Shown here piece by piece: positions 1 to 40,513 of a stretch of 40,513 bases of DNA (the first letter of the stretch is position 1; the number at the start of each line of letters is the position of its first letter). A program made the translations under genes and the position numbers. The DNA is from a virus, in the IMG/VR virus record IMGVR_UViG_3300004635_000002, positions 1-40,513 of that record; one strand, written 5' to 3'. A model generated the notes under the pieces. The model worked only from the letters and a program-made list of their open reading frames with translations, was not told the DNA's origin and made no database searches.

Positions 1-529
1 GAGCCAACTTAGTGCCTTCTGCAGAAGCTTGCTTGGGAGGCTTTGGTTTTTTTTCTTTGGATGATTTGGTCGAAAGAGGGGCAGAAATCGTCGGGGCGAT
101 AGCCTCGACCTTCTTTTCTTCTTCTTCTTTCTTTAGAAGGGTTTCTTTTGTGACTGTGAGATTCACAGTGGTGGGGGTGTGAGATTCACAGTGGTCCCCC
201 CCACTGTGAGATTCACAGGGGTAAGAATTATTTGAACACTGGTGAATCACAAGTTCGTAATAGGTTTTTTGCTCACCATTTTTCCCACAAGTCGTCTTTT
301 CGATGAGTCCAAGCTTTTGAAGACTATTGACTGCTTTTATGATGTCTGAGGGCTGACTGCCAGTTAGGTTCTCTAGCTGAGATAGGCTGATACGGTCTCG
401 AATCTTATGCCATCCGAAGGTTTTCCTTACGATGACCATAAGGACTCTAAGCTCTACCAATTTGAGCTTGGGGAGCCATTCCTCGAATATGCAGTTGGGG
501 GCCATTGTGTAGTTTGGAGCGAAGATCAT
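1..529 (-). CDS. O-like phage replication initiation protein, 3' end outside window
   Basis: The first 176 residues are visible and the reading frame runs open off the left edge. The start ATG (529-527) has a GAGG four bases upstream. Residues 1-90 match the N-terminal winged-helix domain of phage replication protein O: a PNxIFEEWLPKLKLVELRVL segment, then VRKTFGWHK, then an ISLSQLENLTG recognition-helix region and QKLGLIEK. The family binds origin iterons and recruits helicase. A Ser/Thr/Lys/Glu-rich linker follows, and the DNA coding for it carries three palindromic repeats, as in lambda O. The gene diverges from the plus-strand operon that starts at 1012. The C-terminal helicase-interaction part is not seen. 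Confidence 0.85.
   Translation of the reverse strand, partial: MIFAPNYTMAPNCIFEEWLPKLKLVELRVLMVIVRKTFGWHKIRDRISLSQLENLTGSQPSDIIKAVNSLQKLGLIEKTTCGKNGEQKTYYELVIHQCSNNSYPCESHSGGDHCESHTPTTVNLTVTKETLLKKEEEEKKVEAIAPTISAPLSTKSSKEKKPKPPKQASAEGTKLA
154..218. repeat. Three palindromic iterons, putative replication origin
   Basis: A 15-bp unit, CTGTGAGATTCACAG, occurs at 154-168 and 204-218, and with one changed first base at 177-191. Each unit is a 6-bp inverted repeat (CTGTGA/TCACAG; the middle unit has lost the outermost pair) around a 3-base centre. Start-to-start spacing is 23 and 27 bp. A looser relative may lie near 237-252. On the initiator-coding strand the iterons are followed by a long A/G-rich tract (about 100-153). 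Iterons plus an asymmetric tract inside the initiator gene is the arrangement of the lambda origin. The origin function is inferred; the repeats are seen directly. Confidence 0.75.
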
Positions 530-841
530 GATGCCTCATTTTGGTTGCAACCTCATGAAGTCTGCTCCTTAGGCCCACTAAGAAATTTCTACTACTTGAG
601 TTTATTGGCTCTTGTTGTAGAATGGCCGATGTCGGTTAGCACAGACATCAGTGTTCCTTATGGGCCTTTGGAGTGGATTCCCGAGGCCTCTTTCTTTTAC
701 AAGCCCCATCACTTTACACCAAATCAAAAAAAAAGCTAGCAGTCTCTGATTAAATTATTCTTTGGTATTTTTGTTTTTTCTGTTCTCATTTAACCTCTTC
801 ATCGTCTGAGTGACTACAGACGGGCTCACAACGTTCGGACT

Positions 842-862
842 CCCTAATCACTGTGGTTAGGG
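842..862 (+). terminator. Terminator-like hairpin
   Basis: CCCTAATCA pairs with TGGTTAGGG (nine pairs, one of them U-G) across a 3-base loop, followed by GG and four T. On the plus strand this resembles a weak intrinsic terminator or attenuator. With no plus-strand gene just upstream, an attenuator or operator role is equally possible. Confidence 0.4.
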
Positions 863-868
863 GGTTTT

Positions 869-896
869 ACCATTTCCATGAAGTCAGGGAAATGGT
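869..896. promoter_or_regulatory. Perfect 9-bp inverted repeat
   Basis: ACCATTTCC at 869-877 and its exact complement at 888-896 flank a 10-base centre. It sits six bases after the hairpin at 842-862, in the divergent intergenic region. No T-run follows on either strand, so an operator or a leader RNA hairpin fits better than a terminator. Confidence 0.45.
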
Positions 897-1011
897 CTAG
901 GACACGTTTAAATGGTCAAAATTTGATGTGTTTGGGTAGAGTGAGTACCTTGAGATGGTTAAGAAAAGATAATCGATTCTAGGGCCGTTTCTGACAGAGT
1001 TTGAGGAAAGC

Positions 1012-1251
1012 ATGAAGATTTGGATGATTATAACCCTAACCATAGCTCTTGGCTTAATCACAATCGCGAGCTTGATGGTATTGCTCGTGATGGCTCATGA
1101 CTTTTTTATGGAGGAGTATGAAAAAAAGAGGATTGGAGAGCTTAGGCGAAAATCTCATCATTTGGATAGCTCTAATGGTGAGTCTCTTTATAATCGTGAT
1201 GTTCTTCTACTTGATTTAGAGAGGTACCATGACAGAAAAGTTACGTGTTAG
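1012..1251 (+). CDS. Small single-pass membrane protein
   Basis: The protein has 79 residues. The start is preceded by GAGGAAA. Residues 4-28 form one strongly hydrophobic helix (IWMIITLTIALGLITIASLM), followed by a charged cytoplasmic-like tail with EEYEKKRIGELRRK. It is the first gene of the rightward small-gene operon and its 3' end overlaps the next start (1229). No family is recognised. A role in the host envelope is possible but not shown. Confidence 0.6.
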   Translation: MKIWMIITLTIALGLITIASLMVLLVMAHDFFMEEYEKKRIGELRRKSHHLDSSNGESLYNRDVLLLDLERYHDRKVTC

Positions 1252-1507
1252 AGATGAAAATGACATGCCAGATCATGTAGCTCATGAGATGCGAGAGCGT
1301 ATAAGTGATGCTGCAAATCAGATCTTCGACATTCTAGATAGATATGAAGACAGAAACATATCAAGTAATGTTTTGGGATATTGTTTAGCTCAATTTCTTG
1401 TTAATTCATGCCAAGATAAGGAAACTTCTTTGATGGTTTATGAACATATACAAGAGCAAATAAGTTTATTCATAGAAAAAGCCTACCCAAATCCAGATCA
1501 TGATTAA
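1229..1507 (+). CDS. Small helical protein, tandem paralogue 1
   Basis: The protein has 92 residues and a GAGGT ribosome binding site five bases before the start. It opens with a basic MTEKLRVRDE patch, then PDHVAHEMRERI, and continues as predicted helices ending in an acidic, proline-containing tail. The opening matches the proteins at 1500-1751 and 1758-2024 (basic beta-like start, then DEE or DEN, then a hydrophobic four-helix-like pattern of similar length), so the three appear to be tandem duplicates. The stop overlaps the next start by eight bases, which suggests coupled translation. Function unknown. Confidence 0.65.
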   Translation: MTEKLRVRDENDMPDHVAHEMRERISDAANQIFDILDRYEDRNISSNVLGYCLAQFLVNSCQDKETSLMVYEHIQEQISLFIEKAYPNPDHD

Positions 1508-1751
1508 GAAAGTCAGAATCATAGATGAAGAGGGCATGGAACTGGATAAAAATATCGATGCCGCAGTTGAGAATTTGTGGAAGGTGTATAAAGACTGTGA
1601 AAATCCAAATATATTTATTAATGCATTAATTCAATGTATTGCATATTCAATAAAATTATCATTTAAAGATAAATACTCTGCAACTCAATTCCTAGAAGTC
1701 ATTCATAAACGTATTGAAGATTTCATAAGACGGGCATATGAACATGAGTAA
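1500..1751 (+). CDS. Small helical protein, tandem paralogue 2
   Basis: The protein has 83 residues and begins MIKKVRIIDEEGMELD. It shares the basic-then-acidic opening and the downstream hydrophobic pattern (ALIQCIAYSIKLSFKDK, then a FLEVIHKRIEDFIRRAY end) with its neighbours on both sides. Of the three it has lost the PDHV motif. It is the most A/T-rich of the trio. Function unknown. Confidence 0.6.
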   Translation: MIKKVRIIDEEGMELDKNIDAAVENLWKVYKDCENPNIFINALIQCIAYSIKLSFKDKYSATQFLEVIHKRIEDFIRRAYEHE

Positions 1752-1757
1752 AAAACC

Positions 1758-2024
1758 ATGACAAAATACAAGTTCAGATTTCACGACGAAGAAAATATTC
1801 CCGATCATGTTTTAAGTGATATGAGAGAAAAAACTGACAAATGCATTTCATTTGTTTTAGATGATAAGACAGAGCCATCGATTAAGTTGATGGCTCTGTC
1901 TTATTGCATGGGAAGGATAATAGCAGAAAATATAACAGAGGATGACGAGGCTAAAAGACTTATATTTGAATTAAGCAGGAATATAGCTAATTTTGTATTG
2001 GATGATGATGAAGATGATAATTGA
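1758..2024 (+). CDS. Small helical protein, tandem paralogue 3
   Basis: The protein has 88 residues. MTKYKFRFHDEENIPDHVL and the following DMREK closely mirror paralogue 1 (PDHVAHEMRERI). It ends in a run of Asp/Glu (DDDEDD). The gene starts six bases after the previous stop, and its 3' end overlaps the start of the phosphoesterase gene. Function unknown. Confidence 0.65.
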   Translation: MTKYKFRFHDEENIPDHVLSDMREKTDKCISFVLDDKTEPSIKLMALSYCMGRIIAENITEDDEAKRLIFELSRNIANFVLDDDEDDN

Positions 2025-2709
2025 CTGCATAAGCGATCTCCATGGCCATTATCCCGAGCTAAAAGGCGGGGATATTCTCATCATCGCAGGGGATCTCACT
2101 GCTAGGGATATGGTCCATGAATACGAATACTGCAAGAAATGGATGCTGTCTTCAGATTACGAACATATCGTCGTTATCAATGGCAATCACGACATGCTAG
2201 CGATGGAATTCCCTGGCATCATGGAAGAGACGCGTAAAGGCAACAACTCAAAGTATCACTACCTCTGCGATTCAGGGTGTGAAATTAAGGGAGCTAAGTT
2301 CTGGGGTTCTCCATGGACTAAATCTTTTCCCGAGATCAACCCTCTTTGCAAGGCGTTCACTCTAGATACAGATGAGGAGCTAGCTGACAAGTGGGCTCTC
2401 ATTCCAGATGACACAGATATTCTTGTAACCCACTCACCGCCATTTGGGATCTTGGATCAGGAGTCCAGAAAAAACACCCGGTGTGGCAGCAAGTCTCTAG
2501 AGAACATGGTGACGCTTGTTGATCCGCTGCTGCATGTATTTGGTCATATCCATGAAGGCTATGGATGTAAATTTACAGAGCCGTGCCAGGCTATATCGAC
2601 TGCATTTGTGAATGCCTCTCACATGTCCAAGAGTCATTCTAAGACAAACCCTCCGATACGAATCGAAGTAGTGGTTGAAAGATATGCACACCTCATCAAA
2701 GAGTATTAA
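2014..2709 (+). CDS. Metallophosphoesterase, MPPED-like
   Basis: About 231 residues. The metal-binding motifs of calcineurin-type phosphoesterases appear in order: SDLHG, then GDILIIAGDLT, then INGNHD, then VTHSPPFGILD, then FGHIHEGYG. The GSPWT segment before the HSPP motif, the CGS...L segment after it and the STAFVNAS end match the MPPED1/MPPED2-like group (dinuclear-metal phosphodiesterases, some acting on cyclic nucleotides). All expected metal ligands look present. Several in-frame ATGs lie between 1993 and 2014. I chose 2014 because MIIDCISDLHG places the first motif at the usual distance from the start. The substrate in the phage setting is unknown. Confidence 0.88.
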   Translation: MIIDCISDLHGHYPELKGGDILIIAGDLTARDMVHEYEYCKKWMLSSDYEHIVVINGNHDMLAMEFPGIMEETRKGNNSKYHYLCDSGCEIKGAKFWGSPWTKSFPEINPLCKAFTLDTDEELADKWALIPDDTDILVTHSPPFGILDQESRKNTRCGSKSLENMVTLVDPLLHVFGHIHEGYGCKFTEPCQAISTAFVNASHMSKSHSKTNPPIRIEVVVERYAHLIKEY

Positions 2710-2710
2710 A

Positions 2711-2935
2711 ATGACTTTTGAAGTATGCAATAGGGATGGATGCAATGCCATTGTCGAGAAAAACGCAGAGTACATCGAATTGAAGAACAATGACCCTTTC
2801 TACTGTGAACGATGCTACACGAAGCGGCTTCTGCTTAGTTATCCTGTGCCTCAAGAGATTATAGATATGTGGAAAACACCACAACATGCCATGCCTTCAA
2901 ATGAATCAGGTTTTGTATTAAAAAAACCAATTTAA
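2711..2935 (+). CDS. Small cysteine-containing protein, probable zinc site
   Basis: The protein has 74 residues from the ATG that follows the phosphoesterase stop by one base. A CNRDGC pair near the start and FYCERC near residue 36 could form a four-cysteine zinc site. A YPVPQEIIDMW segment follows. An in-frame ATG 36 bases upstream would overlap the preceding gene and is less likely. No family recognised. Confidence 0.6.
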   Translation: MTFEVCNRDGCNAIVEKNAEYIELKNNDPFYCERCYTKRLLLSYPVPQEIIDMWKTPQHAMPSNESGFVLKKPI

Positions 2936-2953
2936 CCTAATGGATTGCATTAT

Positions 2954-3226
2954 ATGAATATAGACATGAAAAAAGACGACTACGAATACAAGCCCCAGAT
3001 CCAGGCCATCATGAAAGCGGTGCTAGAATTGCCTATAAGGAGCTCCGAAGAGTTCTCTTCAATCGTTTCTCATATGTTTTCAACGATTTGCAATCTATCT
3101 ATACATTATAACATTTCACCCGGAACATTCAGATGTATTATTGAAAGTATAAATGAAAATTACAAGGAAGCTTTCGAGGAATGCAAAAAATTAAACGAGA
3201 AAACAGATGAAACATCACACACATGA
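2954..3226 (+). CDS. Hypothetical helical protein
   Basis: The protein has 90 residues from ATG 2954; the in-frame codon at 2945 is TTG, and ATG 2966 is an alternative. It has the same size and helical, alternating hydrophobic pattern as the tandem trio at 1229-2024 (compare SSIVSHMFSTICNLSIHYN) and may be a distant member. Its end overlaps the next gene start. Function unknown. Confidence 0.55.
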   Translation: MNIDMKKDDYEYKPQIQAIMKAVLELPIRSSEEFSSIVSHMFSTICNLSIHYNISPGTFRCIIESINENYKEAFEECKKLNEKTDETSHT

Positions 3227-3476
3227 TATTACACAGAAAATAGAAACTATTCAATGGATCAGCGTTAAAGATTCGCTCCCCGAAGAAAACCAAATCGTAT
3301 TGGCATGGATGTCTATATTGAAGGAACCCACGGTTGTTATGTTTTCTAGGGATAAGAAAGGCACGTTGTGGACAGAATTAGTGATGGTAGATCTATATGA
3401 CGATAGAGAGGATAGAATCTCTCACTGGATACCAATCCCTGACGATCCTAATGCTGCGCATGATCGTGCGGAATAG
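3207..3476 (+). CDS. DUF551-type protein
   Basis: The protein has 89 residues. It shows the DUF551 pattern: QWISVKDSLPEENQIVLAW near the start and ISHWIPIPDDP near the end. These short proteins are common in phage genomes and have no known role. Three other proteins in the window share the W...P / YW or HW.P.P pattern (23295-23579, 26538-26741, 26780-27034). The 3' end overlaps the convergent lipoprotein gene by 29 bases. Confidence 0.75.
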   Translation: MKHHTHDITQKIETIQWISVKDSLPEENQIVLAWMSILKEPTVVMFSRDKKGTLWTELVMVDLYDDREDRISHWIPIPDDPNAAHDRAE

Positions 3477-3612
3477 GTCTGAACTCGATGGTAACCCCTT
3501 CGCCTTTTTTGATAACGTCGGTAGCAATGGTTTGAATTTCGTTGTTAGGCTGGACTTTCTCGAACATCGAGCAGCCTGATAGAAGGGCTAAAGGGATTAG
3601 GAGTTTAAGCAT
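3448..3612 (-). CDS. Small phage lipoprotein
   Basis: The protein has 54 residues, below common length cut-offs. MLKLLIPLALLSGCSMFEK is a complete lipoprotein signal: a basic residue, a hydrophobic core, and an L-S-G-C lipobox with Cys at residue 14. The mature part is about 40 residues (VQPNNEIQTIATDVIKKGEG). The start lies inside the last codons of the fibre gene 3605-4702 with AGG five bases before it, so translation is probably coupled. Such small lipoproteins occur late in tailed-phage genomes. An outer-membrane spanin or envelope role is possible but unproven. Confidence 0.75.
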   Translation of the reverse strand: MLKLLIPLALLSGCSMFEKVQPNNEIQTIATDVIKKGEGVTIEFRPIPHDHAQH

Positions 3613-4702
3613 GTTGACCTAGTTGGAGTTCTAGAGATTCGATTCTCTTGGCTGTCTTTTGGATCTCATTGAGCAAGATCTGGCACATGTCGTGATAGCG
3701 CACAGAGAACGGCTTACCTTCGTCATCAAGGCACACAAGTTCGGGGAATGTCTCGTATACCTCTTCGGCAATGAGGCCATATTGAGTGGCTTTGTCGGCG
3801 TGGGCTTTGTAGGTGAATGTGACTGGGCGTAGATCTAGAATGCGGGAACTTGAGTCATCCATGTCCTGGATGTCGTCTTTGTATCGCGAGGAACTGGCTG
3901 TAGTACCTAGTTGGTCCCCATTCGATACAAGCATGGCATGTATGGTTATGCTTGATGTGGTTACTCCGTAGATGCCTCCGATGAATGCTTTGGAGACTTG
4001 TGCATTTCCTGATCCTGAAGCTGAAATTCTTAAATGATTGGATTCATTGTTTCCACCGTTGCTAATGTAAACATTAGATGAATTAGATCCTGTATTTGCT
4101 AGTCCTTGTGATGTAATTATAAATGTATTATACGATCCGGTGGTCGGTCCATTGGTATTTGAAAACTTTCCTATTCCTGTATTTCCAATTCCTGTTGTTA
4201 TACTTCTCAGAGCATCAAGACCTAAGGATGTATTACTTGAACCAGAATTTAATGAAGATAGTCCAAATCCGCTTATAGATGTGTTATTTGATCCACTAAA
4301 AGATCTGAAAAAGCATGAACCTCCAGCTCCTGTGTTATAACTTCCAGTTATTGAGGTTGATCCTGAAGAGGAAAATAATATTGTATTAGAATTGGCATCT
4401 GTAATATTTAACTCTATTGAACTTCCAGATGCTGAAAAATTTATACCTGGGCCTTGATACACACCTCCAACATCAGCTACATTCAGTTTAACAGTACTGC
4501 TAGAAGGGGTAGCAGATCCAGAATCGCCATCAAAAGTATTTGCAGCTGGATTGGATTGAAATGTAGGGCTAGAGCTTAATCCATTGGACAGTAAAATATA
4601 TCCGCTTGTAGAGGGTGATATGGATGAAATAGAGCCACTGGCTCCTCCGGACAAAACATCGTACTGTGTGGGTAAATAGTTAAGGCAATTGTTTGTTGTC
4701 AC
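3605..4702 (-). CDS. Tail fibre protein with S74 self-cleaving chaperone domain, copy 2
   Basis: The protein has 365 residues and starts with GTG, which shares its first base with the upstream stop (TAGTG). The N-terminal half carries the GDSGSATPS module. The middle is Gly/Ser/Asn-rich with trimer-forming repeats (NTSISGFGLSSLNSGSSNTS). The C-terminal about 100 residues are an intramolecular chaperone (peptidase S74): SSSRYKDDIQDM provides the Ser and Lys of the cleavage dyad, then LRPVTFTYK, QYGLIAEEV and a C-terminal coiled coil. The chaperone trimerises the fibre and cuts itself off. The middle is more A/T-rich than the flanks. It is a paralogue of 4702-5796. Confidence 0.9.
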   Translation of the reverse strand: MTTNNCLNYLPTQYDVLSGGASGSISSISPSTSGYILLSNGLSSSPTFQSNPAANTFDGDSGSATPSSSTVKLNVADVGGVYQGPGINFSASGSSIELNITDANSNTILFSSSGSTSITGSYNTGAGGSCFFRSFSGSNNTSISGFGLSSLNSGSSNTSLGLDALRSITTGIGNTGIGKFSNTNGPTTGSYNTFIITSQGLANTGSNSSNVYISNGGNNESNHLRISASGSGNAQVSKAFIGGIYGVTTSSITIHAMLVSNGDQLGTTASSSRYKDDIQDMDDSSSRILDLRPVTFTYKAHADKATQYGLIAEEVYETFPELVCLDDEGKPFSVRYHDMCQILLNEIQKTAKRIESLELQLGQHA

Positions 4703-5796
4703 TATTTTACCATTTTTTCTAGTTCATTGACTTTTTTGTTTAACTTTTGAAGTTCATTGAGAAGCATAGAAGGAAGTTGATGATATTGAATGCTTTCAGG
4801 TAGACCCTCTTTATCTAGATTGACCAGCTCTGGGAAAAATGGCTCTGTTTCTTCGGCAATAAGTCCGTACTGTATGGATTTTTCTCTATGTGCTTTGTAA
4901 GTGAAGGTAACAGGTCTAAGATTTAAAAGATCAGAGCTTGAGTCATCCATGTCCTGGATGTCGTCTTTGTATCGCGAGGAACTTGTAATAGTTCCTAACT
5001 GATCTCCATTCGATACTAGTACTGCGCTTACAGTACTGCTTGTGGTAGTAACTCCATAAATTCCACCTACAAAAGCAGTGGACACTTGCTGCGTTCCTGA
5101 GCCAGATGAACTAATACGTAGGGTATTGCTTTCGTTGGCTCCAACATTGTTTATGTAAATATTGTCAGAAGTGTTAGCACCGGCACTAGACCCTGCTTCA
5201 TATCCAACATAAACATTGTATGACCCGCTTCCTAAAGAGACTGGCCCAGCTCCGGCACCCATAATTGTATTATTAAATCCTGTAACTACTGTCGTGCCAG
5301 AAATACCAGCCTCATAACCTACGAATGTATTTCCTGCGCCACTTGTAACATTATTACCAGCATTGTATCCAACAAACGTGCTGTTGTTGCCAGTACAATT
5401 AGCTCCAGAACCCACTCCTACACAGGTAGAATTTCCCCCTAAAGAAGCATTTCCTGCTCCAGAGCCTAAAGCCATCGCTAAATTGCTTTGATTGGACAAT
5501 TGAAGAGATAGAGTCGATCCAGATCCTACAAACTCAACGAAAGCCCCGCAAACATTAGTCGCATTGCCAGCGCTAATCGTAACAACTCCGCTAGATGGCG
5601 TAGCAGATCCCGTATCCCCGTCTATGGTAATCAGCCCCCCATTGACCTGAAATGATGGATTAGAACTTACGCCGTTTGAGGTGAGAATGTAGCCGCTCGT
5701 GGACCCTGGTGACACAGAAGCAATCTGTCCGCCTGATCCACCAACAAGGATGTCGTATTGCGTTGGAGCGTAATTTGCTGAGTTATTTGTTACCAT
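4702..5796 (-). CDS. Tail fibre protein with S74 self-cleaving chaperone domain, copy 1
   Basis: The protein has 364 residues. The N-terminal adaptor carries a GDTGSATPS module. The middle has YadA-like head repeats (GNTFVGYEAG, GSYNVYVGYEAG). The C-terminal S74 chaperone contains the same SSSRYKDDIQDM cleavage motif, LRPVTFTYK, QYGLIAEE and a terminal coiled coil LLNELQKLNKKVNELEKMVK. An AGGGA precedes the ATG. It likely forms one of two alternative or stacked host-contacting fibres with the neighbouring copy. Confidence 0.9.
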   Translation of the reverse strand: MVTNNSANYAPTQYDILVGGSGGQIASVSPGSTSGYILTSNGVSSNPSFQVNGGLITIDGDTGSATPSSGVVTISAGNATNVCGAFVEFVGSGSTLSLQLSNQSNLAMALGSGAGNASLGGNSTCVGVGSGANCTGNNSTFVGYNAGNNVTSGAGNTFVGYEAGISGTTVVTGFNNTIMGAGAGPVSLGSGSYNVYVGYEAGSSAGANTSDNIYINNVGANESNTLRISSSGSGTQQVSTAFVGGIYGVTTTSSTVSAVLVSNGDQLGTITSSSRYKDDIQDMDDSSSDLLNLRPVTFTYKAHREKSIQYGLIAEETEPFFPELVNLDKEGLPESIQYHQLPSMLLNELQKLNKKVNELEKMVK

Positions 5797-5808
5797 ATTC
5801 CCTTACAG

Positions 5809-6405
5809 TTAAACTACTGTGATGTTTCCTACTGAGTTTAATACGATAAACGAAGTGTTAGCCACGTTGCATACTAGCAGCACGCTGTCATAGATGTTTG
5901 TAGATTCAAGATATCCTGTGCTGGTCGTGCTAGTAGATGTGCCGAAATAGATTGTCTGACCTGATCCAACGGCTAGTTTCCAACCCGTGGCTGTGTTCAT
6001 CCCGCTCACAGCAAAAATAGAGCCGACTGCCGCTGTGGCAGGTAGTGTAATTGTGCATGTGCCAGCGTAGTTAGCGATGTAGCCGTTGTTGATAGCAGCT
6101 GCTTGGCTTACTCCAGTGACTACAGTCCATGTCAGACCAGATCCTGTTCCATTGATGGTGATAGAACCGCCTGCATTCACAATGCCGATACCAGTGCCCG
6201 CTGTAAGCGTTGCAGCGGAGGGATCGCTTCCTGTGTTACCGATTGCAAGCTGGCCATTTGTGAGAGGCCCAAGGCTTGTAATACCGTTAGATGCACCACC
6301 AATCAAAGGACAGTGCTGAGTGAGAGTAACACCACTCATTGTGCCTGCGCCGTCGTATTTGACAAGACCTGCTGCGCTAATGTTATTGCTGTTGTTTGTT
6401 GTCAT
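5809..6405 (-). CDS. Tail appendage protein, glycine/threonine-rich
   Basis: The protein has 198 residues. The beta-rich, low-charge composition is typical of tail fibre segments. It ends in FIVLNSVGNITVV, which matches the end of 6415-6924 (WVAVNSTGNITVN), and both have an INNGY or VNNGY motif about 90 residues before the end. The two genes look like duplicates that kept the C-terminal domain. The N-terminus begins MTTNNSNN, as in the two S74 fibres, and may be a shared docking segment. Confidence 0.7.
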   Translation of the reverse strand: MTTNNSNNISAAGLVKYDGAGTMSGVTLTQHCPLIGGASNGITSLGPLTNGQLAIGNTGSDPSAATLTAGTGIGIVNAGGSITINGTGSGLTWTVVTGVSQAAAINNGYIANYAGTCTITLPATAAVGSIFAVSGMNTATGWKLAVGSGQTIYFGTSTSTTSTGYLESTNIYDSVLLVCNVANTSFIVLNSVGNITVV

Positions 6406-6414
6406 AAAAATTCC

Positions 6415-6924
6415 CTAATTAACTGTGATGTTTCCCGTTGAGTTGACAGCAACCCAAAACAAATTAGCCTTCCAGCAAATTAGTCTAAGGCTATCGCCTT
6501 GTGTCGTAGACTGAAGATAGCCAGAAGCCCCTAGAGTCGTTGTATCCATTCCTAGGGTGATCTGTTGATTCGCTGCCTGGGTTATCTGCCAGCTGGTTGC
6601 TCCAACCAAGCTCACCTCGATTACAGAACCCACCACAGACACAGCAGGAAGAGCTAGAGCAAGCGCGCCACCTGGTGATATGCATAGATAGCCGTTGTTT
6701 ACAGCTAGAGTCTGGGAGGATGTGATCGTCTGCCACATCTCTCCCTCAGCGAGGGCTGAGAATGTAATCGTATTAGTCCCAGGATCTCCCACAGCATTGA
6801 TGGTGACTCCATCGCCTACCACATTGATGTTACCACCAGATGGAGGGACAGCACCCCCACTATTGCCTGTGAGGGTAAGCACTGCGCCGTCATCTTGGAG
6901 GCTATTGATTCCCGACTGGCTCAT
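6415..6924 (-). CDS. Tail appendage protein
   Basis: The protein has 169 residues. The N-terminus has the module LTLTGNSGGAVPPSGGNINV, also found in 7284-8729, followed by a predicted beta-sandwich ending NSTGNITVN. Its C-terminal half is paralogous to that of 5809-6405. Short spacing to both neighbours places it in one leftward tail operon. Confidence 0.7.
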   Translation of the reverse strand: MSQSGINSLQDDGAVLTLTGNSGGAVPPSGGNINVVGDGVTINAVGDPGTNTITFSALAEGEMWQTITSSQTLAVNNGYLCISPGGALALALPAVSVVGSVIEVSLVGATSWQITQAANQQITLGMDTTTLGASGYLQSTTQGDSLRLICWKANLFWVAVNSTGNITVN

Positions 6925-6931
6925 GACAAAC

Positions 6932-7282
6932 CTATAAAATCGAAGTAGAGGAGACTTTGTTTATGTAAATAATCGTGAGGTAAATATTTCCTGTTCCAGC
7001 TTCGCCCTTCACAAAGAATTGAGTTCCGGATTGAAAGAAGGCTGAGTTGGATAGGGCGTGGTTTGTGGAGATATCGTAAAGGGTAAAGGCACCGGAGAGC
7101 AGGATGTCAACATCTTCAACTGCATCATAGGAGACTGTTACGTCGGAGGTGCTGTTGTTTGTGAATTTGATGATGGAAGCGTGGTTTAGAAGAGGTCCGC
7201 CTATTGCTATATAAGAGCCGTCGAGTGTTGAGGAGTCTATGACTCTGAGTACTTCGAAATAAACTCTATCCGTGTAAGCCAT
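6932..7282 (-). CDS. Tail-associated protein
   Basis: The protein has 116 residues and starts MAYTDRVYFEVLRVIDSSTL. A compact beta-rich domain with KFTNNSTSDVTVSYD and FFVKGEAGTGNIYLTIIYI is typical of small proteins encoded next to phage fibres. It sits one base after the preceding stop. No exact family named; the virion role is inferred from position and composition. Confidence 0.6.
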   Translation of the reverse strand: MAYTDRVYFEVLRVIDSSTLDGSYIAIGGPLLNHASIIKFTNNSTSDVTVSYDAVEDVDILLSGAFTLYDISTNHALSNSAFFQSGTQFFVKGEAGTGNIYLTIIYINKVSSTSIL

Positions 7283-7283
7283 T

Positions 7284-8729
7284 TTATGCTCCGATATATT
7301 CTGTGATGATTACTAGACCGCCAGAGCCATTCCCGCCTGCATAAGAAGATTCAGTGCTATAGCTGAGTGCTCCTGAACCCCCGGCTCCATAACCTCCGGC
7401 ATTAGCGCCAACTCCATATGTCAAATGATCTACCCCTAAAGCCCCTCCTCCAAAGGTAGAAGAGCCCCCATTGCCAGTGAGTGTGAATGAGGAATACACC
7501 CCGCAAGAATTCATTCCTGGTTGGCCAGGAGATCTAAAGCTTCCGCCAGCACCTCCAGTACCTCCAGCACCTCCATCGGATACAGCAGAAGTTGAAGTTG
7601 CTGCACCTCCTGCACCTCCTGCTCCGCCATAGGCTGTGATAAGAGCGCCTACAGAAGAGATGCCCCCAGCTGTGCCAGCATTAGCTCCTGCCGTGCCACC
7701 AGCGCCACCCGTGGCTATTGTGACCGATTTGCTAGCACCAACAGATGCCGCAGTAAATAGCCCTCTGGCATATTCACCAGCTCCTCCAGGACCACCAAAG
7801 GCAACCTGGGATACGGTAGCAGCACACCCGCCTCCACCGCCGCCAGCTCCTACAATCTCAATGATGCATTGAAGCATCCCAGTTGTAGGTGTGTAAGTGC
7901 CAGATGTGGTGAATGTCTGTATGGATACAGATGTGAAGGCTGGATTTGCTAGTGACACAAAGCCATTGCTGTCGACCGCGAATTCAGTGCTTTTGAAGTG
8001 GGCTATGCCACTGCCTGCGGTCTGAGTAGAGGCAAAGGCAGCTGCTTTCTGAACGGATACATTGAGAGTGTTAGCTGCAAGAGAGGCTGTATAAACAGGC
8101 TTTGCTTCAGCAGAATTAGCCACTTGAGCGCCTACGATTGTTACCTCTCCACCTGATGTAGGAAGGACTGGATTTGTGCCTGGGCCTGTATGGTAATCGA
8201 CGGCAATCTCTGAGATATTAGAGCCGCCAATTGAGGAGATCGTGAGAGTGTTTGTAGAAGGGTCTCCTACCACATTTACTGTGGTGCCATCGCCTACTAC
8301 ATTAATCACATTGCTGGCATTAGGACCAACAGCACCCCCAGAGTTGCCCTCTAGCGACTCTACGTTCATAGAACCACCTGAGAGCTGCTCCCATGTCGCT
8401 GTAGAGCCTGAGAGGCTAACAAGCGCCCAGTAAGCGTTTGCTGAGGTGTTTACCCAAGTCTGCCCTAACGGGTATAGATAGTCTGAAGAAGTAGGATCTG
8501 TGGTCGATAAAACCACAGGACCTACAGCTCGCCACAGAGCTGTGACGACCCCCGAGGAGGAGGCAAATTGCTCTAGAAACCAGATGCCATGCGTAGAGGT
8601 GTTTACCCAGCTTGAGTAGAGTGGGTATTTGATATCGTAAATGCCAGGATCGCGAGTCTCAAAGAGGAACTGCGGCGTTTGCGTAGTTCCTGTGCCTTGA
8701 GTGTAAGCTTGCTGGCTATACGGTATCAT
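7284..8729 (-). CDS. Tail fibre with duplicated N-terminal domain and glycine-rich C-terminal domain
   Basis: The protein has 481 residues. The N-terminus has two copies of a Y(P)...W(V)N...W..L repeat (about residues 35-65 and 82-115). A GNSGGAVGP module follows, then a linker. The last 190 residues begin FTTSGTYTP and continue with very Gly-rich blocks (GAGGGGGG, GGPGGAGEY, GGAGGTGGAGGSF), as in phage fibres that end in polyglycine sandwich domains used for receptor contact. It shares a 1-bp stop/start overlap with 8729-9562. Confidence 0.8.
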   Translation of the reverse strand: MIPYSQQAYTQGTGTTQTPQFLFETRDPGIYDIKYPLYSSWVNTSTHGIWFLEQFASSSGVVTALWRAVGPVVLSTTDPTSSDYLYPLGQTWVNTSANAYWALVSLSGSTATWEQLSGGSMNVESLEGNSGGAVGPNASNVINVVGDGTTVNVVGDPSTNTLTISSIGGSNISEIAVDYHTGPGTNPVLPTSGGEVTIVGAQVANSAEAKPVYTASLAANTLNVSVQKAAAFASTQTAGSGIAHFKSTEFAVDSNGFVSLANPAFTSVSIQTFTTSGTYTPTTGMLQCIIEIVGAGGGGGGCAATVSQVAFGGPGGAGEYARGLFTAASVGASKSVTIATGGAGGTAGANAGTAGGISSVGALITAYGGAGGAGGAATSTSAVSDGGAGGTGGAGGSFRSPGQPGMNSCGVYSSFTLTGNGGSSTFGGGALGVDHLTYGVGANAGGYGAGGSGALSYSTESSYAGGNGSGGLVIITEYIGA

Positions 8730-9562
8730 TATGGAGCATCTGTTGTGAAAATTGGGATGTAGTAAGCCGTCGCGCCAACAAAGATCTTAATCCATCCAGC
8801 GCTGTTAGCGTTGTTGGCTGTATTCATCAGGATCGTTCCGTTACCAGTTGAAGTAGAACCAATCGAGTTGACGTTTGTTAGGGCAATCGTTGAGGCAACA
8901 CCCACTCCTGCGCCTGTTGCGTAGATTGCTGTACCACTGATTGTGCTAGAGCCTGTAACAGCGCCTGTGAGGGCAATACCACCAGATCCTGCTTGTACCG
9001 TGGTGCCAGAAGTGGATGTGGTTGATCCTAGGACTGTGGTTTTTACAGCGCCGCCTGTAGCGATGTGCACTGTGGTTGCTGAGGCATCTGTGCTGATGTT
9101 GACAGCGTTAGTGCCAGAGTTGATCGTTACAGCACCACCGCTTGTAGTAATACCAGCTGAGCCTGTTAGCAGGCCTGTTGAGGTCACTGTGCCAGGAGCT
9201 ACGAATGTGCTAGGGATAGAGAGAGTAACAGTATGGCTAGATCCAGCTGTTGTGATCTCATTAGACGTACCTGCGATGGTAATCACTCCAGCAGATGGAG
9301 TAGCAGAGCCGCTGTCGCCATCGAGAGTATTTAGAGAGCCTGTGCCTGGACTATCGTTGTTCCAGAGAGCTGAGGCTATGCCATTTGATACGGATAGAGA
9401 GACCAAGGTGTAGACGTTAGTCGAGGTTTGGTTGATCCATCTCTGACCGATTGGGTATCTGATGTCTGTTGCGGTTGGGGCTCTTTGAGCGATGATGGGA
9501 GGCACTGTAGAGGAGGTGCCGACTCCTATTGCATATGTGTTAACTTTTGGCGTTATAGTCAT
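8729..9562 (-). CDS. Tail fibre protein, threonine/serine/glycine-rich
   Basis: The protein has 277 residues. It starts with an adaptor that has the same YPIGQRWINQTSTNVYTLVSL repeat type as 7284-8729, then the GDSGSATPS module, then long beta-repeat stretches rich in Thr, Ser, Ala and Gly with TTSGG and GTNAVNIST patterns. GGAG precedes the ATG. It is the first of the fibre block in transcription order, just upstream of the small plus-strand genes at 9693-9970. Confidence 0.75.
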   Translation of the reverse strand: MTITPKVNTYAIGVGTSSTVPPIIAQRAPTATDIRYPIGQRWINQTSTNVYTLVSLSVSNGIASALWNNDSPGTGSLNTLDGDSGSATPSAGVITIAGTSNEITTAGSSHTVTLSIPSTFVAPGTVTSTGLLTGSAGITTSGGAVTINSGTNAVNISTDASATTVHIATGGAVKTTVLGSTTSTSGTTVQAGSGGIALTGAVTGSSTISGTAIYATGAGVGVASTIALTNVNSIGSTSTGNGTILMNTANNANSAGWIKIFVGATAYYIPIFTTDAP

Positions 9563-9692
9563 GGTAGACTCCGGTTGATACTTAAAAATTTACTATAACC
9601 AGAAATGCGTGACAAGAGGAATGAAGAAAAGATTCGGACTGACGCTAAATGGGAGAGATGGAGGATAATGCTAAAATGAGACAGGAGGAAAT

Positions 9693-9788
9693 ATGGTATT
9701 GGGACTAGTGATTATAGGATTAATCGTTTTGGCTAAAATTATATTTTGGGGAGTTTTAGGATCATGGATAATATTCGGAAACAATTAG
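9693..9788 (+). CDS. 31-residue membrane peptide
   Basis: Too short for most gene callers, but the ATG follows an ideal AGGAGG at six bases. The peptide is almost entirely hydrophobic (MVLGLVIIGLIVLAKIIFWG, then VLGSWIIFGNN), with a single Lys. It could be a single-pass membrane peptide. It overlaps the next gene start at 9764 and lies opposite the leftward structural genes. A holin-like or toxin-like action is possible but only by analogy. Confidence 0.55.
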   Translation: MVLGLVIIGLIVLAKIIFWGVLGSWIIFGNN

Positions 9789-9970
9789 AGAATTTGACTC
9801 CAGAAGAGAAGCGAGTGAGAAAGATGTTTATGAAATTCTTTGAATCCTTAAAGGGTACGGATATTTTAGATCCAGCTTTCACTGAAGAAGAGATGAAGAT
9901 TCATGATAAACTGAAGTCTGTTGGTTTATTATGTTTTTATGGCTTTATGTTGGATTTAACTTTCTGTTGA
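9764..9970 (+). CDS. Small charged protein
   Basis: The protein has 68 residues from the ATG at 9764; the longer frame to 9746 would need a TTG start. MDNIRKQLENLTPEEKRVRK opens a charged helical segment, and the tail is hydrophobic (LLCFYGFMLDLTFC). The gene is coupled to the upstream membrane peptide and converges on the ejection-type gene, with a 34-base overlap of the 3' ends. Unknown family. Confidence 0.55.
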   Translation: MDNIRKQLENLTPEEKRVRKMFMKFFESLKGTDILDPAFTEEEMKIHDKLKSVGLLCFYGFMLDLTFC

Positions 9971-12246
9971 GTATTTAGATATTTATCTATATCTTTTGAT
10001 CGATTACGTTCAAATAATCTAGCTCTTTTTTCTACTCTTCTTAATAAATATGATTGAAAATCATTCTTTTCGCGATTAGGAGGATACTTAAGAAAAACTC
10101 CCTTTCTTTGCTGGGTAGCATGCCATGCCTCATGGTGAAGATGTCGAAAGAAATCATTGGGAGATAGGCCATCAGATATTTCAATCCATCCTTCTTGTTT
10201 GGGATCATGTGAAAATCTTTTAAAAGACCCTCTTATAGAATCTTTTGGACTTGACCTAACTTTATACACATGAACATTCAAAGTTTCATTACCTAGCATT
10301 TTTCGAGTTTTTTCATTTTTTATGAAATCTCCCACTGTACCAAGAGAAGCCTTGTCTCCATTATAATATTCATTTAACTTATCCTTTGGCATTCCAAGTT
10401 TAGCCCATTGATTTTGATATTGCTTAGGAATAGAAGATTTAGAAGACAAATATTCTTGATGTGATGAATAAACATGCGTTTGTGGTTCGCCAATTTCAGT
10501 TAATCTTCCTCCGAAAGATTTATGAAGTTGAGGATTTACATCTGTTCCGCTGCCTTCCAAAGACCTTCCTTTCTCTGTGACTTGTATCTTATCTCTAAGG
10601 CTTTGAACTCTATCATCAAGAGCTCTGAACTTGTTTTCGGCTTCAGAGAAATTGCCAAGATTAAGGGCATCTAAGGCGCTTTTCCATTCTACATAGATTT
10701 GAGGCTTGTCTAGCCCCGCCTCCATGAGAAGCTTGGCAGCATCGAAAATGAATTTTCCTTTAGCTATCGATGGGTGGATAATATAAGCAACAGCTATTTT
10801 AACTAGATCACGGAAGCCAGAGGATGCAGCTTTCTTAAGCATCGAATAAGGCTTTTCATAGGTTTGGAAATCTTTAAGAAGAGATTCGAAATCTTTAAAA
10901 CCTTGATCGCCAAGAAGTCTTTTGAATGGTCTTCTTAAATTCTCCTTATCTGCTTGTAGAAGTTTCAGAGTTTTTGAGAAGTCAATTCTTCCATTTTTAG
11001 TCTTAAATATACTGTCTATGAACTTATCTGCTTTTTCAGAATCTCTAAGACCCTGCCACTGCTTATTGGTCTCTTTGAAAAGATTGTTAAATTCACTTTC
11101 AGGAAATTTCTTTTCAAACATTTCAGCTATAGAGCGATTGACTTCTAAGAGGGCATCTCTCTTGCCTTCATTGAATGAAGCAGATCTTCCTGGCTCGAAA
11201 TATTTACCTAGATCTTCATTATTTTTTCTGAATTGTTCTACCCATTTGCTGACAGGTTGTTCTTGCTTGGGAATAGAGGAATAGATTTTAGCAAGTTCTC
11301 TTCTGAAGCTTCTCTCTGACTCGCTAGGGATGGTTCCCTTCATTTTGCGCTCAGAAAAACGTCTTCGCAGGATGCTCTTGATATCTGATGGAGTGATGGG
11401 CTCGTGTATGCCTTTAGATATCTCCTCTACTTGCTTAAAACCCTCTACGACCCTTCCTTTGAATCCAGAATCCTCTTTCAATGATGAGTATGTCTGATTC
11501 TTTCTGAGCATTCCCTCGGCTATGCCCTTGAAGTCAGACTCCAGCTTTTCGTTAATTTTAGTTATTCGAGATGGAGAGATTTTTTTCTCTTTACCGATCT
11601 TCTCGAACTGCCTAGAAGGCAATCCTGAGGGTTTGGTGACTTTTCCGAATCTAGGGCTGGGAGTCACTCCAGAGGTTAGAAAGCCGGCTATATCGCCAAC
11701 AGCCTCGGGTGCTCCCGCTGCTTGTAAACTCTGAGATACTGTGGGCGCTGCAACGGCAGCTGTGGCTTTAGGGCCAATGCCTCCAGGTCTAAATGAAGCA
11801 GCTTCAGAACCTAATCTAATGCTCTTTTGAAGCTTATTTTTAGGGGTTAACGGAGCTCCAGTTTTCTCTTCGATTATTCTTTCTAGATTGCCTTGAGTAG
11901 GGAATAAGGAAGCAAGTTCTGCAATACGAGCTTCAGCTATAGACTTATCCTGTTGCAAGATAGGATCATCCTGAGCCATTTCATTGAGCACGTTGTGAGC
12001 CCCAGGCTCTATCAAGAAATTAGCCACATCAGCAGGCCATGTCCATCGTTTAACGGCTCCTAGTGGGGCTTGAAGAAATGTTCGCAAAGTTGATTTACCA
12101 GCGCCCTCTGATTCTGATTGAGGATATTGCTGGGCGAGTTGTTCATATTTATTGATAAATCTATTTGAAGCATTGTCTCTAGAAGCAGGTTTTTGTAAGG
12201 AAGAATATTTGTCGATAAATCTGTTAGACTTTGCTTCTGCTGACAT
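9937..12246 (-). CDS. Large internal virion (ejection-type) protein with HExxH domain
   Basis: The protein has 769 residues. Two N-terminal copies of SNRFI(D/N)KY lie at about residues 7 and 27. An Ala/Gly-rich hydrophobic stretch lies around 160-190, then a long Lys/Glu-rich helical body, then a short hydrophobic helix (about 480-505). Near residue 715 is LHHEAWHATQQ, which contains HExxH, the zinc-binding motif of metallopeptidases. Size, helicity and place after the tail genes fit the DNA-ejection proteins of podoviruses. The peptidase activity is inferred from the motif only, and the third zinc ligand is not identified. Confidence 0.7.
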   Translation of the reverse strand: MSAEAKSNRFIDKYSSLQKPASRDNASNRFINKYEQLAQQYPQSESEGAGKSTLRTFLQAPLGAVKRWTWPADVANFLIEPGAHNVLNEMAQDDPILQQDKSIAEARIAELASLFPTQGNLERIIEEKTGAPLTPKNKLQKSIRLGSEAASFRPGGIGPKATAAVAAPTVSQSLQAAGAPEAVGDIAGFLTSGVTPSPRFGKVTKPSGLPSRQFEKIGKEKKISPSRITKINEKLESDFKGIAEGMLRKNQTYSSLKEDSGFKGRVVEGFKQVEEISKGIHEPITPSDIKSILRRRFSERKMKGTIPSESERSFRRELAKIYSSIPKQEQPVSKWVEQFRKNNEDLGKYFEPGRSASFNEGKRDALLEVNRSIAEMFEKKFPESEFNNLFKETNKQWQGLRDSEKADKFIDSIFKTKNGRIDFSKTLKLLQADKENLRRPFKRLLGDQGFKDFESLLKDFQTYEKPYSMLKKAASSGFRDLVKIAVAYIIHPSIAKGKFIFDAAKLLMEAGLDKPQIYVEWKSALDALNLGNFSEAENKFRALDDRVQSLRDKIQVTEKGRSLEGSGTDVNPQLHKSFGGRLTEIGEPQTHVYSSHQEYLSSKSSIPKQYQNQWAKLGMPKDKLNEYYNGDKASLGTVGDFIKNEKTRKMLGNETLNVHVYKVRSSPKDSIRGSFKRFSHDPKQEGWIEISDGLSPNDFFRHLHHEAWHATQQRKGVFLKYPPNREKNDFQSYLLRRVEKRARLFERNRSKDIDKYLNTQQKVKSNIKP

Positions 12247-12254
12247 ATATACGC

Positions 12255-13163
12255 CTATTTACCGCTTTCTTTAAGGTGCCTTACAAATTCCATATATTCT
12301 TTGGATGTTTCTTTCCTGTAAGGCTTTAGGATCTCAGACACTTGATCGGGAATGTCATAAGGGGAGACTCCTCTAGCTTTCAATTCATTGACAATTTCAA
12401 TCTCTTTTTGATTGATATCATTTTGAGCATCTAGAAGAGCAAGAGTTGCCATATTAGCCTCTTTGCTTGAGCCTGCTTGAGCCAATAGTCCTTCAGCGAG
12501 TTGAATCTCTCTGCCTGTAGTTGTGCCTCTAAAAGCATCTTTTAATGTGTAGCTGAGATAGGTTTTTAAGCCTGTCTTGAATTCTTTAGAGCCTGGGGTC
12601 TCTAATAGTGCTGCTACGGACTCAGGAGCGCCTAAATCCCTAGCAAGACTTGCGAGGTGACCTCTAGACCAAGGGTCTATATCGCCCTCCATAACAGCTT
12701 GTGTTTGGGCATCTAAAGCTAATTGGCTATTCTCAAGTTTCTCTTTTTTAACATCTAAATTCTCGAAGTATCTTTCTGCGCTTTTCTTGTAGATGCTTCT
12801 CTCTTCTGCGCGCCTTTTCTCTTCTCCTTTAGCCTCTTGAGATGCTACATGAGCAAGGTCATGCTCTCCAGCGGCAGCATAGGCTTTTGCTTTTGAATAG
12901 GGATCTTGAGAAGAAAAAGCACCTTGCAAGCGTTTAGCGGGATTTGCTTCTTCTTGTCCTTCTGCTCCCATTAGATCAGAAGCGGAGCTTCCCTGCTGAT
13001 TTTCTATATTTTTAATCAGTTCATTTCTGAGATTCTTTTTTTGCTGCTCTTTAGCCATTTCTGCTACTAAATCAGAACTTCTTTCAGAACCTTGGCCAAA
13101 GCTTTCGATAAAAGCATCAGCAAAACTTCTATGTTTAGCTGTAGCCGGAATGACGCCTACCAT
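12255..13163 (-). CDS. Internal virion/ejection-type protein
   Basis: The protein has 302 residues and is highly helical, with charged and Ala/Gln-rich segments (KEQQKKNLRNELIKNIENQQ, then a KAKAYAAAGEHDLAHVASQE tetratricopeptide-like stretch around 90-110). GAGGT precedes the ATG right after the stop of 13170-13754. Position between two other predicted ejection proteins supports the call. No exact family recognised. Confidence 0.55.
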   Translation of the reverse strand: MVGVIPATAKHRSFADAFIESFGQGSERSSDLVAEMAKEQQKKNLRNELIKNIENQQGSSASDLMGAEGQEEANPAKRLQGAFSSQDPYSKAKAYAAAGEHDLAHVASQEAKGEEKRRAEERSIYKKSAERYFENLDVKKEKLENSQLALDAQTQAVMEGDIDPWSRGHLASLARDLGAPESVAALLETPGSKEFKTGLKTYLSYTLKDAFRGTTTGREIQLAEGLLAQAGSSKEANMATLALLDAQNDINQKEIEIVNELKARGVSPYDIPDQVSEILKPYRKETSKEYMEFVRHLKESGK

Positions 13164-13169
13164 ATGACC

Positions 13170-13754
13170 TCAACCACCTAATATTTTTGGGAATGCTTTA
13201 CCTGCTAAACCAATGCCCGTACCAGTCCCTATGCCACCACCAAAAGATCCAGCGGCTCCACCTAATAGGCTTCCTAGCAGATTAAGCCATTTGTTTTCTT
13301 TTTGCTTTCCTTCAAGAAGGTTAGTCTCAAAGGTCTTAGCACCTAGCAAGCTTTGCATAAGCTCCAAGAGCTGAGATTGGGCATTTTGCTGGATTCCCAT
13401 TCTCTGAGATTGAAGACGCTCGGCCAGATCGGTTCCAGCCTCTGATTGGGTATTCTGAAAGCCGCTAGAGCGCCTTGCTCCTGCTTGAGAGAATCTGGAA
13501 GCAAGATTGCCTTGAAGTGCTCCGAATTGTCGTAGAGCAGGGGCTTCGAGCTTCTGCCAGTCCGCCTCTGAGCCACCACCTGCTAGACCACCTAAACTGC
13601 GGATAGTATCTAGATAGCCTGGTGTTCCTGCTTTGAGGCCGGATTGCCAGACTTCATGGGGAAGATGCTCCATCGTTGGAGTTGAAAGAGATTTATAGCC
13701 GGTTCCTTTCAGCTTTGATACTTGTCCTGTAGGAATTCCTGCGAGAGCACTCAT
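13170..13754 (-). CDS. Internal virion/ejection-type protein with glycine-zipper tail
   Basis: The protein has 194 residues from ATG 13754, which has GAGGT seven bases upstream. A longer frame to 13886 would cross the 29-bp palindrome and overlap the divergent gene. A Gln/Ala-rich helical body (about 100-150) is followed by a Gly-rich hydrophobic C-terminus, LLGSLLGGAAGSFGGGIGTG, which looks membrane-active. It resembles small podovirus proteins released into the host envelope on DNA ejection. First of the three ejection-type genes in order. Confidence 0.6.
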   Translation of the reverse strand: MSALAGIPTGQVSKLKGTGYKSLSTPTMEHLPHEVWQSGLKAGTPGYLDTIRSLGGLAGGGSEADWQKLEAPALRQFGALQGNLASRFSQAGARRSSGFQNTQSEAGTDLAERLQSQRMGIQQNAQSQLLELMQSLLGAKTFETNLLEGKQKENKWLNLLGSLLGGAAGSFGGGIGTGTGIGLAGKAFPKILGG

Positions 13755-13815
13755 AAAGACCTCGTTTTTCTCTAGAGCATAGCACTGACAAGAAATTCCT
13801 TCACATAGAAAGCTG

Positions 13816-13844
13816 GACTTATTGCAGTTGAACTGCAATAAGTC
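13816..13844. promoter_or_regulatory. Perfect 29-bp palindrome, putative operator
   Basis: GACTTATTGCAGTT and its exact complement flank a single central base. It lies between the divergent genes 13170-13754 (-) and 13880-14170 (+). No T-run follows on either strand, which argues against a terminator. A consensus TTGACA box on the minus strand (13862-13857) would place a leftward -10 region inside the palindrome. A dimeric repressor or activator site is the simplest reading. Confidence 0.6.
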
Positions 13845-13879
13845 GGATCTTAAATTTGTCAAATTGAGGGACGCTTCTA

Positions 13880-14170
13880 ATGGCACAAATGTCAGACTTC
13901 ACAGAGCCCAAGGAAATAGATCTAGATGATCCAGATCTATTCATAGAGCATGAAATGAAAGATATTCTTTATCATGCCATAATTTTTGAAGAAATTAAGA
14001 AACTTAAAAAGTTAGTTTGTCTGTATATAGAAAAAACTAATGCCCCAATAAAGAAAGGCCTGGAAGAGTATGCATGGAGAAGAACAGGTCAGATGTATAG
14101 CGATGAGCAAGAGAGAATTTTCATGCAGAAAATAATAAAGGCTGAATTAGCCGTTGATAATATATTCTAG
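13880..14170 (+). CDS. Hypothetical protein on the opposite strand to the tail genes
   Basis: The protein has 96 residues. GAGGGA lies nine bases before the ATG. It is acidic at the start (EPKEIDLDDPDLFIEHEM) and helical after that, with a Lys-rich centre. It lies alone on the plus strand between two leftward blocks and converges on 14147-14623, with a 24-base overlap of the 3' ends. Such single reversed genes in late operons often encode moron-type accessory proteins. Function unknown. Confidence 0.6.
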   Translation: MAQMSDFTEPKEIDLDDPDLFIEHEMKDILYHAIIFEEIKKLKKLVCLYIEKTNAPIKKGLEEYAWRRTGQMYSDEQERIFMQKIIKAELAVDNIF

Positions 14171-14623
14171 AACTATAAGGCCATTAGATATTGTGGGAGG
14201 AGATCCAGCCCCTTTTGTTACTATAATCTGTATTGAAGAAATAACAATATTAACCTGATTAGTCACATCTGAAACATCCGTGTAGGGAAGCGTGTTCCAA
14301 TTCCCCGAGCCATCCTGGAAAGTTCCCCAGATCCTAGAGAAGTAACTCACATTAGAAAAGTCGATGTTGTGGTTCTGCGTGAGCGTGCTGTCATCGAAGT
14401 TGTATACATTTCGAATAGCTTGCTGCCTTTGGCCTGTGAAGAACCAAGCCTCTCCATTGATAGTCTGAGAGCCTAGAGCGAAGATCCCTATCATCCGATC
14501 ATTGACGGATGCAGCCACATCTGTGTACATGCGATCTAGCTCAACAGAGAGTGCTTGGGTTGAGTCTTGAGGGAAGTTCCTCTGCACTCGAAGATAAGAA
14601 GCATTGAGGATCTTTAAGGTCAT
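14147..14623 (-). CDS. Tail structural protein
   Basis: The protein has 158 residues. An ATGA overlap with the end of 14620-17709 indicates coupled translation with that tail protein. The C-terminal half (HNIDFSNVSYFSRIWGTFQD, then NWNTLPYTD) is beta-rich, as in phage tail-tip or appendage proteins that follow the nozzle gene. No exact family name. Confidence 0.6.
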   Translation of the reverse strand: MTLKILNASYLRVQRNFPQDSTQALSVELDRMYTDVAASVNDRMIGIFALGSQTINGEAWFFTGQRQQAIRNVYNFDDSTLTQNHNIDFSNVSYFSRIWGTFQDGSGNWNTLPYTDVSDVTNQVNIVISSIQIIVTKGAGSPPTISNGLIVLEYIING

Positions 14624-17600
14624 ACAAGCATCTGGCTCGGATTTAAATCTAGGATAGCCGCATGAAATTCGATCTCTGCGAATTGATTGCTGAAGGTCGG
14701 ATCTCTCATCTGAGCATCGCTTAGAGTAATTCCAAACTGCACCGTATCGCCGATAAGACTTGTATTCATGCGATGCCAGATCTGAGCCTGCTGAGCAGCC
14801 GTCGGGGTCATCAGATTGAACATCTTATACTGATAGGTGGCTTTTGAGCTTTGGCTGGCAGGTGCTGCCGAGAACGTGATTGTTACAATTCCCGACGCAT
14901 AGGCAATCGTTCCCCCAGAACCTGTTCCTGTGACAGTGAAGCCCCCTATGCAATTATCTTGGAATGTGGCTACAGAGCCTACAGTGATCAGCAAACTTCC
15001 TGGGAATATGTTAGGGATCAAGTTGATGGTAAATGATGTCTGCGAGCCATCTCCAAGAGATCCAAGATTAAGCGTAGCGCCTGTCAGGCTATATTCAGGG
15101 CAGGTGTAGAGCACTGTGCTGTAGATTAGAGAGTTGTTGATAGGCTCTGGATCATCTGTGGGTACTATGCTGCCAGTGTTATAGGCAGAAGAAGCGTTCT
15201 GAGACAAGAAAATCAGAAGAGTTACCTGGCCATTGTTTGTTGTGGTGAAAAGATACTGCTGAGCACCGATTCTGACCTTGCGAGCCATTTCCCAAGCTAC
15301 GGGGAATTGTCTGCTCTGCACGAAAGGCACATACATTCGCGTGATTAGGCCTCCACCAAGGTAAGTGCCGCTGAAGGGTGGAACAGTGGCCTCTTGGCCT
15401 GCATTAAGCGTAAATTGAGATGCAGAGGCATTTGCAACTGAAAATATCTGGCCATTTACCAAAGAGCCTATGGTTCCTAGCACTCCATTTATCACTATGT
15501 AGTCTCCATTGTTAAGGCAATGGTTAAGCGAAGAGACCACACCATTCATGTCGATGTTTGTGATGTAGAGCGATGTTCCTTCATTGGTTGTTCCATCTTC
15601 TGCTCTTGTGAGTAGGAAACCTTGCTGGTTGCCGGCCAAGACAAGAGGCTGCAATGCAGTAGAGTCTCCGGAGTTCCAAGGAGAATTCCAAGAGCTCCAT
15701 GGAAAGTTGCAAGTGGCCCAAGTTAATCCTGTCTGTTTACGAATCAAGCCATATGTCGTGTAACTCTCATCGAAAATAGCCCAGGAGTTATCTCTGTAGT
15801 TGTATTGAAGAGTCTGTGTTGGAAATACATAACTATTTGCATTTGAAGGATATGTGAAATAAACCCATTCATTAATAAAATCTCTTTGAGCACATACTCT
15901 TCTAGAGCCATTAGCAAGGAGTGAGATCTGAAATACCTGGTCGATTACATCCAAGTCGATGCGCTCTGATCCCACTTGAGTTGTTAGAATGATACCACGC
16001 CCACCTACGCTCATAACACCCCTATCGAGGGTGATGGTCGAGAAGGTGGATTCCGATCCCAGCTCTGAGTTCACTATATAAAAGTTGAACGGCACGATGT
16101 CGTTGCCTGTATAGGCAAGTCTTGCCTGCCTATCTGAGAAACCTACAATCAAGACATCCTCGTTGGGAGAAACGCTTGTGATGGGTCTTGCATAGCCTGC
16201 TGCGACGTAGCCTCCATAGCCTGAAAGATTCTCAAAGAAAGAAGAAGGCTGCGCCGTTTGGTTTGTAGGCACTACATAGGGGAAATAGGTAATCGTCGGA
16301 TTAGGAGGATATACAGAAGATGTCGAGGTAAACGATGCTGTGTAGTAGGGAGTACCGTTCTGAGAGTAGATTACAGCATCTTGAAGATATATTGGATTGC
16401 CAGAACTTGCCTGGATCACAGGACCAAAAAATAGAAGTCTATCTTTAAAAGGCACAACCATTCGAGCGCTAACCAGATAGTATTGAGCCGGCGCTGCATC
16501 GTCTATGGAAAAGTCTGAAAAGTTTGCTGTTGTCAGTGGAGGCGCGAAGTTAACCCATCCTTGGCCTGCAGAGAACACAGGAGGAATCGTGGAGCTCACC
16601 GGCGCTCCGTTGTAAAAGCGGATGCAGTCTTTTAGAGGATAGGCTGTGTTAGTGAGGTATTGGATAATGCCGTGCGCTGCATCAAAAGAGACACTTGCAA
16701 TGCTGGCGTTGGGGAAAGTGGCTGTGAATGTGGTAGTGGTTCCATTATTTGTCACACTGCTAGATATGAATCCAGTCTGAAGGCTCAAGGTTCTCTCAGG
16801 AGCATTTGACACGGTAAATTCATTAACAAAGATCCAATCGCCTGTGACAAGAACCGCAGCTGCCTCTGTGATTGTGAATGTGACGGTCGTGGAGGTTATT
16901 TGAGTTGTTGTTGCAGCTTTCTTGAACTGCATGCTTATGTTTGTACTGGCGAAGGGAGTGGGGAAGCCAGGAACTGCCCAGAGCGCTCCTTGATAGTTTG
17001 TAGTCCATACTTGCTGGTAATTCTGAAAGTTCCAGGTGAAGGGAGTCCACTTAGTCTTCTGCGTGTAACCTATTCCACCATTTGAGGCTGGATTGTTGTA
17101 GAACGTTACATCATTTATGAGGTAGGGGACAGATGCCGTGTTGTAGCTTAGCCCAATATTATATGAGTAAGTCTTATCAAACCCCAGCTCACCAGGAAAC
17201 TCAGAGGCAGTAACAGCGAAAGGCTCAAGGCCAAGAACAGGAAGATTTGGATAATAATCGAAGTTGGCATCTATTGTGTCTGTTGCGCCTCCTACGATGG
17301 TGAAATCTCCTGAGGAATAGTTTACTGTTCCTGTACCGCTTGGAGCACCTACAAGATTCCCCATAGAGTCATCTGTGTAAGTTACAGTAGCAGTCGTGTC
17401 ATTAATAGTGATAGTGCCAGGAGCCAGCGTTGCGCTAGATTGAATGCCTGAGCTTGTGAAGCCAGTTAATAGATTCCCAGCTCCAGAGGCAAGATTCTGG
17501 GTGGTTGTTCCTGGATTGAATTGAGAAAGTAGAGAGTTAAAATAGCGAGTAAGCCTTCCGAAGAATTCAGTGCCTCTCTTCCTCTTCGCTCTTCCACGCC

Positions 17601-17709
17601 ATTGGTAGGCATTGATAAGCATTGGGAAGTTGTCGTTGTCTATGTTGAAGGCTGTGACATCGGTCTTCAAGCCTTTCTTAATAGGTCCAATTACGAGTTT
17701 ATCGCCCAT
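14620..17709 (-). CDS. Large tail (nozzle/tube-like) protein
   Basis: The protein has 1029 residues from ATG 17709, which has GAGGT upstream; a longer frame to 17862 overlaps the previous gene and lacks a site. The N-terminus KKGLKTDVTAFNIDNDNFPM, then RAKRKRGTEFF, and the centre with VPFKDRLLFFGP, VGFSDRQARLAYTG and VMSVGGRGIILTT resemble the beta-propeller-like tail nozzle or DNA-stabilisation proteins of podoviruses. Inserted beta-domains make it longer than P22 gp10 or T7 gp12 relatives. The family assignment is by pattern only. Confidence 0.6.
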   Translation of the reverse strand: MGDKLVIGPIKKGLKTDVTAFNIDNDNFPMLINAYQWRGRAKRKRGTEFFGRLTRYFNSLLSQFNPGTTTQNLASGAGNLLTGFTSSGIQSSATLAPGTITINDTTATVTYTDDSMGNLVGAPSGTGTVNYSSGDFTIVGGATDTIDANFDYYPNLPVLGLEPFAVTASEFPGELGFDKTYSYNIGLSYNTASVPYLINDVTFYNNPASNGGIGYTQKTKWTPFTWNFQNYQQVWTTNYQGALWAVPGFPTPFASTNISMQFKKAATTTQITSTTVTFTITEAAAVLVTGDWIFVNEFTVSNAPERTLSLQTGFISSSVTNNGTTTTFTATFPNASIASVSFDAAHGIIQYLTNTAYPLKDCIRFYNGAPVSSTIPPVFSAGQGWVNFAPPLTTANFSDFSIDDAAPAQYYLVSARMVVPFKDRLLFFGPVIQASSGNPIYLQDAVIYSQNGTPYYTASFTSTSSVYPPNPTITYFPYVVPTNQTAQPSSFFENLSGYGGYVAAGYARPITSVSPNEDVLIVGFSDRQARLAYTGNDIVPFNFYIVNSELGSESTFSTITLDRGVMSVGGRGIILTTQVGSERIDLDVIDQVFQISLLANGSRRVCAQRDFINEWVYFTYPSNANSYVFPTQTLQYNYRDNSWAIFDESYTTYGLIRKQTGLTWATCNFPWSSWNSPWNSGDSTALQPLVLAGNQQGFLLTRAEDGTTNEGTSLYITNIDMNGVVSSLNHCLNNGDYIVINGVLGTIGSLVNGQIFSVANASASQFTLNAGQEATVPPFSGTYLGGGLITRMYVPFVQSRQFPVAWEMARKVRIGAQQYLFTTTNNGQVTLLIFLSQNASSAYNTGSIVPTDDPEPINNSLIYSTVLYTCPEYSLTGATLNLGSLGDGSQTSFTINLIPNIFPGSLLITVGSVATFQDNCIGGFTVTGTGSGGTIAYASGIVTITFSAAPASQSSKATYQYKMFNLMTPTAAQQAQIWHRMNTSLIGDTVQFGITLSDAQMRDPTFSNQFAEIEFHAAILDLNPSQMLV

Positions 17710-17714
17710 ATACC

Positions 17715-18284
17715 TCAATAGCCAAGAGAGACCCAAAATACAGGAAGAGCCATACCAGAACCTGACGGTCTGTATACTGTAAATCCAGAAGCGTTTGGAG
17801 TGCTTGTTGAGATTGCAGTACCACCGGCTGTGCTCTGAAACTGAGCTACAGCGCCCCAGCAAGCGTTGGGATAAGCTGTTCCAAATGTAACCATAGCTGA
17901 TCCACTAGGAAGAACACTCACAGATCCCCATTTAAGGATAATCCCTCCAGGCAAAAAGGTTTGACCAGGAGTTCCTACAGTTACATTCCCTGTCGTCATC
18001 TGAATGGCAGATCCAGTAGCTCTTTGCAAGAAAAGCTCTAAAATGCCACCAGATGGGACCGCAGAGTACAATATGTCAGTGCCGGAAACTCCAGATGGCA
18101 AAGATCCTGTCTGATCAACGTAGGTTATCTTGCTGTGGTAGCCACCATTTGCATTGCCAAAGCCTATCATGTCCTCATCTAGGATACTGGCGATGGAGTT
18201 GGTATTGGTTGTCATATTCGGCTGATCGACGGATGGATCATTGCCAGCTACGGGAATATTCGTGGTGTATGTGAAGCTAGGCAT
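17715..18284 (-). CDS. Tail fibre-like protein with gp53-type C-terminal domain
   Basis: The protein has 189 residues. It starts MPSFTYTTNIPVAGNDPSVD, a common attachment segment. The C-terminal about 80 residues (GGIILKWGSV, then MVTFGTAYPNACWGAVAQFQ, then FTVYRP and a final FWVSLGY) follow the pattern of the phage tail-fibre C-terminal domain of the gp53/gp37-tip type, which mediates receptor contact. It shares a 1-bp stop/start overlap with 18284-19456. Confidence 0.7.
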   Translation of the reverse strand: MPSFTYTTNIPVAGNDPSVDQPNMTTNTNSIASILDEDMIGFGNANGGYHSKITYVDQTGSLPSGVSGTDILYSAVPSGGILELFLQRATGSAIQMTTGNVTVGTPGQTFLPGGIILKWGSVSVLPSGSAMVTFGTAYPNACWGAVAQFQSTAGGTAISTSTPNASGFTVYRPSGSGMALPVFWVSLGY

Positions 18285-19456
18285 TAGACACCTCCTATAC
18301 CATAAGAGTTAGAAGTATTCTGAGATTGTAGATCGCTAAAAATAGTACCTGTTCTTGTACTAGTTATTTGTCTCTGGCTTCTTTTCCAAACTAAGATCTC
18401 TTGTTCTTTAAACAAAGGCTCATAGAATTGGAACTGCTCGATATCTCCTGTGTCGCTGAGGATTTTTCTAGCAGCGCCTCGGGCTATATATTCAGACATA
18501 TAAGCAAACGGAAGAGCAGCAGCAGAATTGAGAAAAGCAGCAGGCGATAGGTATGCATCTAACTCTACATAATAAGAAACATTGGGCACAGGCATAATTA
18601 CTATCTGGTTATCCTGGAAAAGCGCAGCTCTTGGGATACCTGGCTCATAGAAATAGCAATTTGTCTGGATCTCATTCCCATCAGCTATGTTAGCAGGGAA
18701 TACCACTTCTACGACACCTGTCTGGTAGTTCACATTGCCAGCTGGGATTATGTTTCCTCCAGGCTGTGCATATTGTAGGAAGCCTACTTGTTGGTTAGAT
18801 GAGGAGAATTGTCCGCTATCTGTGACGACGTATTGTTGGTTGTTAGCATCAGAGGCCACGACGCTAACGCCAGGGTATAGGCTTGTGATTGGAGGTGCTG
18901 ATTGGACAAAAGATGGGCCATTGCCAATATCGTTCAGAACAGCCCCTACAATCGGGTCTAGCTTAGAGCCTGAGGCTATGATGCCGTTCATGTCGATATG
19001 CCCTTGGATCGCCGGGAAAAAGGGTAGAGATAGAGTGTAAGAGGCTGTGCCATCACCTGTGCCGGCAGGCTGGAGTTGTTGGACATAAGGAGTCCAGACT
19101 TTGAAGAACGTGCTCCTATCTGTATAGAAAGGCACCTGGATGCCATTGACATAGGCAGGGTCCATAAAGCCTTGATACACGGGATATGGGGCTATTGGCT
19201 GCGTTCCAGAGCCTGCCTGTTCGAGCTGGGGGACGTATGAGTTGATGCCATAGAGAGGCATATTGTATGAAGTGACACCAGGAACCGCCCAAAACCCATA
19301 TTTAGTCTTCAGGTCAAAGAGCTGAATCCTGGCATCGACATCGGTTATATAGAACCTGTTAATGTAGTCTATAATAAGATCATCTGTAATATCCGCATTA
19401 GATGGGGACTTAATCAAACGCCTTACGTACGTAATTACATCGCTAAGAAAGAACAT
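18284..19456 (-). CDS. Head-tail connector (adaptor)-like protein
   Basis: The protein has 390 residues. The helical N-terminus (DVITYVRRLIKSPSNADITD, then DLIIDYINRF) and the helical C-terminus (ARGAARKILSDTGDIEQFQF, then KEQEILVWKRSQ) flank a large beta-rich middle. This helix-beta-helix plan and the place before the nozzle-like gene suit a ring adaptor under the portal. The start overlaps the HNH gene end by 14 bases out of frame. The call is from layout and pattern, not a firm family match. Confidence 0.5.
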   Translation of the reverse strand: MFFLSDVITYVRRLIKSPSNADITDDLIIDYINRFYITDVDARIQLFDLKTKYGFWAVPGVTSYNMPLYGINSYVPQLEQAGSGTQPIAPYPVYQGFMDPAYVNGIQVPFYTDRSTFFKVWTPYVQQLQPAGTGDGTASYTLSLPFFPAIQGHIDMNGIIASGSKLDPIVGAVLNDIGNGPSFVQSAPPITSLYPGVSVVASDANNQQYVVTDSGQFSSSNQQVGFLQYAQPGGNIIPAGNVNYQTGVVEVVFPANIADGNEIQTNCYFYEPGIPRAALFQDNQIVIMPVPNVSYYVELDAYLSPAAFLNSAAALPFAYMSEYIARGAARKILSDTGDIEQFQFYEPLFKEQEILVWKRSQRQITSTRTGTIFSDLQSQNTSNSYGIGGV

Positions 19457-20060
19457 TTACAGTCCTCGGAGATCTTCTGGAGTGACATGCACGACAAAGC
19501 CATTCTACATCCAATGGTCTATTATAATCATGATGATGTCCATCCGGTTTGCATAATTTTCCACATTGAAAGCACTTTTCAGGTCTCACCACAGAGCCAT
19601 CCAGAATTGCTCTATGCAGCACAACATGAGCTCTTCTTTTTTCTTTATTTCTCCTGTACCACTCTTTCTGCCATGCATTCAATTTGTCTCTATTTTTATC
19701 AGACCACTTTTTGTGCCTTTCTCTATTTTTAGGGAATCTATCAAGATCTCTCAATCTTTTCAGAGATTCTTTTTCTGATATCTTTTTTTTGTTGGATTGC
19801 CGATATTTTCTCACTTTCTTTAAAACTGAATCTCTATTTTTGTAATAATACTCAAGAGATTGAGTTCTTAATCTATCACGATTTTTTTCATGATATTCCC
19901 TAGATGCATCGTTTCTAGATTCTTTATTTTTGGAATGATAAATTTTCTGCTGAATGCCTGTGCATTCCTTGCAATAGGAATATAACCCATCTAAATTGCA
20001 AGATTTCTTGTAAAAACAGTCATTTTCCTTATCAATCCCACAATCTCTACACTTCTTCAT
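19443..20060 (-). CDS. Free-standing HNH homing endonuclease
   Basis: The protein has 205 residues. The N-terminus is a zinc ribbon (MKKCRDCGIDKENDCFYKKS, with YCKEC downstream). The middle carries repeated basic YY.KNRD/RRNKEKR units that would grip DNA. The C-terminus is an HNH module with CFQCGKLCKPDGHHHDYNRP and LDVEWLCRACH, where the zinc Cys pairs and catalytic His are present. It is clearly more A/T-rich than both neighbours and lies between two tail genes, as expected for a selfish insertion. Confidence 0.9.
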   Translation of the reverse strand: MKKCRDCGIDKENDCFYKKSCNLDGLYSYCKECTGIQQKIYHSKNKESRNDASREYHEKNRDRLRTQSLEYYYKNRDSVLKKVRKYRQSNKKKISEKESLKRLRDLDRFPKNRERHKKWSDKNRDKLNAWQKEWYRRNKEKRRAHVVLHRAILDGSVVRPEKCFQCGKLCKPDGHHHDYNRPLDVEWLCRACHSRRSPRTVNVLS

Positions 20061-20102
20061 TATCTATCCTCCAAGACAAGGATATGATACTGAAATATCT
20101 GA

Positions 20103-20669
20103 TTAGAATCCACTAGCAAAAGTTAACTCAGCTGGCCTACAAGCAATTCTTTCGATCTGATGATCTATGCTGATAGCTCCATAGAATTGCATGTTGCCTT
20201 CGACGGTAGTTGGGGTCTTATCTTCCATGCGAATGCGATGGTAGCGGCATCTGTTTAGCTGCTCAGCTAGTAACCTAGGGATGTAGATAGGCTTATTGAC
20301 AGGAACCTTCCAGAAGTGAGCTGGATCGCCTGCAAAGGCTTTTGTCCAGCACTCGACCTCTTCTCCGATGACTTCTTTGTTCTCGACGATGCATTTCACA
20401 TATTCCCAGCCTCTTGTGTGGTCTGCTCGATATGTCTCATTGAACTTGTCTTTGCCTTGGATGGATCTGACAGGCTTGATGTAGGGAGCGTCATATTGCT
20501 TGATCTCTTTTTTAGACATCTCAGTTTGTGGAGCTGTCTGCTGAACAGGTACAGACGAGTTCACATCGTGGCTTGCCACGGCGTTCACTTGCTCTGAGAA
20601 GCTATTGAATTGCTCTTGCGCTTGGGAGAGGCTTTTTTGGGCCTCTTCATTGACTCTTGGACGTGACAT
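20103..20669 (-). CDS. Conserved phage structural-region protein
   Basis: The protein has 188 residues. The N-terminus is Gln/Ser-rich and low-complexity (about 1-55). A compact domain follows with KDKFNETYRADHTRGWEYVK, a PIYIPRLLAEQLNRCRY segment and a final FYGAISIDHQIERIACRP. The ATG overlaps the previous stop by one base. It lies in the head/tail operon. Virion role inferred from position; no named family. Confidence 0.55.
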   Translation of the reverse strand: MSRPRVNEEAQKSLSQAQEQFNSFSEQVNAVASHDVNSSVPVQQTAPQTEMSKKEIKQYDAPYIKPVRSIQGKDKFNETYRADHTRGWEYVKCIVENKEVIGEEVECWTKAFAGDPAHFWKVPVNKPIYIPRLLAEQLNRCRYHRIRMEDKTPTTVEGNMQFYGAISIDHQIERIACRPAELTFASGF

Positions 20670-21124
20670 TAGACTTGTCCTCCGGCTGATGGTGAGATGT
20701 TTTGGAATGATCCTGGGATGTATGTAGCGTTGCCTGATCTTCCGGTATTGATTTGACCTGAAGAATTCTCTCCCACAGCGATTGCTTGAGGGGGTGTAGG
20801 CCCGTAAACAGGCGAGGAGATGAACGCGTCATAGCCCTGGGATGTGTTTATGTTTAAGGTGAACTGATTGACCCCTGGAATGCCTACCACATATCCCAAC
20901 TGGCCACTTAGCTGGCCTGATCCATAAAAAGGTGGGATCTCTAGCCGAACTAACTGCCCTACCACATAATTGTTGAGAACCCCAAATACGGGGGCAGTAG
21001 TAACGGTTGTAGAGACCCCGTAACTGATCGCAGTGATGGGAAATGAGGATGGCTGAAACCACTGCGGCATTATTGCAGGGTTCGATTCTGGAGCTATTGG
21101 ACCTGGAAATGGTGATTGGCTCAT
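20669..21124 (-). CDS. Virion protein with phage beta-domain
   Basis: The protein has 151 residues. The N-terminus is proline-rich (SPFPGPIAPESNPAIMP). The core ITAISYGVSTTVTT, YVVGQLVRLEIPPFYGSGQL, then GVNQFTLNIN closely parallels a segment of 21211-22347 (ISAITTGATTTVTT, FVVGQEIGFRIPSVYGTTQL), so the two share a domain. The gene begins 51 bases after the strong terminator at 21175-21200, so a separate promoter or readthrough is needed. Confidence 0.6.
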   Translation of the reverse strand: MSQSPFPGPIAPESNPAIMPQWFQPSSFPITAISYGVSTTVTTAPVFGVLNNYVVGQLVRLEIPPFYGSGQLSGQLGYVVGIPGVNQFTLNINTSQGYDAFISSPVYGPTPPQAIAVGENSSGQINTGRSGNATYIPGSFQNISPSAGGQV

Positions 21125-21164
21125 ATCACCATACTAAACAATAAAAATTTTAATACAAAGAGAG

Positions 21165-21200
21165 GAAAAGAAAAACCCCTCCTGTGCGCACAGGAGGGGT
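21165..21200 (-). terminator. Strong intrinsic terminator
   Basis: Reading leftward, CCCCTCCTGTGC is followed directly by its complement GCACAGGAGGGG, extended by an A-T pair, and then TTTTTCTTTT. A 13-pair GC-rich stem plus T-run lies 11 bases past the stop of 21211-22347. It should end or attenuate capsid-region transcripts before the tail genes. Confidence 0.93.
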
Positions 21201-21210
21201 CAAAAGTTAC

Positions 21211-22347
21211 TTACGGACTAGAGTAATCTGTGAGGTATGCCTCCCAGAAGATCTGATCCGATGTAGCTCCGCTCAAATAAGACGACGTATCAGCAGATGT
21301 GGCAATGACAGCATTACCAGCTCCAATGATAAATCCTTGAGAGGTGTTATTAACAAATGCACCTTGCAGCGCAGGACCGTTAATTGTGGGCACTCCGCCT
21401 GTATAGGTTGGGAATGCAGGAGATGGGTACAGAGCGCCGCCAGTGTATGGCCAGCCTCCTGTATTCACATCGCCCATAGCAAACACCTGTGGAAGCTGTA
21501 GACCTGAAACTGACGCAACCGGCTGGTTGGAGTTAAAGGCGCTAGCTGCTGAGGAGTTCGCATTGCACACAAACGAGTTATTACCTGTCACAGATGTGAC
21601 ATAGTAATAAACAGGCGATCCTGGAATCAGGTTATTGGGCAGGGTATTCAGCTGGGTCGTCCCATAAACTGAAGGAATCCTGAAGCCAATTTCCTGACCA
21701 ACTACAAAGTTGTGAGAATCGGTTGTTGTTACAGTAGTTGTAGCACCGGTCGTAATCGCAGAAATATACGACACGCCAGGAGTATACAAATAAGGGAACA
21801 GAACCTGTCTTACATAAGCACCTGTTGGCGAGCCAGAAAGTGCTGTGTAATTGGACTGGCTAGTATTCCATGGGATTGTGAAAGTTGTTGGAGCTGTCAC
21901 AGTCACAGTGAAAGGCATACCGCTAATTTGCGGCATACCAGTCGTAGATGACTGATACAAACCTTCCAAAATCACAACCTGTCCTGATGCGAGGCCGTGA
22001 GCAGAGGCAGTTGTCACAACAGCAGGTGATGCTTTTGTGATTCCTGAAATCTGCAATTGAGCCCCTAGCTGCAAGGAAATGCCACCCGCAAAGGTACTGA
22101 TACCTTGCGTAGCGACGACTCCAACTTGCAAGACAGGACCGCTTCCTACATAGCCTACAGCTGCTGTGCCTTGGCCCATAATAACATCCCAAGTTGCCCA
22201 GGGGATATCATGGTAAGCAAAGCCAGCGAATGCTGTGTAATTAGTCAACTTAACCAAACTAGGCTGGAATGGTAAGTTGATAGCAACCGCATTCCCTGTG
22301 GCAGATTGAGTAAAGCTGCCTTTTGCGCTTCTTGAATATTCAGCCAT
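21211..22347 (-). CDS. Head-surface/structural protein with two beta-domains
   Basis: The protein has 378 residues from ATG 22347, which has AAGGAGA upstream; the longer frame to 22428 overlaps the capsid gene. Two repeated domains have the form ITKASPAVVTTASAHGLASG...VVILEG and ISAITTGATTTVTTTDSHNF...VVGQEIGF, which resemble the FCCH-like beta domains found in phage virion proteins. Encoded directly after the major capsid protein, ahead of a terminator, it may be a decoration or head-fibre protein. The role is inferred from position. Confidence 0.6.
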   Translation of the reverse strand: MAEYSRSAKGSFTQSATGNAVAINLPFQPSLVKLTNYTAFAGFAYHDIPWATWDVIMGQGTAAVGYVGSGPVLQVGVVATQGISTFAGGISLQLGAQLQISGITKASPAVVTTASAHGLASGQVVILEGLYQSSTTGMPQISGMPFTVTVTAPTTFTIPWNTSQSNYTALSGSPTGAYVRQVLFPYLYTPGVSYISAITTGATTTVTTTDSHNFVVGQEIGFRIPSVYGTTQLNTLPNNLIPGSPVYYYVTSVTGNNSFVCNANSSAASAFNSNQPVASVSGLQLPQVFAMGDVNTGGWPYTGGALYPSPAFPTYTGGVPTINGPALQGAFVNNTSQGFIIGAGNAVIATSADTSSYLSGATSDQIFWEAYLTDYSSP

Positions 22348-22357
22348 ATAAATCTCC

Positions 22358-24231
22358 TTAGTTACCGCTGCGTGTGCAGAGGACGTTTCGGATAGATGTA
22401 TCCTGAGTAATCGCTTGCGCTTGAGCAAACTTCACTGCAAGTGTCGCGTTTTGCGCGAGCATGCCAGAATAGTATGGATCTCTGTAAATGAGATTCATGC
22501 TATAGCCGTCTTGGTTGATATGAGTAATAGCCTGTTTTCCTACGACTGTATTGTAATACACATCGCGGGAATTTGCAGACGCTCCTCTAGCAACCGGCGC
22601 TTCAGAGCTAGCTAGGATTCGGATGTTGTATACCGAACCATACTCGCTGGGAAGTGCACTACTGTTTTGTGGCATTCTGTTACTTTTGTGACCCAGTAAC
22701 TCTGTTTTCCGGGCGGGAATCCCTCTTCGGAGACTCCTCTCTATGTTTCCATAGAGTTCAGACTATCGCATCCCTTGCGGGCCTCTGGGTTTAGTCGTTC
22801 AGGCTGATCTATAGATTCTAAATATAGTCCGGATGCTTTCATGTATGAATCTGAAACGGGGAGGTAGATACCGCTTCCCAAAAGATACTCCTCATCATTA
22901 TTTTCACACTCGATAAGCAAACTTCCATAATCATCCATAATCTTGCCCCTTGTTGTCCTCATGCTGCGAGGAATTTCAAGTCAATTACCAAAGGTTTTAG
23001 AACTACACACATTTTATAGTTCCACTGGGAAATAAAACCAGACCCAGTGAGTCCATCAAAGTCGGGTTGCAGCTCAGTTGAGCTTAGCATAAAATATGCT
23101 GAGCGAATTGGGCCTGTACCGAATCTGTCCATACCTTCGATGCCTGACATGAACTTGTAGGCATTGTTGGTATCTAGCGTCGCAGCCACAAGGCTGAAAT
23201 CGCTGACTCCCAGGTTAGTGGGGTTGTCCTTGCTGTTACTTTTGTGACCTAGACTACAAACATCTAGGCGGAGGCTTTCTCTACTTACCTCTCACTATGT
23301 TTCCATAGTGTTCAGAGCACCGCATCCCTTTTCCCTACATCTTCTCTGCCATTCATCATAATTTAATGATGATTCAGATCCATACTCGGGAATAGGGTCT
23401 TCTCGCTTGCTACGTTCAGGCTGATTTGGAAGTGTTCTCCAATGAGTTATGTCTTGAATGGAATAGCCATTAATATCCTGCCATTCTCCATTACATAATT
23501 GTGCTACAGACATATACTTTCCATCTGTAACCAATACCCATTCATCTTTTTTGGGTATTTCATTTTTGATCCAATCCATAATCTTGCCCCTTGTTGTCGC
23601 CGTTCAAAAGCTGGTAATTGGAGGGAATCTAACCCACGAGTCAGCATCTTTACCATTGATTTGCTGAAGACCGATTAGAAGAGCTATTCGCTCTTCTTGG
23701 GGGGTTCCATAACTCAAACATTTCTATACTTCAATTACCATAAATTTACGCTGCGAGTTCCAAGTCCATCAGAGAAGATTTTAAAACGGCAACATTTCTA
23801 CCGTTTGCTCCCCCTGCTGCATTGATCGTTGTTGCCGCAGATACAATGTAGTCTCGGAGAATCAAATCCTCGGCCTGTCTCATGGCTACTGCCAATCTTT
23901 CGGATACCCAAGCCAGGACTCCTTCCTGATCTTGTAAGATAACCTGTTCGTTGATGATACAGCCAGTTCCAAAAAATGCCATCTGGGCATCTATGATGTC
24001 CCGTTGTGGTACTTGGGCTGGCGGGTCTATGCCTGAGTTCCCCAACTGAATTGTTGGAGGAACCAATGCCCTAGGTCTCATAAATCTGCAAGTTGTCCCG
24101 CCATTCGCTGGCATAGAGACCTTATCGCAGATAGCGATGTAGTTCATTGTGGGAGTCGGCACATACAACATAGCAGGCGCGAGCGACTGCAGGATCATAG
24201 GACCGAGGTTCCCTGTATTAGTAATCGACAT
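22358..24231 (-). CDS. Major capsid protein (N4-gp56 type), three exons split by two group I introns
   Basis: Exons are 24231-23800 (144 codons), 23228-23016 (71) and 22672-22358 (104 plus stop). Joined, they give 319 residues in one uninterrupted frame. All three exons read as one N4-gp56-family coat: TTCRFMRPRAL and RQAEDLILRDYIV in exon 1, the exon 1/2 junction GGANG-DNPTNLGVSDF, then EGMDRFGTGPIRSAYFM in exon 2, and the exon 2/3 junction QWNY-PQNSSALPSEYGSVYNIR. Both junctions fall on codon boundaries and on conserved stretches. Unspliced, exon 1 would add 17 foreign residues and stop. It forms the shell around the scaffold product (24969-25631). Confidence 0.92.
22673..23015 (-). ncRNA. 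Group I intron 2 in the major capsid gene
   Basis: 343 nt. P1: the exon end GGAACTAT (23023-23016) pairs with GTAGTTCT (23006-22999), with the U-G at the splice site. P10: TGTG (23009-23006) with CACA in exon 3. P7: GACTA (22796-22792) with TAGTC (22765-22761). P9: CTCTATG-GAAA-CATAGAG (22756-22739). The last base is G (22673). The core segments around GACAACAAGGGGCAAG and the 3' tail are shared with intron 1. Two P7 pairs differ from intron 1 in a compensatory way, which supports a functional fold. The ORF 22741-22938 lies inside. Confidence 0.92.
22741..22938 (-). CDS. Intron 2-encoded small protein
   Basis: The protein has 65 residues from the ATG that aligns with the start in intron 1; an earlier in-frame ATG at 22962 lies in the ribozyme core. 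The body (MDDYGSLLIECENNDEEYLL, then SGIYLPVSDSYMKASG) has no recognised family. It ends GCDSLNSMET, the same frame and core sequence as the intron 1 protein, and shares the QPER codons that encode P7. It may be a real small protein or a decayed one kept open by the ribozyme. Confidence 0.45.
   Translation of the reverse strand: MDDYGSLLIECENNDEEYLLGSGIYLPVSDSYMKASGLYLESIDQPERLNPEARKGCDSLNSMET
23229..23799 (-). ncRNA. Group I intron 1 in the major capsid gene
   Basis: 571 nt. P1: the exon end AAACGGT (23806-23800) pairs fully with GCCGTTT in the intron (23790-23784), leaving the usual U-G at the splice site. P10: GTTG (23793-23790) matches CAAC at the start of exon 2. P7: GTAGCA (23413-23408) with TGCTC (23319-23315), one bulge. 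P9: CACTATG-GAAA-CATAGTG (23310-23293). The last base is G. The 3' tail GGTCACAAAAGTAACAG is identical in intron 2. A roughly 170-nt extension, closed by TGGTAATTG/CAATTACCA, is present here and absent from intron 2. The DUF551-type ORF 23295-23579 is inside. Confidence 0.92.
23295..23579 (-). CDS. Intron 1-encoded DUF551-type protein
   Basis: The protein has 94 residues. MDWIKNEIPKKDEWVLVTDG and ITHWRTLPNQP match the DUF551 pattern, not a homing endonuclease. Its start sits just after the core segment AAGGGGCAAG, which may serve as the ribosome binding site. Its last codons (GCGALNTMET) run through the 3' strand of P7 and the P9 hairpin, so the protein ends are dictated by ribozyme sequence. 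Intron-borne DUF551 is unusual. Expression from the unspliced precursor or free intron is plausible but unproven. Confidence 0.6.
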   Translation of the reverse strand: MDWIKNEIPKKDEWVLVTDGKYMSVAQLCNGEWQDINGYSIQDITHWRTLPNQPERSKREDPIPEYGSESSLNYDEWQRRCREKGCGALNTMET

Positions 24232-24475
24232 GATTTACCTTATTGTCGAGTTATATGATATGCAGAACCGTGGACGAAAGCGTACTACGTCCGTTCTCTA
24301 ACACATCTGAAGAAGATGGCGAGCCCTTCTAACGCCGAATGCGAACCAACATAGAGGATTTAATGCGTCCATTAACTCGATGTTGATTGCTAAAATCCCG
24401 ATAACGCGGGGAGCGAAGCCGAAATATACTTATTCTAGCTTTTTAAGGCTAGTGTAGTAGGCTTATTCTTCGAAT
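24232..24475 (-). promoter_or_regulatory. Structured 5' leader of the major capsid gene
   Basis: About 244 nt with no ORF, between 24476-24697 and the capsid start. Read leftward it holds successive hairpins: a 9-pair stem AATCAACAT/ATGTTGGTT (24388-24380 with 24352-24344) enclosing TTAATG-gacg-CATTAA (24375-24360), then CATCT/AGATG (24318-24304), then GGACG/CGTCC (24292-24272). Upstream is CTAGC/GCTAG near 24434-24451. Such density suggests a structured RNA, perhaps a translational or stability element for the most-expressed gene. Function inferred. Confidence 0.5.
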
Positions 24476-24697
24476 TTAAGGATGATATCCACAAAAAGGA
24501 CAAAAATTCACTTCTAGCTCATTAGAATATCCATCTTCATATGGATCACCATCTTCTATTTTCAAAAGCAATTTAGGAAAACTCCATGAGTATGACACGC
24601 AAGTCAATAAATAATCCTTAGATTGGCATTTATGTTGGAGGGGACTTACCACAGATTCATAATTACCATTAGGAAGCATTTGCATTTCTGTTTTCAT
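24476..24697 (-). CDS. Small protein with C-terminal zinc-finger-like motif
   Basis: The protein has 73 residues. It ends EVNFCPFCGYHP, a CPxCG knuckle, and has upstream Cys residues (HKCQSK, LTCVSYS) that could complete a zinc site. It starts seven bases after the stop of 24704-24835. Function unknown. Its place between scaffold and capsid genes is unusual for a virion component, so it may be an accessory gene. Confidence 0.6.
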   Translation of the reverse strand: MKTEMQMLPNGNYESVVSPLQHKCQSKDYLLTCVSYSWSFPKLLLKIEDGDPYEDGYSNELEVNFCPFCGYHP

Positions 24698-24703
24698 GCG
24701 AAC

Positions 24704-24835
24704 CTATTTCCTCTTAGACTTTCTCTGAGTCTCTAAAGAGATAGCCACAGCTTGCTTTTGAGGTTTACCAGCTTCCATTTCCTTCTTAATGTTCTTTCCA
24801 ACGGCCTTTTTGCTAGAGCTTTTGATAAGAGGCAT
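24704..24835 (-). CDS. Small basic phage protein (DUF6496-like)
   Basis: The protein has 43 residues, shorter than usual cut-offs. MPLIKSSSKKAVGKNIKKEM followed by EAGKPQKQAVAISLETQRK is the signature of a very common short phage protein of the DUF6496 type, usually encoded near capsid genes. The role is unknown. It is the first gene after the terminator at 24856-24886. Confidence 0.8.
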   Translation of the reverse strand: MPLIKSSSKKAVGKNIKKEMEAGKPQKQAVAISLETQRKSKRK

Positions 24836-24855
24836 ATTTTACCTGCGGTTTAATG

Positions 24856-24886
24856 AAAAACCCCCATGGGTATGAGACCATGAGGG
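24856..24886 (-). terminator. Intrinsic terminator after the scaffold gene
   Basis: Reading leftward, CCCTCATGG pairs with CCATGGGGG (nine pairs, one U-G) across an 8-base loop and is followed by TTTTT. It lies about 80 bases past the scaffold stop, so scaffold and capsid transcripts are probably separated or attenuated here. Confidence 0.88.
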
Positions 24887-24968
24887 AGTGTGTGAACTCG
24901 GCGACGATGTACCATATGAGCTGCTTTACATATAGCGATGCCATTCTAGGCATTGAGTTGCTTTAAGA

Positions 24969-25631
24969 TCAACCTAATCTGAGGCGGTTCTTGAGATCCT
25001 GCATCTTCTGGTACGCGCTCTTCTGACCCGTGGCGCTAAAATCTCCTGCAGCTGCATAAGGAGCAGAAGCAATACCAGAGGGCTGATAATAAGCGCTTCT
25101 TCGATTGTTATTAATGGTGTCCTGGATGGGCTTAGGTTCATCTTTCTTATGCACTCCAAAAGCCTTGATGTTCTCATAAACTAGCTTTTGGCGCTCGAAG
25201 TTGTCTGGCATGCCTAGGATGGCATTGGCAACTTTTGGATGCTTCTCTACAAATCTTTGAAGCACTTCTGGAGACATCACCTCTTGGAAGTCTGTGTTCT
25301 CTTTCAGGTAGTTCACCTGGCGCTCTTGCTCGATGAGAGCTGTGGCTCTTTGTTCTACCTTCTGATCGAATCTAGACTCTAAGCTCTTCTCGAACTTCGA
25401 CAGCTTCTTATCTAGGGTCCTAGGATCAACGTAGGGCTCATTAGAGTAGTCGTCATCGTCATCAACCTGCTTAGGCTGCTTCATGAGCCTTTTAAGCTCC
25501 TCTACCTCTTGTTTGAGGGCTACCTTCTCTTCCCTTTCTTTCTCTAGAGACTTACGAATATTAACGATGTTCTTTTCTAGATCTGTTGGTTGCTTATCTT
25601 GAGTCTGCTCAACTTGATTTGGAACTGTCAT
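24969..25631 (-). CDS. Capsid scaffolding protein
   Basis: The protein has 220 residues, is strongly charged and largely coiled coil (LEKEREEKVALKQEVEELKR near 30-50), with an acidic VDDDDDY stretch and a basic C-terminus ending AYQKMQDLKNRLRLG. A helical, acidic-then-basic protein encoded between portal and major capsid is the classical scaffold, which guides procapsid assembly through its basic C-terminal helix. The Tyr/Ala-rich linker AYYQPSGIASAPYAAAG is near residue 180. Confidence 0.85.
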   Translation of the reverse strand: MTVPNQVEQTQDKQPTDLEKNIVNIRKSLEKEREEKVALKQEVEELKRLMKQPKQVDDDDDYSNEPYVDPRTLDKKLSKFEKSLESRFDQKVEQRATALIEQERQVNYLKENTDFQEVMSPEVLQRFVEKHPKVANAILGMPDNFERQKLVYENIKAFGVHKKDEPKPIQDTINNNRRSAYYQPSGIASAPYAAAGDFSATGQKSAYQKMQDLKNRLRLG

Positions 25632-25644
25632 TCATACCTTTGCC

Positions 25645-25697
25645 TTGACGCTGGCTAGCGAGTTGCGTTACAACCCTATTAAAGTGAAAACTTTAAT
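25645..25697 (+). promoter_or_regulatory. Candidate promoter and leader hairpin for the plus-strand island
   Basis: TTGACG (25645-25650) and TTACAA (25668-25673) are 17 bp apart, a possible but weak -10. Immediately downstream ATTAAAGT-GAAA-ACTTTAAT (25678-25697) forms a perfect 8-pair hairpin closed by a GAAA loop, ending 12 bases before the start codon at 25710. The 78-bp gap also holds the upstream region of the divergent scaffold gene. Confidence 0.45.
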
Positions 25698-25709
25698 ATT
25701 AGGCAAAGC

Positions 25710-26171
25710 ATGAAAATATCCAGAATAGACGCACATGACAGATTCGAGCATTTCAAGAAACAAGACTTCTCGATTTCGGAGTGTTGCCAGGATCTAATAA
25801 ATCAGAAGCCATTTGGAGATCATCCATTCTACATCTTCGCTCACACTAGGACAGATGACGACGGAGTGACCAAGCGGCTTATATGGCAGCCTAGACTCAC
25901 CAAGCCCAAGGCTCAGAGCAACTCCATGCTATTCAAAGCCTATCCAGGAACCGACATCATCAAGATCTTATGGATGCTGCCAGCTCGCGAGATGTGGTCG
26001 CAATATGAGAAGGGAAAAATGACAGAAAACAAGATCGTCTCAGAAAGTATTCACGCTTTTTTGCATGATCTGGCTAAGCTTGAAGAAAGAGAAGATGACG
26101 ACCTATCCGATGTCCAGATAGACAGGATCTATGAAGACATCAGCAAACGCCACAGATTTAGGAAAATTTGA
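25710..26171 (+). CDS. Conserved phage accessory protein
   Basis: The protein has 153 residues. The motif string SECCQDLINQKPFGDHPFYI, then FAHTRTDDDGVTKRLIWQPR, then KAYPGTDIIKILWMLP looks like a soluble enzyme-like fold conserved in phages, but I cannot name its activity. It is the first gene of the rightward island that interrupts the leftward head genes. Only a weak AGG precedes the start. Confidence 0.6.
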   Translation: MKISRIDAHDRFEHFKKQDFSISECCQDLINQKPFGDHPFYIFAHTRTDDDGVTKRLIWQPRLTKPKAQSNSMLFKAYPGTDIIKILWMLPAREMWSQYEKGKMTENKIVSESIHAFLHDLAKLEEREDDDLSDVQIDRIYEDISKRHRFRKI

Positions 26172-26172
26172 T

Positions 26173-26541
26173 ATGATTTGGGGTTTTATAAAAGTTATAT
26201 TTTTTGCGACGATAATTGTCTTAGCAGTGTTCTTCCACTTCAGAACAGATCCAGGAGAAGGACAGAAAATAGGGCAAATAGTGAACCTGTCTAAAAAAGG
26301 CATCATGAGAAAAACCTGGGAAATGGAATTAATTCGAGGTGGCTTTGTAGATGGAAGCGGAACGATGGGCGCTGTGTTTCATTTGACCATAGAAAATGAC
26401 GAGCTAGCCAGTAAAGCTTTTCAATGCATGAATTCAGGCAGTGAGGTAAGGGTTTCTTACGAAATGGAATTTATGAGTAGCTCATGGAGATCAGAGAAAT
26501 CATCACCTAATTTCTGCAAGAGCATCGAGAAAATAAGATGA
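26173..26541 (+). CDS. Membrane-anchored phage protein
   Basis: The protein has 122 residues from the ATG one base past the previous stop; a longer frame to 26131 overlaps that gene. A single N-terminal helix (WGFIKVIFFATIIVLAVFF) is followed by HFRTDPGEGQKIGQIVNLSK, then MRKTWEMELIRGG, a pattern seen in a widespread short phage and enterobacterial family of unknown role. The soluble domain faces the outside if the helix is a signal anchor. The stop overlaps the next ATG (ATGA). Confidence 0.7.
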   Translation: MIWGFIKVIFFATIIVLAVFFHFRTDPGEGQKIGQIVNLSKKGIMRKTWEMELIRGGFVDGSGTMGAVFHLTIENDELASKAFQCMNSGSEVRVSYEMEFMSSSWRSEKSSPNFCKSIEKIR

Positions 26542-26741
26542 TACTCGCCAGATGGCAAAAGATAGACCTAGGACATGACTACTCAGCCGAGATCGTATTT
26601 CCTTGCCTTACGATGTACAAGCATGGCTCTCTATGCATCTGCGACTGTTGGCAGTGTTTCTACAACAAAAAGATCTACTGGTGTCCAATTCCAGTGCCTC
26701 CGAGTCTGTATTTTATTCCCAATACGAGGGCTGATAAATGA
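26538..26741 (+). CDS. DUF551-like protein, short copy
   Basis: The protein has 67 residues. RWQKIDLGHDYSAEIVFP opens it and YWCPIPVPP lies near the end, paralleling YWCPVPKCPE of 26780-27034. It overlaps both neighbours by ATGA junctions. It appears to be the first half of a duplicated gene pair (see the 13-codon remnant at 26738-26779). Confidence 0.55.
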   Translation: MILARWQKIDLGHDYSAEIVFPCLTMYKHGSLCICDCWQCFYNKKIYWCPIPVPPSLYFIPNTRADK

Positions 26742-26779
26742 CAAAACGTGAGCGAGAAGATTTGAGACGGATGGAATAA
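26738..26779 (+). pseudogene. 13-codon remnant of a duplicated gene start
   Basis: ATGACAAAACGTGAGCGAG here is identical to the start of 27021-27269, and it runs on only to MTKREREDLRRME before a stop. The matching order (DUF551-like gene, then MTKRER) occurs twice, so a tandem duplication followed by truncation is the likely history. The tiny frame is still coupled to both neighbours. Confidence 0.6.
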
Positions 26780-27034
26780 ATGACATGGATAGATATATGG
26801 GAAGAAGAACCCCCAAGAAATGAAGAAATTCTATTTTTGATAGGCAAAGGGGATATACATTTTGGAACTATATATGGTACAGAAAAACTGAGAAAATGCA
26901 CTTTCTACAGTTTTTGCAATAAAAACAATTATTCATGTGATGCATCTGAAGAATATCAGTATAGAGTTGTTTATTGGTGTCCTGTTCCAAAATGTCCTGA
27001 ATTATTAAACAGTGAAGACTATGACAAAACGTGA
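26780..27034 (+). CDS. DUF551-like protein
   Basis: The protein has 84 residues. MTWIDIWEEEPPRNEEILFL at the start and VVYWCPVPKCPELL at the end fit the DUF551 pattern (W..., paired P, V/LF, then W.P.P). The ATG lies directly after the stop of the 13-codon remnant. The 3' end overlaps the next gene by 14 bases. Function unknown. Confidence 0.65.
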   Translation: MTWIDIWEEEPPRNEEILFLIGKGDIHFGTIYGTEKLRKCTFYSFCNKNNYSCDASEEYQYRVVYWCPVPKCPELLNSEDYDKT

Positions 27035-27269
27035 GCGAGTGGAGGATCTAGGAGTTATCCTAGAGAAATGCAGAAGAATCTTCGAGCACGAAGTGTTTGA
27101 GATTTACTCAGGAAGAAACAAAGACTTCGCAGATTGGATCATGGAACCAGATAAAGAGGAAAGATACGAAATCCTGAGAAAGATGATCTATGGGATGGAT
27201 GAGGTGAAAAGTGTCCTGTACGAAATTTCAGATCTTGCAATGGGGGACTCTGATGAGGATATCGTCTAA
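27021..27269 (+). CDS. Hypothetical helical protein
   Basis: The protein has 82 residues from ATG 27021 (MTKRERVEDLGVILEKCRRI). It is charged and helical, ending in an acidic tail (GDSDEDIV). It is the intact version of the remnant at 26738. No family recognised. Confidence 0.55.
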   Translation: MTKRERVEDLGVILEKCRRIFEHEVFEIYSGRNKDFADWIMEPDKEERYEILRKMIYGMDEVKSVLYEISDLAMGDSDEDIV

Positions 27270-27459
27270 GCTATTATCTATTCTTATAGAGGCCATGACG
27301 CATCTTGCCGACAACCTAAAAGAGGTATTCAAAGGCTTGTGCGTGTGCCTATCCATTCTTGTCATATGTCTTCTGATGGTCTCTTTTCTGCCAATAAGCC
27401 TGATAGCTGACTTCTTATACAACATCTCCGAAAGATATCTAAACAAAGAGACACACTAA
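27253..27459 (+). CDS. Small membrane protein
   Basis: The protein has 68 residues from ATG 27253 (MRISSKLLSILIEAM), with GGGGGA upstream. A later ATG at 27295 is possible, but its AGAGG is too close. A strong hydrophobic helix, GLCVCLSILVICLLMVSFLP, is followed by a second half-hydrophobic stretch. The stop shares a base with the next ATG (TAATG). Function unknown. Confidence 0.55.
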   Translation: MRISSKLLSILIEAMTHLADNLKEVFKGLCVCLSILVICLLMVSFLPISLIADFLYNISERYLNKETH

Positions 27460-27731
27460 TGGAAACAGGACCAACAGAATCTGGCTTTGAAATGTTCATG
27501 CAAGAGAACACAAAGATTGAAGACTCACTTTTGAATGTCTTTGATGGAATGCAATACAGCTCATGCATTGCATCTACAGCTAAAGTGCTAGGCGTTTTGC
27601 TTGGGAATATGACACTTGATACGGATGAGTTTAAGAGGGTGGTAGAATCTGCTATGGCTCTTGTGATAAACACTGCCTCGGGACTAAGAAAGAGACCAGA
27701 AGAGGTTAAACAACCGACTTCGGAGGCGTAG
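27459..27731 (+). CDS. Hypothetical helical protein, last gene of the island
   Basis: The protein has 90 residues. The middle (SCIASTAKVLGVLLGNMTLD, then EFKRVVESAMALVIN) resembles the size and helix pattern of the 1229-2024 trio. It converges on the leftward gene 27706-27891 with a 26-base overlap, and no terminator is visible there. Function unknown. Confidence 0.55.
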   Translation: METGPTESGFEMFMQENTKIEDSLLNVFDGMQYSSCIASTAKVLGVLLGNMTLDTDEFKRVVESAMALVINTASGLRKRPEEVKQPTSEA

Positions 27732-27891
27732 AGAGCTGCTTTCTAGAAACAGGAATATATCCCACCGATTGCCCCCTCATACGACCTGTAGGCTGCTTGA
27801 AGCCCGTGCCGTAGTAGTCTCCTGCAGCGGGCATTCTTCCATCTACGGTATTTTTTCCAGGAGTTGCCATCTTCTGGATTTTGCGTTTCAT
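27706..27891 (-). CDS. Small basic virion-region protein, copy 2
   Basis: The protein has 61 residues. AAGDYYGTGFKQPTGRMRGQ parallels HAGDNYGSGYTQPVGTHKAS in the gene just upstream (27888-28100), so the two are duplicates. An ATGA overlap couples them. They follow the portal and may be minor virion or head-completion factors; the role is inferred from position. Confidence 0.6.
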   Translation of the reverse strand: MKRKIQKMATPGKNTVDGRMPAAGDYYGTGFKQPTGRMRGQSVGYIPVSRKQLSTPPKSVV

Positions 27892-28100
27892 ATGCCCATC
27901 TCATCGACAGAGAAGCATTGACACTGCATGGGGATTGGTCCCTTTGAGGATGCTTTGTGAGTGCCCACAGGCTGAGTGTAGCCAGAACCATAGTTATCTC
28001 CTGCGTGAAGAAAAAGGCCCGTCGTGGCCTGTTCTTTTGTGGGAGCTACAAAGGCTTTCCCAGCTTTTCTTTCTTTGGGAGCTATGCGATTCTTAAACAT
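27888..28100 (-). CDS. Small basic virion-region protein, copy 1
   Basis: The protein has 70 residues from ATG 28100, with GAGG five bases upstream; the frame stays open to 28196, but those starts lack a site. KNRIAPKERKAGKAFVAPTK, then AGDNYGSGYTQPVG shares the GD.YG.G..QP.G core with 27706-27891. Function unknown. Confidence 0.6.
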   Translation of the reverse strand: MFKNRIAPKERKAGKAFVAPTKEQATTGLFLHAGDNYGSGYTQPVGTHKASSKGPIPMQCQCFSVDEMGI

Positions 28101-28206
28101 ACATGCCTCATAAAATTGCGCACATGTCTTGGGAAGACTCATCGGGCGAGTACGCGCGCCATACGCTAGGTGAATGGACAGTACCCATTCTATCACCCAA
28201 CCTAAA

Positions 28207-28425
28207 TTAGTAGCGGTATCCAGGCTTCATGGGACGGCCTTTGATTTTGCCCTCTCCCATCTCCTGATCGCGACGGATCTTCTCTGTCGTATCTGGATAG
28301 TCCATGATAGCACCTGCACCCTCTGCGGAGTGCTCTTGTTTCATCTTAGCTCCATCGGGATAAACCTTCCCTTTAGAGCCTTTGCCAATCCAGCTGGAGT
28401 GGTCATTTATCATTCTGCCGGCCAT
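28207..28425 (-). CDS. Small virion-region protein
   Basis: The protein has 72 residues. MAGRMINDHSSWIGKGSKGK and a C-terminal KIKGRPMKPGYRY are typical of short basic proteins encoded right after podovirus portals. The gene follows the portal by 75 bases, a gap that contains two hairpins. Function unknown. Confidence 0.6.
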   Translation of the reverse strand: MAGRMINDHSSWIGKGSKGKVYPDGAKMKQEHSAEGAGAIMDYPDTTEKIRRDQEMGEGKIKGRPMKPGYRY

Positions 28426-28444
28426 TGTGTCCCCCTTGGGATTT

Positions 28445-28506
28445 TGGTATGGATTCTACCATACCAGAAATTATTTTAAAGCGTAATGCAATCAAATAGA
28501 TTACGC
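28445..28506 (-). promoter_or_regulatory. Two inverted repeats after the portal gene
   Basis: TGGTATGG/CCATACCA (28445-28466, 6-base loop) and GCGTAAT/ATTACGC (28481-28506, 12-base loop, covering the portal stop). Read leftward, the second is followed by TTTAAAAT, so it could be a weak terminator. The first lacks a T-run and may be an RNA processing or stability hairpin. Confidence 0.4.
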
Positions 28507-30606
28507 CGACATCTGTCCTTGTCCGCCCAGTCCCGATAGTATCTGAGCCACGAAATCGTTGGACATAGACTCCTTCTGAGCATCCATCTTCTCGACATCT
28601 TCTTCTTGTTGCTGCTCTATCTCAAGAGATCTAAGGTCGTTCATTTTAAGATGAGCTTCTAGCTCTCCATATTTCTGGATGACACTCATAAGCTTCTCTA
28701 AAGCCTCTGCTTTGGCCTTCATAGACATTGCTCTGTTGTGTGTGATCTCGCTGAGTCTCTCTTCATAGAGCCCTAGGTCACTTTGCGCCCTACCATGGCG
28801 CTCACGAGCCGTCGCCAGGTTCGACATAGCCTTTGAGTAAAGCTCTTTGAGCTTAGCTTCTGCGATTGCGCCTTCAACCGCTTGTGCATGGCTTTGTGCT
28901 TGCTCTGCACCCTGTTCTTGCGCCTGTAGGAATTCAAGTGCCTCCTTCTTGCCAGATAGGTTCATGTCTTTTATGACAAAGCTAGGTGGGAACACCTCTC
29001 TGCCAAACATCTGGTTAATGTCTAGCATCTGCTGGGCCTGCATAGATCTCTGCGTCGGGGTGTTTATGCCCTCTTCAACGATAGTCTGGAACTTGGAGAA
29101 TACTCCAGAGAAAAAGAAAGGCGTAGGCTCCTCGCCTATGATGAGTCCAACCTTAGAGGCATTCCAATTGTTCTGCACGACGGCCAGAAGTTTCTCTCCT
29201 AGAAGCTTTAGAGAGTAGTCCCATTGATCGAAGTACTTCTGAAGCACCATGAGGTTTGCGGCTTGCTTGAGAAGCACGGTGAGGCTTGAGGCTTGTTTAT
29301 CATCTTGCGCTGACCAATTTTCTATATCGACACCAGATGTAGACCAGAGGAGCTGTTTTAGCTGCTCGGCAAGGGCTAGATCTGATTCTGGCACGGCAGA
29401 TGGGACGATCTTCTCAACGTCCGTCATCTCATATCCTTCGTTAACGATAATGTCCCAGCCCTGACCAGACTTCTTGAGATTGTCTTCGTTGGCGACGGCT
29501 CCCACTTTGCGCTTCCAACCAGCATTGATCGTCGCTTCAGAGATGTCGTGATTTATTATGATGCGGCGATTCATGAGGAACTGGCTCGAGCGCATGGTGT
29601 TCACGAGAGATCTACAGCGTAGGTCGTAGTAGTTCTGGTGAGGTTCATAATTCCAAAACACGGGCACCATCGGGCACGTTTCGAAGCCTAGCGGGTTATC
29701 ACCTTGAAACATCAGCTGATCGTTTAGAATGGTTGCCAGCTTCCAGCAAGGCTTTTCAATCTCTACAACCTCTAGATCTGGGATGTTGTAGAGGACCTCA
29801 TCTAGATTGGTATGCTTCTCAGAGTATTCGAAGAATTGCTCGCGCTGCTTTGAGTAGAGCATCTTTTTCTTTCGCTTCCATTTGTACCAAACATAGCTCA
29901 ACACCATAAGGTCATTGCGCGCCATGTTGTAGTTCTCGGGGAGGAAATAGAATGAGCCGTAGCGCTGAGGAGATCCTGCCATGGGAGCGATGTTTTGCAG
30001 CTTGTCGGGGAATCTATCTTCAGCCTCTTTCTTGGAGATGTACTCTTGACACCAGATAAATTGGCAGTCGCTCATGTCGGGGTTTCTGAAGTAAGGATCG
30101 ACTAGGAACGAGTTATATTCCCAGATCTTAACCTTCAGGCTACCTTGGGCTGGATCGTCGCCAGAATAGTCTAAATAGGGCTGCATTAGCACCATACCAG
30201 AGATAGCGGCTAGCTCGCAGGCTTTGGAGTACTGCTCGTTGATGCCCTCCTTGTTGCAGGTGTGCATGATAACGCGCGTCAGCTGGTCGGCTGTCTGAGG
30301 ATCTGCTCCCTCTGTCGGAATGTAATTGATAGATTTTCTATGCTGTCGCTGGTAGCCTGTGATCATATTGACAGGCTGCTGAATCAAGTTGAAATAGAAT
30401 TGCTGGTATGAAGAAGTAGGAGCGAAGTTGAAATAACGGTTAATGAAGGTTTGTGAGCCTGCATAAAACAATGTGTCGATATTAGACTGGTTCCATCTAG
30501 CTTGTTCTATAGGCTGAAACTTACTGTATAAGTTATCTAACCACTGCCTAACATTAATCTGGTTAGGTTCCAGCGCATTATTCCAAGGCGGGTAGTAGAA
30601 GCTCAT
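28501..30606 (-). CDS. Portal protein (P22-like)
   Basis: The protein has 701 residues. It begins with a helical clip/stem region (NVRQWLDNLYSKFQPIEQAR) and has FNLIQQPVNMITGYQRQHRK and EYNSFLVDPYFRNPDMSDCQ, which are typical of P22-type portal proteins. The C-terminal 150 residues are a long helical barrel (EQGAEQAQSHAQAVEGAIAE, then SKAMSNLATAR). The dodecameric portal is the vertex channel that receives terminase and packaged DNA. The start is set by GGAGGGG directly upstream and by a hairpin abutting it (30615-30639). Length is normal for the family. Confidence 0.92.
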   Translation of the reverse strand: MSFYYPPWNNALEPNQINVRQWLDNLYSKFQPIEQARWNQSNIDTLFYAGSQTFINRYFNFAPTSSYQQFYFNLIQQPVNMITGYQRQHRKSINYIPTEGADPQTADQLTRVIMHTCNKEGINEQYSKACELAAISGMVLMQPYLDYSGDDPAQGSLKVKIWEYNSFLVDPYFRNPDMSDCQFIWCQEYISKKEAEDRFPDKLQNIAPMAGSPQRYGSFYFLPENYNMARNDLMVLSYVWYKWKRKKKMLYSKQREQFFEYSEKHTNLDEVLYNIPDLEVVEIEKPCWKLATILNDQLMFQGDNPLGFETCPMVPVFWNYEPHQNYYDLRCRSLVNTMRSSQFLMNRRIIINHDISEATINAGWKRKVGAVANEDNLKKSGQGWDIIVNEGYEMTDVEKIVPSAVPESDLALAEQLKQLLWSTSGVDIENWSAQDDKQASSLTVLLKQAANLMVLQKYFDQWDYSLKLLGEKLLAVVQNNWNASKVGLIIGEEPTPFFFSGVFSKFQTIVEEGINTPTQRSMQAQQMLDINQMFGREVFPPSFVIKDMNLSGKKEALEFLQAQEQGAEQAQSHAQAVEGAIAEAKLKELYSKAMSNLATARERHGRAQSDLGLYEERLSEITHNRAMSMKAKAEALEKLMSVIQKYGELEAHLKMNDLRSLEIEQQQEEDVEKMDAQKESMSNDFVAQILSGLGGQGQMSA

Positions 30607-30614
30607 GCCCCTCC

Positions 30615-30639
30615 AGTTGTAAATTATTACTTTACAACT
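30615..30639 (-). promoter_or_regulatory. Perfect hairpin abutting the portal ribosome binding site
   Basis: AGTTGTAAA and TTTACAACT (nine exact pairs, 7-base loop) end one base before the GGAGGGG of the portal gene. In the mRNA this could limit or protect translation initiation, or bind a coat or portal regulator as in other phages. It could also be a DNA operator. Seen directly; role inferred. Confidence 0.55.
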
Positions 30640-30677
30640 TTATACCCAGAATCCCTCAAAAACTCAATATAGACTTG

Positions 30678-30728
30678 ACCCCTTATGTAGGGAGTCAGCG
30701 TAGGGAGTGAACCCCTTATGTAGGGAGT
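30678..30728. repeat. Direct repeats upstream of the portal gene
   Basis: ACCCCTTATGTAGGGAGT occurs at 30678-30695 and, identically, at 30711-30728 (period 33). Its right half, GTAGGGAGT, occurs a third time between them (30700-30708). Each unit has a CCC...GGG dyad. Placement in the only gap of more than 100 bp before the portal suggests a protein-binding or promoter array for the late genes. Confidence 0.55.
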
Positions 30729-30761
30729 GGATCTTGTGAAGTTAGTACATATGTCCTGCTA

Positions 30762-30995
30762 TTATAAAAACTCACTGTCACCATCCTTAGACATTGATTC
30801 GATCTCATCAAAATCCTCTGTTTTTATCGGTTCAGGGTTGAATGAAAAATAAACATGCTTTGGAACTACAATTCCGTATTCTCCCTTACCCTCAAACCAA
30901 CAATGGTTTTCGTCCTCTTTGATCAGCTTCCCGTATATCTTTTCACATTCCTGTATATCCATATCTTTACTACCTAACATCAACATTTGATTCAT
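30762..30995 (-). CDS. Hypothetical protein
   Basis: The protein has 77 residues: MNQMLMLGSKDMDIQECEKI, then a beta-rich ENHCWFEGKGEYGIVVPKH segment and an acidic tail. It overlaps the gene before it by 26 bases. No family recognised. Confidence 0.5.
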   Translation of the reverse strand: MNQMLMLGSKDMDIQECEKIYGKLIKEDENHCWFEGKGEYGIVVPKHVYFSFNPEPIKTEDFDEIESMSKDGDSEFL

Positions 30996-31215
30996 TTTGA
31001 AGTGCCTGTTTCAAAATTGATATATAATCGGGATTGTAAATAACAGGAGGGCATCTAATCATTTTCACACATGTTTTTGAAGTATCCATCGCCAAAGACC
31101 CAGGATAGTTAGGCGGTCTATAGATAAAAGTATGCACGTGTTTTTTGGGATTCTTGCGAAATATTGTAACTAACTTCTTTACCCAATTTACGGCAAATAT
31201 CAATTTTTTTCGCAT
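30970..31215 (-). CDS. Hypothetical basic protein
   Basis: The protein has 81 residues with a basic, hydrophobic start (MRKKLIFAVNWVKKLVTIFR), a Pro-rich centre (YRPPNYPGS) and MIRCPPVIYNPDYISILKQA. Function unknown. Confidence 0.45.
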   Translation of the reverse strand: MRKKLIFAVNWVKKLVTIFRKNPKKHVHTFIYRPPNYPGSLAMDTSKTCVKMIRCPPVIYNPDYISILKQALQNESNVDVR

Positions 31216-31230
31216 TTAAGTACTCAATCT

Positions 31231-31458
31231 TTAAGAAATAGGATCTATCTTTTCCCAAACTTCTCTGTATTCACAATTTAAGTCATCGATAAGGCGATCT
31301 ATAAGAACGAAATAAGAGATAGATGATTTATCATCGAATAGATTTGCAGACCTATGGATTTGCCCGATTGACCTTAATGAATCTCTAGAGGTCGATCTAA
31401 CTTCAAACTCTTCTTGAGTCATCTTAGTCATAAAATATTCTACTGAATTCTTATCCAT
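31231..31458 (-). CDS. Hypothetical protein
   Basis: The protein has 75 residues and is charged and helical, with a SISYFVLIDRLIDDLNCEY segment. It starts three bases after the stop of the membrane gene 31462-31719. No family recognised. Confidence 0.5.
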   Translation of the reverse strand: MDKNSVEYFMTKMTQEEFEVRSTSRDSLRSIGQIHRSANLFDDKSSISYFVLIDRLIDDLNCEYREVWEKIDPIS

Positions 31459-31461
31459 TCC

Positions 31462-31719
31462 TCACCCCTTCCTATTCCCAGGAGGATTCCTTCCCCATCT
31501 TCTAAACCCATACACAGCAATGCCAATGCTAATCAGACAAGACACGCCCTGCGAAATCAGCCCTCTGTTTATATCCATATAAAACCAGTAAGACAAACAG
31601 CACATATCTATGATAAAGCAAATGCGATTGCCTCTAGCATTGAGAAGCTTGCCTCCTTTTCCTAGGATCAGAAAGCACGCATCGATAATGTTAGCAGTGA
31701 GTCCAAATAGGTTCATCAA
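31462..31719 (-). CDS. Small membrane protein, PnuC-like fragment
   Basis: The protein has 85 residues and three hydrophobic segments: FGLTANIIDACFLILGKGGK, then RICFIIDMCCLSYWFYMDIN, then SCLISIGIAVYGFRRW. The order LTANI, GN..., W/Y..., then YGFRRW resembles part of PnuC-type nicotinamide riboside transporters and the short phage versions of them. Transport activity cannot be assumed for such a short protein. ATGA coupling to the upstream gene. Confidence 0.5.
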   Translation of the reverse strand: MMNLFGLTANIIDACFLILGKGGKLLNARGNRICFIIDMCCLSYWFYMDINRGLISQGVSCLISIGIAVYGFRRWGRNPPGNRKG

Positions 31720-32204
31720 TCCTCATCACAGTCTTCGCCTGTGCGCATTTTTTTCATTTCCTCAACAAGCCGTGTGAGATAATTCATGGATTGCTCATAC
31801 TCCTTCAACTTATCTGGGGTTGTCCTGATGATCCTTCTAATCTCTGCATTCTCTAAATCAAACGGAGTTGGATTGATTTGCTCCTTAACAGAATTGGGAG
31901 CACCAGGAATAGAAAAAAATGGGTTAGATCCTTGCTCGGGATATGTTTTTTTGTCGCTTCTAGGAACACGAGTATAAAGCCAGTCGACCCTGTCTTCTAA
32001 CCAATACATCCTCTTCTGCAGGCTTTCGTTGATCTCATCTTGACTTTCCATCGCGACCCATCCTTGATTTATACATTCTTCTCTCATCAATCTGATCATT
32101 TCACGATAATCCCTGAGTTTTTGTAGCTCAGACCAATCGTAAAACTCTTTCATCTCATCATCTGGTTTCATCTGAAAGCTCACTCCATTATCTTCAAGGT
32201 CCAT
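31716..32204 (-). CDS. Hypothetical helical protein
   Basis: The protein has 162 residues from ATG 32204, which has AGAGGA upstream and lies one base past the previous stop; the longer frame to 32306 overlaps that gene by 100 bases. It is mostly helical and charged, with a LQKRMYWLEDRVDWLYTRVP coiled segment near the middle and a Lys/Glu-rich end. Function unknown. Confidence 0.6.
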   Translation of the reverse strand: MDLEDNGVSFQMKPDDEMKEFYDWSELQKLRDYREMIRLMREECINQGWVAMESQDEINESLQKRMYWLEDRVDWLYTRVPRSDKKTYPEQGSNPFFSIPGAPNSVKEQINPTPFDLENAEIRRIIRTTPDKLKEYEQSMNYLTRLVEEMKKMRTGEDCDED

Positions 32205-32205
32205 C

Positions 32206-32523
32206 TCAATTCCTCTCGAAAACCCGTCGCCATTTAACCACAGTGGCATTCTTAAGCTTTCTACCATACCAGCCATTGCCCGTCCACCATCCCATGCTTC
32301 GATCATCGCTATCTGTTGCTAGCTCGCATATGTCGTAGGGAGTCGGGAGAATGCGAAGATCGACAACCCAGCCTTTTATGTCGGTGGGAACCGTCGAATA
32401 GGTGAGCAGCACAAGACCCCTAAGAGCTTTCTTGCTTTGGAGAAACTCTGGATGCTCTCTCACGCCTAGCATCTTGGCTTCTTCCTTCTCGATGTAGATG
32501 GGTATGGTGAAGTGCTTAACCAT
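32206..32523 (-). CDS. Hypothetical protein with W-rich C-terminus
   Basis: The protein has 105 residues. The N-terminus (HFTIPIYIEKEEAKMLGVRE) suggests a beta-start. The end MGWWTGNGWYGRKLKNATVV, then KWRRVFE, is a tryptophan-rich module similar in style to DUF551 endings. The function is unknown. The start overlaps the zinc-finger gene by eight bases. Confidence 0.55.
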   Translation of the reverse strand: MVKHFTIPIYIEKEEAKMLGVREHPEFLQSKKALRGLVLLTYSTVPTDIKGWVVDLRILPTPYDICELATDSDDRSMGWWTGNGWYGRKLKNATVVKWRRVFERN

Positions 32524-32728
32524 TTTTCCTGCGTCTACTTGCCGATATGCTAGCTAGAAACCAGCTGGATCTATCCACATCGTAGCTGCGAATGCGTCCC
32601 GCCTCGCTCTTTTTAAACTTAGCCCGCATGCAAGTTTTGCAGACCTTTTCGTAGTGATCTATGCGGAATTTGAACTCGAAGCGAGACTTGGTCTCTTTGC
32701 AGTGGGTGCATGTGATATCGAGAAGCAT
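32516..32728 (-). CDS. Small zinc-ribbon protein
   Basis: The protein has 70 residues. CTHC (residues 7-10) and CKTC (30-33) are spaced as in a zinc ribbon, with an aromatic-rich FEFKFRIDHYEKV between and a basic C-terminal tail (KFKKSEAGRIRS, then ASRRRKNG). This suggests nucleic-acid binding, possibly a small HNH-type or transcription-modulating relative, but no catalytic motif is seen. Confidence 0.6.
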   Translation of the reverse strand: MLLDITCTHCKETKSRFEFKFRIDHYEKVCKTCMRAKFKKSEAGRIRSYDVDRSSWFLASISASRRRKNG

Positions 32729-32740
32729 TCTGAACCCATC

Positions 32741-33100
32741 TTATAAAAGCTTATCCAACAAATAAACCTTAGGAACAATTATAGCTTTCATCATATTAGT
32801 AAAATCTAATATGAACGAAATAAATAATACAAAACAAGCGATTCCTCCAAGGGCCATCTTCCCTTCGCCGTGCGTATCAAATATACAGTTCCTCTTACAT
32901 TTTTCATTGTATCCTTTCATGAATAGGGATCCAAATACCACGATACCTATAAGAACGCATAAGCAACAAATAGCATTGCCCCAAATTCCCCAGAAAATGA
33001 TGTCTTTATATAAATCTGGAGCTTGTTCCAGCACAAAATCGCCAGTTCTTTTGATGTATTCAGATAGCTGATCAGCTAGCTTGTCGGTTGATGCTGTCAT
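32741..33100 (-). CDS. Two-helix membrane protein, possible holin
   Basis: The protein has 119 residues. Hydrophobic helices lie at about 34-60 (IIFWGIWGNAICCLCVLIGI) and 82-106 (ALGGIACFVLFISFILDFTN), joined by a basic loop. AGGA precedes the ATG. The size and two-helix plan allow a holin, but no lysis cassette or endolysin is recognised beside it, so a simple envelope protein is equally possible. Confidence 0.55.
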   Translation of the reverse strand: MTASTDKLADQLSEYIKRTGDFVLEQAPDLYKDIIFWGIWGNAICCLCVLIGIVVFGSLFMKGYNEKCKRNCIFDTHGEGKMALGGIACFVLFISFILDFTNMMKAIIVPKVYLLDKLL

Positions 33101-33224
33101 AAATCCTGTTTTTCCTTTTTTCTTGACAAACCTTCAAAACCTGATATGCTCTCGCCAGCTTGCTGCTAATCGAGCCCGAGGTACGAGGATCAGCGAGATT
33201 CAGCCGACAGCGGGACGAGTGATC

Positions 33225-33449
33225 TTAAGACTTAGTCGAGCTGTAGGTCTTGTTGTCAAACTCAAGTCTCGCAGAAAGATCTCCGCAATACTCGCGCAGC
33301 AGGTGCACAGCGCCCCTCACGGAATAGAACTTCGATTCAAGTTCATCACGAGCGGCAAGGGCTATATCTAGCTGTTTGCTGAGATGCTCGATCTGCTCTT
33401 CAAGGCATTCTATCTTCATCTCTAGCTGTTTTGTATAAGGCTCTGTCAT
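33225..33449 (-). CDS. Short coiled-coil protein after terL
   Basis: The protein has 74 residues from the ATG that overlaps the terL stop (ATGA), with GGAG six bases upstream. LEMKIECLEEQIEHLSKQLD is a continuous heptad-like coil. It is translated coupled to terL. No family recognised. The 124-bp gap between its stop and 33100 holds nothing I can identify. Confidence 0.6.
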   Translation of the reverse strand: MTEPYTKQLEMKIECLEEQIEHLSKQLDIALAARDELESKFYSVRGAVHLLREYCGDLSARLEFDNKTYSSTKS

Positions 33450-34720
33450 CCCATTCTCCATTGTCCCCTATTAACCCCATCCCAGCCCTGCTGCTTCATA
33501 GGATTCTGATAAGCCGAAACCTTGTGCGTAGCTACCGCGTATCTTAAGGCATCTATCGCGTGGTCCGCATGCTTTAGAGGTGCATCTTCTCCAAGCTTTG
33601 CCTTCTTAGGATCCCACACATAGCCCTCGATCTCTCTGATCAAGTGCTTGCATTTAGGATCTATTGTCAGCACACCCTTCTGCATAAGAGAGCACATAGT
33701 CTCAATGCCCTCTAGAACCTCGTTATTTGCGTTTGTGACGTGTATTCCCTTCTTAACAAGATCTAGCCTCAATGCAGCTGCGCTGGGGTCTAAATAGACC
33801 GACTTTACGCCATAGGGATTTAAAAATCTGGATATATCTTCAGCAAATTCGGAGACTGTCTTCTGCCTATGAGTCTTTGTCGGGTCCCAATAGTACTCAT
33901 CTATCACGAAGATGCGCTTACCCACCTGATTAGCGACACCTGTGTTGACTCCAATCAGAACGCAAGCAGTCGGGTTGTGAGTGCCGTGGTCAATGCCTGC
34001 TATGAAATACTCAGCAGCGGGAGGCCTTTCTGTTGTGTGTAGAGCCTTATCGAAAAAGTCGAAGATAGCGCCCTCGGCAAGGCACCAGATACCGAGGTAA
34101 TAACGCTTGTAGAATAGGCCAGTGTTGGTACGCCTTAGATCTTCTTTGTAAGACTCGGAGATGTATGGGTTATCATCTATCGTGAAGTGCATAGAGTAGT
34201 AGAGAGGATCGCCCTCTTCTGCAAGCTCTATCCATCTGTGTATGGGATGGCCTGGATGCCTTGGGTTCATAGAGGCAAATAGCTTCGAATGATCACGCGA
34301 GAGGCGCGTCTTTATCATGTTGATGACGTTGTCGGGGTAGAGCGTCATCTCGTCGCAGTACACTAGATCTAGCGTGATGCCCTGAATTTGCCCTAGAGCG
34401 CCCTCATCTCCTGCTCCTATGCATTTGATGGTCTTGGTGCCTATGTAAAGCTCGTGGTTGCCTTTAGACCATGTACAAAACGGTCTGAAGATGCGCAGCT
34501 CCTCAGAATTTAGAAGAAGCGAAATGACGTTATTGTATATGGTTCCCTGGCTATAGCCTACGATTGCAATAGACTCGCCAGGGCACTCTATCACGGCCTT
34601 AACGAAGCGAAATAGGGTACATACTGTCTTGCCAGAGCGGATAGCGCCGTGTGCTAGATTGAACTTGGCATTGCTATACTTTATAAACTCAACTTGCTTA
34701 GGAGAAAAGGGGTCAACCAT
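33446..34720 (-). CDS. terL: Terminase large subunit
   Basis: The protein has 424 residues from ATG 34720, or 455 from 34813. The start MVDPFSPKQVEFIKYSNAKF is the usual TerL opening, so I chose it, although neither start has a clear ribosome binding site. The ATPase has Walker A GAIRSGKT near residue 25, Walker B LDLVYCDEM, and the coupling segment LFASMNPRHPGHP. The nuclease has GIDHGTHNPTACVLIG, VYLDPSAAA and a final LKHADHAIDALRYA. It packages DNA with TerS into the portal. The start ATG overlaps the divergent gene 34719-35138 in a shared CATG. Confidence 0.95.
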   Translation of the reverse strand: MVDPFSPKQVEFIKYSNAKFNLAHGAIRSGKTVCTLFRFVKAVIECPGESIAIVGYSQGTIYNNVISLLLNSEELRIFRPFCTWSKGNHELYIGTKTIKCIGAGDEGALGQIQGITLDLVYCDEMTLYPDNVINMIKTRLSRDHSKLFASMNPRHPGHPIHRWIELAEEGDPLYYSMHFTIDDNPYISESYKEDLRRTNTGLFYKRYYLGIWCLAEGAIFDFFDKALHTTERPPAAEYFIAGIDHGTHNPTACVLIGVNTGVANQVGKRIFVIDEYYWDPTKTHRQKTVSEFAEDISRFLNPYGVKSVYLDPSAAALRLDLVKKGIHVTNANNEVLEGIETMCSLMQKGVLTIDPKCKHLIREIEGYVWDPKKAKLGEDAPLKHADHAIDALRYAVATHKVSAYQNPMKQQGWDGVNRGQWRMG

Positions 34721-35138
34721 GAGAAACCGAGCTAAGTGTAAATTGTGTGGAGATATCATAGAGTCGTTCCATAGACACGATTTCGTTAGATGTTCGTGCA
34801 AGGAAATAGCCATAGATGGCGGACAAGACTACCATCGCTGCATGGCTACTGAATGGGAGAACTTTCTGAGGATCGATGATGAAGGGAATGAAGTGATTCC
34901 CAAGATTGTAGAAAAGGAAGATCAGGAGAAAAGCATAGAGCCAGACAAGGGAGAAAAGATCGTAGCTAAAGATGCGTTTCCTAAAGTCGAGGAAAGCAGC
35001 GGACCTATTGTACTGCTCGATGAGATGATCGCTAGATACGAGAGGTTGCCTGGGGATGTGCAGATGCTACCTATCAATCACTATGACTATTTGAGTCTTT
35101 TGTATCTTTTGAAGGCAATGCAGATTCAAAAGCCTTAG
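34719..35138 (+). CDS. DUF7695-like cysteine-rich phage protein
   Basis: The protein has 139 residues from ATG 34719, with AGGAGAAAAGG upstream. MRNRAKCKLCGDIIESFHRH, then DFVRCSCKEIAIDGGQDY, is a widespread phage zinc-binding start (CxxC ... CxC). The C-terminal part PINHYDYLSLLYLLKAM is a second conserved block. It is the only plus-strand gene between terS and terL, divergent from terL with shared start bases and convergent on terS (65-base overlap). Function unknown. Confidence 0.75.
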   Translation: MRNRAKCKLCGDIIESFHRHDFVRCSCKEIAIDGGQDYHRCMATEWENFLRIDDEGNEVIPKIVEKEDQEKSIEPDKGEKIVAKDAFPKVEESSGPIVLLDEMIARYERLPGDVQMLPINHYDYLSLLYLLKAMQIQKP

Positions 35139-35547
35139 CGAAAAAGCCTGCAAGCTGCTCCATCTGAGATGAGTCGGCTTTATTTTTCTGCTGATCTTTA
35201 TCCCATCCATACATGTTGCGCATGATAAGAGCGTATGTCTGAGGCGATGGATTGCCTTTGATTTCACCATCAGAAAGTTTAACACCTTTAGTAAACCATT
35301 TCTTATAGCCTGCAATTAAAGCGTAACTCTTCAAGTGAGTCTGAAATTCCGATGTATATTGGTCATTAATATAAGATAGCATTGTGCGCCAGCAGCAATG
35401 ATGATCTCCATTAAGATAATACCAAGCTTCGATAGGAAACCCATCAGATAAATGCGAACAGAAATCTAGAAATGCCTTCTTCCTTTCATCAGGGCATCTT
35501 ATTCCGACTGCATGCCTATTGCCTGGGGGACCGCCTACGCCGACCAT
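35074..35547 (-). CDS. terS: Terminase small subunit (probable)
   Basis: The protein has 157 residues. The Gly/Pro-rich start MVGVGGPPGNRHAVG, helical middle, NPSPQTYALIMRNMYGWDKD and an acidic C-terminal tail fit TerS proteins that recognise packaging DNA. Directly upstream of terL on the same strand. The start overlaps the preceding stop (TAATG). Moderate confidence because TerS families diverge strongly. Confidence 0.7.
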   Translation of the reverse strand: MVGVGGPPGNRHAVGIRCPDERKKAFLDFCSHLSDGFPIEAWYYLNGDHHCCWRTMLSYINDQYTSEFQTHLKSYALIAGYKKWFTKGVKLSDGEIKGNPSPQTYALIMRNMYGWDKDQQKNKADSSQMEQLAGFFAKAFESALPSKDTKDSNSHSD

Positions 35548-35675
35548 TATTTTTTGTGGTGTTTTTTGTGTTTTTCTTCTTTGTGATGCTCTTTCTTGGT
35601 CTCATGCATCATCTTATGTTTGCCGTCTTTCATCTTATGCATTTCTTCTTTTTCATGCATTTTATGTTTAGCCAT
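35547..35675 (-). CDS. 42-residue His/Lys/Met-rich micro-protein
   Basis: MAKHKMHEKEEMHKMKDGKH, then a tail rich in HH and KK. It has 10 His, 15 Lys and 6 Met in 42 residues and no residue suggesting a hydrophobic core. GGAG lies seven bases before the ATG, and the stop overlaps the terS start by one base, so it is very probably translated. The composition suggests metal or nucleic-acid binding. No family recognised. Confidence 0.65.
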   Translation of the reverse strand: MAKHKMHEKEEMHKMKDGKHKMMHETKKEHHKEEKHKKHHKK

Positions 35676-35677
35676 TG

Positions 35678-35866
35678 TTATCTCCAAACCATTTTCGTTT
35701 TGATCGTAACGTCTTCAACATCTTTGCCGAATTCGTCTATAGTTTTTCTCACTAAGTCTTTAAGAAAGGCATTGTCTACATCCATCACTACAGGATCATA
35801 GACCAGATGTTTAGAGACAAGAGCCTTTTCATCGTTTGATGCTTTGATGCTTATTTCGACTGGCAT
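35678..35866 (-). CDS. Hypothetical protein
   Basis: The protein has 62 residues. MPVEISIKASNDEKALVSKH, then VDNAFLKDLVRKTIDEFGKD, suggests a small alpha/beta fold. AGGGA precedes the start, and the gene overlaps the end of 35851-36018 by 16 bases. Function unknown. Confidence 0.55.
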   Translation of the reverse strand: MPVEISIKASNDEKALVSKHLVYDPVVMDVDNAFLKDLVRKTIDEFGKDVEDVTIKTKMVWR

Positions 35867-36018
35867 TTTCCCTGCATTTTTTTGTATTTGGCTATGATGG
35901 GATCTCTAACGTGCTCGTCGTAGTTGGCGAGTTTGGTGGTGGCGGTCTTGGCCCGTTGAACCAGTCCCACAGCCTTTTTAAGAGGCTTGCCAATCTGAGA
36001 GCGCATTTTTTTATCCAT
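35851..36018 (-). CDS. Small basic protein
   Basis: The protein has 55 residues from ATG 36018 (MDKKMRSQIGKPLKKAVGLV, then QRAKTATTKLAN). A longer frame to 36063 is less likely. It is Lys/Arg-rich throughout, which suggests DNA or RNA binding. No family recognised. Confidence 0.5.
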   Translation of the reverse strand: MDKKMRSQIGKPLKKAVGLVQRAKTATTKLANYDEHVRDPIIAKYKKMQGKCQSK

Positions 36019-36074
36019 GACATAAATTCCAAATATTGACTTGTCATGAGTAAAGCATATCAAGGTTTTTTTTG

Positions 36075-36245
36075 TTAAGTCCCAAAAAGTTGAAGTTGCT
36101 GCAATTTGGCTTTTTTCGTGATTTTCTGAGCTGGGAAAAGATTATCTTTTATCTCTTTAAGCTTAGCCAGGTTGTATTGGAAAGCGAGGATTTGCCTTTC
36201 TAATCGGCAGATTTTCTGAGCGAGGTAATATTCTGTGTCGTGCAT
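36075..36245 (-). CDS. Small helical protein
   Basis: The protein has 56 residues, shorter than typical cut-offs. AGGAGA lies five bases before the ATG. MHDTEYYLAQKICRLERQIL, then AFQYNLAKLKEIKDNLF, forms a coiled-coil-like helix with a basic end (KKAKLQQLQLFGT). The stretch 36246-36383 upstream has no gene and no clear promoter boxes. Confidence 0.6.
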   Translation of the reverse strand: MHDTEYYLAQKICRLERQILAFQYNLAKLKEIKDNLFPAQKITKKAKLQQLQLFGT

Positions 36246-36383
36246 GTGGATCTCCTGTGAAATGAAAATACACGCTGGGATGCATTTACCAAAATCATAG
36301 GAGAAAATTTAATCTGAGGATTTGGCTATTTATCCATCGATACTCAGCCAGATGTAACGTTTTTGAGTACATTTGGCGACTTA

Positions 36384-36725
36384 TCAAACTTTGACCTCTT
36401 TTCTCTCTATCTCAAGAAATAAAGCCATCAGCTCTAGGAGCTCTTCCTTTTCGGCTTGTGTGGTAGGTGGTAGGTTGCTGCTGACTTCGATTAGAAGCTT
36501 AGAGAGAGGCGGACATTCTTTCCCCGACTCTAGAACCAATTGCCTGAGAGCGAATAGCGAATCGACGAGGTGTTGCATGTCTTTGGATAGATCACACTCC
36601 AGGATCTGCTTCTTAAACGATTCGTAATCTGTTGGAGCATCAGATCTCTTTCCCTCTAGAAATGGGAATAGGACGCAGCTAAACAGGTAGACTATTATGT
36701 ACAGCTTCATAGGAGATTTCATCAT
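36384..36725 (-). CDS. Small exported or membrane-anchored protein
   Basis: The protein has 113 residues. An N-terminal hydrophobic helix (MKLYIIVYLFSCVLFPFLEG) looks like a signal peptide or signal anchor, with a C near a possible lipobox, though the spacing is poor. The rest is helical and acidic. It overlaps the rusA end by 47 bases. Function unknown; a spanin-like role is only a guess. Confidence 0.5.
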   Translation of the reverse strand: MMKSPMKLYIIVYLFSCVLFPFLEGKRSDAPTDYESFKKQILECDLSKDMQHLVDSLFALRQLVLESGKECPPLSKLLIEVSSNLPPTTQAEKEELLELMALFLEIERKEVKV

Positions 36726-37110
36726 AGATTTGCACTGTAGTTTTGGGATTGAGAGAGTATTTTTTCTGAGCGAATATTGTTACTACCTGGGAATCGTTCT
36801 CGATGATGGTAGGCTGAAGGCGGTCTTCGATAAACTTGATGAGGTTCGACACGTCAGGTTTGCAGATATGGTAGATAGAGCCCTCTAGCATCTGATTTAA
36901 GCGCGCCTTAGAGGTTGACTTGGGTATTGGCATCTCGAACAAGATATGCAGCAAAACAGGGCCTGTTAAAGCGTTTTTCCCTATCCACTGAGATTGTATC
37001 TGCCAGTTGTAGTAGCTAATTTCTTTCATTCGAGGGTTGTAGGTGGCAAATCTGGTGACTCGTGGTGTTGCCCATGCGATGGGTTTGCCGAGTACGGTGA
37101 TTGTATGCAA
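36679..37110 (-). CDS. rusA: RusA-type Holliday junction resolvase
   Basis: The protein has 143 residues. GKPIAWATPRVTR at the start, VLLHILFEMPIPKSTSKARL and the catalytic block HICKPDVSNLIKFIEDRLQP (K-PD..N..K..D pattern) followed by NDSQV are the RusA family hallmarks. Asp residues in KPD and the later D ligand Mg2+ in the dimeric nuclease. It resolves branched DNA made by recombination or replication before packaging. GGAGGA precedes the ATG. The upstream HTH gene overlaps by 85 bases. Confidence 0.9.
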   Translation of the reverse strand: MHTITVLGKPIAWATPRVTRFATYNPRMKEISYYNWQIQSQWIGKNALTGPVLLHILFEMPIPKSTSKARLNQMLEGSIYHICKPDVSNLIKFIEDRLQPTIIENDSQVVTIFAQKKYSLNPKTTVQIYDEISYEAVHNSLPV

Positions 37111-37334
37111 TCGTCCTCCACTCCGAAATCGGTTAGTTTGAGAGCGCCCTCTGAGTTTTTACATATTTTAAGAGCTAAGCGCCTACGGGGATTGCGCCAG
37201 CCTTTGTAGATTGGGTAGAGGGTGTTATGGCTAACATTGCATAATCTGGCAAATTGTCTCAAGCTGAAGTCCCTATCGTCTAGGTAGTTACGTAGTGAGA
37301 AATTAATTGAGGGCTTTTTTTGTTTCTTTTCCAT
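37026..37334 (-). CDS. HTH transcription regulator (Cro-like)
   Basis: The protein has 102 residues. The first 60 (RDFSLRQFARLCNVSHNTLY, then PIYKGWRNPRRRLALKIC) form a lambda-repressor-type helix-turn-helix. The remaining tail reads through the rusA start for 85 bases and looks unstructured. It is divergent from the plus-strand recombination operon, with a promoter overlapping its ATG, so it probably controls that operon and itself. Confidence 0.75.
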   Translation of the reverse strand: MEKKQKKPSINFSLRNYLDDRDFSLRQFARLCNVSHNTLYPIYKGWRNPRRRLALKICKNSEGALKLTDFGVEDDCIQSPYSANPSHGQHHESPDLPPTTLE

Positions 37335-37362
37335 TGACCTGATTGTGTTTGCTATGTTAAGA
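37334..37362 (+). promoter_or_regulatory. Promoter for the rightward recombination operon
   Basis: TTGACC (37334-37339) and TTAAGA (37357-37362) are exactly 17 bp apart. The -35 overlaps the first codon of the divergent HTH gene, so that protein or its synthesis could interfere with this promoter. Transcripts would enter 37410-39970. Confidence 0.5.
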
Positions 37363-37409
37363 TGTGTGGTATCTTAGCAAGAAAAGTACAAAAGAAACAA
37401 GAGGCAAAC

Positions 37410-37754
37410 ATGCTTAACATGAAATTCCGAGAAGCCAACAAAACCTTAATACAGGAAGTGCTCCAGCAAATGGGGTGCATTCTTCTCGATGAGTGGAATG
37501 AAGTGATGGTGGAGGAGCTTGAAGAGTGGATTAAAAGGGAAGGAGATTCGAAGGAATCTATCAATGAATTTATTCACCATTTCGGCGAAAAAATTTATGA
37601 CCCATACGATAAAAATAGAGAGTTTCAAATCAGAATAGCTACAAATTTCAATCTTTGGAGAAAATGCGTCAATCGATTTGAAGACGAACAAGAATTTTTA
37701 AGTCGTGGCGTTAAACAGAACATGAAACTTATGTATGACATGCAGGTTGATTAA
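37410..37754 (+). CDS. Helical paralogue A of the recombination operon
   Basis: The protein has 114 residues from ATG 37410, with AAGAGG upstream; the frame extends to 37362 without a site. MLNMKFREANKTLIQEVLQQ, then EELEEWIKREGDSKESINEF, matches paralogue C (38185-38433) along most of its length. The C-terminal 50 residues are unique. Acidic and helical; function unknown. Confidence 0.65.
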   Translation: MLNMKFREANKTLIQEVLQQMGCILLDEWNEVMVEELEEWIKREGDSKESINEFIHHFGEKIYDPYDKNREFQIRIATNFNLWRKCVNRFEDEQEFLSRGVKQNMKLMYDMQVD

Positions 37755-37770
37755 GGAATAAGAGGAAAAT

Positions 37771-38175
37771 ATGCACGATTTCGAAGAAGAAATATTAGAG
37801 TTAATAAACGACGAACTTCCTGTTTACAGTAGCGAAAAATGGCAAGAACGGCTGCGAGATCAATGGGAAAAGTTCGATGAAATGCAAAGCATTACTAACT
37901 ATATTGAAGAATTTATTGATCATTTTAAGGGACAGCTCAAAGAAGCTTGCTATGGAAAAAATAGCTGGGATCTAGAGGCGGTCATGGAAAACATCATAAA
38001 AGATCTAGAAGAAGAGCTAGGCATGCAACTGAAAGAGAAACTGATAGATCGTCTTGAATATGATCTAGGAGAATGGTTTGTTACCCATGACTATGATAAA
38101 GAAGAAATGCGCGAATTTGGATTACGTTTTAGAGAGAAAGTTAAAAAAGAATTTGCAAATAGCACAAAAACATAA
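37771..38175 (+). CDS. Helical paralogue B of the recombination operon
   Basis: The protein has 134 residues. It shares the ITNYIEEFIDHFKGQL segment type with paralogues A and C (INEFIHHF, IDEFIDHF) and then adds a long acidic coil (NIIKDLEEELGMQLKEKLID). It likely arose by duplication within the operon. Function unknown. Confidence 0.6.
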   Translation: MHDFEEEILELINDELPVYSSEKWQERLRDQWEKFDEMQSITNYIEEFIDHFKGQLKEACYGKNSWDLEAVMENIIKDLEEELGMQLKEKLIDRLEYDLGEWFVTHDYDKEEMREFGLRFREKVKKEFANSTKT

Positions 38176-38184
38176 CAGGTTAAT

Positions 38185-38433
38185 ATGACAAACATAGAAT
38201 TCTGCGAAGCCAACATAGCTTTAATCCTCGAAGTCGGACAGCAAATGGCCTACCCTCTCAACGATGAGTGGGCAGAAATGATGGTCGAGAATCTTGAGGA
38301 ATGGATCGAGGATCGAGGCGATTCGAAAGAAGCCATCGATGAGTTTATCGACCACTTCAACAAACAGGTCGATGAGGCTGAGATGAGAGGCTTGCTGATG
38401 GATGAGGAAGATTTAGAAGATCTAGAACAATGA
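38185..38433 (+). CDS. Helical paralogue C of the recombination operon
   Basis: The protein has 82 residues. MTNIEFCEANIALILEVGQQ, then NLEEWIEDRGDSKEAIDEFI, is close to paralogue A. Very acidic end (DEEDLEDLEQ). ATGA overlap with the next small frame. A DNA-mimic or partner of the annealing protein could be imagined, but nothing in the sequence proves it. Confidence 0.65.
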   Translation: MTNIEFCEANIALILEVGQQMAYPLNDEWAEMMVENLEEWIEDRGDSKEAIDEFIDHFNKQVDEAEMRGLLMDEEDLEDLEQ

Positions 38434-38591
38434 CAGAAAATTTAAAACTCCTCGATCAGATGATTGAGGAGTGCGAACAAATGAAGAAACAACTGGAGGA
38501 ACATGAACCTACACTCAGAACAGATAAACGAACTGATGGCAGCTCTAGCCAAAGCCCAAGGCCAGATGGAAGCGGCATCGAAAGATTCTAG
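38430..38591 (+). CDS. Short coiled-coil ORF before the annealing gene
   Basis: The protein has 53 residues and an ATGA-coupled start. The first 27 (MTENLKLLDQMIEECEQMKK) are a coiled coil that fills the gap to the next gene. The second half overlaps the ERF gene out of frame and is low-complexity. It may be a true short leader gene or chance. Confidence 0.35.
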   Translation: MTENLKLLDQMIEECEQMKKQLEEHEPTLRTDKRTDGSSSQSPRPDGSGIERF

Positions 38592-39111
38592 CAATCCGCA
38601 TTTCAAATCGAAGTATGCCGATCTATCCTCGGTATGGGAAGCTTGCAGAATGGCCCTCTCATCGAATTCTTTGGCTATTTCTCAGGTTCCCATGACTTCA
38701 GAAGGCAAATACTTGCTTGTGACCATTCTAGGCCATTCTAGCGGCCAATGGATACGATCTGAGATGGAGCTGCCGCTCCAGAAGGCTGGTCCGCATGAGC
38801 TTGGGAGTTGGATTACCTACTGCAGGAGGTATGCACTTGCCAGTTTAGTAGGAATTTACCCAGATGAAGATGAGGATGGAAATATTGCTCAAAAAGCTAC
38901 TCCGAAAGAAGAGCAGAAAGAAGTGATGCCATTGATTAGCGCGGATCAATATTGCATAGCCATAGACTGGGTAGCAGAATATCCAAGATTTGGTGATTAC
39001 ATTCTTAAAAAGTTTAAAATAGATCATTTAAGCAAATTAAAAACTAATGAATTTTCTTTCTTAGAAACTGAGTACAATAAGAAAAAATCAGAGGAAAAAG
39101 ATGCAAATTGA
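38503..39111 (+). CDS. erf: ERF-family single-strand annealing protein
   Basis: The protein has 202 residues with GGAGGA two bases before the ATG region. SEQINELMAALAKAQGQMEA, then NPHFKSKYADLSSVWEACRM, SSGQWIRSEMELP and LGSWITYCRRYALASLVGI are the ERF signature. The protein forms rings on single-stranded DNA and anneals complementary strands, with the neighbouring exonuclease supplying 3' tails. The C-terminal 60 residues are variable, as in the family. Confidence 0.93.
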   Translation: MNLHSEQINELMAALAKAQGQMEAASKDSSNPHFKSKYADLSSVWEACRMALSSNSLAISQVPMTSEGKYLLVTILGHSSGQWIRSEMELPLQKAGPHELGSWITYCRRYALASLVGIYPDEDEDGNIAQKATPKEEQKEVMPLISADQYCIAIDWVAEYPRFGDYILKKFKIDHLSKLKTNEFSFLETEYNKKKSEEKDAN

Positions 39112-39970
39112 CATCGAAATAGGCTCCGAAGCTTGGAAAGAGGCTAGGCGAAAATACATAACAGCAACAGATGCTGCAATCATCATGGAAGGCTCAGATA
39201 AAGAGATTCTCAATCTTTATCATCGCAAAACAGATGGCAAAGAGTTGTTCGTGACATCTGCCATGCAAAGAGGTACAGATCTAGAGCCAGAGGCTAGAGC
39301 TTACATCAAGATGCGTCTGGGACTAGATCTAGAGCCTGAGTTTCATGTGAGTGATAAAATCCCATGGATTGCAGCTAATTTCGATGGGATCTGCTGTAAT
39401 AATCTCATCGAGATCAAATGCCCAGGGTTGAAGGCTCATGACCTCGTTGTGAGAGGATCAATGCCTCCCAAACACTATGCTCAATGCCAACATCAGATGT
39501 TAGTTGCTGATTTTAAAGATATGATATACTACAGCTACAATCCAGATCACGAAACAGTATTATTTGAAAAGATAATAACAAGAGATAATCAGTTCATAGA
39601 TAAGATGTATCTAGCAGAAGAGGTTTTCTATCAACATCTTCAACATCGTGTACCACCAGAGTGCGCGATTGTCGACTATGATGTGAGCGAGGAGCTCGAG
39701 GCCGAGGCAATATTGCTTGCTCAAGAACTTAGACAACTCGAGGACCTCAAGATCATGATAGAGGAACACAAAGAACTGATAAAAGAACTGTCTCAGCAAA
39801 ACAGCTTTTCTACTTACTGTCTAAAAGCGGAGAAGATAACAAAACAGGGGAGTATACAGTACAAGAAAATTCCAGAACTCCAAGGCTTAGATCTGGAGAC
39901 TTATAGATCTGAGCCTACAGAGTTCTGGAGATTCAGCATGCCTCAAAATGGGCATTCTGACATGTCCTGA
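39101..39970 (+). CDS. YqaJ-like recombination exonuclease
   Basis: The protein has 289 residues. GSEAWKEARRKYITATDAAI, then MQRGTDLEPEARAYIKMR, WIAANFDG, NLIEIKCPG and PKHYAQCQHQMLV carry the lambda-exonuclease-fold motifs: the catalytic Glu in the LEPEAR helix, Asp in the NFDG strand, and the E-x-K of IEIKCP. It digests 5' ends of duplex DNA for the ERF protein. The start lies inside the ERF end (11-base overlap). A coiled-coil segment fills residues 195-235. Confidence 0.92.
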   Translation: MQIDIEIGSEAWKEARRKYITATDAAIIMEGSDKEILNLYHRKTDGKELFVTSAMQRGTDLEPEARAYIKMRLGLDLEPEFHVSDKIPWIAANFDGICCNNLIEIKCPGLKAHDLVVRGSMPPKHYAQCQHQMLVADFKDMIYYSYNPDHETVLFEKIITRDNQFIDKMYLAEEVFYQHLQHRVPPECAIVDYDVSEELEAEAILLAQELRQLEDLKIMIEEHKELIKELSQQNSFSTYCLKAEKITKQGSIQYKKIPELQGLDLETYRSEPTEFWRFSMPQNGHSDMS

Positions 39971-40245
39971 GTAAGTGATGCGTTTCTAGTCGACATCACG
40001 GCATCTAAAAGCTCTTTCTCGAAAGCTTTTCGTATCTCTCCTGTGAACTCTACACAGGGGAGATATTTCTTTTCACCGAGTTCATTGGGACAAAAAAAGT
40101 CGGGCATTTTCGTGAAGTGATTTCCAGTTTTGGCCTTCACAAGCTTGCAATTTCTAATGATCAAACTGACTTTTGGAAGGTACACATCGAACGTGGCGAC
40201 CCACCATTTTCCTGGCTCTGCATCTTTGAAGTTCTTAATTTCCAT
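39943..40245 (-). CDS. SpoVG-like protein
   Basis: The protein has 100 residues from ATG 40245, one base after the stop of 40247-40513; a longer frame to 40284 overlaps that gene. MEIKNFKDAEPGKWWVATFD, then LIIRNCKLVKAKTGNHFTKM and a following PDFF, parallel the SpoVG fold (a small site-specific DNA-binding protein) and phage relatives. It converges on the exonuclease gene with a 28-base overlap. The match is by pattern. Confidence 0.6.
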   Translation of the reverse strand: MEIKNFKDAEPGKWWVATFDVYLPKVSLIIRNCKLVKAKTGNHFTKMPDFFCPNELGEKKYLPCVEFTGEIRKAFEKELLDAVMSTRNASLTQDMSECPF

Positions 40246-40246
40246 G

Positions 40247-40513
40247 TCATTCCGGCTTGAATATTGTTTTAACTTCTTCGCCATTATCTTCTAAAAATCC
40301 CGCATCCGCAAGATCTGTAATTAACTCTTCGATGTAACCACGACTTGCGTCGTATATCTTGGCAATATCTTTGAGGCTAACCTCTGTCAGATCTGAGGCT
40401 TCGATAACAGCCCACAATCCAATGGCCTCTAGTGACAGACCTGATTCGATGAGGCTGCTGTGAAAATGGAAGGTCGTGCCGCTGTCTTCGTCTTCGGAGT
40501 CTCTAATAATTGT
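40247..40513 (-). CDS. Winged-helix-like replication/regulatory protein, 5' end outside window
   Basis: The last 88 residues are visible, and the frame is open to the right edge. FHFHSSLIESGLSLEAIGLW, then VSLKDIAKIYDASRGYIEEL, then ITDLADAGFLEDNG, is a winged-helix pattern like those of phage helicase-loader or replisome-organiser partners. The stop is one base before the ATG of 39943-40245. It may belong with the initiator gene at the left edge if the molecule is circular, but that is not shown. Confidence 0.6.
   Translation of the reverse strand, partial: TIIRDSEDEDSGTTFHFHSSLIESGLSLEAIGLWAVIEASDLTEVSLKDIAKIYDASRGYIEELITDLADAGFLEDNGEEVKTIFKPE

Follow-up and report, generated by a model that had tools for sequence, protein, structure and literature searches.

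In-frame ssrA-like tails of group I introns in a phage capsid gene: candidate degradation tags for products of unspliced messages

Group I introns of phages, such as those of T4 td and nrdB, Twort orf142 and the Bastillevirinae, have a self-splicing core, an internal guide sequence (IGS) and a terminal omega-G (PMC3073962, PMC11878797). They also have in common an in-frame stop near the 5′ splice site and the presence of several introns in a gene. Such a stop usually lies a short way into a group I intron and serves to exclude ribosomes (PMC3073962). The introns described here share all of these features, but they interrupt a capsid gene, whereas known phage introns lie mostly in genes for DNA metabolism, terminase or tail. 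In this they resemble crAss-like phages, in which group I introns cut the MCP gene into up to five pieces (Yutin 2021, PMC7886860). On the part of that account used here, the density of introns in a capsid gene is not new in itself, since the crAss-like phages precede it; their genomes are much larger, and the same part of the account reports no tag of the kind described below.

The split capsid gene and its two introns

The window (the whole stretch of 40,513 nucleotides that was analysed, IMG/VR record IMGVR_UViG_3300004635_000002) carries a capsid gene on its minus strand in three exons, at 23800-24231 (exon 1, 144 codons), 23016-23228 (exon 2, 71 codons) and 22358-22672 (exon 3, 104 codons and the stop). 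An earlier note on this DNA proposed that removal of 23799-23229 and 23015-22673 restores one reading frame. We find the same: the exons (432, 213 and 315 nt) join into 960 nt, or 319 codons and a stop, and the frame is unchanged. Spliced alignment with a profile also puts the two insertions at codons 144 and 215. There are many close relatives of this capsid in IMG/VR, and the set with 84-94% amino acid identity includes 88 uninterrupted genes. These are colinear with the exons and their codons are continuous through both junctions, so empty sites exist in nature and the proposed boundaries are right. For the first boundary the protein alone allows two placements 1 nt apart (GG/T...A/GG or GGT/...G/GA, slashes marking the splice sites); we keep the boundary of the note because the exon should end in U and the intron in G.

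The joined 319 amino acid product has phrog_1357, “major head protein”, as its best PHROG match (E 1.5e-20). Its match to Pfam Phage_capsid_4 is below the cut-off, and the earlier label of an N4-gp56-type coat was not borne out. A P22-type portal and a terminase are encoded next to it. The region that separates a small zinc-ribbon-like ORF from the capsid start (24232-24475, minus strand) is apparently noncoding and rich in inverted repeats, and is a possible leader RNA. An endonuclease-like ORF is located amid the structural genes (19443-20060, minus strand; phrog_2340, E 9e-31, with HNH/endonuclease VII matches). The capsid has no match among the 50,697 phage records searched, so the phage has no cultured host. 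Among genome contigs it turned up only in MAGs from six lineages unrelated to each other, each time on stray contigs, and a scan for tRNA and tmRNA genes found none within the window.

Based on their predicted structure, we assign both segments to the group I self-splicing introns, with a minimal IA-like fold. Intron 1 (23229-23799, minus strand) is 571 nt and follows codon 144; intron 2 (22673-23015, minus strand) is 343 nt and follows codon 215. The IGS of intron 1, GCCGUUU (23784-23790, minus strand), pairs with the exon end AAACGGU (23806-23800), and that of intron 2, GUAGUUC (23000-23006, minus strand), with GAACUAU (23022-23016). In both introns P1 is thus 7 bp with a U.G at the 5′ splice site, and the last base is the omega-G. 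Both contain P1, P3, P4, P5, P6, P7, P8 and a GAAA-capped P9, and P2 is absent; the P7 of intron 1 is a variant AGC/GCU pairing that also occurs in two relatives (L094 and L115). P1, P7 and P9, which the note had said can be written for both introns, are present, and its P10 is 4 bp in intron 1 and only 1 bp in intron 2 in an ungapped test.

We built a custom covariance model (R1) from an alignment (A1) of 31 short introns in the same capsid gene of relatives. Unsupervised RNAalifold on A1 recovered P3, P4, P5, P6, P8, P9 and P9.1, with compensatory changes in 29 of 33 pairs. The P7 pseudoknot was then added, with its bulged base and the invariant guanosine-site G-C; in this structure 95.9% of the cells are paired, 33 of 39 pairs have two-sided changes, and the covariation score is 0.697 (0.207 when shuffled, at most 0.19 when slid). 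R1 matches the two introns and nothing else in the window. The match to intron 2 spans the full model (22998-22673; 150 bits, E 2e-34) and that to intron 1 is limited to the 3′ half (50.7 bits, E 7e-11), as its 5′ half is disrupted by large insertions in P5 and P6. Rfam, whose model RF00028 the note had put forward as a check, gives no match to the window introns or to those of close relatives, either with the gathering cut-off or with E up to 5. A match to RF00028 is a criterion of one library model and not of the group I class, whose defining features are found here (P1 with U.G, P3-P8, GAAA-capped P9, terminal G and covariation in relatives). Because intronless alleles exist and a covarying core is present, chance is excluded for the introns.

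Intron 1 contains an ORF for a DUF551-like protein of 94 amino acids (23295-23579, minus strand), the 3′ end of which overlaps the P7-P9 core; it matches PF04448 with E 3.5e-4, just below the cut-off, and phrog_924 with E 1e-6. A second protein, at 3207-3476 (plus strand) near the left end of the window, shares PHROG matches with it. The short ORF in intron 2 (73 amino acids; 22741-22962, minus strand) has no family match, and its end also overlaps P7-P9. The searches found no homing-endonuclease match for either ORF, one being DUF551-like and the other an orphan.

Broken ORFs could also come from decayed introns, a misassembled contig or a dead gene, and the window is one metagenomic contig, known from DNA alone. 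However, the exons are conserved and free of in-frame stops, the splice-site pairing and the core are intact, and the same two sites are filled in independent contigs, which makes decay or misassembly very improbable. These findings account for the fragmentary annotation of such capsid genes and for the failure of Rfam to see the introns.

Insertions and coreless elements in related capsid genes

Relatives, selected either for similarity to the window or for a motif, were searched by spliced alignment against the capsid profile. The 56 distinct genes with insertions have 153 in all; introns with a core fall at 29 codon positions and elements without one at 5. Two introns in one structural gene, which the note called uncommon, are not rare in this clade, where an interrupted gene has 1 to 6 insertions. 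The R1 matches in relatives fall within these insertions, and the site of intron 1 is occupied in 8 distinct genes, including that of the window. P1 is at least 6 bp with a U.G in 112 of 115 core introns (15% when exons of other sites are used). When the splice sites may shift by at most 1 nt to fit U...G, the core introns follow a U and have G as their last base; most finish with GUAACAG-N(2-6). The smallest are about 196-204 nt, and some of the relatives' introns contain ORFs that appear LAGLIDADG-like by eye.

A higher intron penalty combined with a shorter minimum length revealed mini-introns that lack a core. A low-penalty alignment of codons 87-122 had given a wrong split, and calls in L097 (at 81), L090 (at 31), L084 and L099 (16 nt each) were dropped as artefacts. 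The coreless insertions comprise thirty of 30-93 nt and eight of 325-987 nt at codon 103/104. Mini-introns occur in L121 (codons 87-122) and 33 other relatives (for example L086, L103, L125 and L156) and are absent from the window. The long insertions that were read contain an ORF, LAGLIDADG-like by eye in the longest kind. Those of about 950-990 nt at codon 103/104 (L084, L097, L099, L117, L130, L140 and L158) are coreless with an IGS near the 3′ end; their arrangement is that of a mini-intron with an ORF in its P1 loop, the ORF being LAGLIDADG-like by eye in L084 and L140.

In 30 of 30 mini-introns P1 reaches 6 bp or more with a U.G (8% using exons of other sites), and in 29 of 30 there is a P10 of 4 bp or longer that changes along with the 3′ exon (3.5% using exons of other sites). 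Every one of the 38 coreless elements has a core-bearing intron next downstream, after 24-102 nt of exon, and none was found among the capsid relatives in a gene that lacks a core intron. The segment between the IGS and the 3′ splice site of the mini-intron pairs with the end of the exon preceding the core intron, and in 27 of 38 cases this helix ends 7-8 nt short of the following 5′ splice site, beside the P1 of the core intron. The median duplex score is 21, compared with 12-13 for controls; 3.9% of the controls with a wrong exon and 1.1% of those with a shuffled tail reach it. The same design of mini-intron plus core intron is found at codons 39/50 of P22-coat genes, an unrelated capsid family. 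From these pairings, the neighboring core probably also excises the mini-intron, so that one ribozyme would serve two introns; read in this way, and as far as our searches show, the coreless partners would be the first example from nature of two introns that share a single group I core.

The size of the coreless elements (30-93 nt) also matches that of segments bypassed by ribosomes, such as the 50-nt T4 gene 60 element or the yeast mitochondrial byps. We hold bypassing to be extremely improbable for the segments studied here: matching take-off and landing codons are absent at the mini-introns, which instead have U...G ends, an IGS (30/30) and P10 complementarity (29/30), and both window segments contain full cores.

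In-frame tails read from exon into intron

Reading of exon 1 into intron 1 gives the tail RNVAVLKSSLMDLELAA followed by a stop (23746-23799, minus strand), with the LAA codons and the stop at 23757-23746. Exon 2 read into intron 2 gives KMCVVLKPLVIDLKFLAA and a stop (22959-23015, minus strand), with the LAA codons and stop at 22970-22959, in the P5 loop. The tails thus end ...SSLMDLELAA and ...VIDLKFLAA; neither they nor the coreless mini-introns of relatives appear in the earlier note. C-termini of LAA and LVA are ssrA-type degrons. The window tails have only the LAA in common with ssrA, the AND... part being absent.

Tails with AA before the stop are found in all 8 introns at the site of intron 1 (site 143 in the data set) and in 6 of 7 at site 215, the remaining one ending in LVA. 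Over all 153 insertions there are 94 such tails in the exon frame and 1 in 306 readings of the other two frames (Fisher p 2e-55, not to be taken literally given the kinship among the sequences). Core introns from codon 60 onward without a coreless partner have the ending in 59 of 63 cases, while those at or before codon 35, where the truncated product is tiny, have it in 0 of 14 (p 4e-12, which overstates independence because the introns are related). It is present in 34 of 38 coreless elements and in 1 of the 38 core introns just downstream of them. Six mini-introns without a stop of their own are read out of frame into the next exon and end in RLAA, RQAA or RLVA. Some late introns are untagged (L101 at 119 and several P22-coat sites). 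In divergent capsid genes (L178, L201, L221, L241, L365 and L400) the tails end in VAFS, YGVS, VVFC or VAIS, possibly another type of C-terminal degron.

These could be ordinary group I introns in which the stop merely halts ribosomes ahead of the core and LAA is a by-product of P5 or P6 RNA, for example of GCAGC loops. Group I introns commonly have an in-frame stop close to the 5′ splice site (PMC3073962), and tails of the P6 type (...QAKAA) overlap the conserved P6-J6/7 sequence GCAGCGUGA. Against this, the same fold lacks LAA in every one of 14 early introns and in all but one of the 38 partners of coreless elements. The stop of the tag is variously in P5, in P6, in coreless elements and in out-of-frame exon. 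The tag is written as 58 different 12-mers, and each of the four Ala codons and three stop codons is used. This variety of 12-mers, codons and RNA positions fits selection on the peptide and not on one RNA motif, and full ANDxxFALVA peptides occur at other capsid genes. We therefore regard a by-product as unlikely and favor a tag selected as peptide.

The other loci were fetched by two DNA motifs of the intron core, whatever the gene. Among introns with a clear upstream frame, 38 of 91 end in AA before the stop, compared with 1 of 182 readings in other frames. The tails in P22-coat genes (phrog_283) include ANDSSFALVA, ANDEKFALVA, ANDQSFALVA and ANDKMFAMVA, a phrog_1328 capsid family gene has ASNDAVFALAA, and AEQFALAA was also found in capsid loci of this set. 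In a spliced alignment against 72 uninterrupted P22-type coats, the P22-coat tails are encoded by the intron and absent from homologous exons. In sequence, these tails in unrelated capsid genes are near-perfect mimics of ssrA tags. In the GenBank phage record MW202674.1 (L406:2625-2927) a P22 coat gene is annotated as two CDS; the coat is truncated at an unrecognised group I intron and the annotated protein ends ...DAYFLLAA.

Ribonucleotide reductase genes contribute only three introns of this RNA family, and each of them has an immediate stop and no tag. Terminase large subunit introns have tails ending in CAYVA (L324), CATAA (L385) and CANAA (L396), and these AA and VA ends weaken the idea that the tag is specific to capsids. 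The tag may concern virion-assembly genes rather than the capsid alone. Our literature search found no earlier report of intron-encoded degradation tags.

Proposed role and comparison with known systems

We consider it likely that these are self-splicing introns with an LAA tag that sends truncated capsid, made from unspliced mRNA, to proteolysis. The transcribed intron would fold into its P3-P9 core with the IGS paired to the 5′ exon, GTP would attack after the exon U, and the exons would be joined at the omega-G. Entry of ribosomes into the introns is proposed because transcription and translation are coupled: early ribosomes would run from the exon into the unspliced intron. As read from the DNA, the exon frame stays open through P1, P3 and P4 and closes in P5 straight after Leu-Ala-Ala. 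With the stop so early in the intron, any message translated ahead of splicing would give a truncated product, and a truncated fragment of an abundant, self-assembling protein should be harmful. The ssrA-like C-terminus may route this fragment to host ClpXP-type proteases, and the benefit would be to keep assembly-incompetent fragments from poisoning shell assembly. The stop codon may also shield the catalytic core from ribosomes.

More broadly, the in-frame stop has probably been turned into a quality-control degron, and in relatives the mini-introns would carry the degron for an untagged neighbor whose core removes them. Tagging of the by-product is a possible answer to how introns are tolerated in the most highly translated gene of the phage, where translation outruns splicing. 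It would make ribosome entry into introns testable in vivo and provide a new natural source of degrons.

The tails distinguish these introns from T4 td and nrdB, which have the same kind of stop but no LAA tag (...DVFLG and ...FYVSFA). They resemble tmRNA/ssrA tags in their C-terminal LAA or LVA and, in P22-coat introns, in AND..(F/Y)AL(A/V)A. Unlike tmRNA tags, which are added in trans, they are encoded in frame by the message's own intron, and they would act on unspliced mRNA where tmRNA acts on broken mRNA. Removal of introns in trans has been achieved with engineered ribozymes (PMC4094466). Such spliceozymes (PMC4094466, PMC4509937), as far as the parts of these reports used here describe them, are like the paired introns of relatives in that a group I core removes a coreless intron. 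Compared with the same descriptions, the mini-introns differ in being natural, in having their own IGS and P10, and in a helix that anchors them to the end of the exon next to the core intron.
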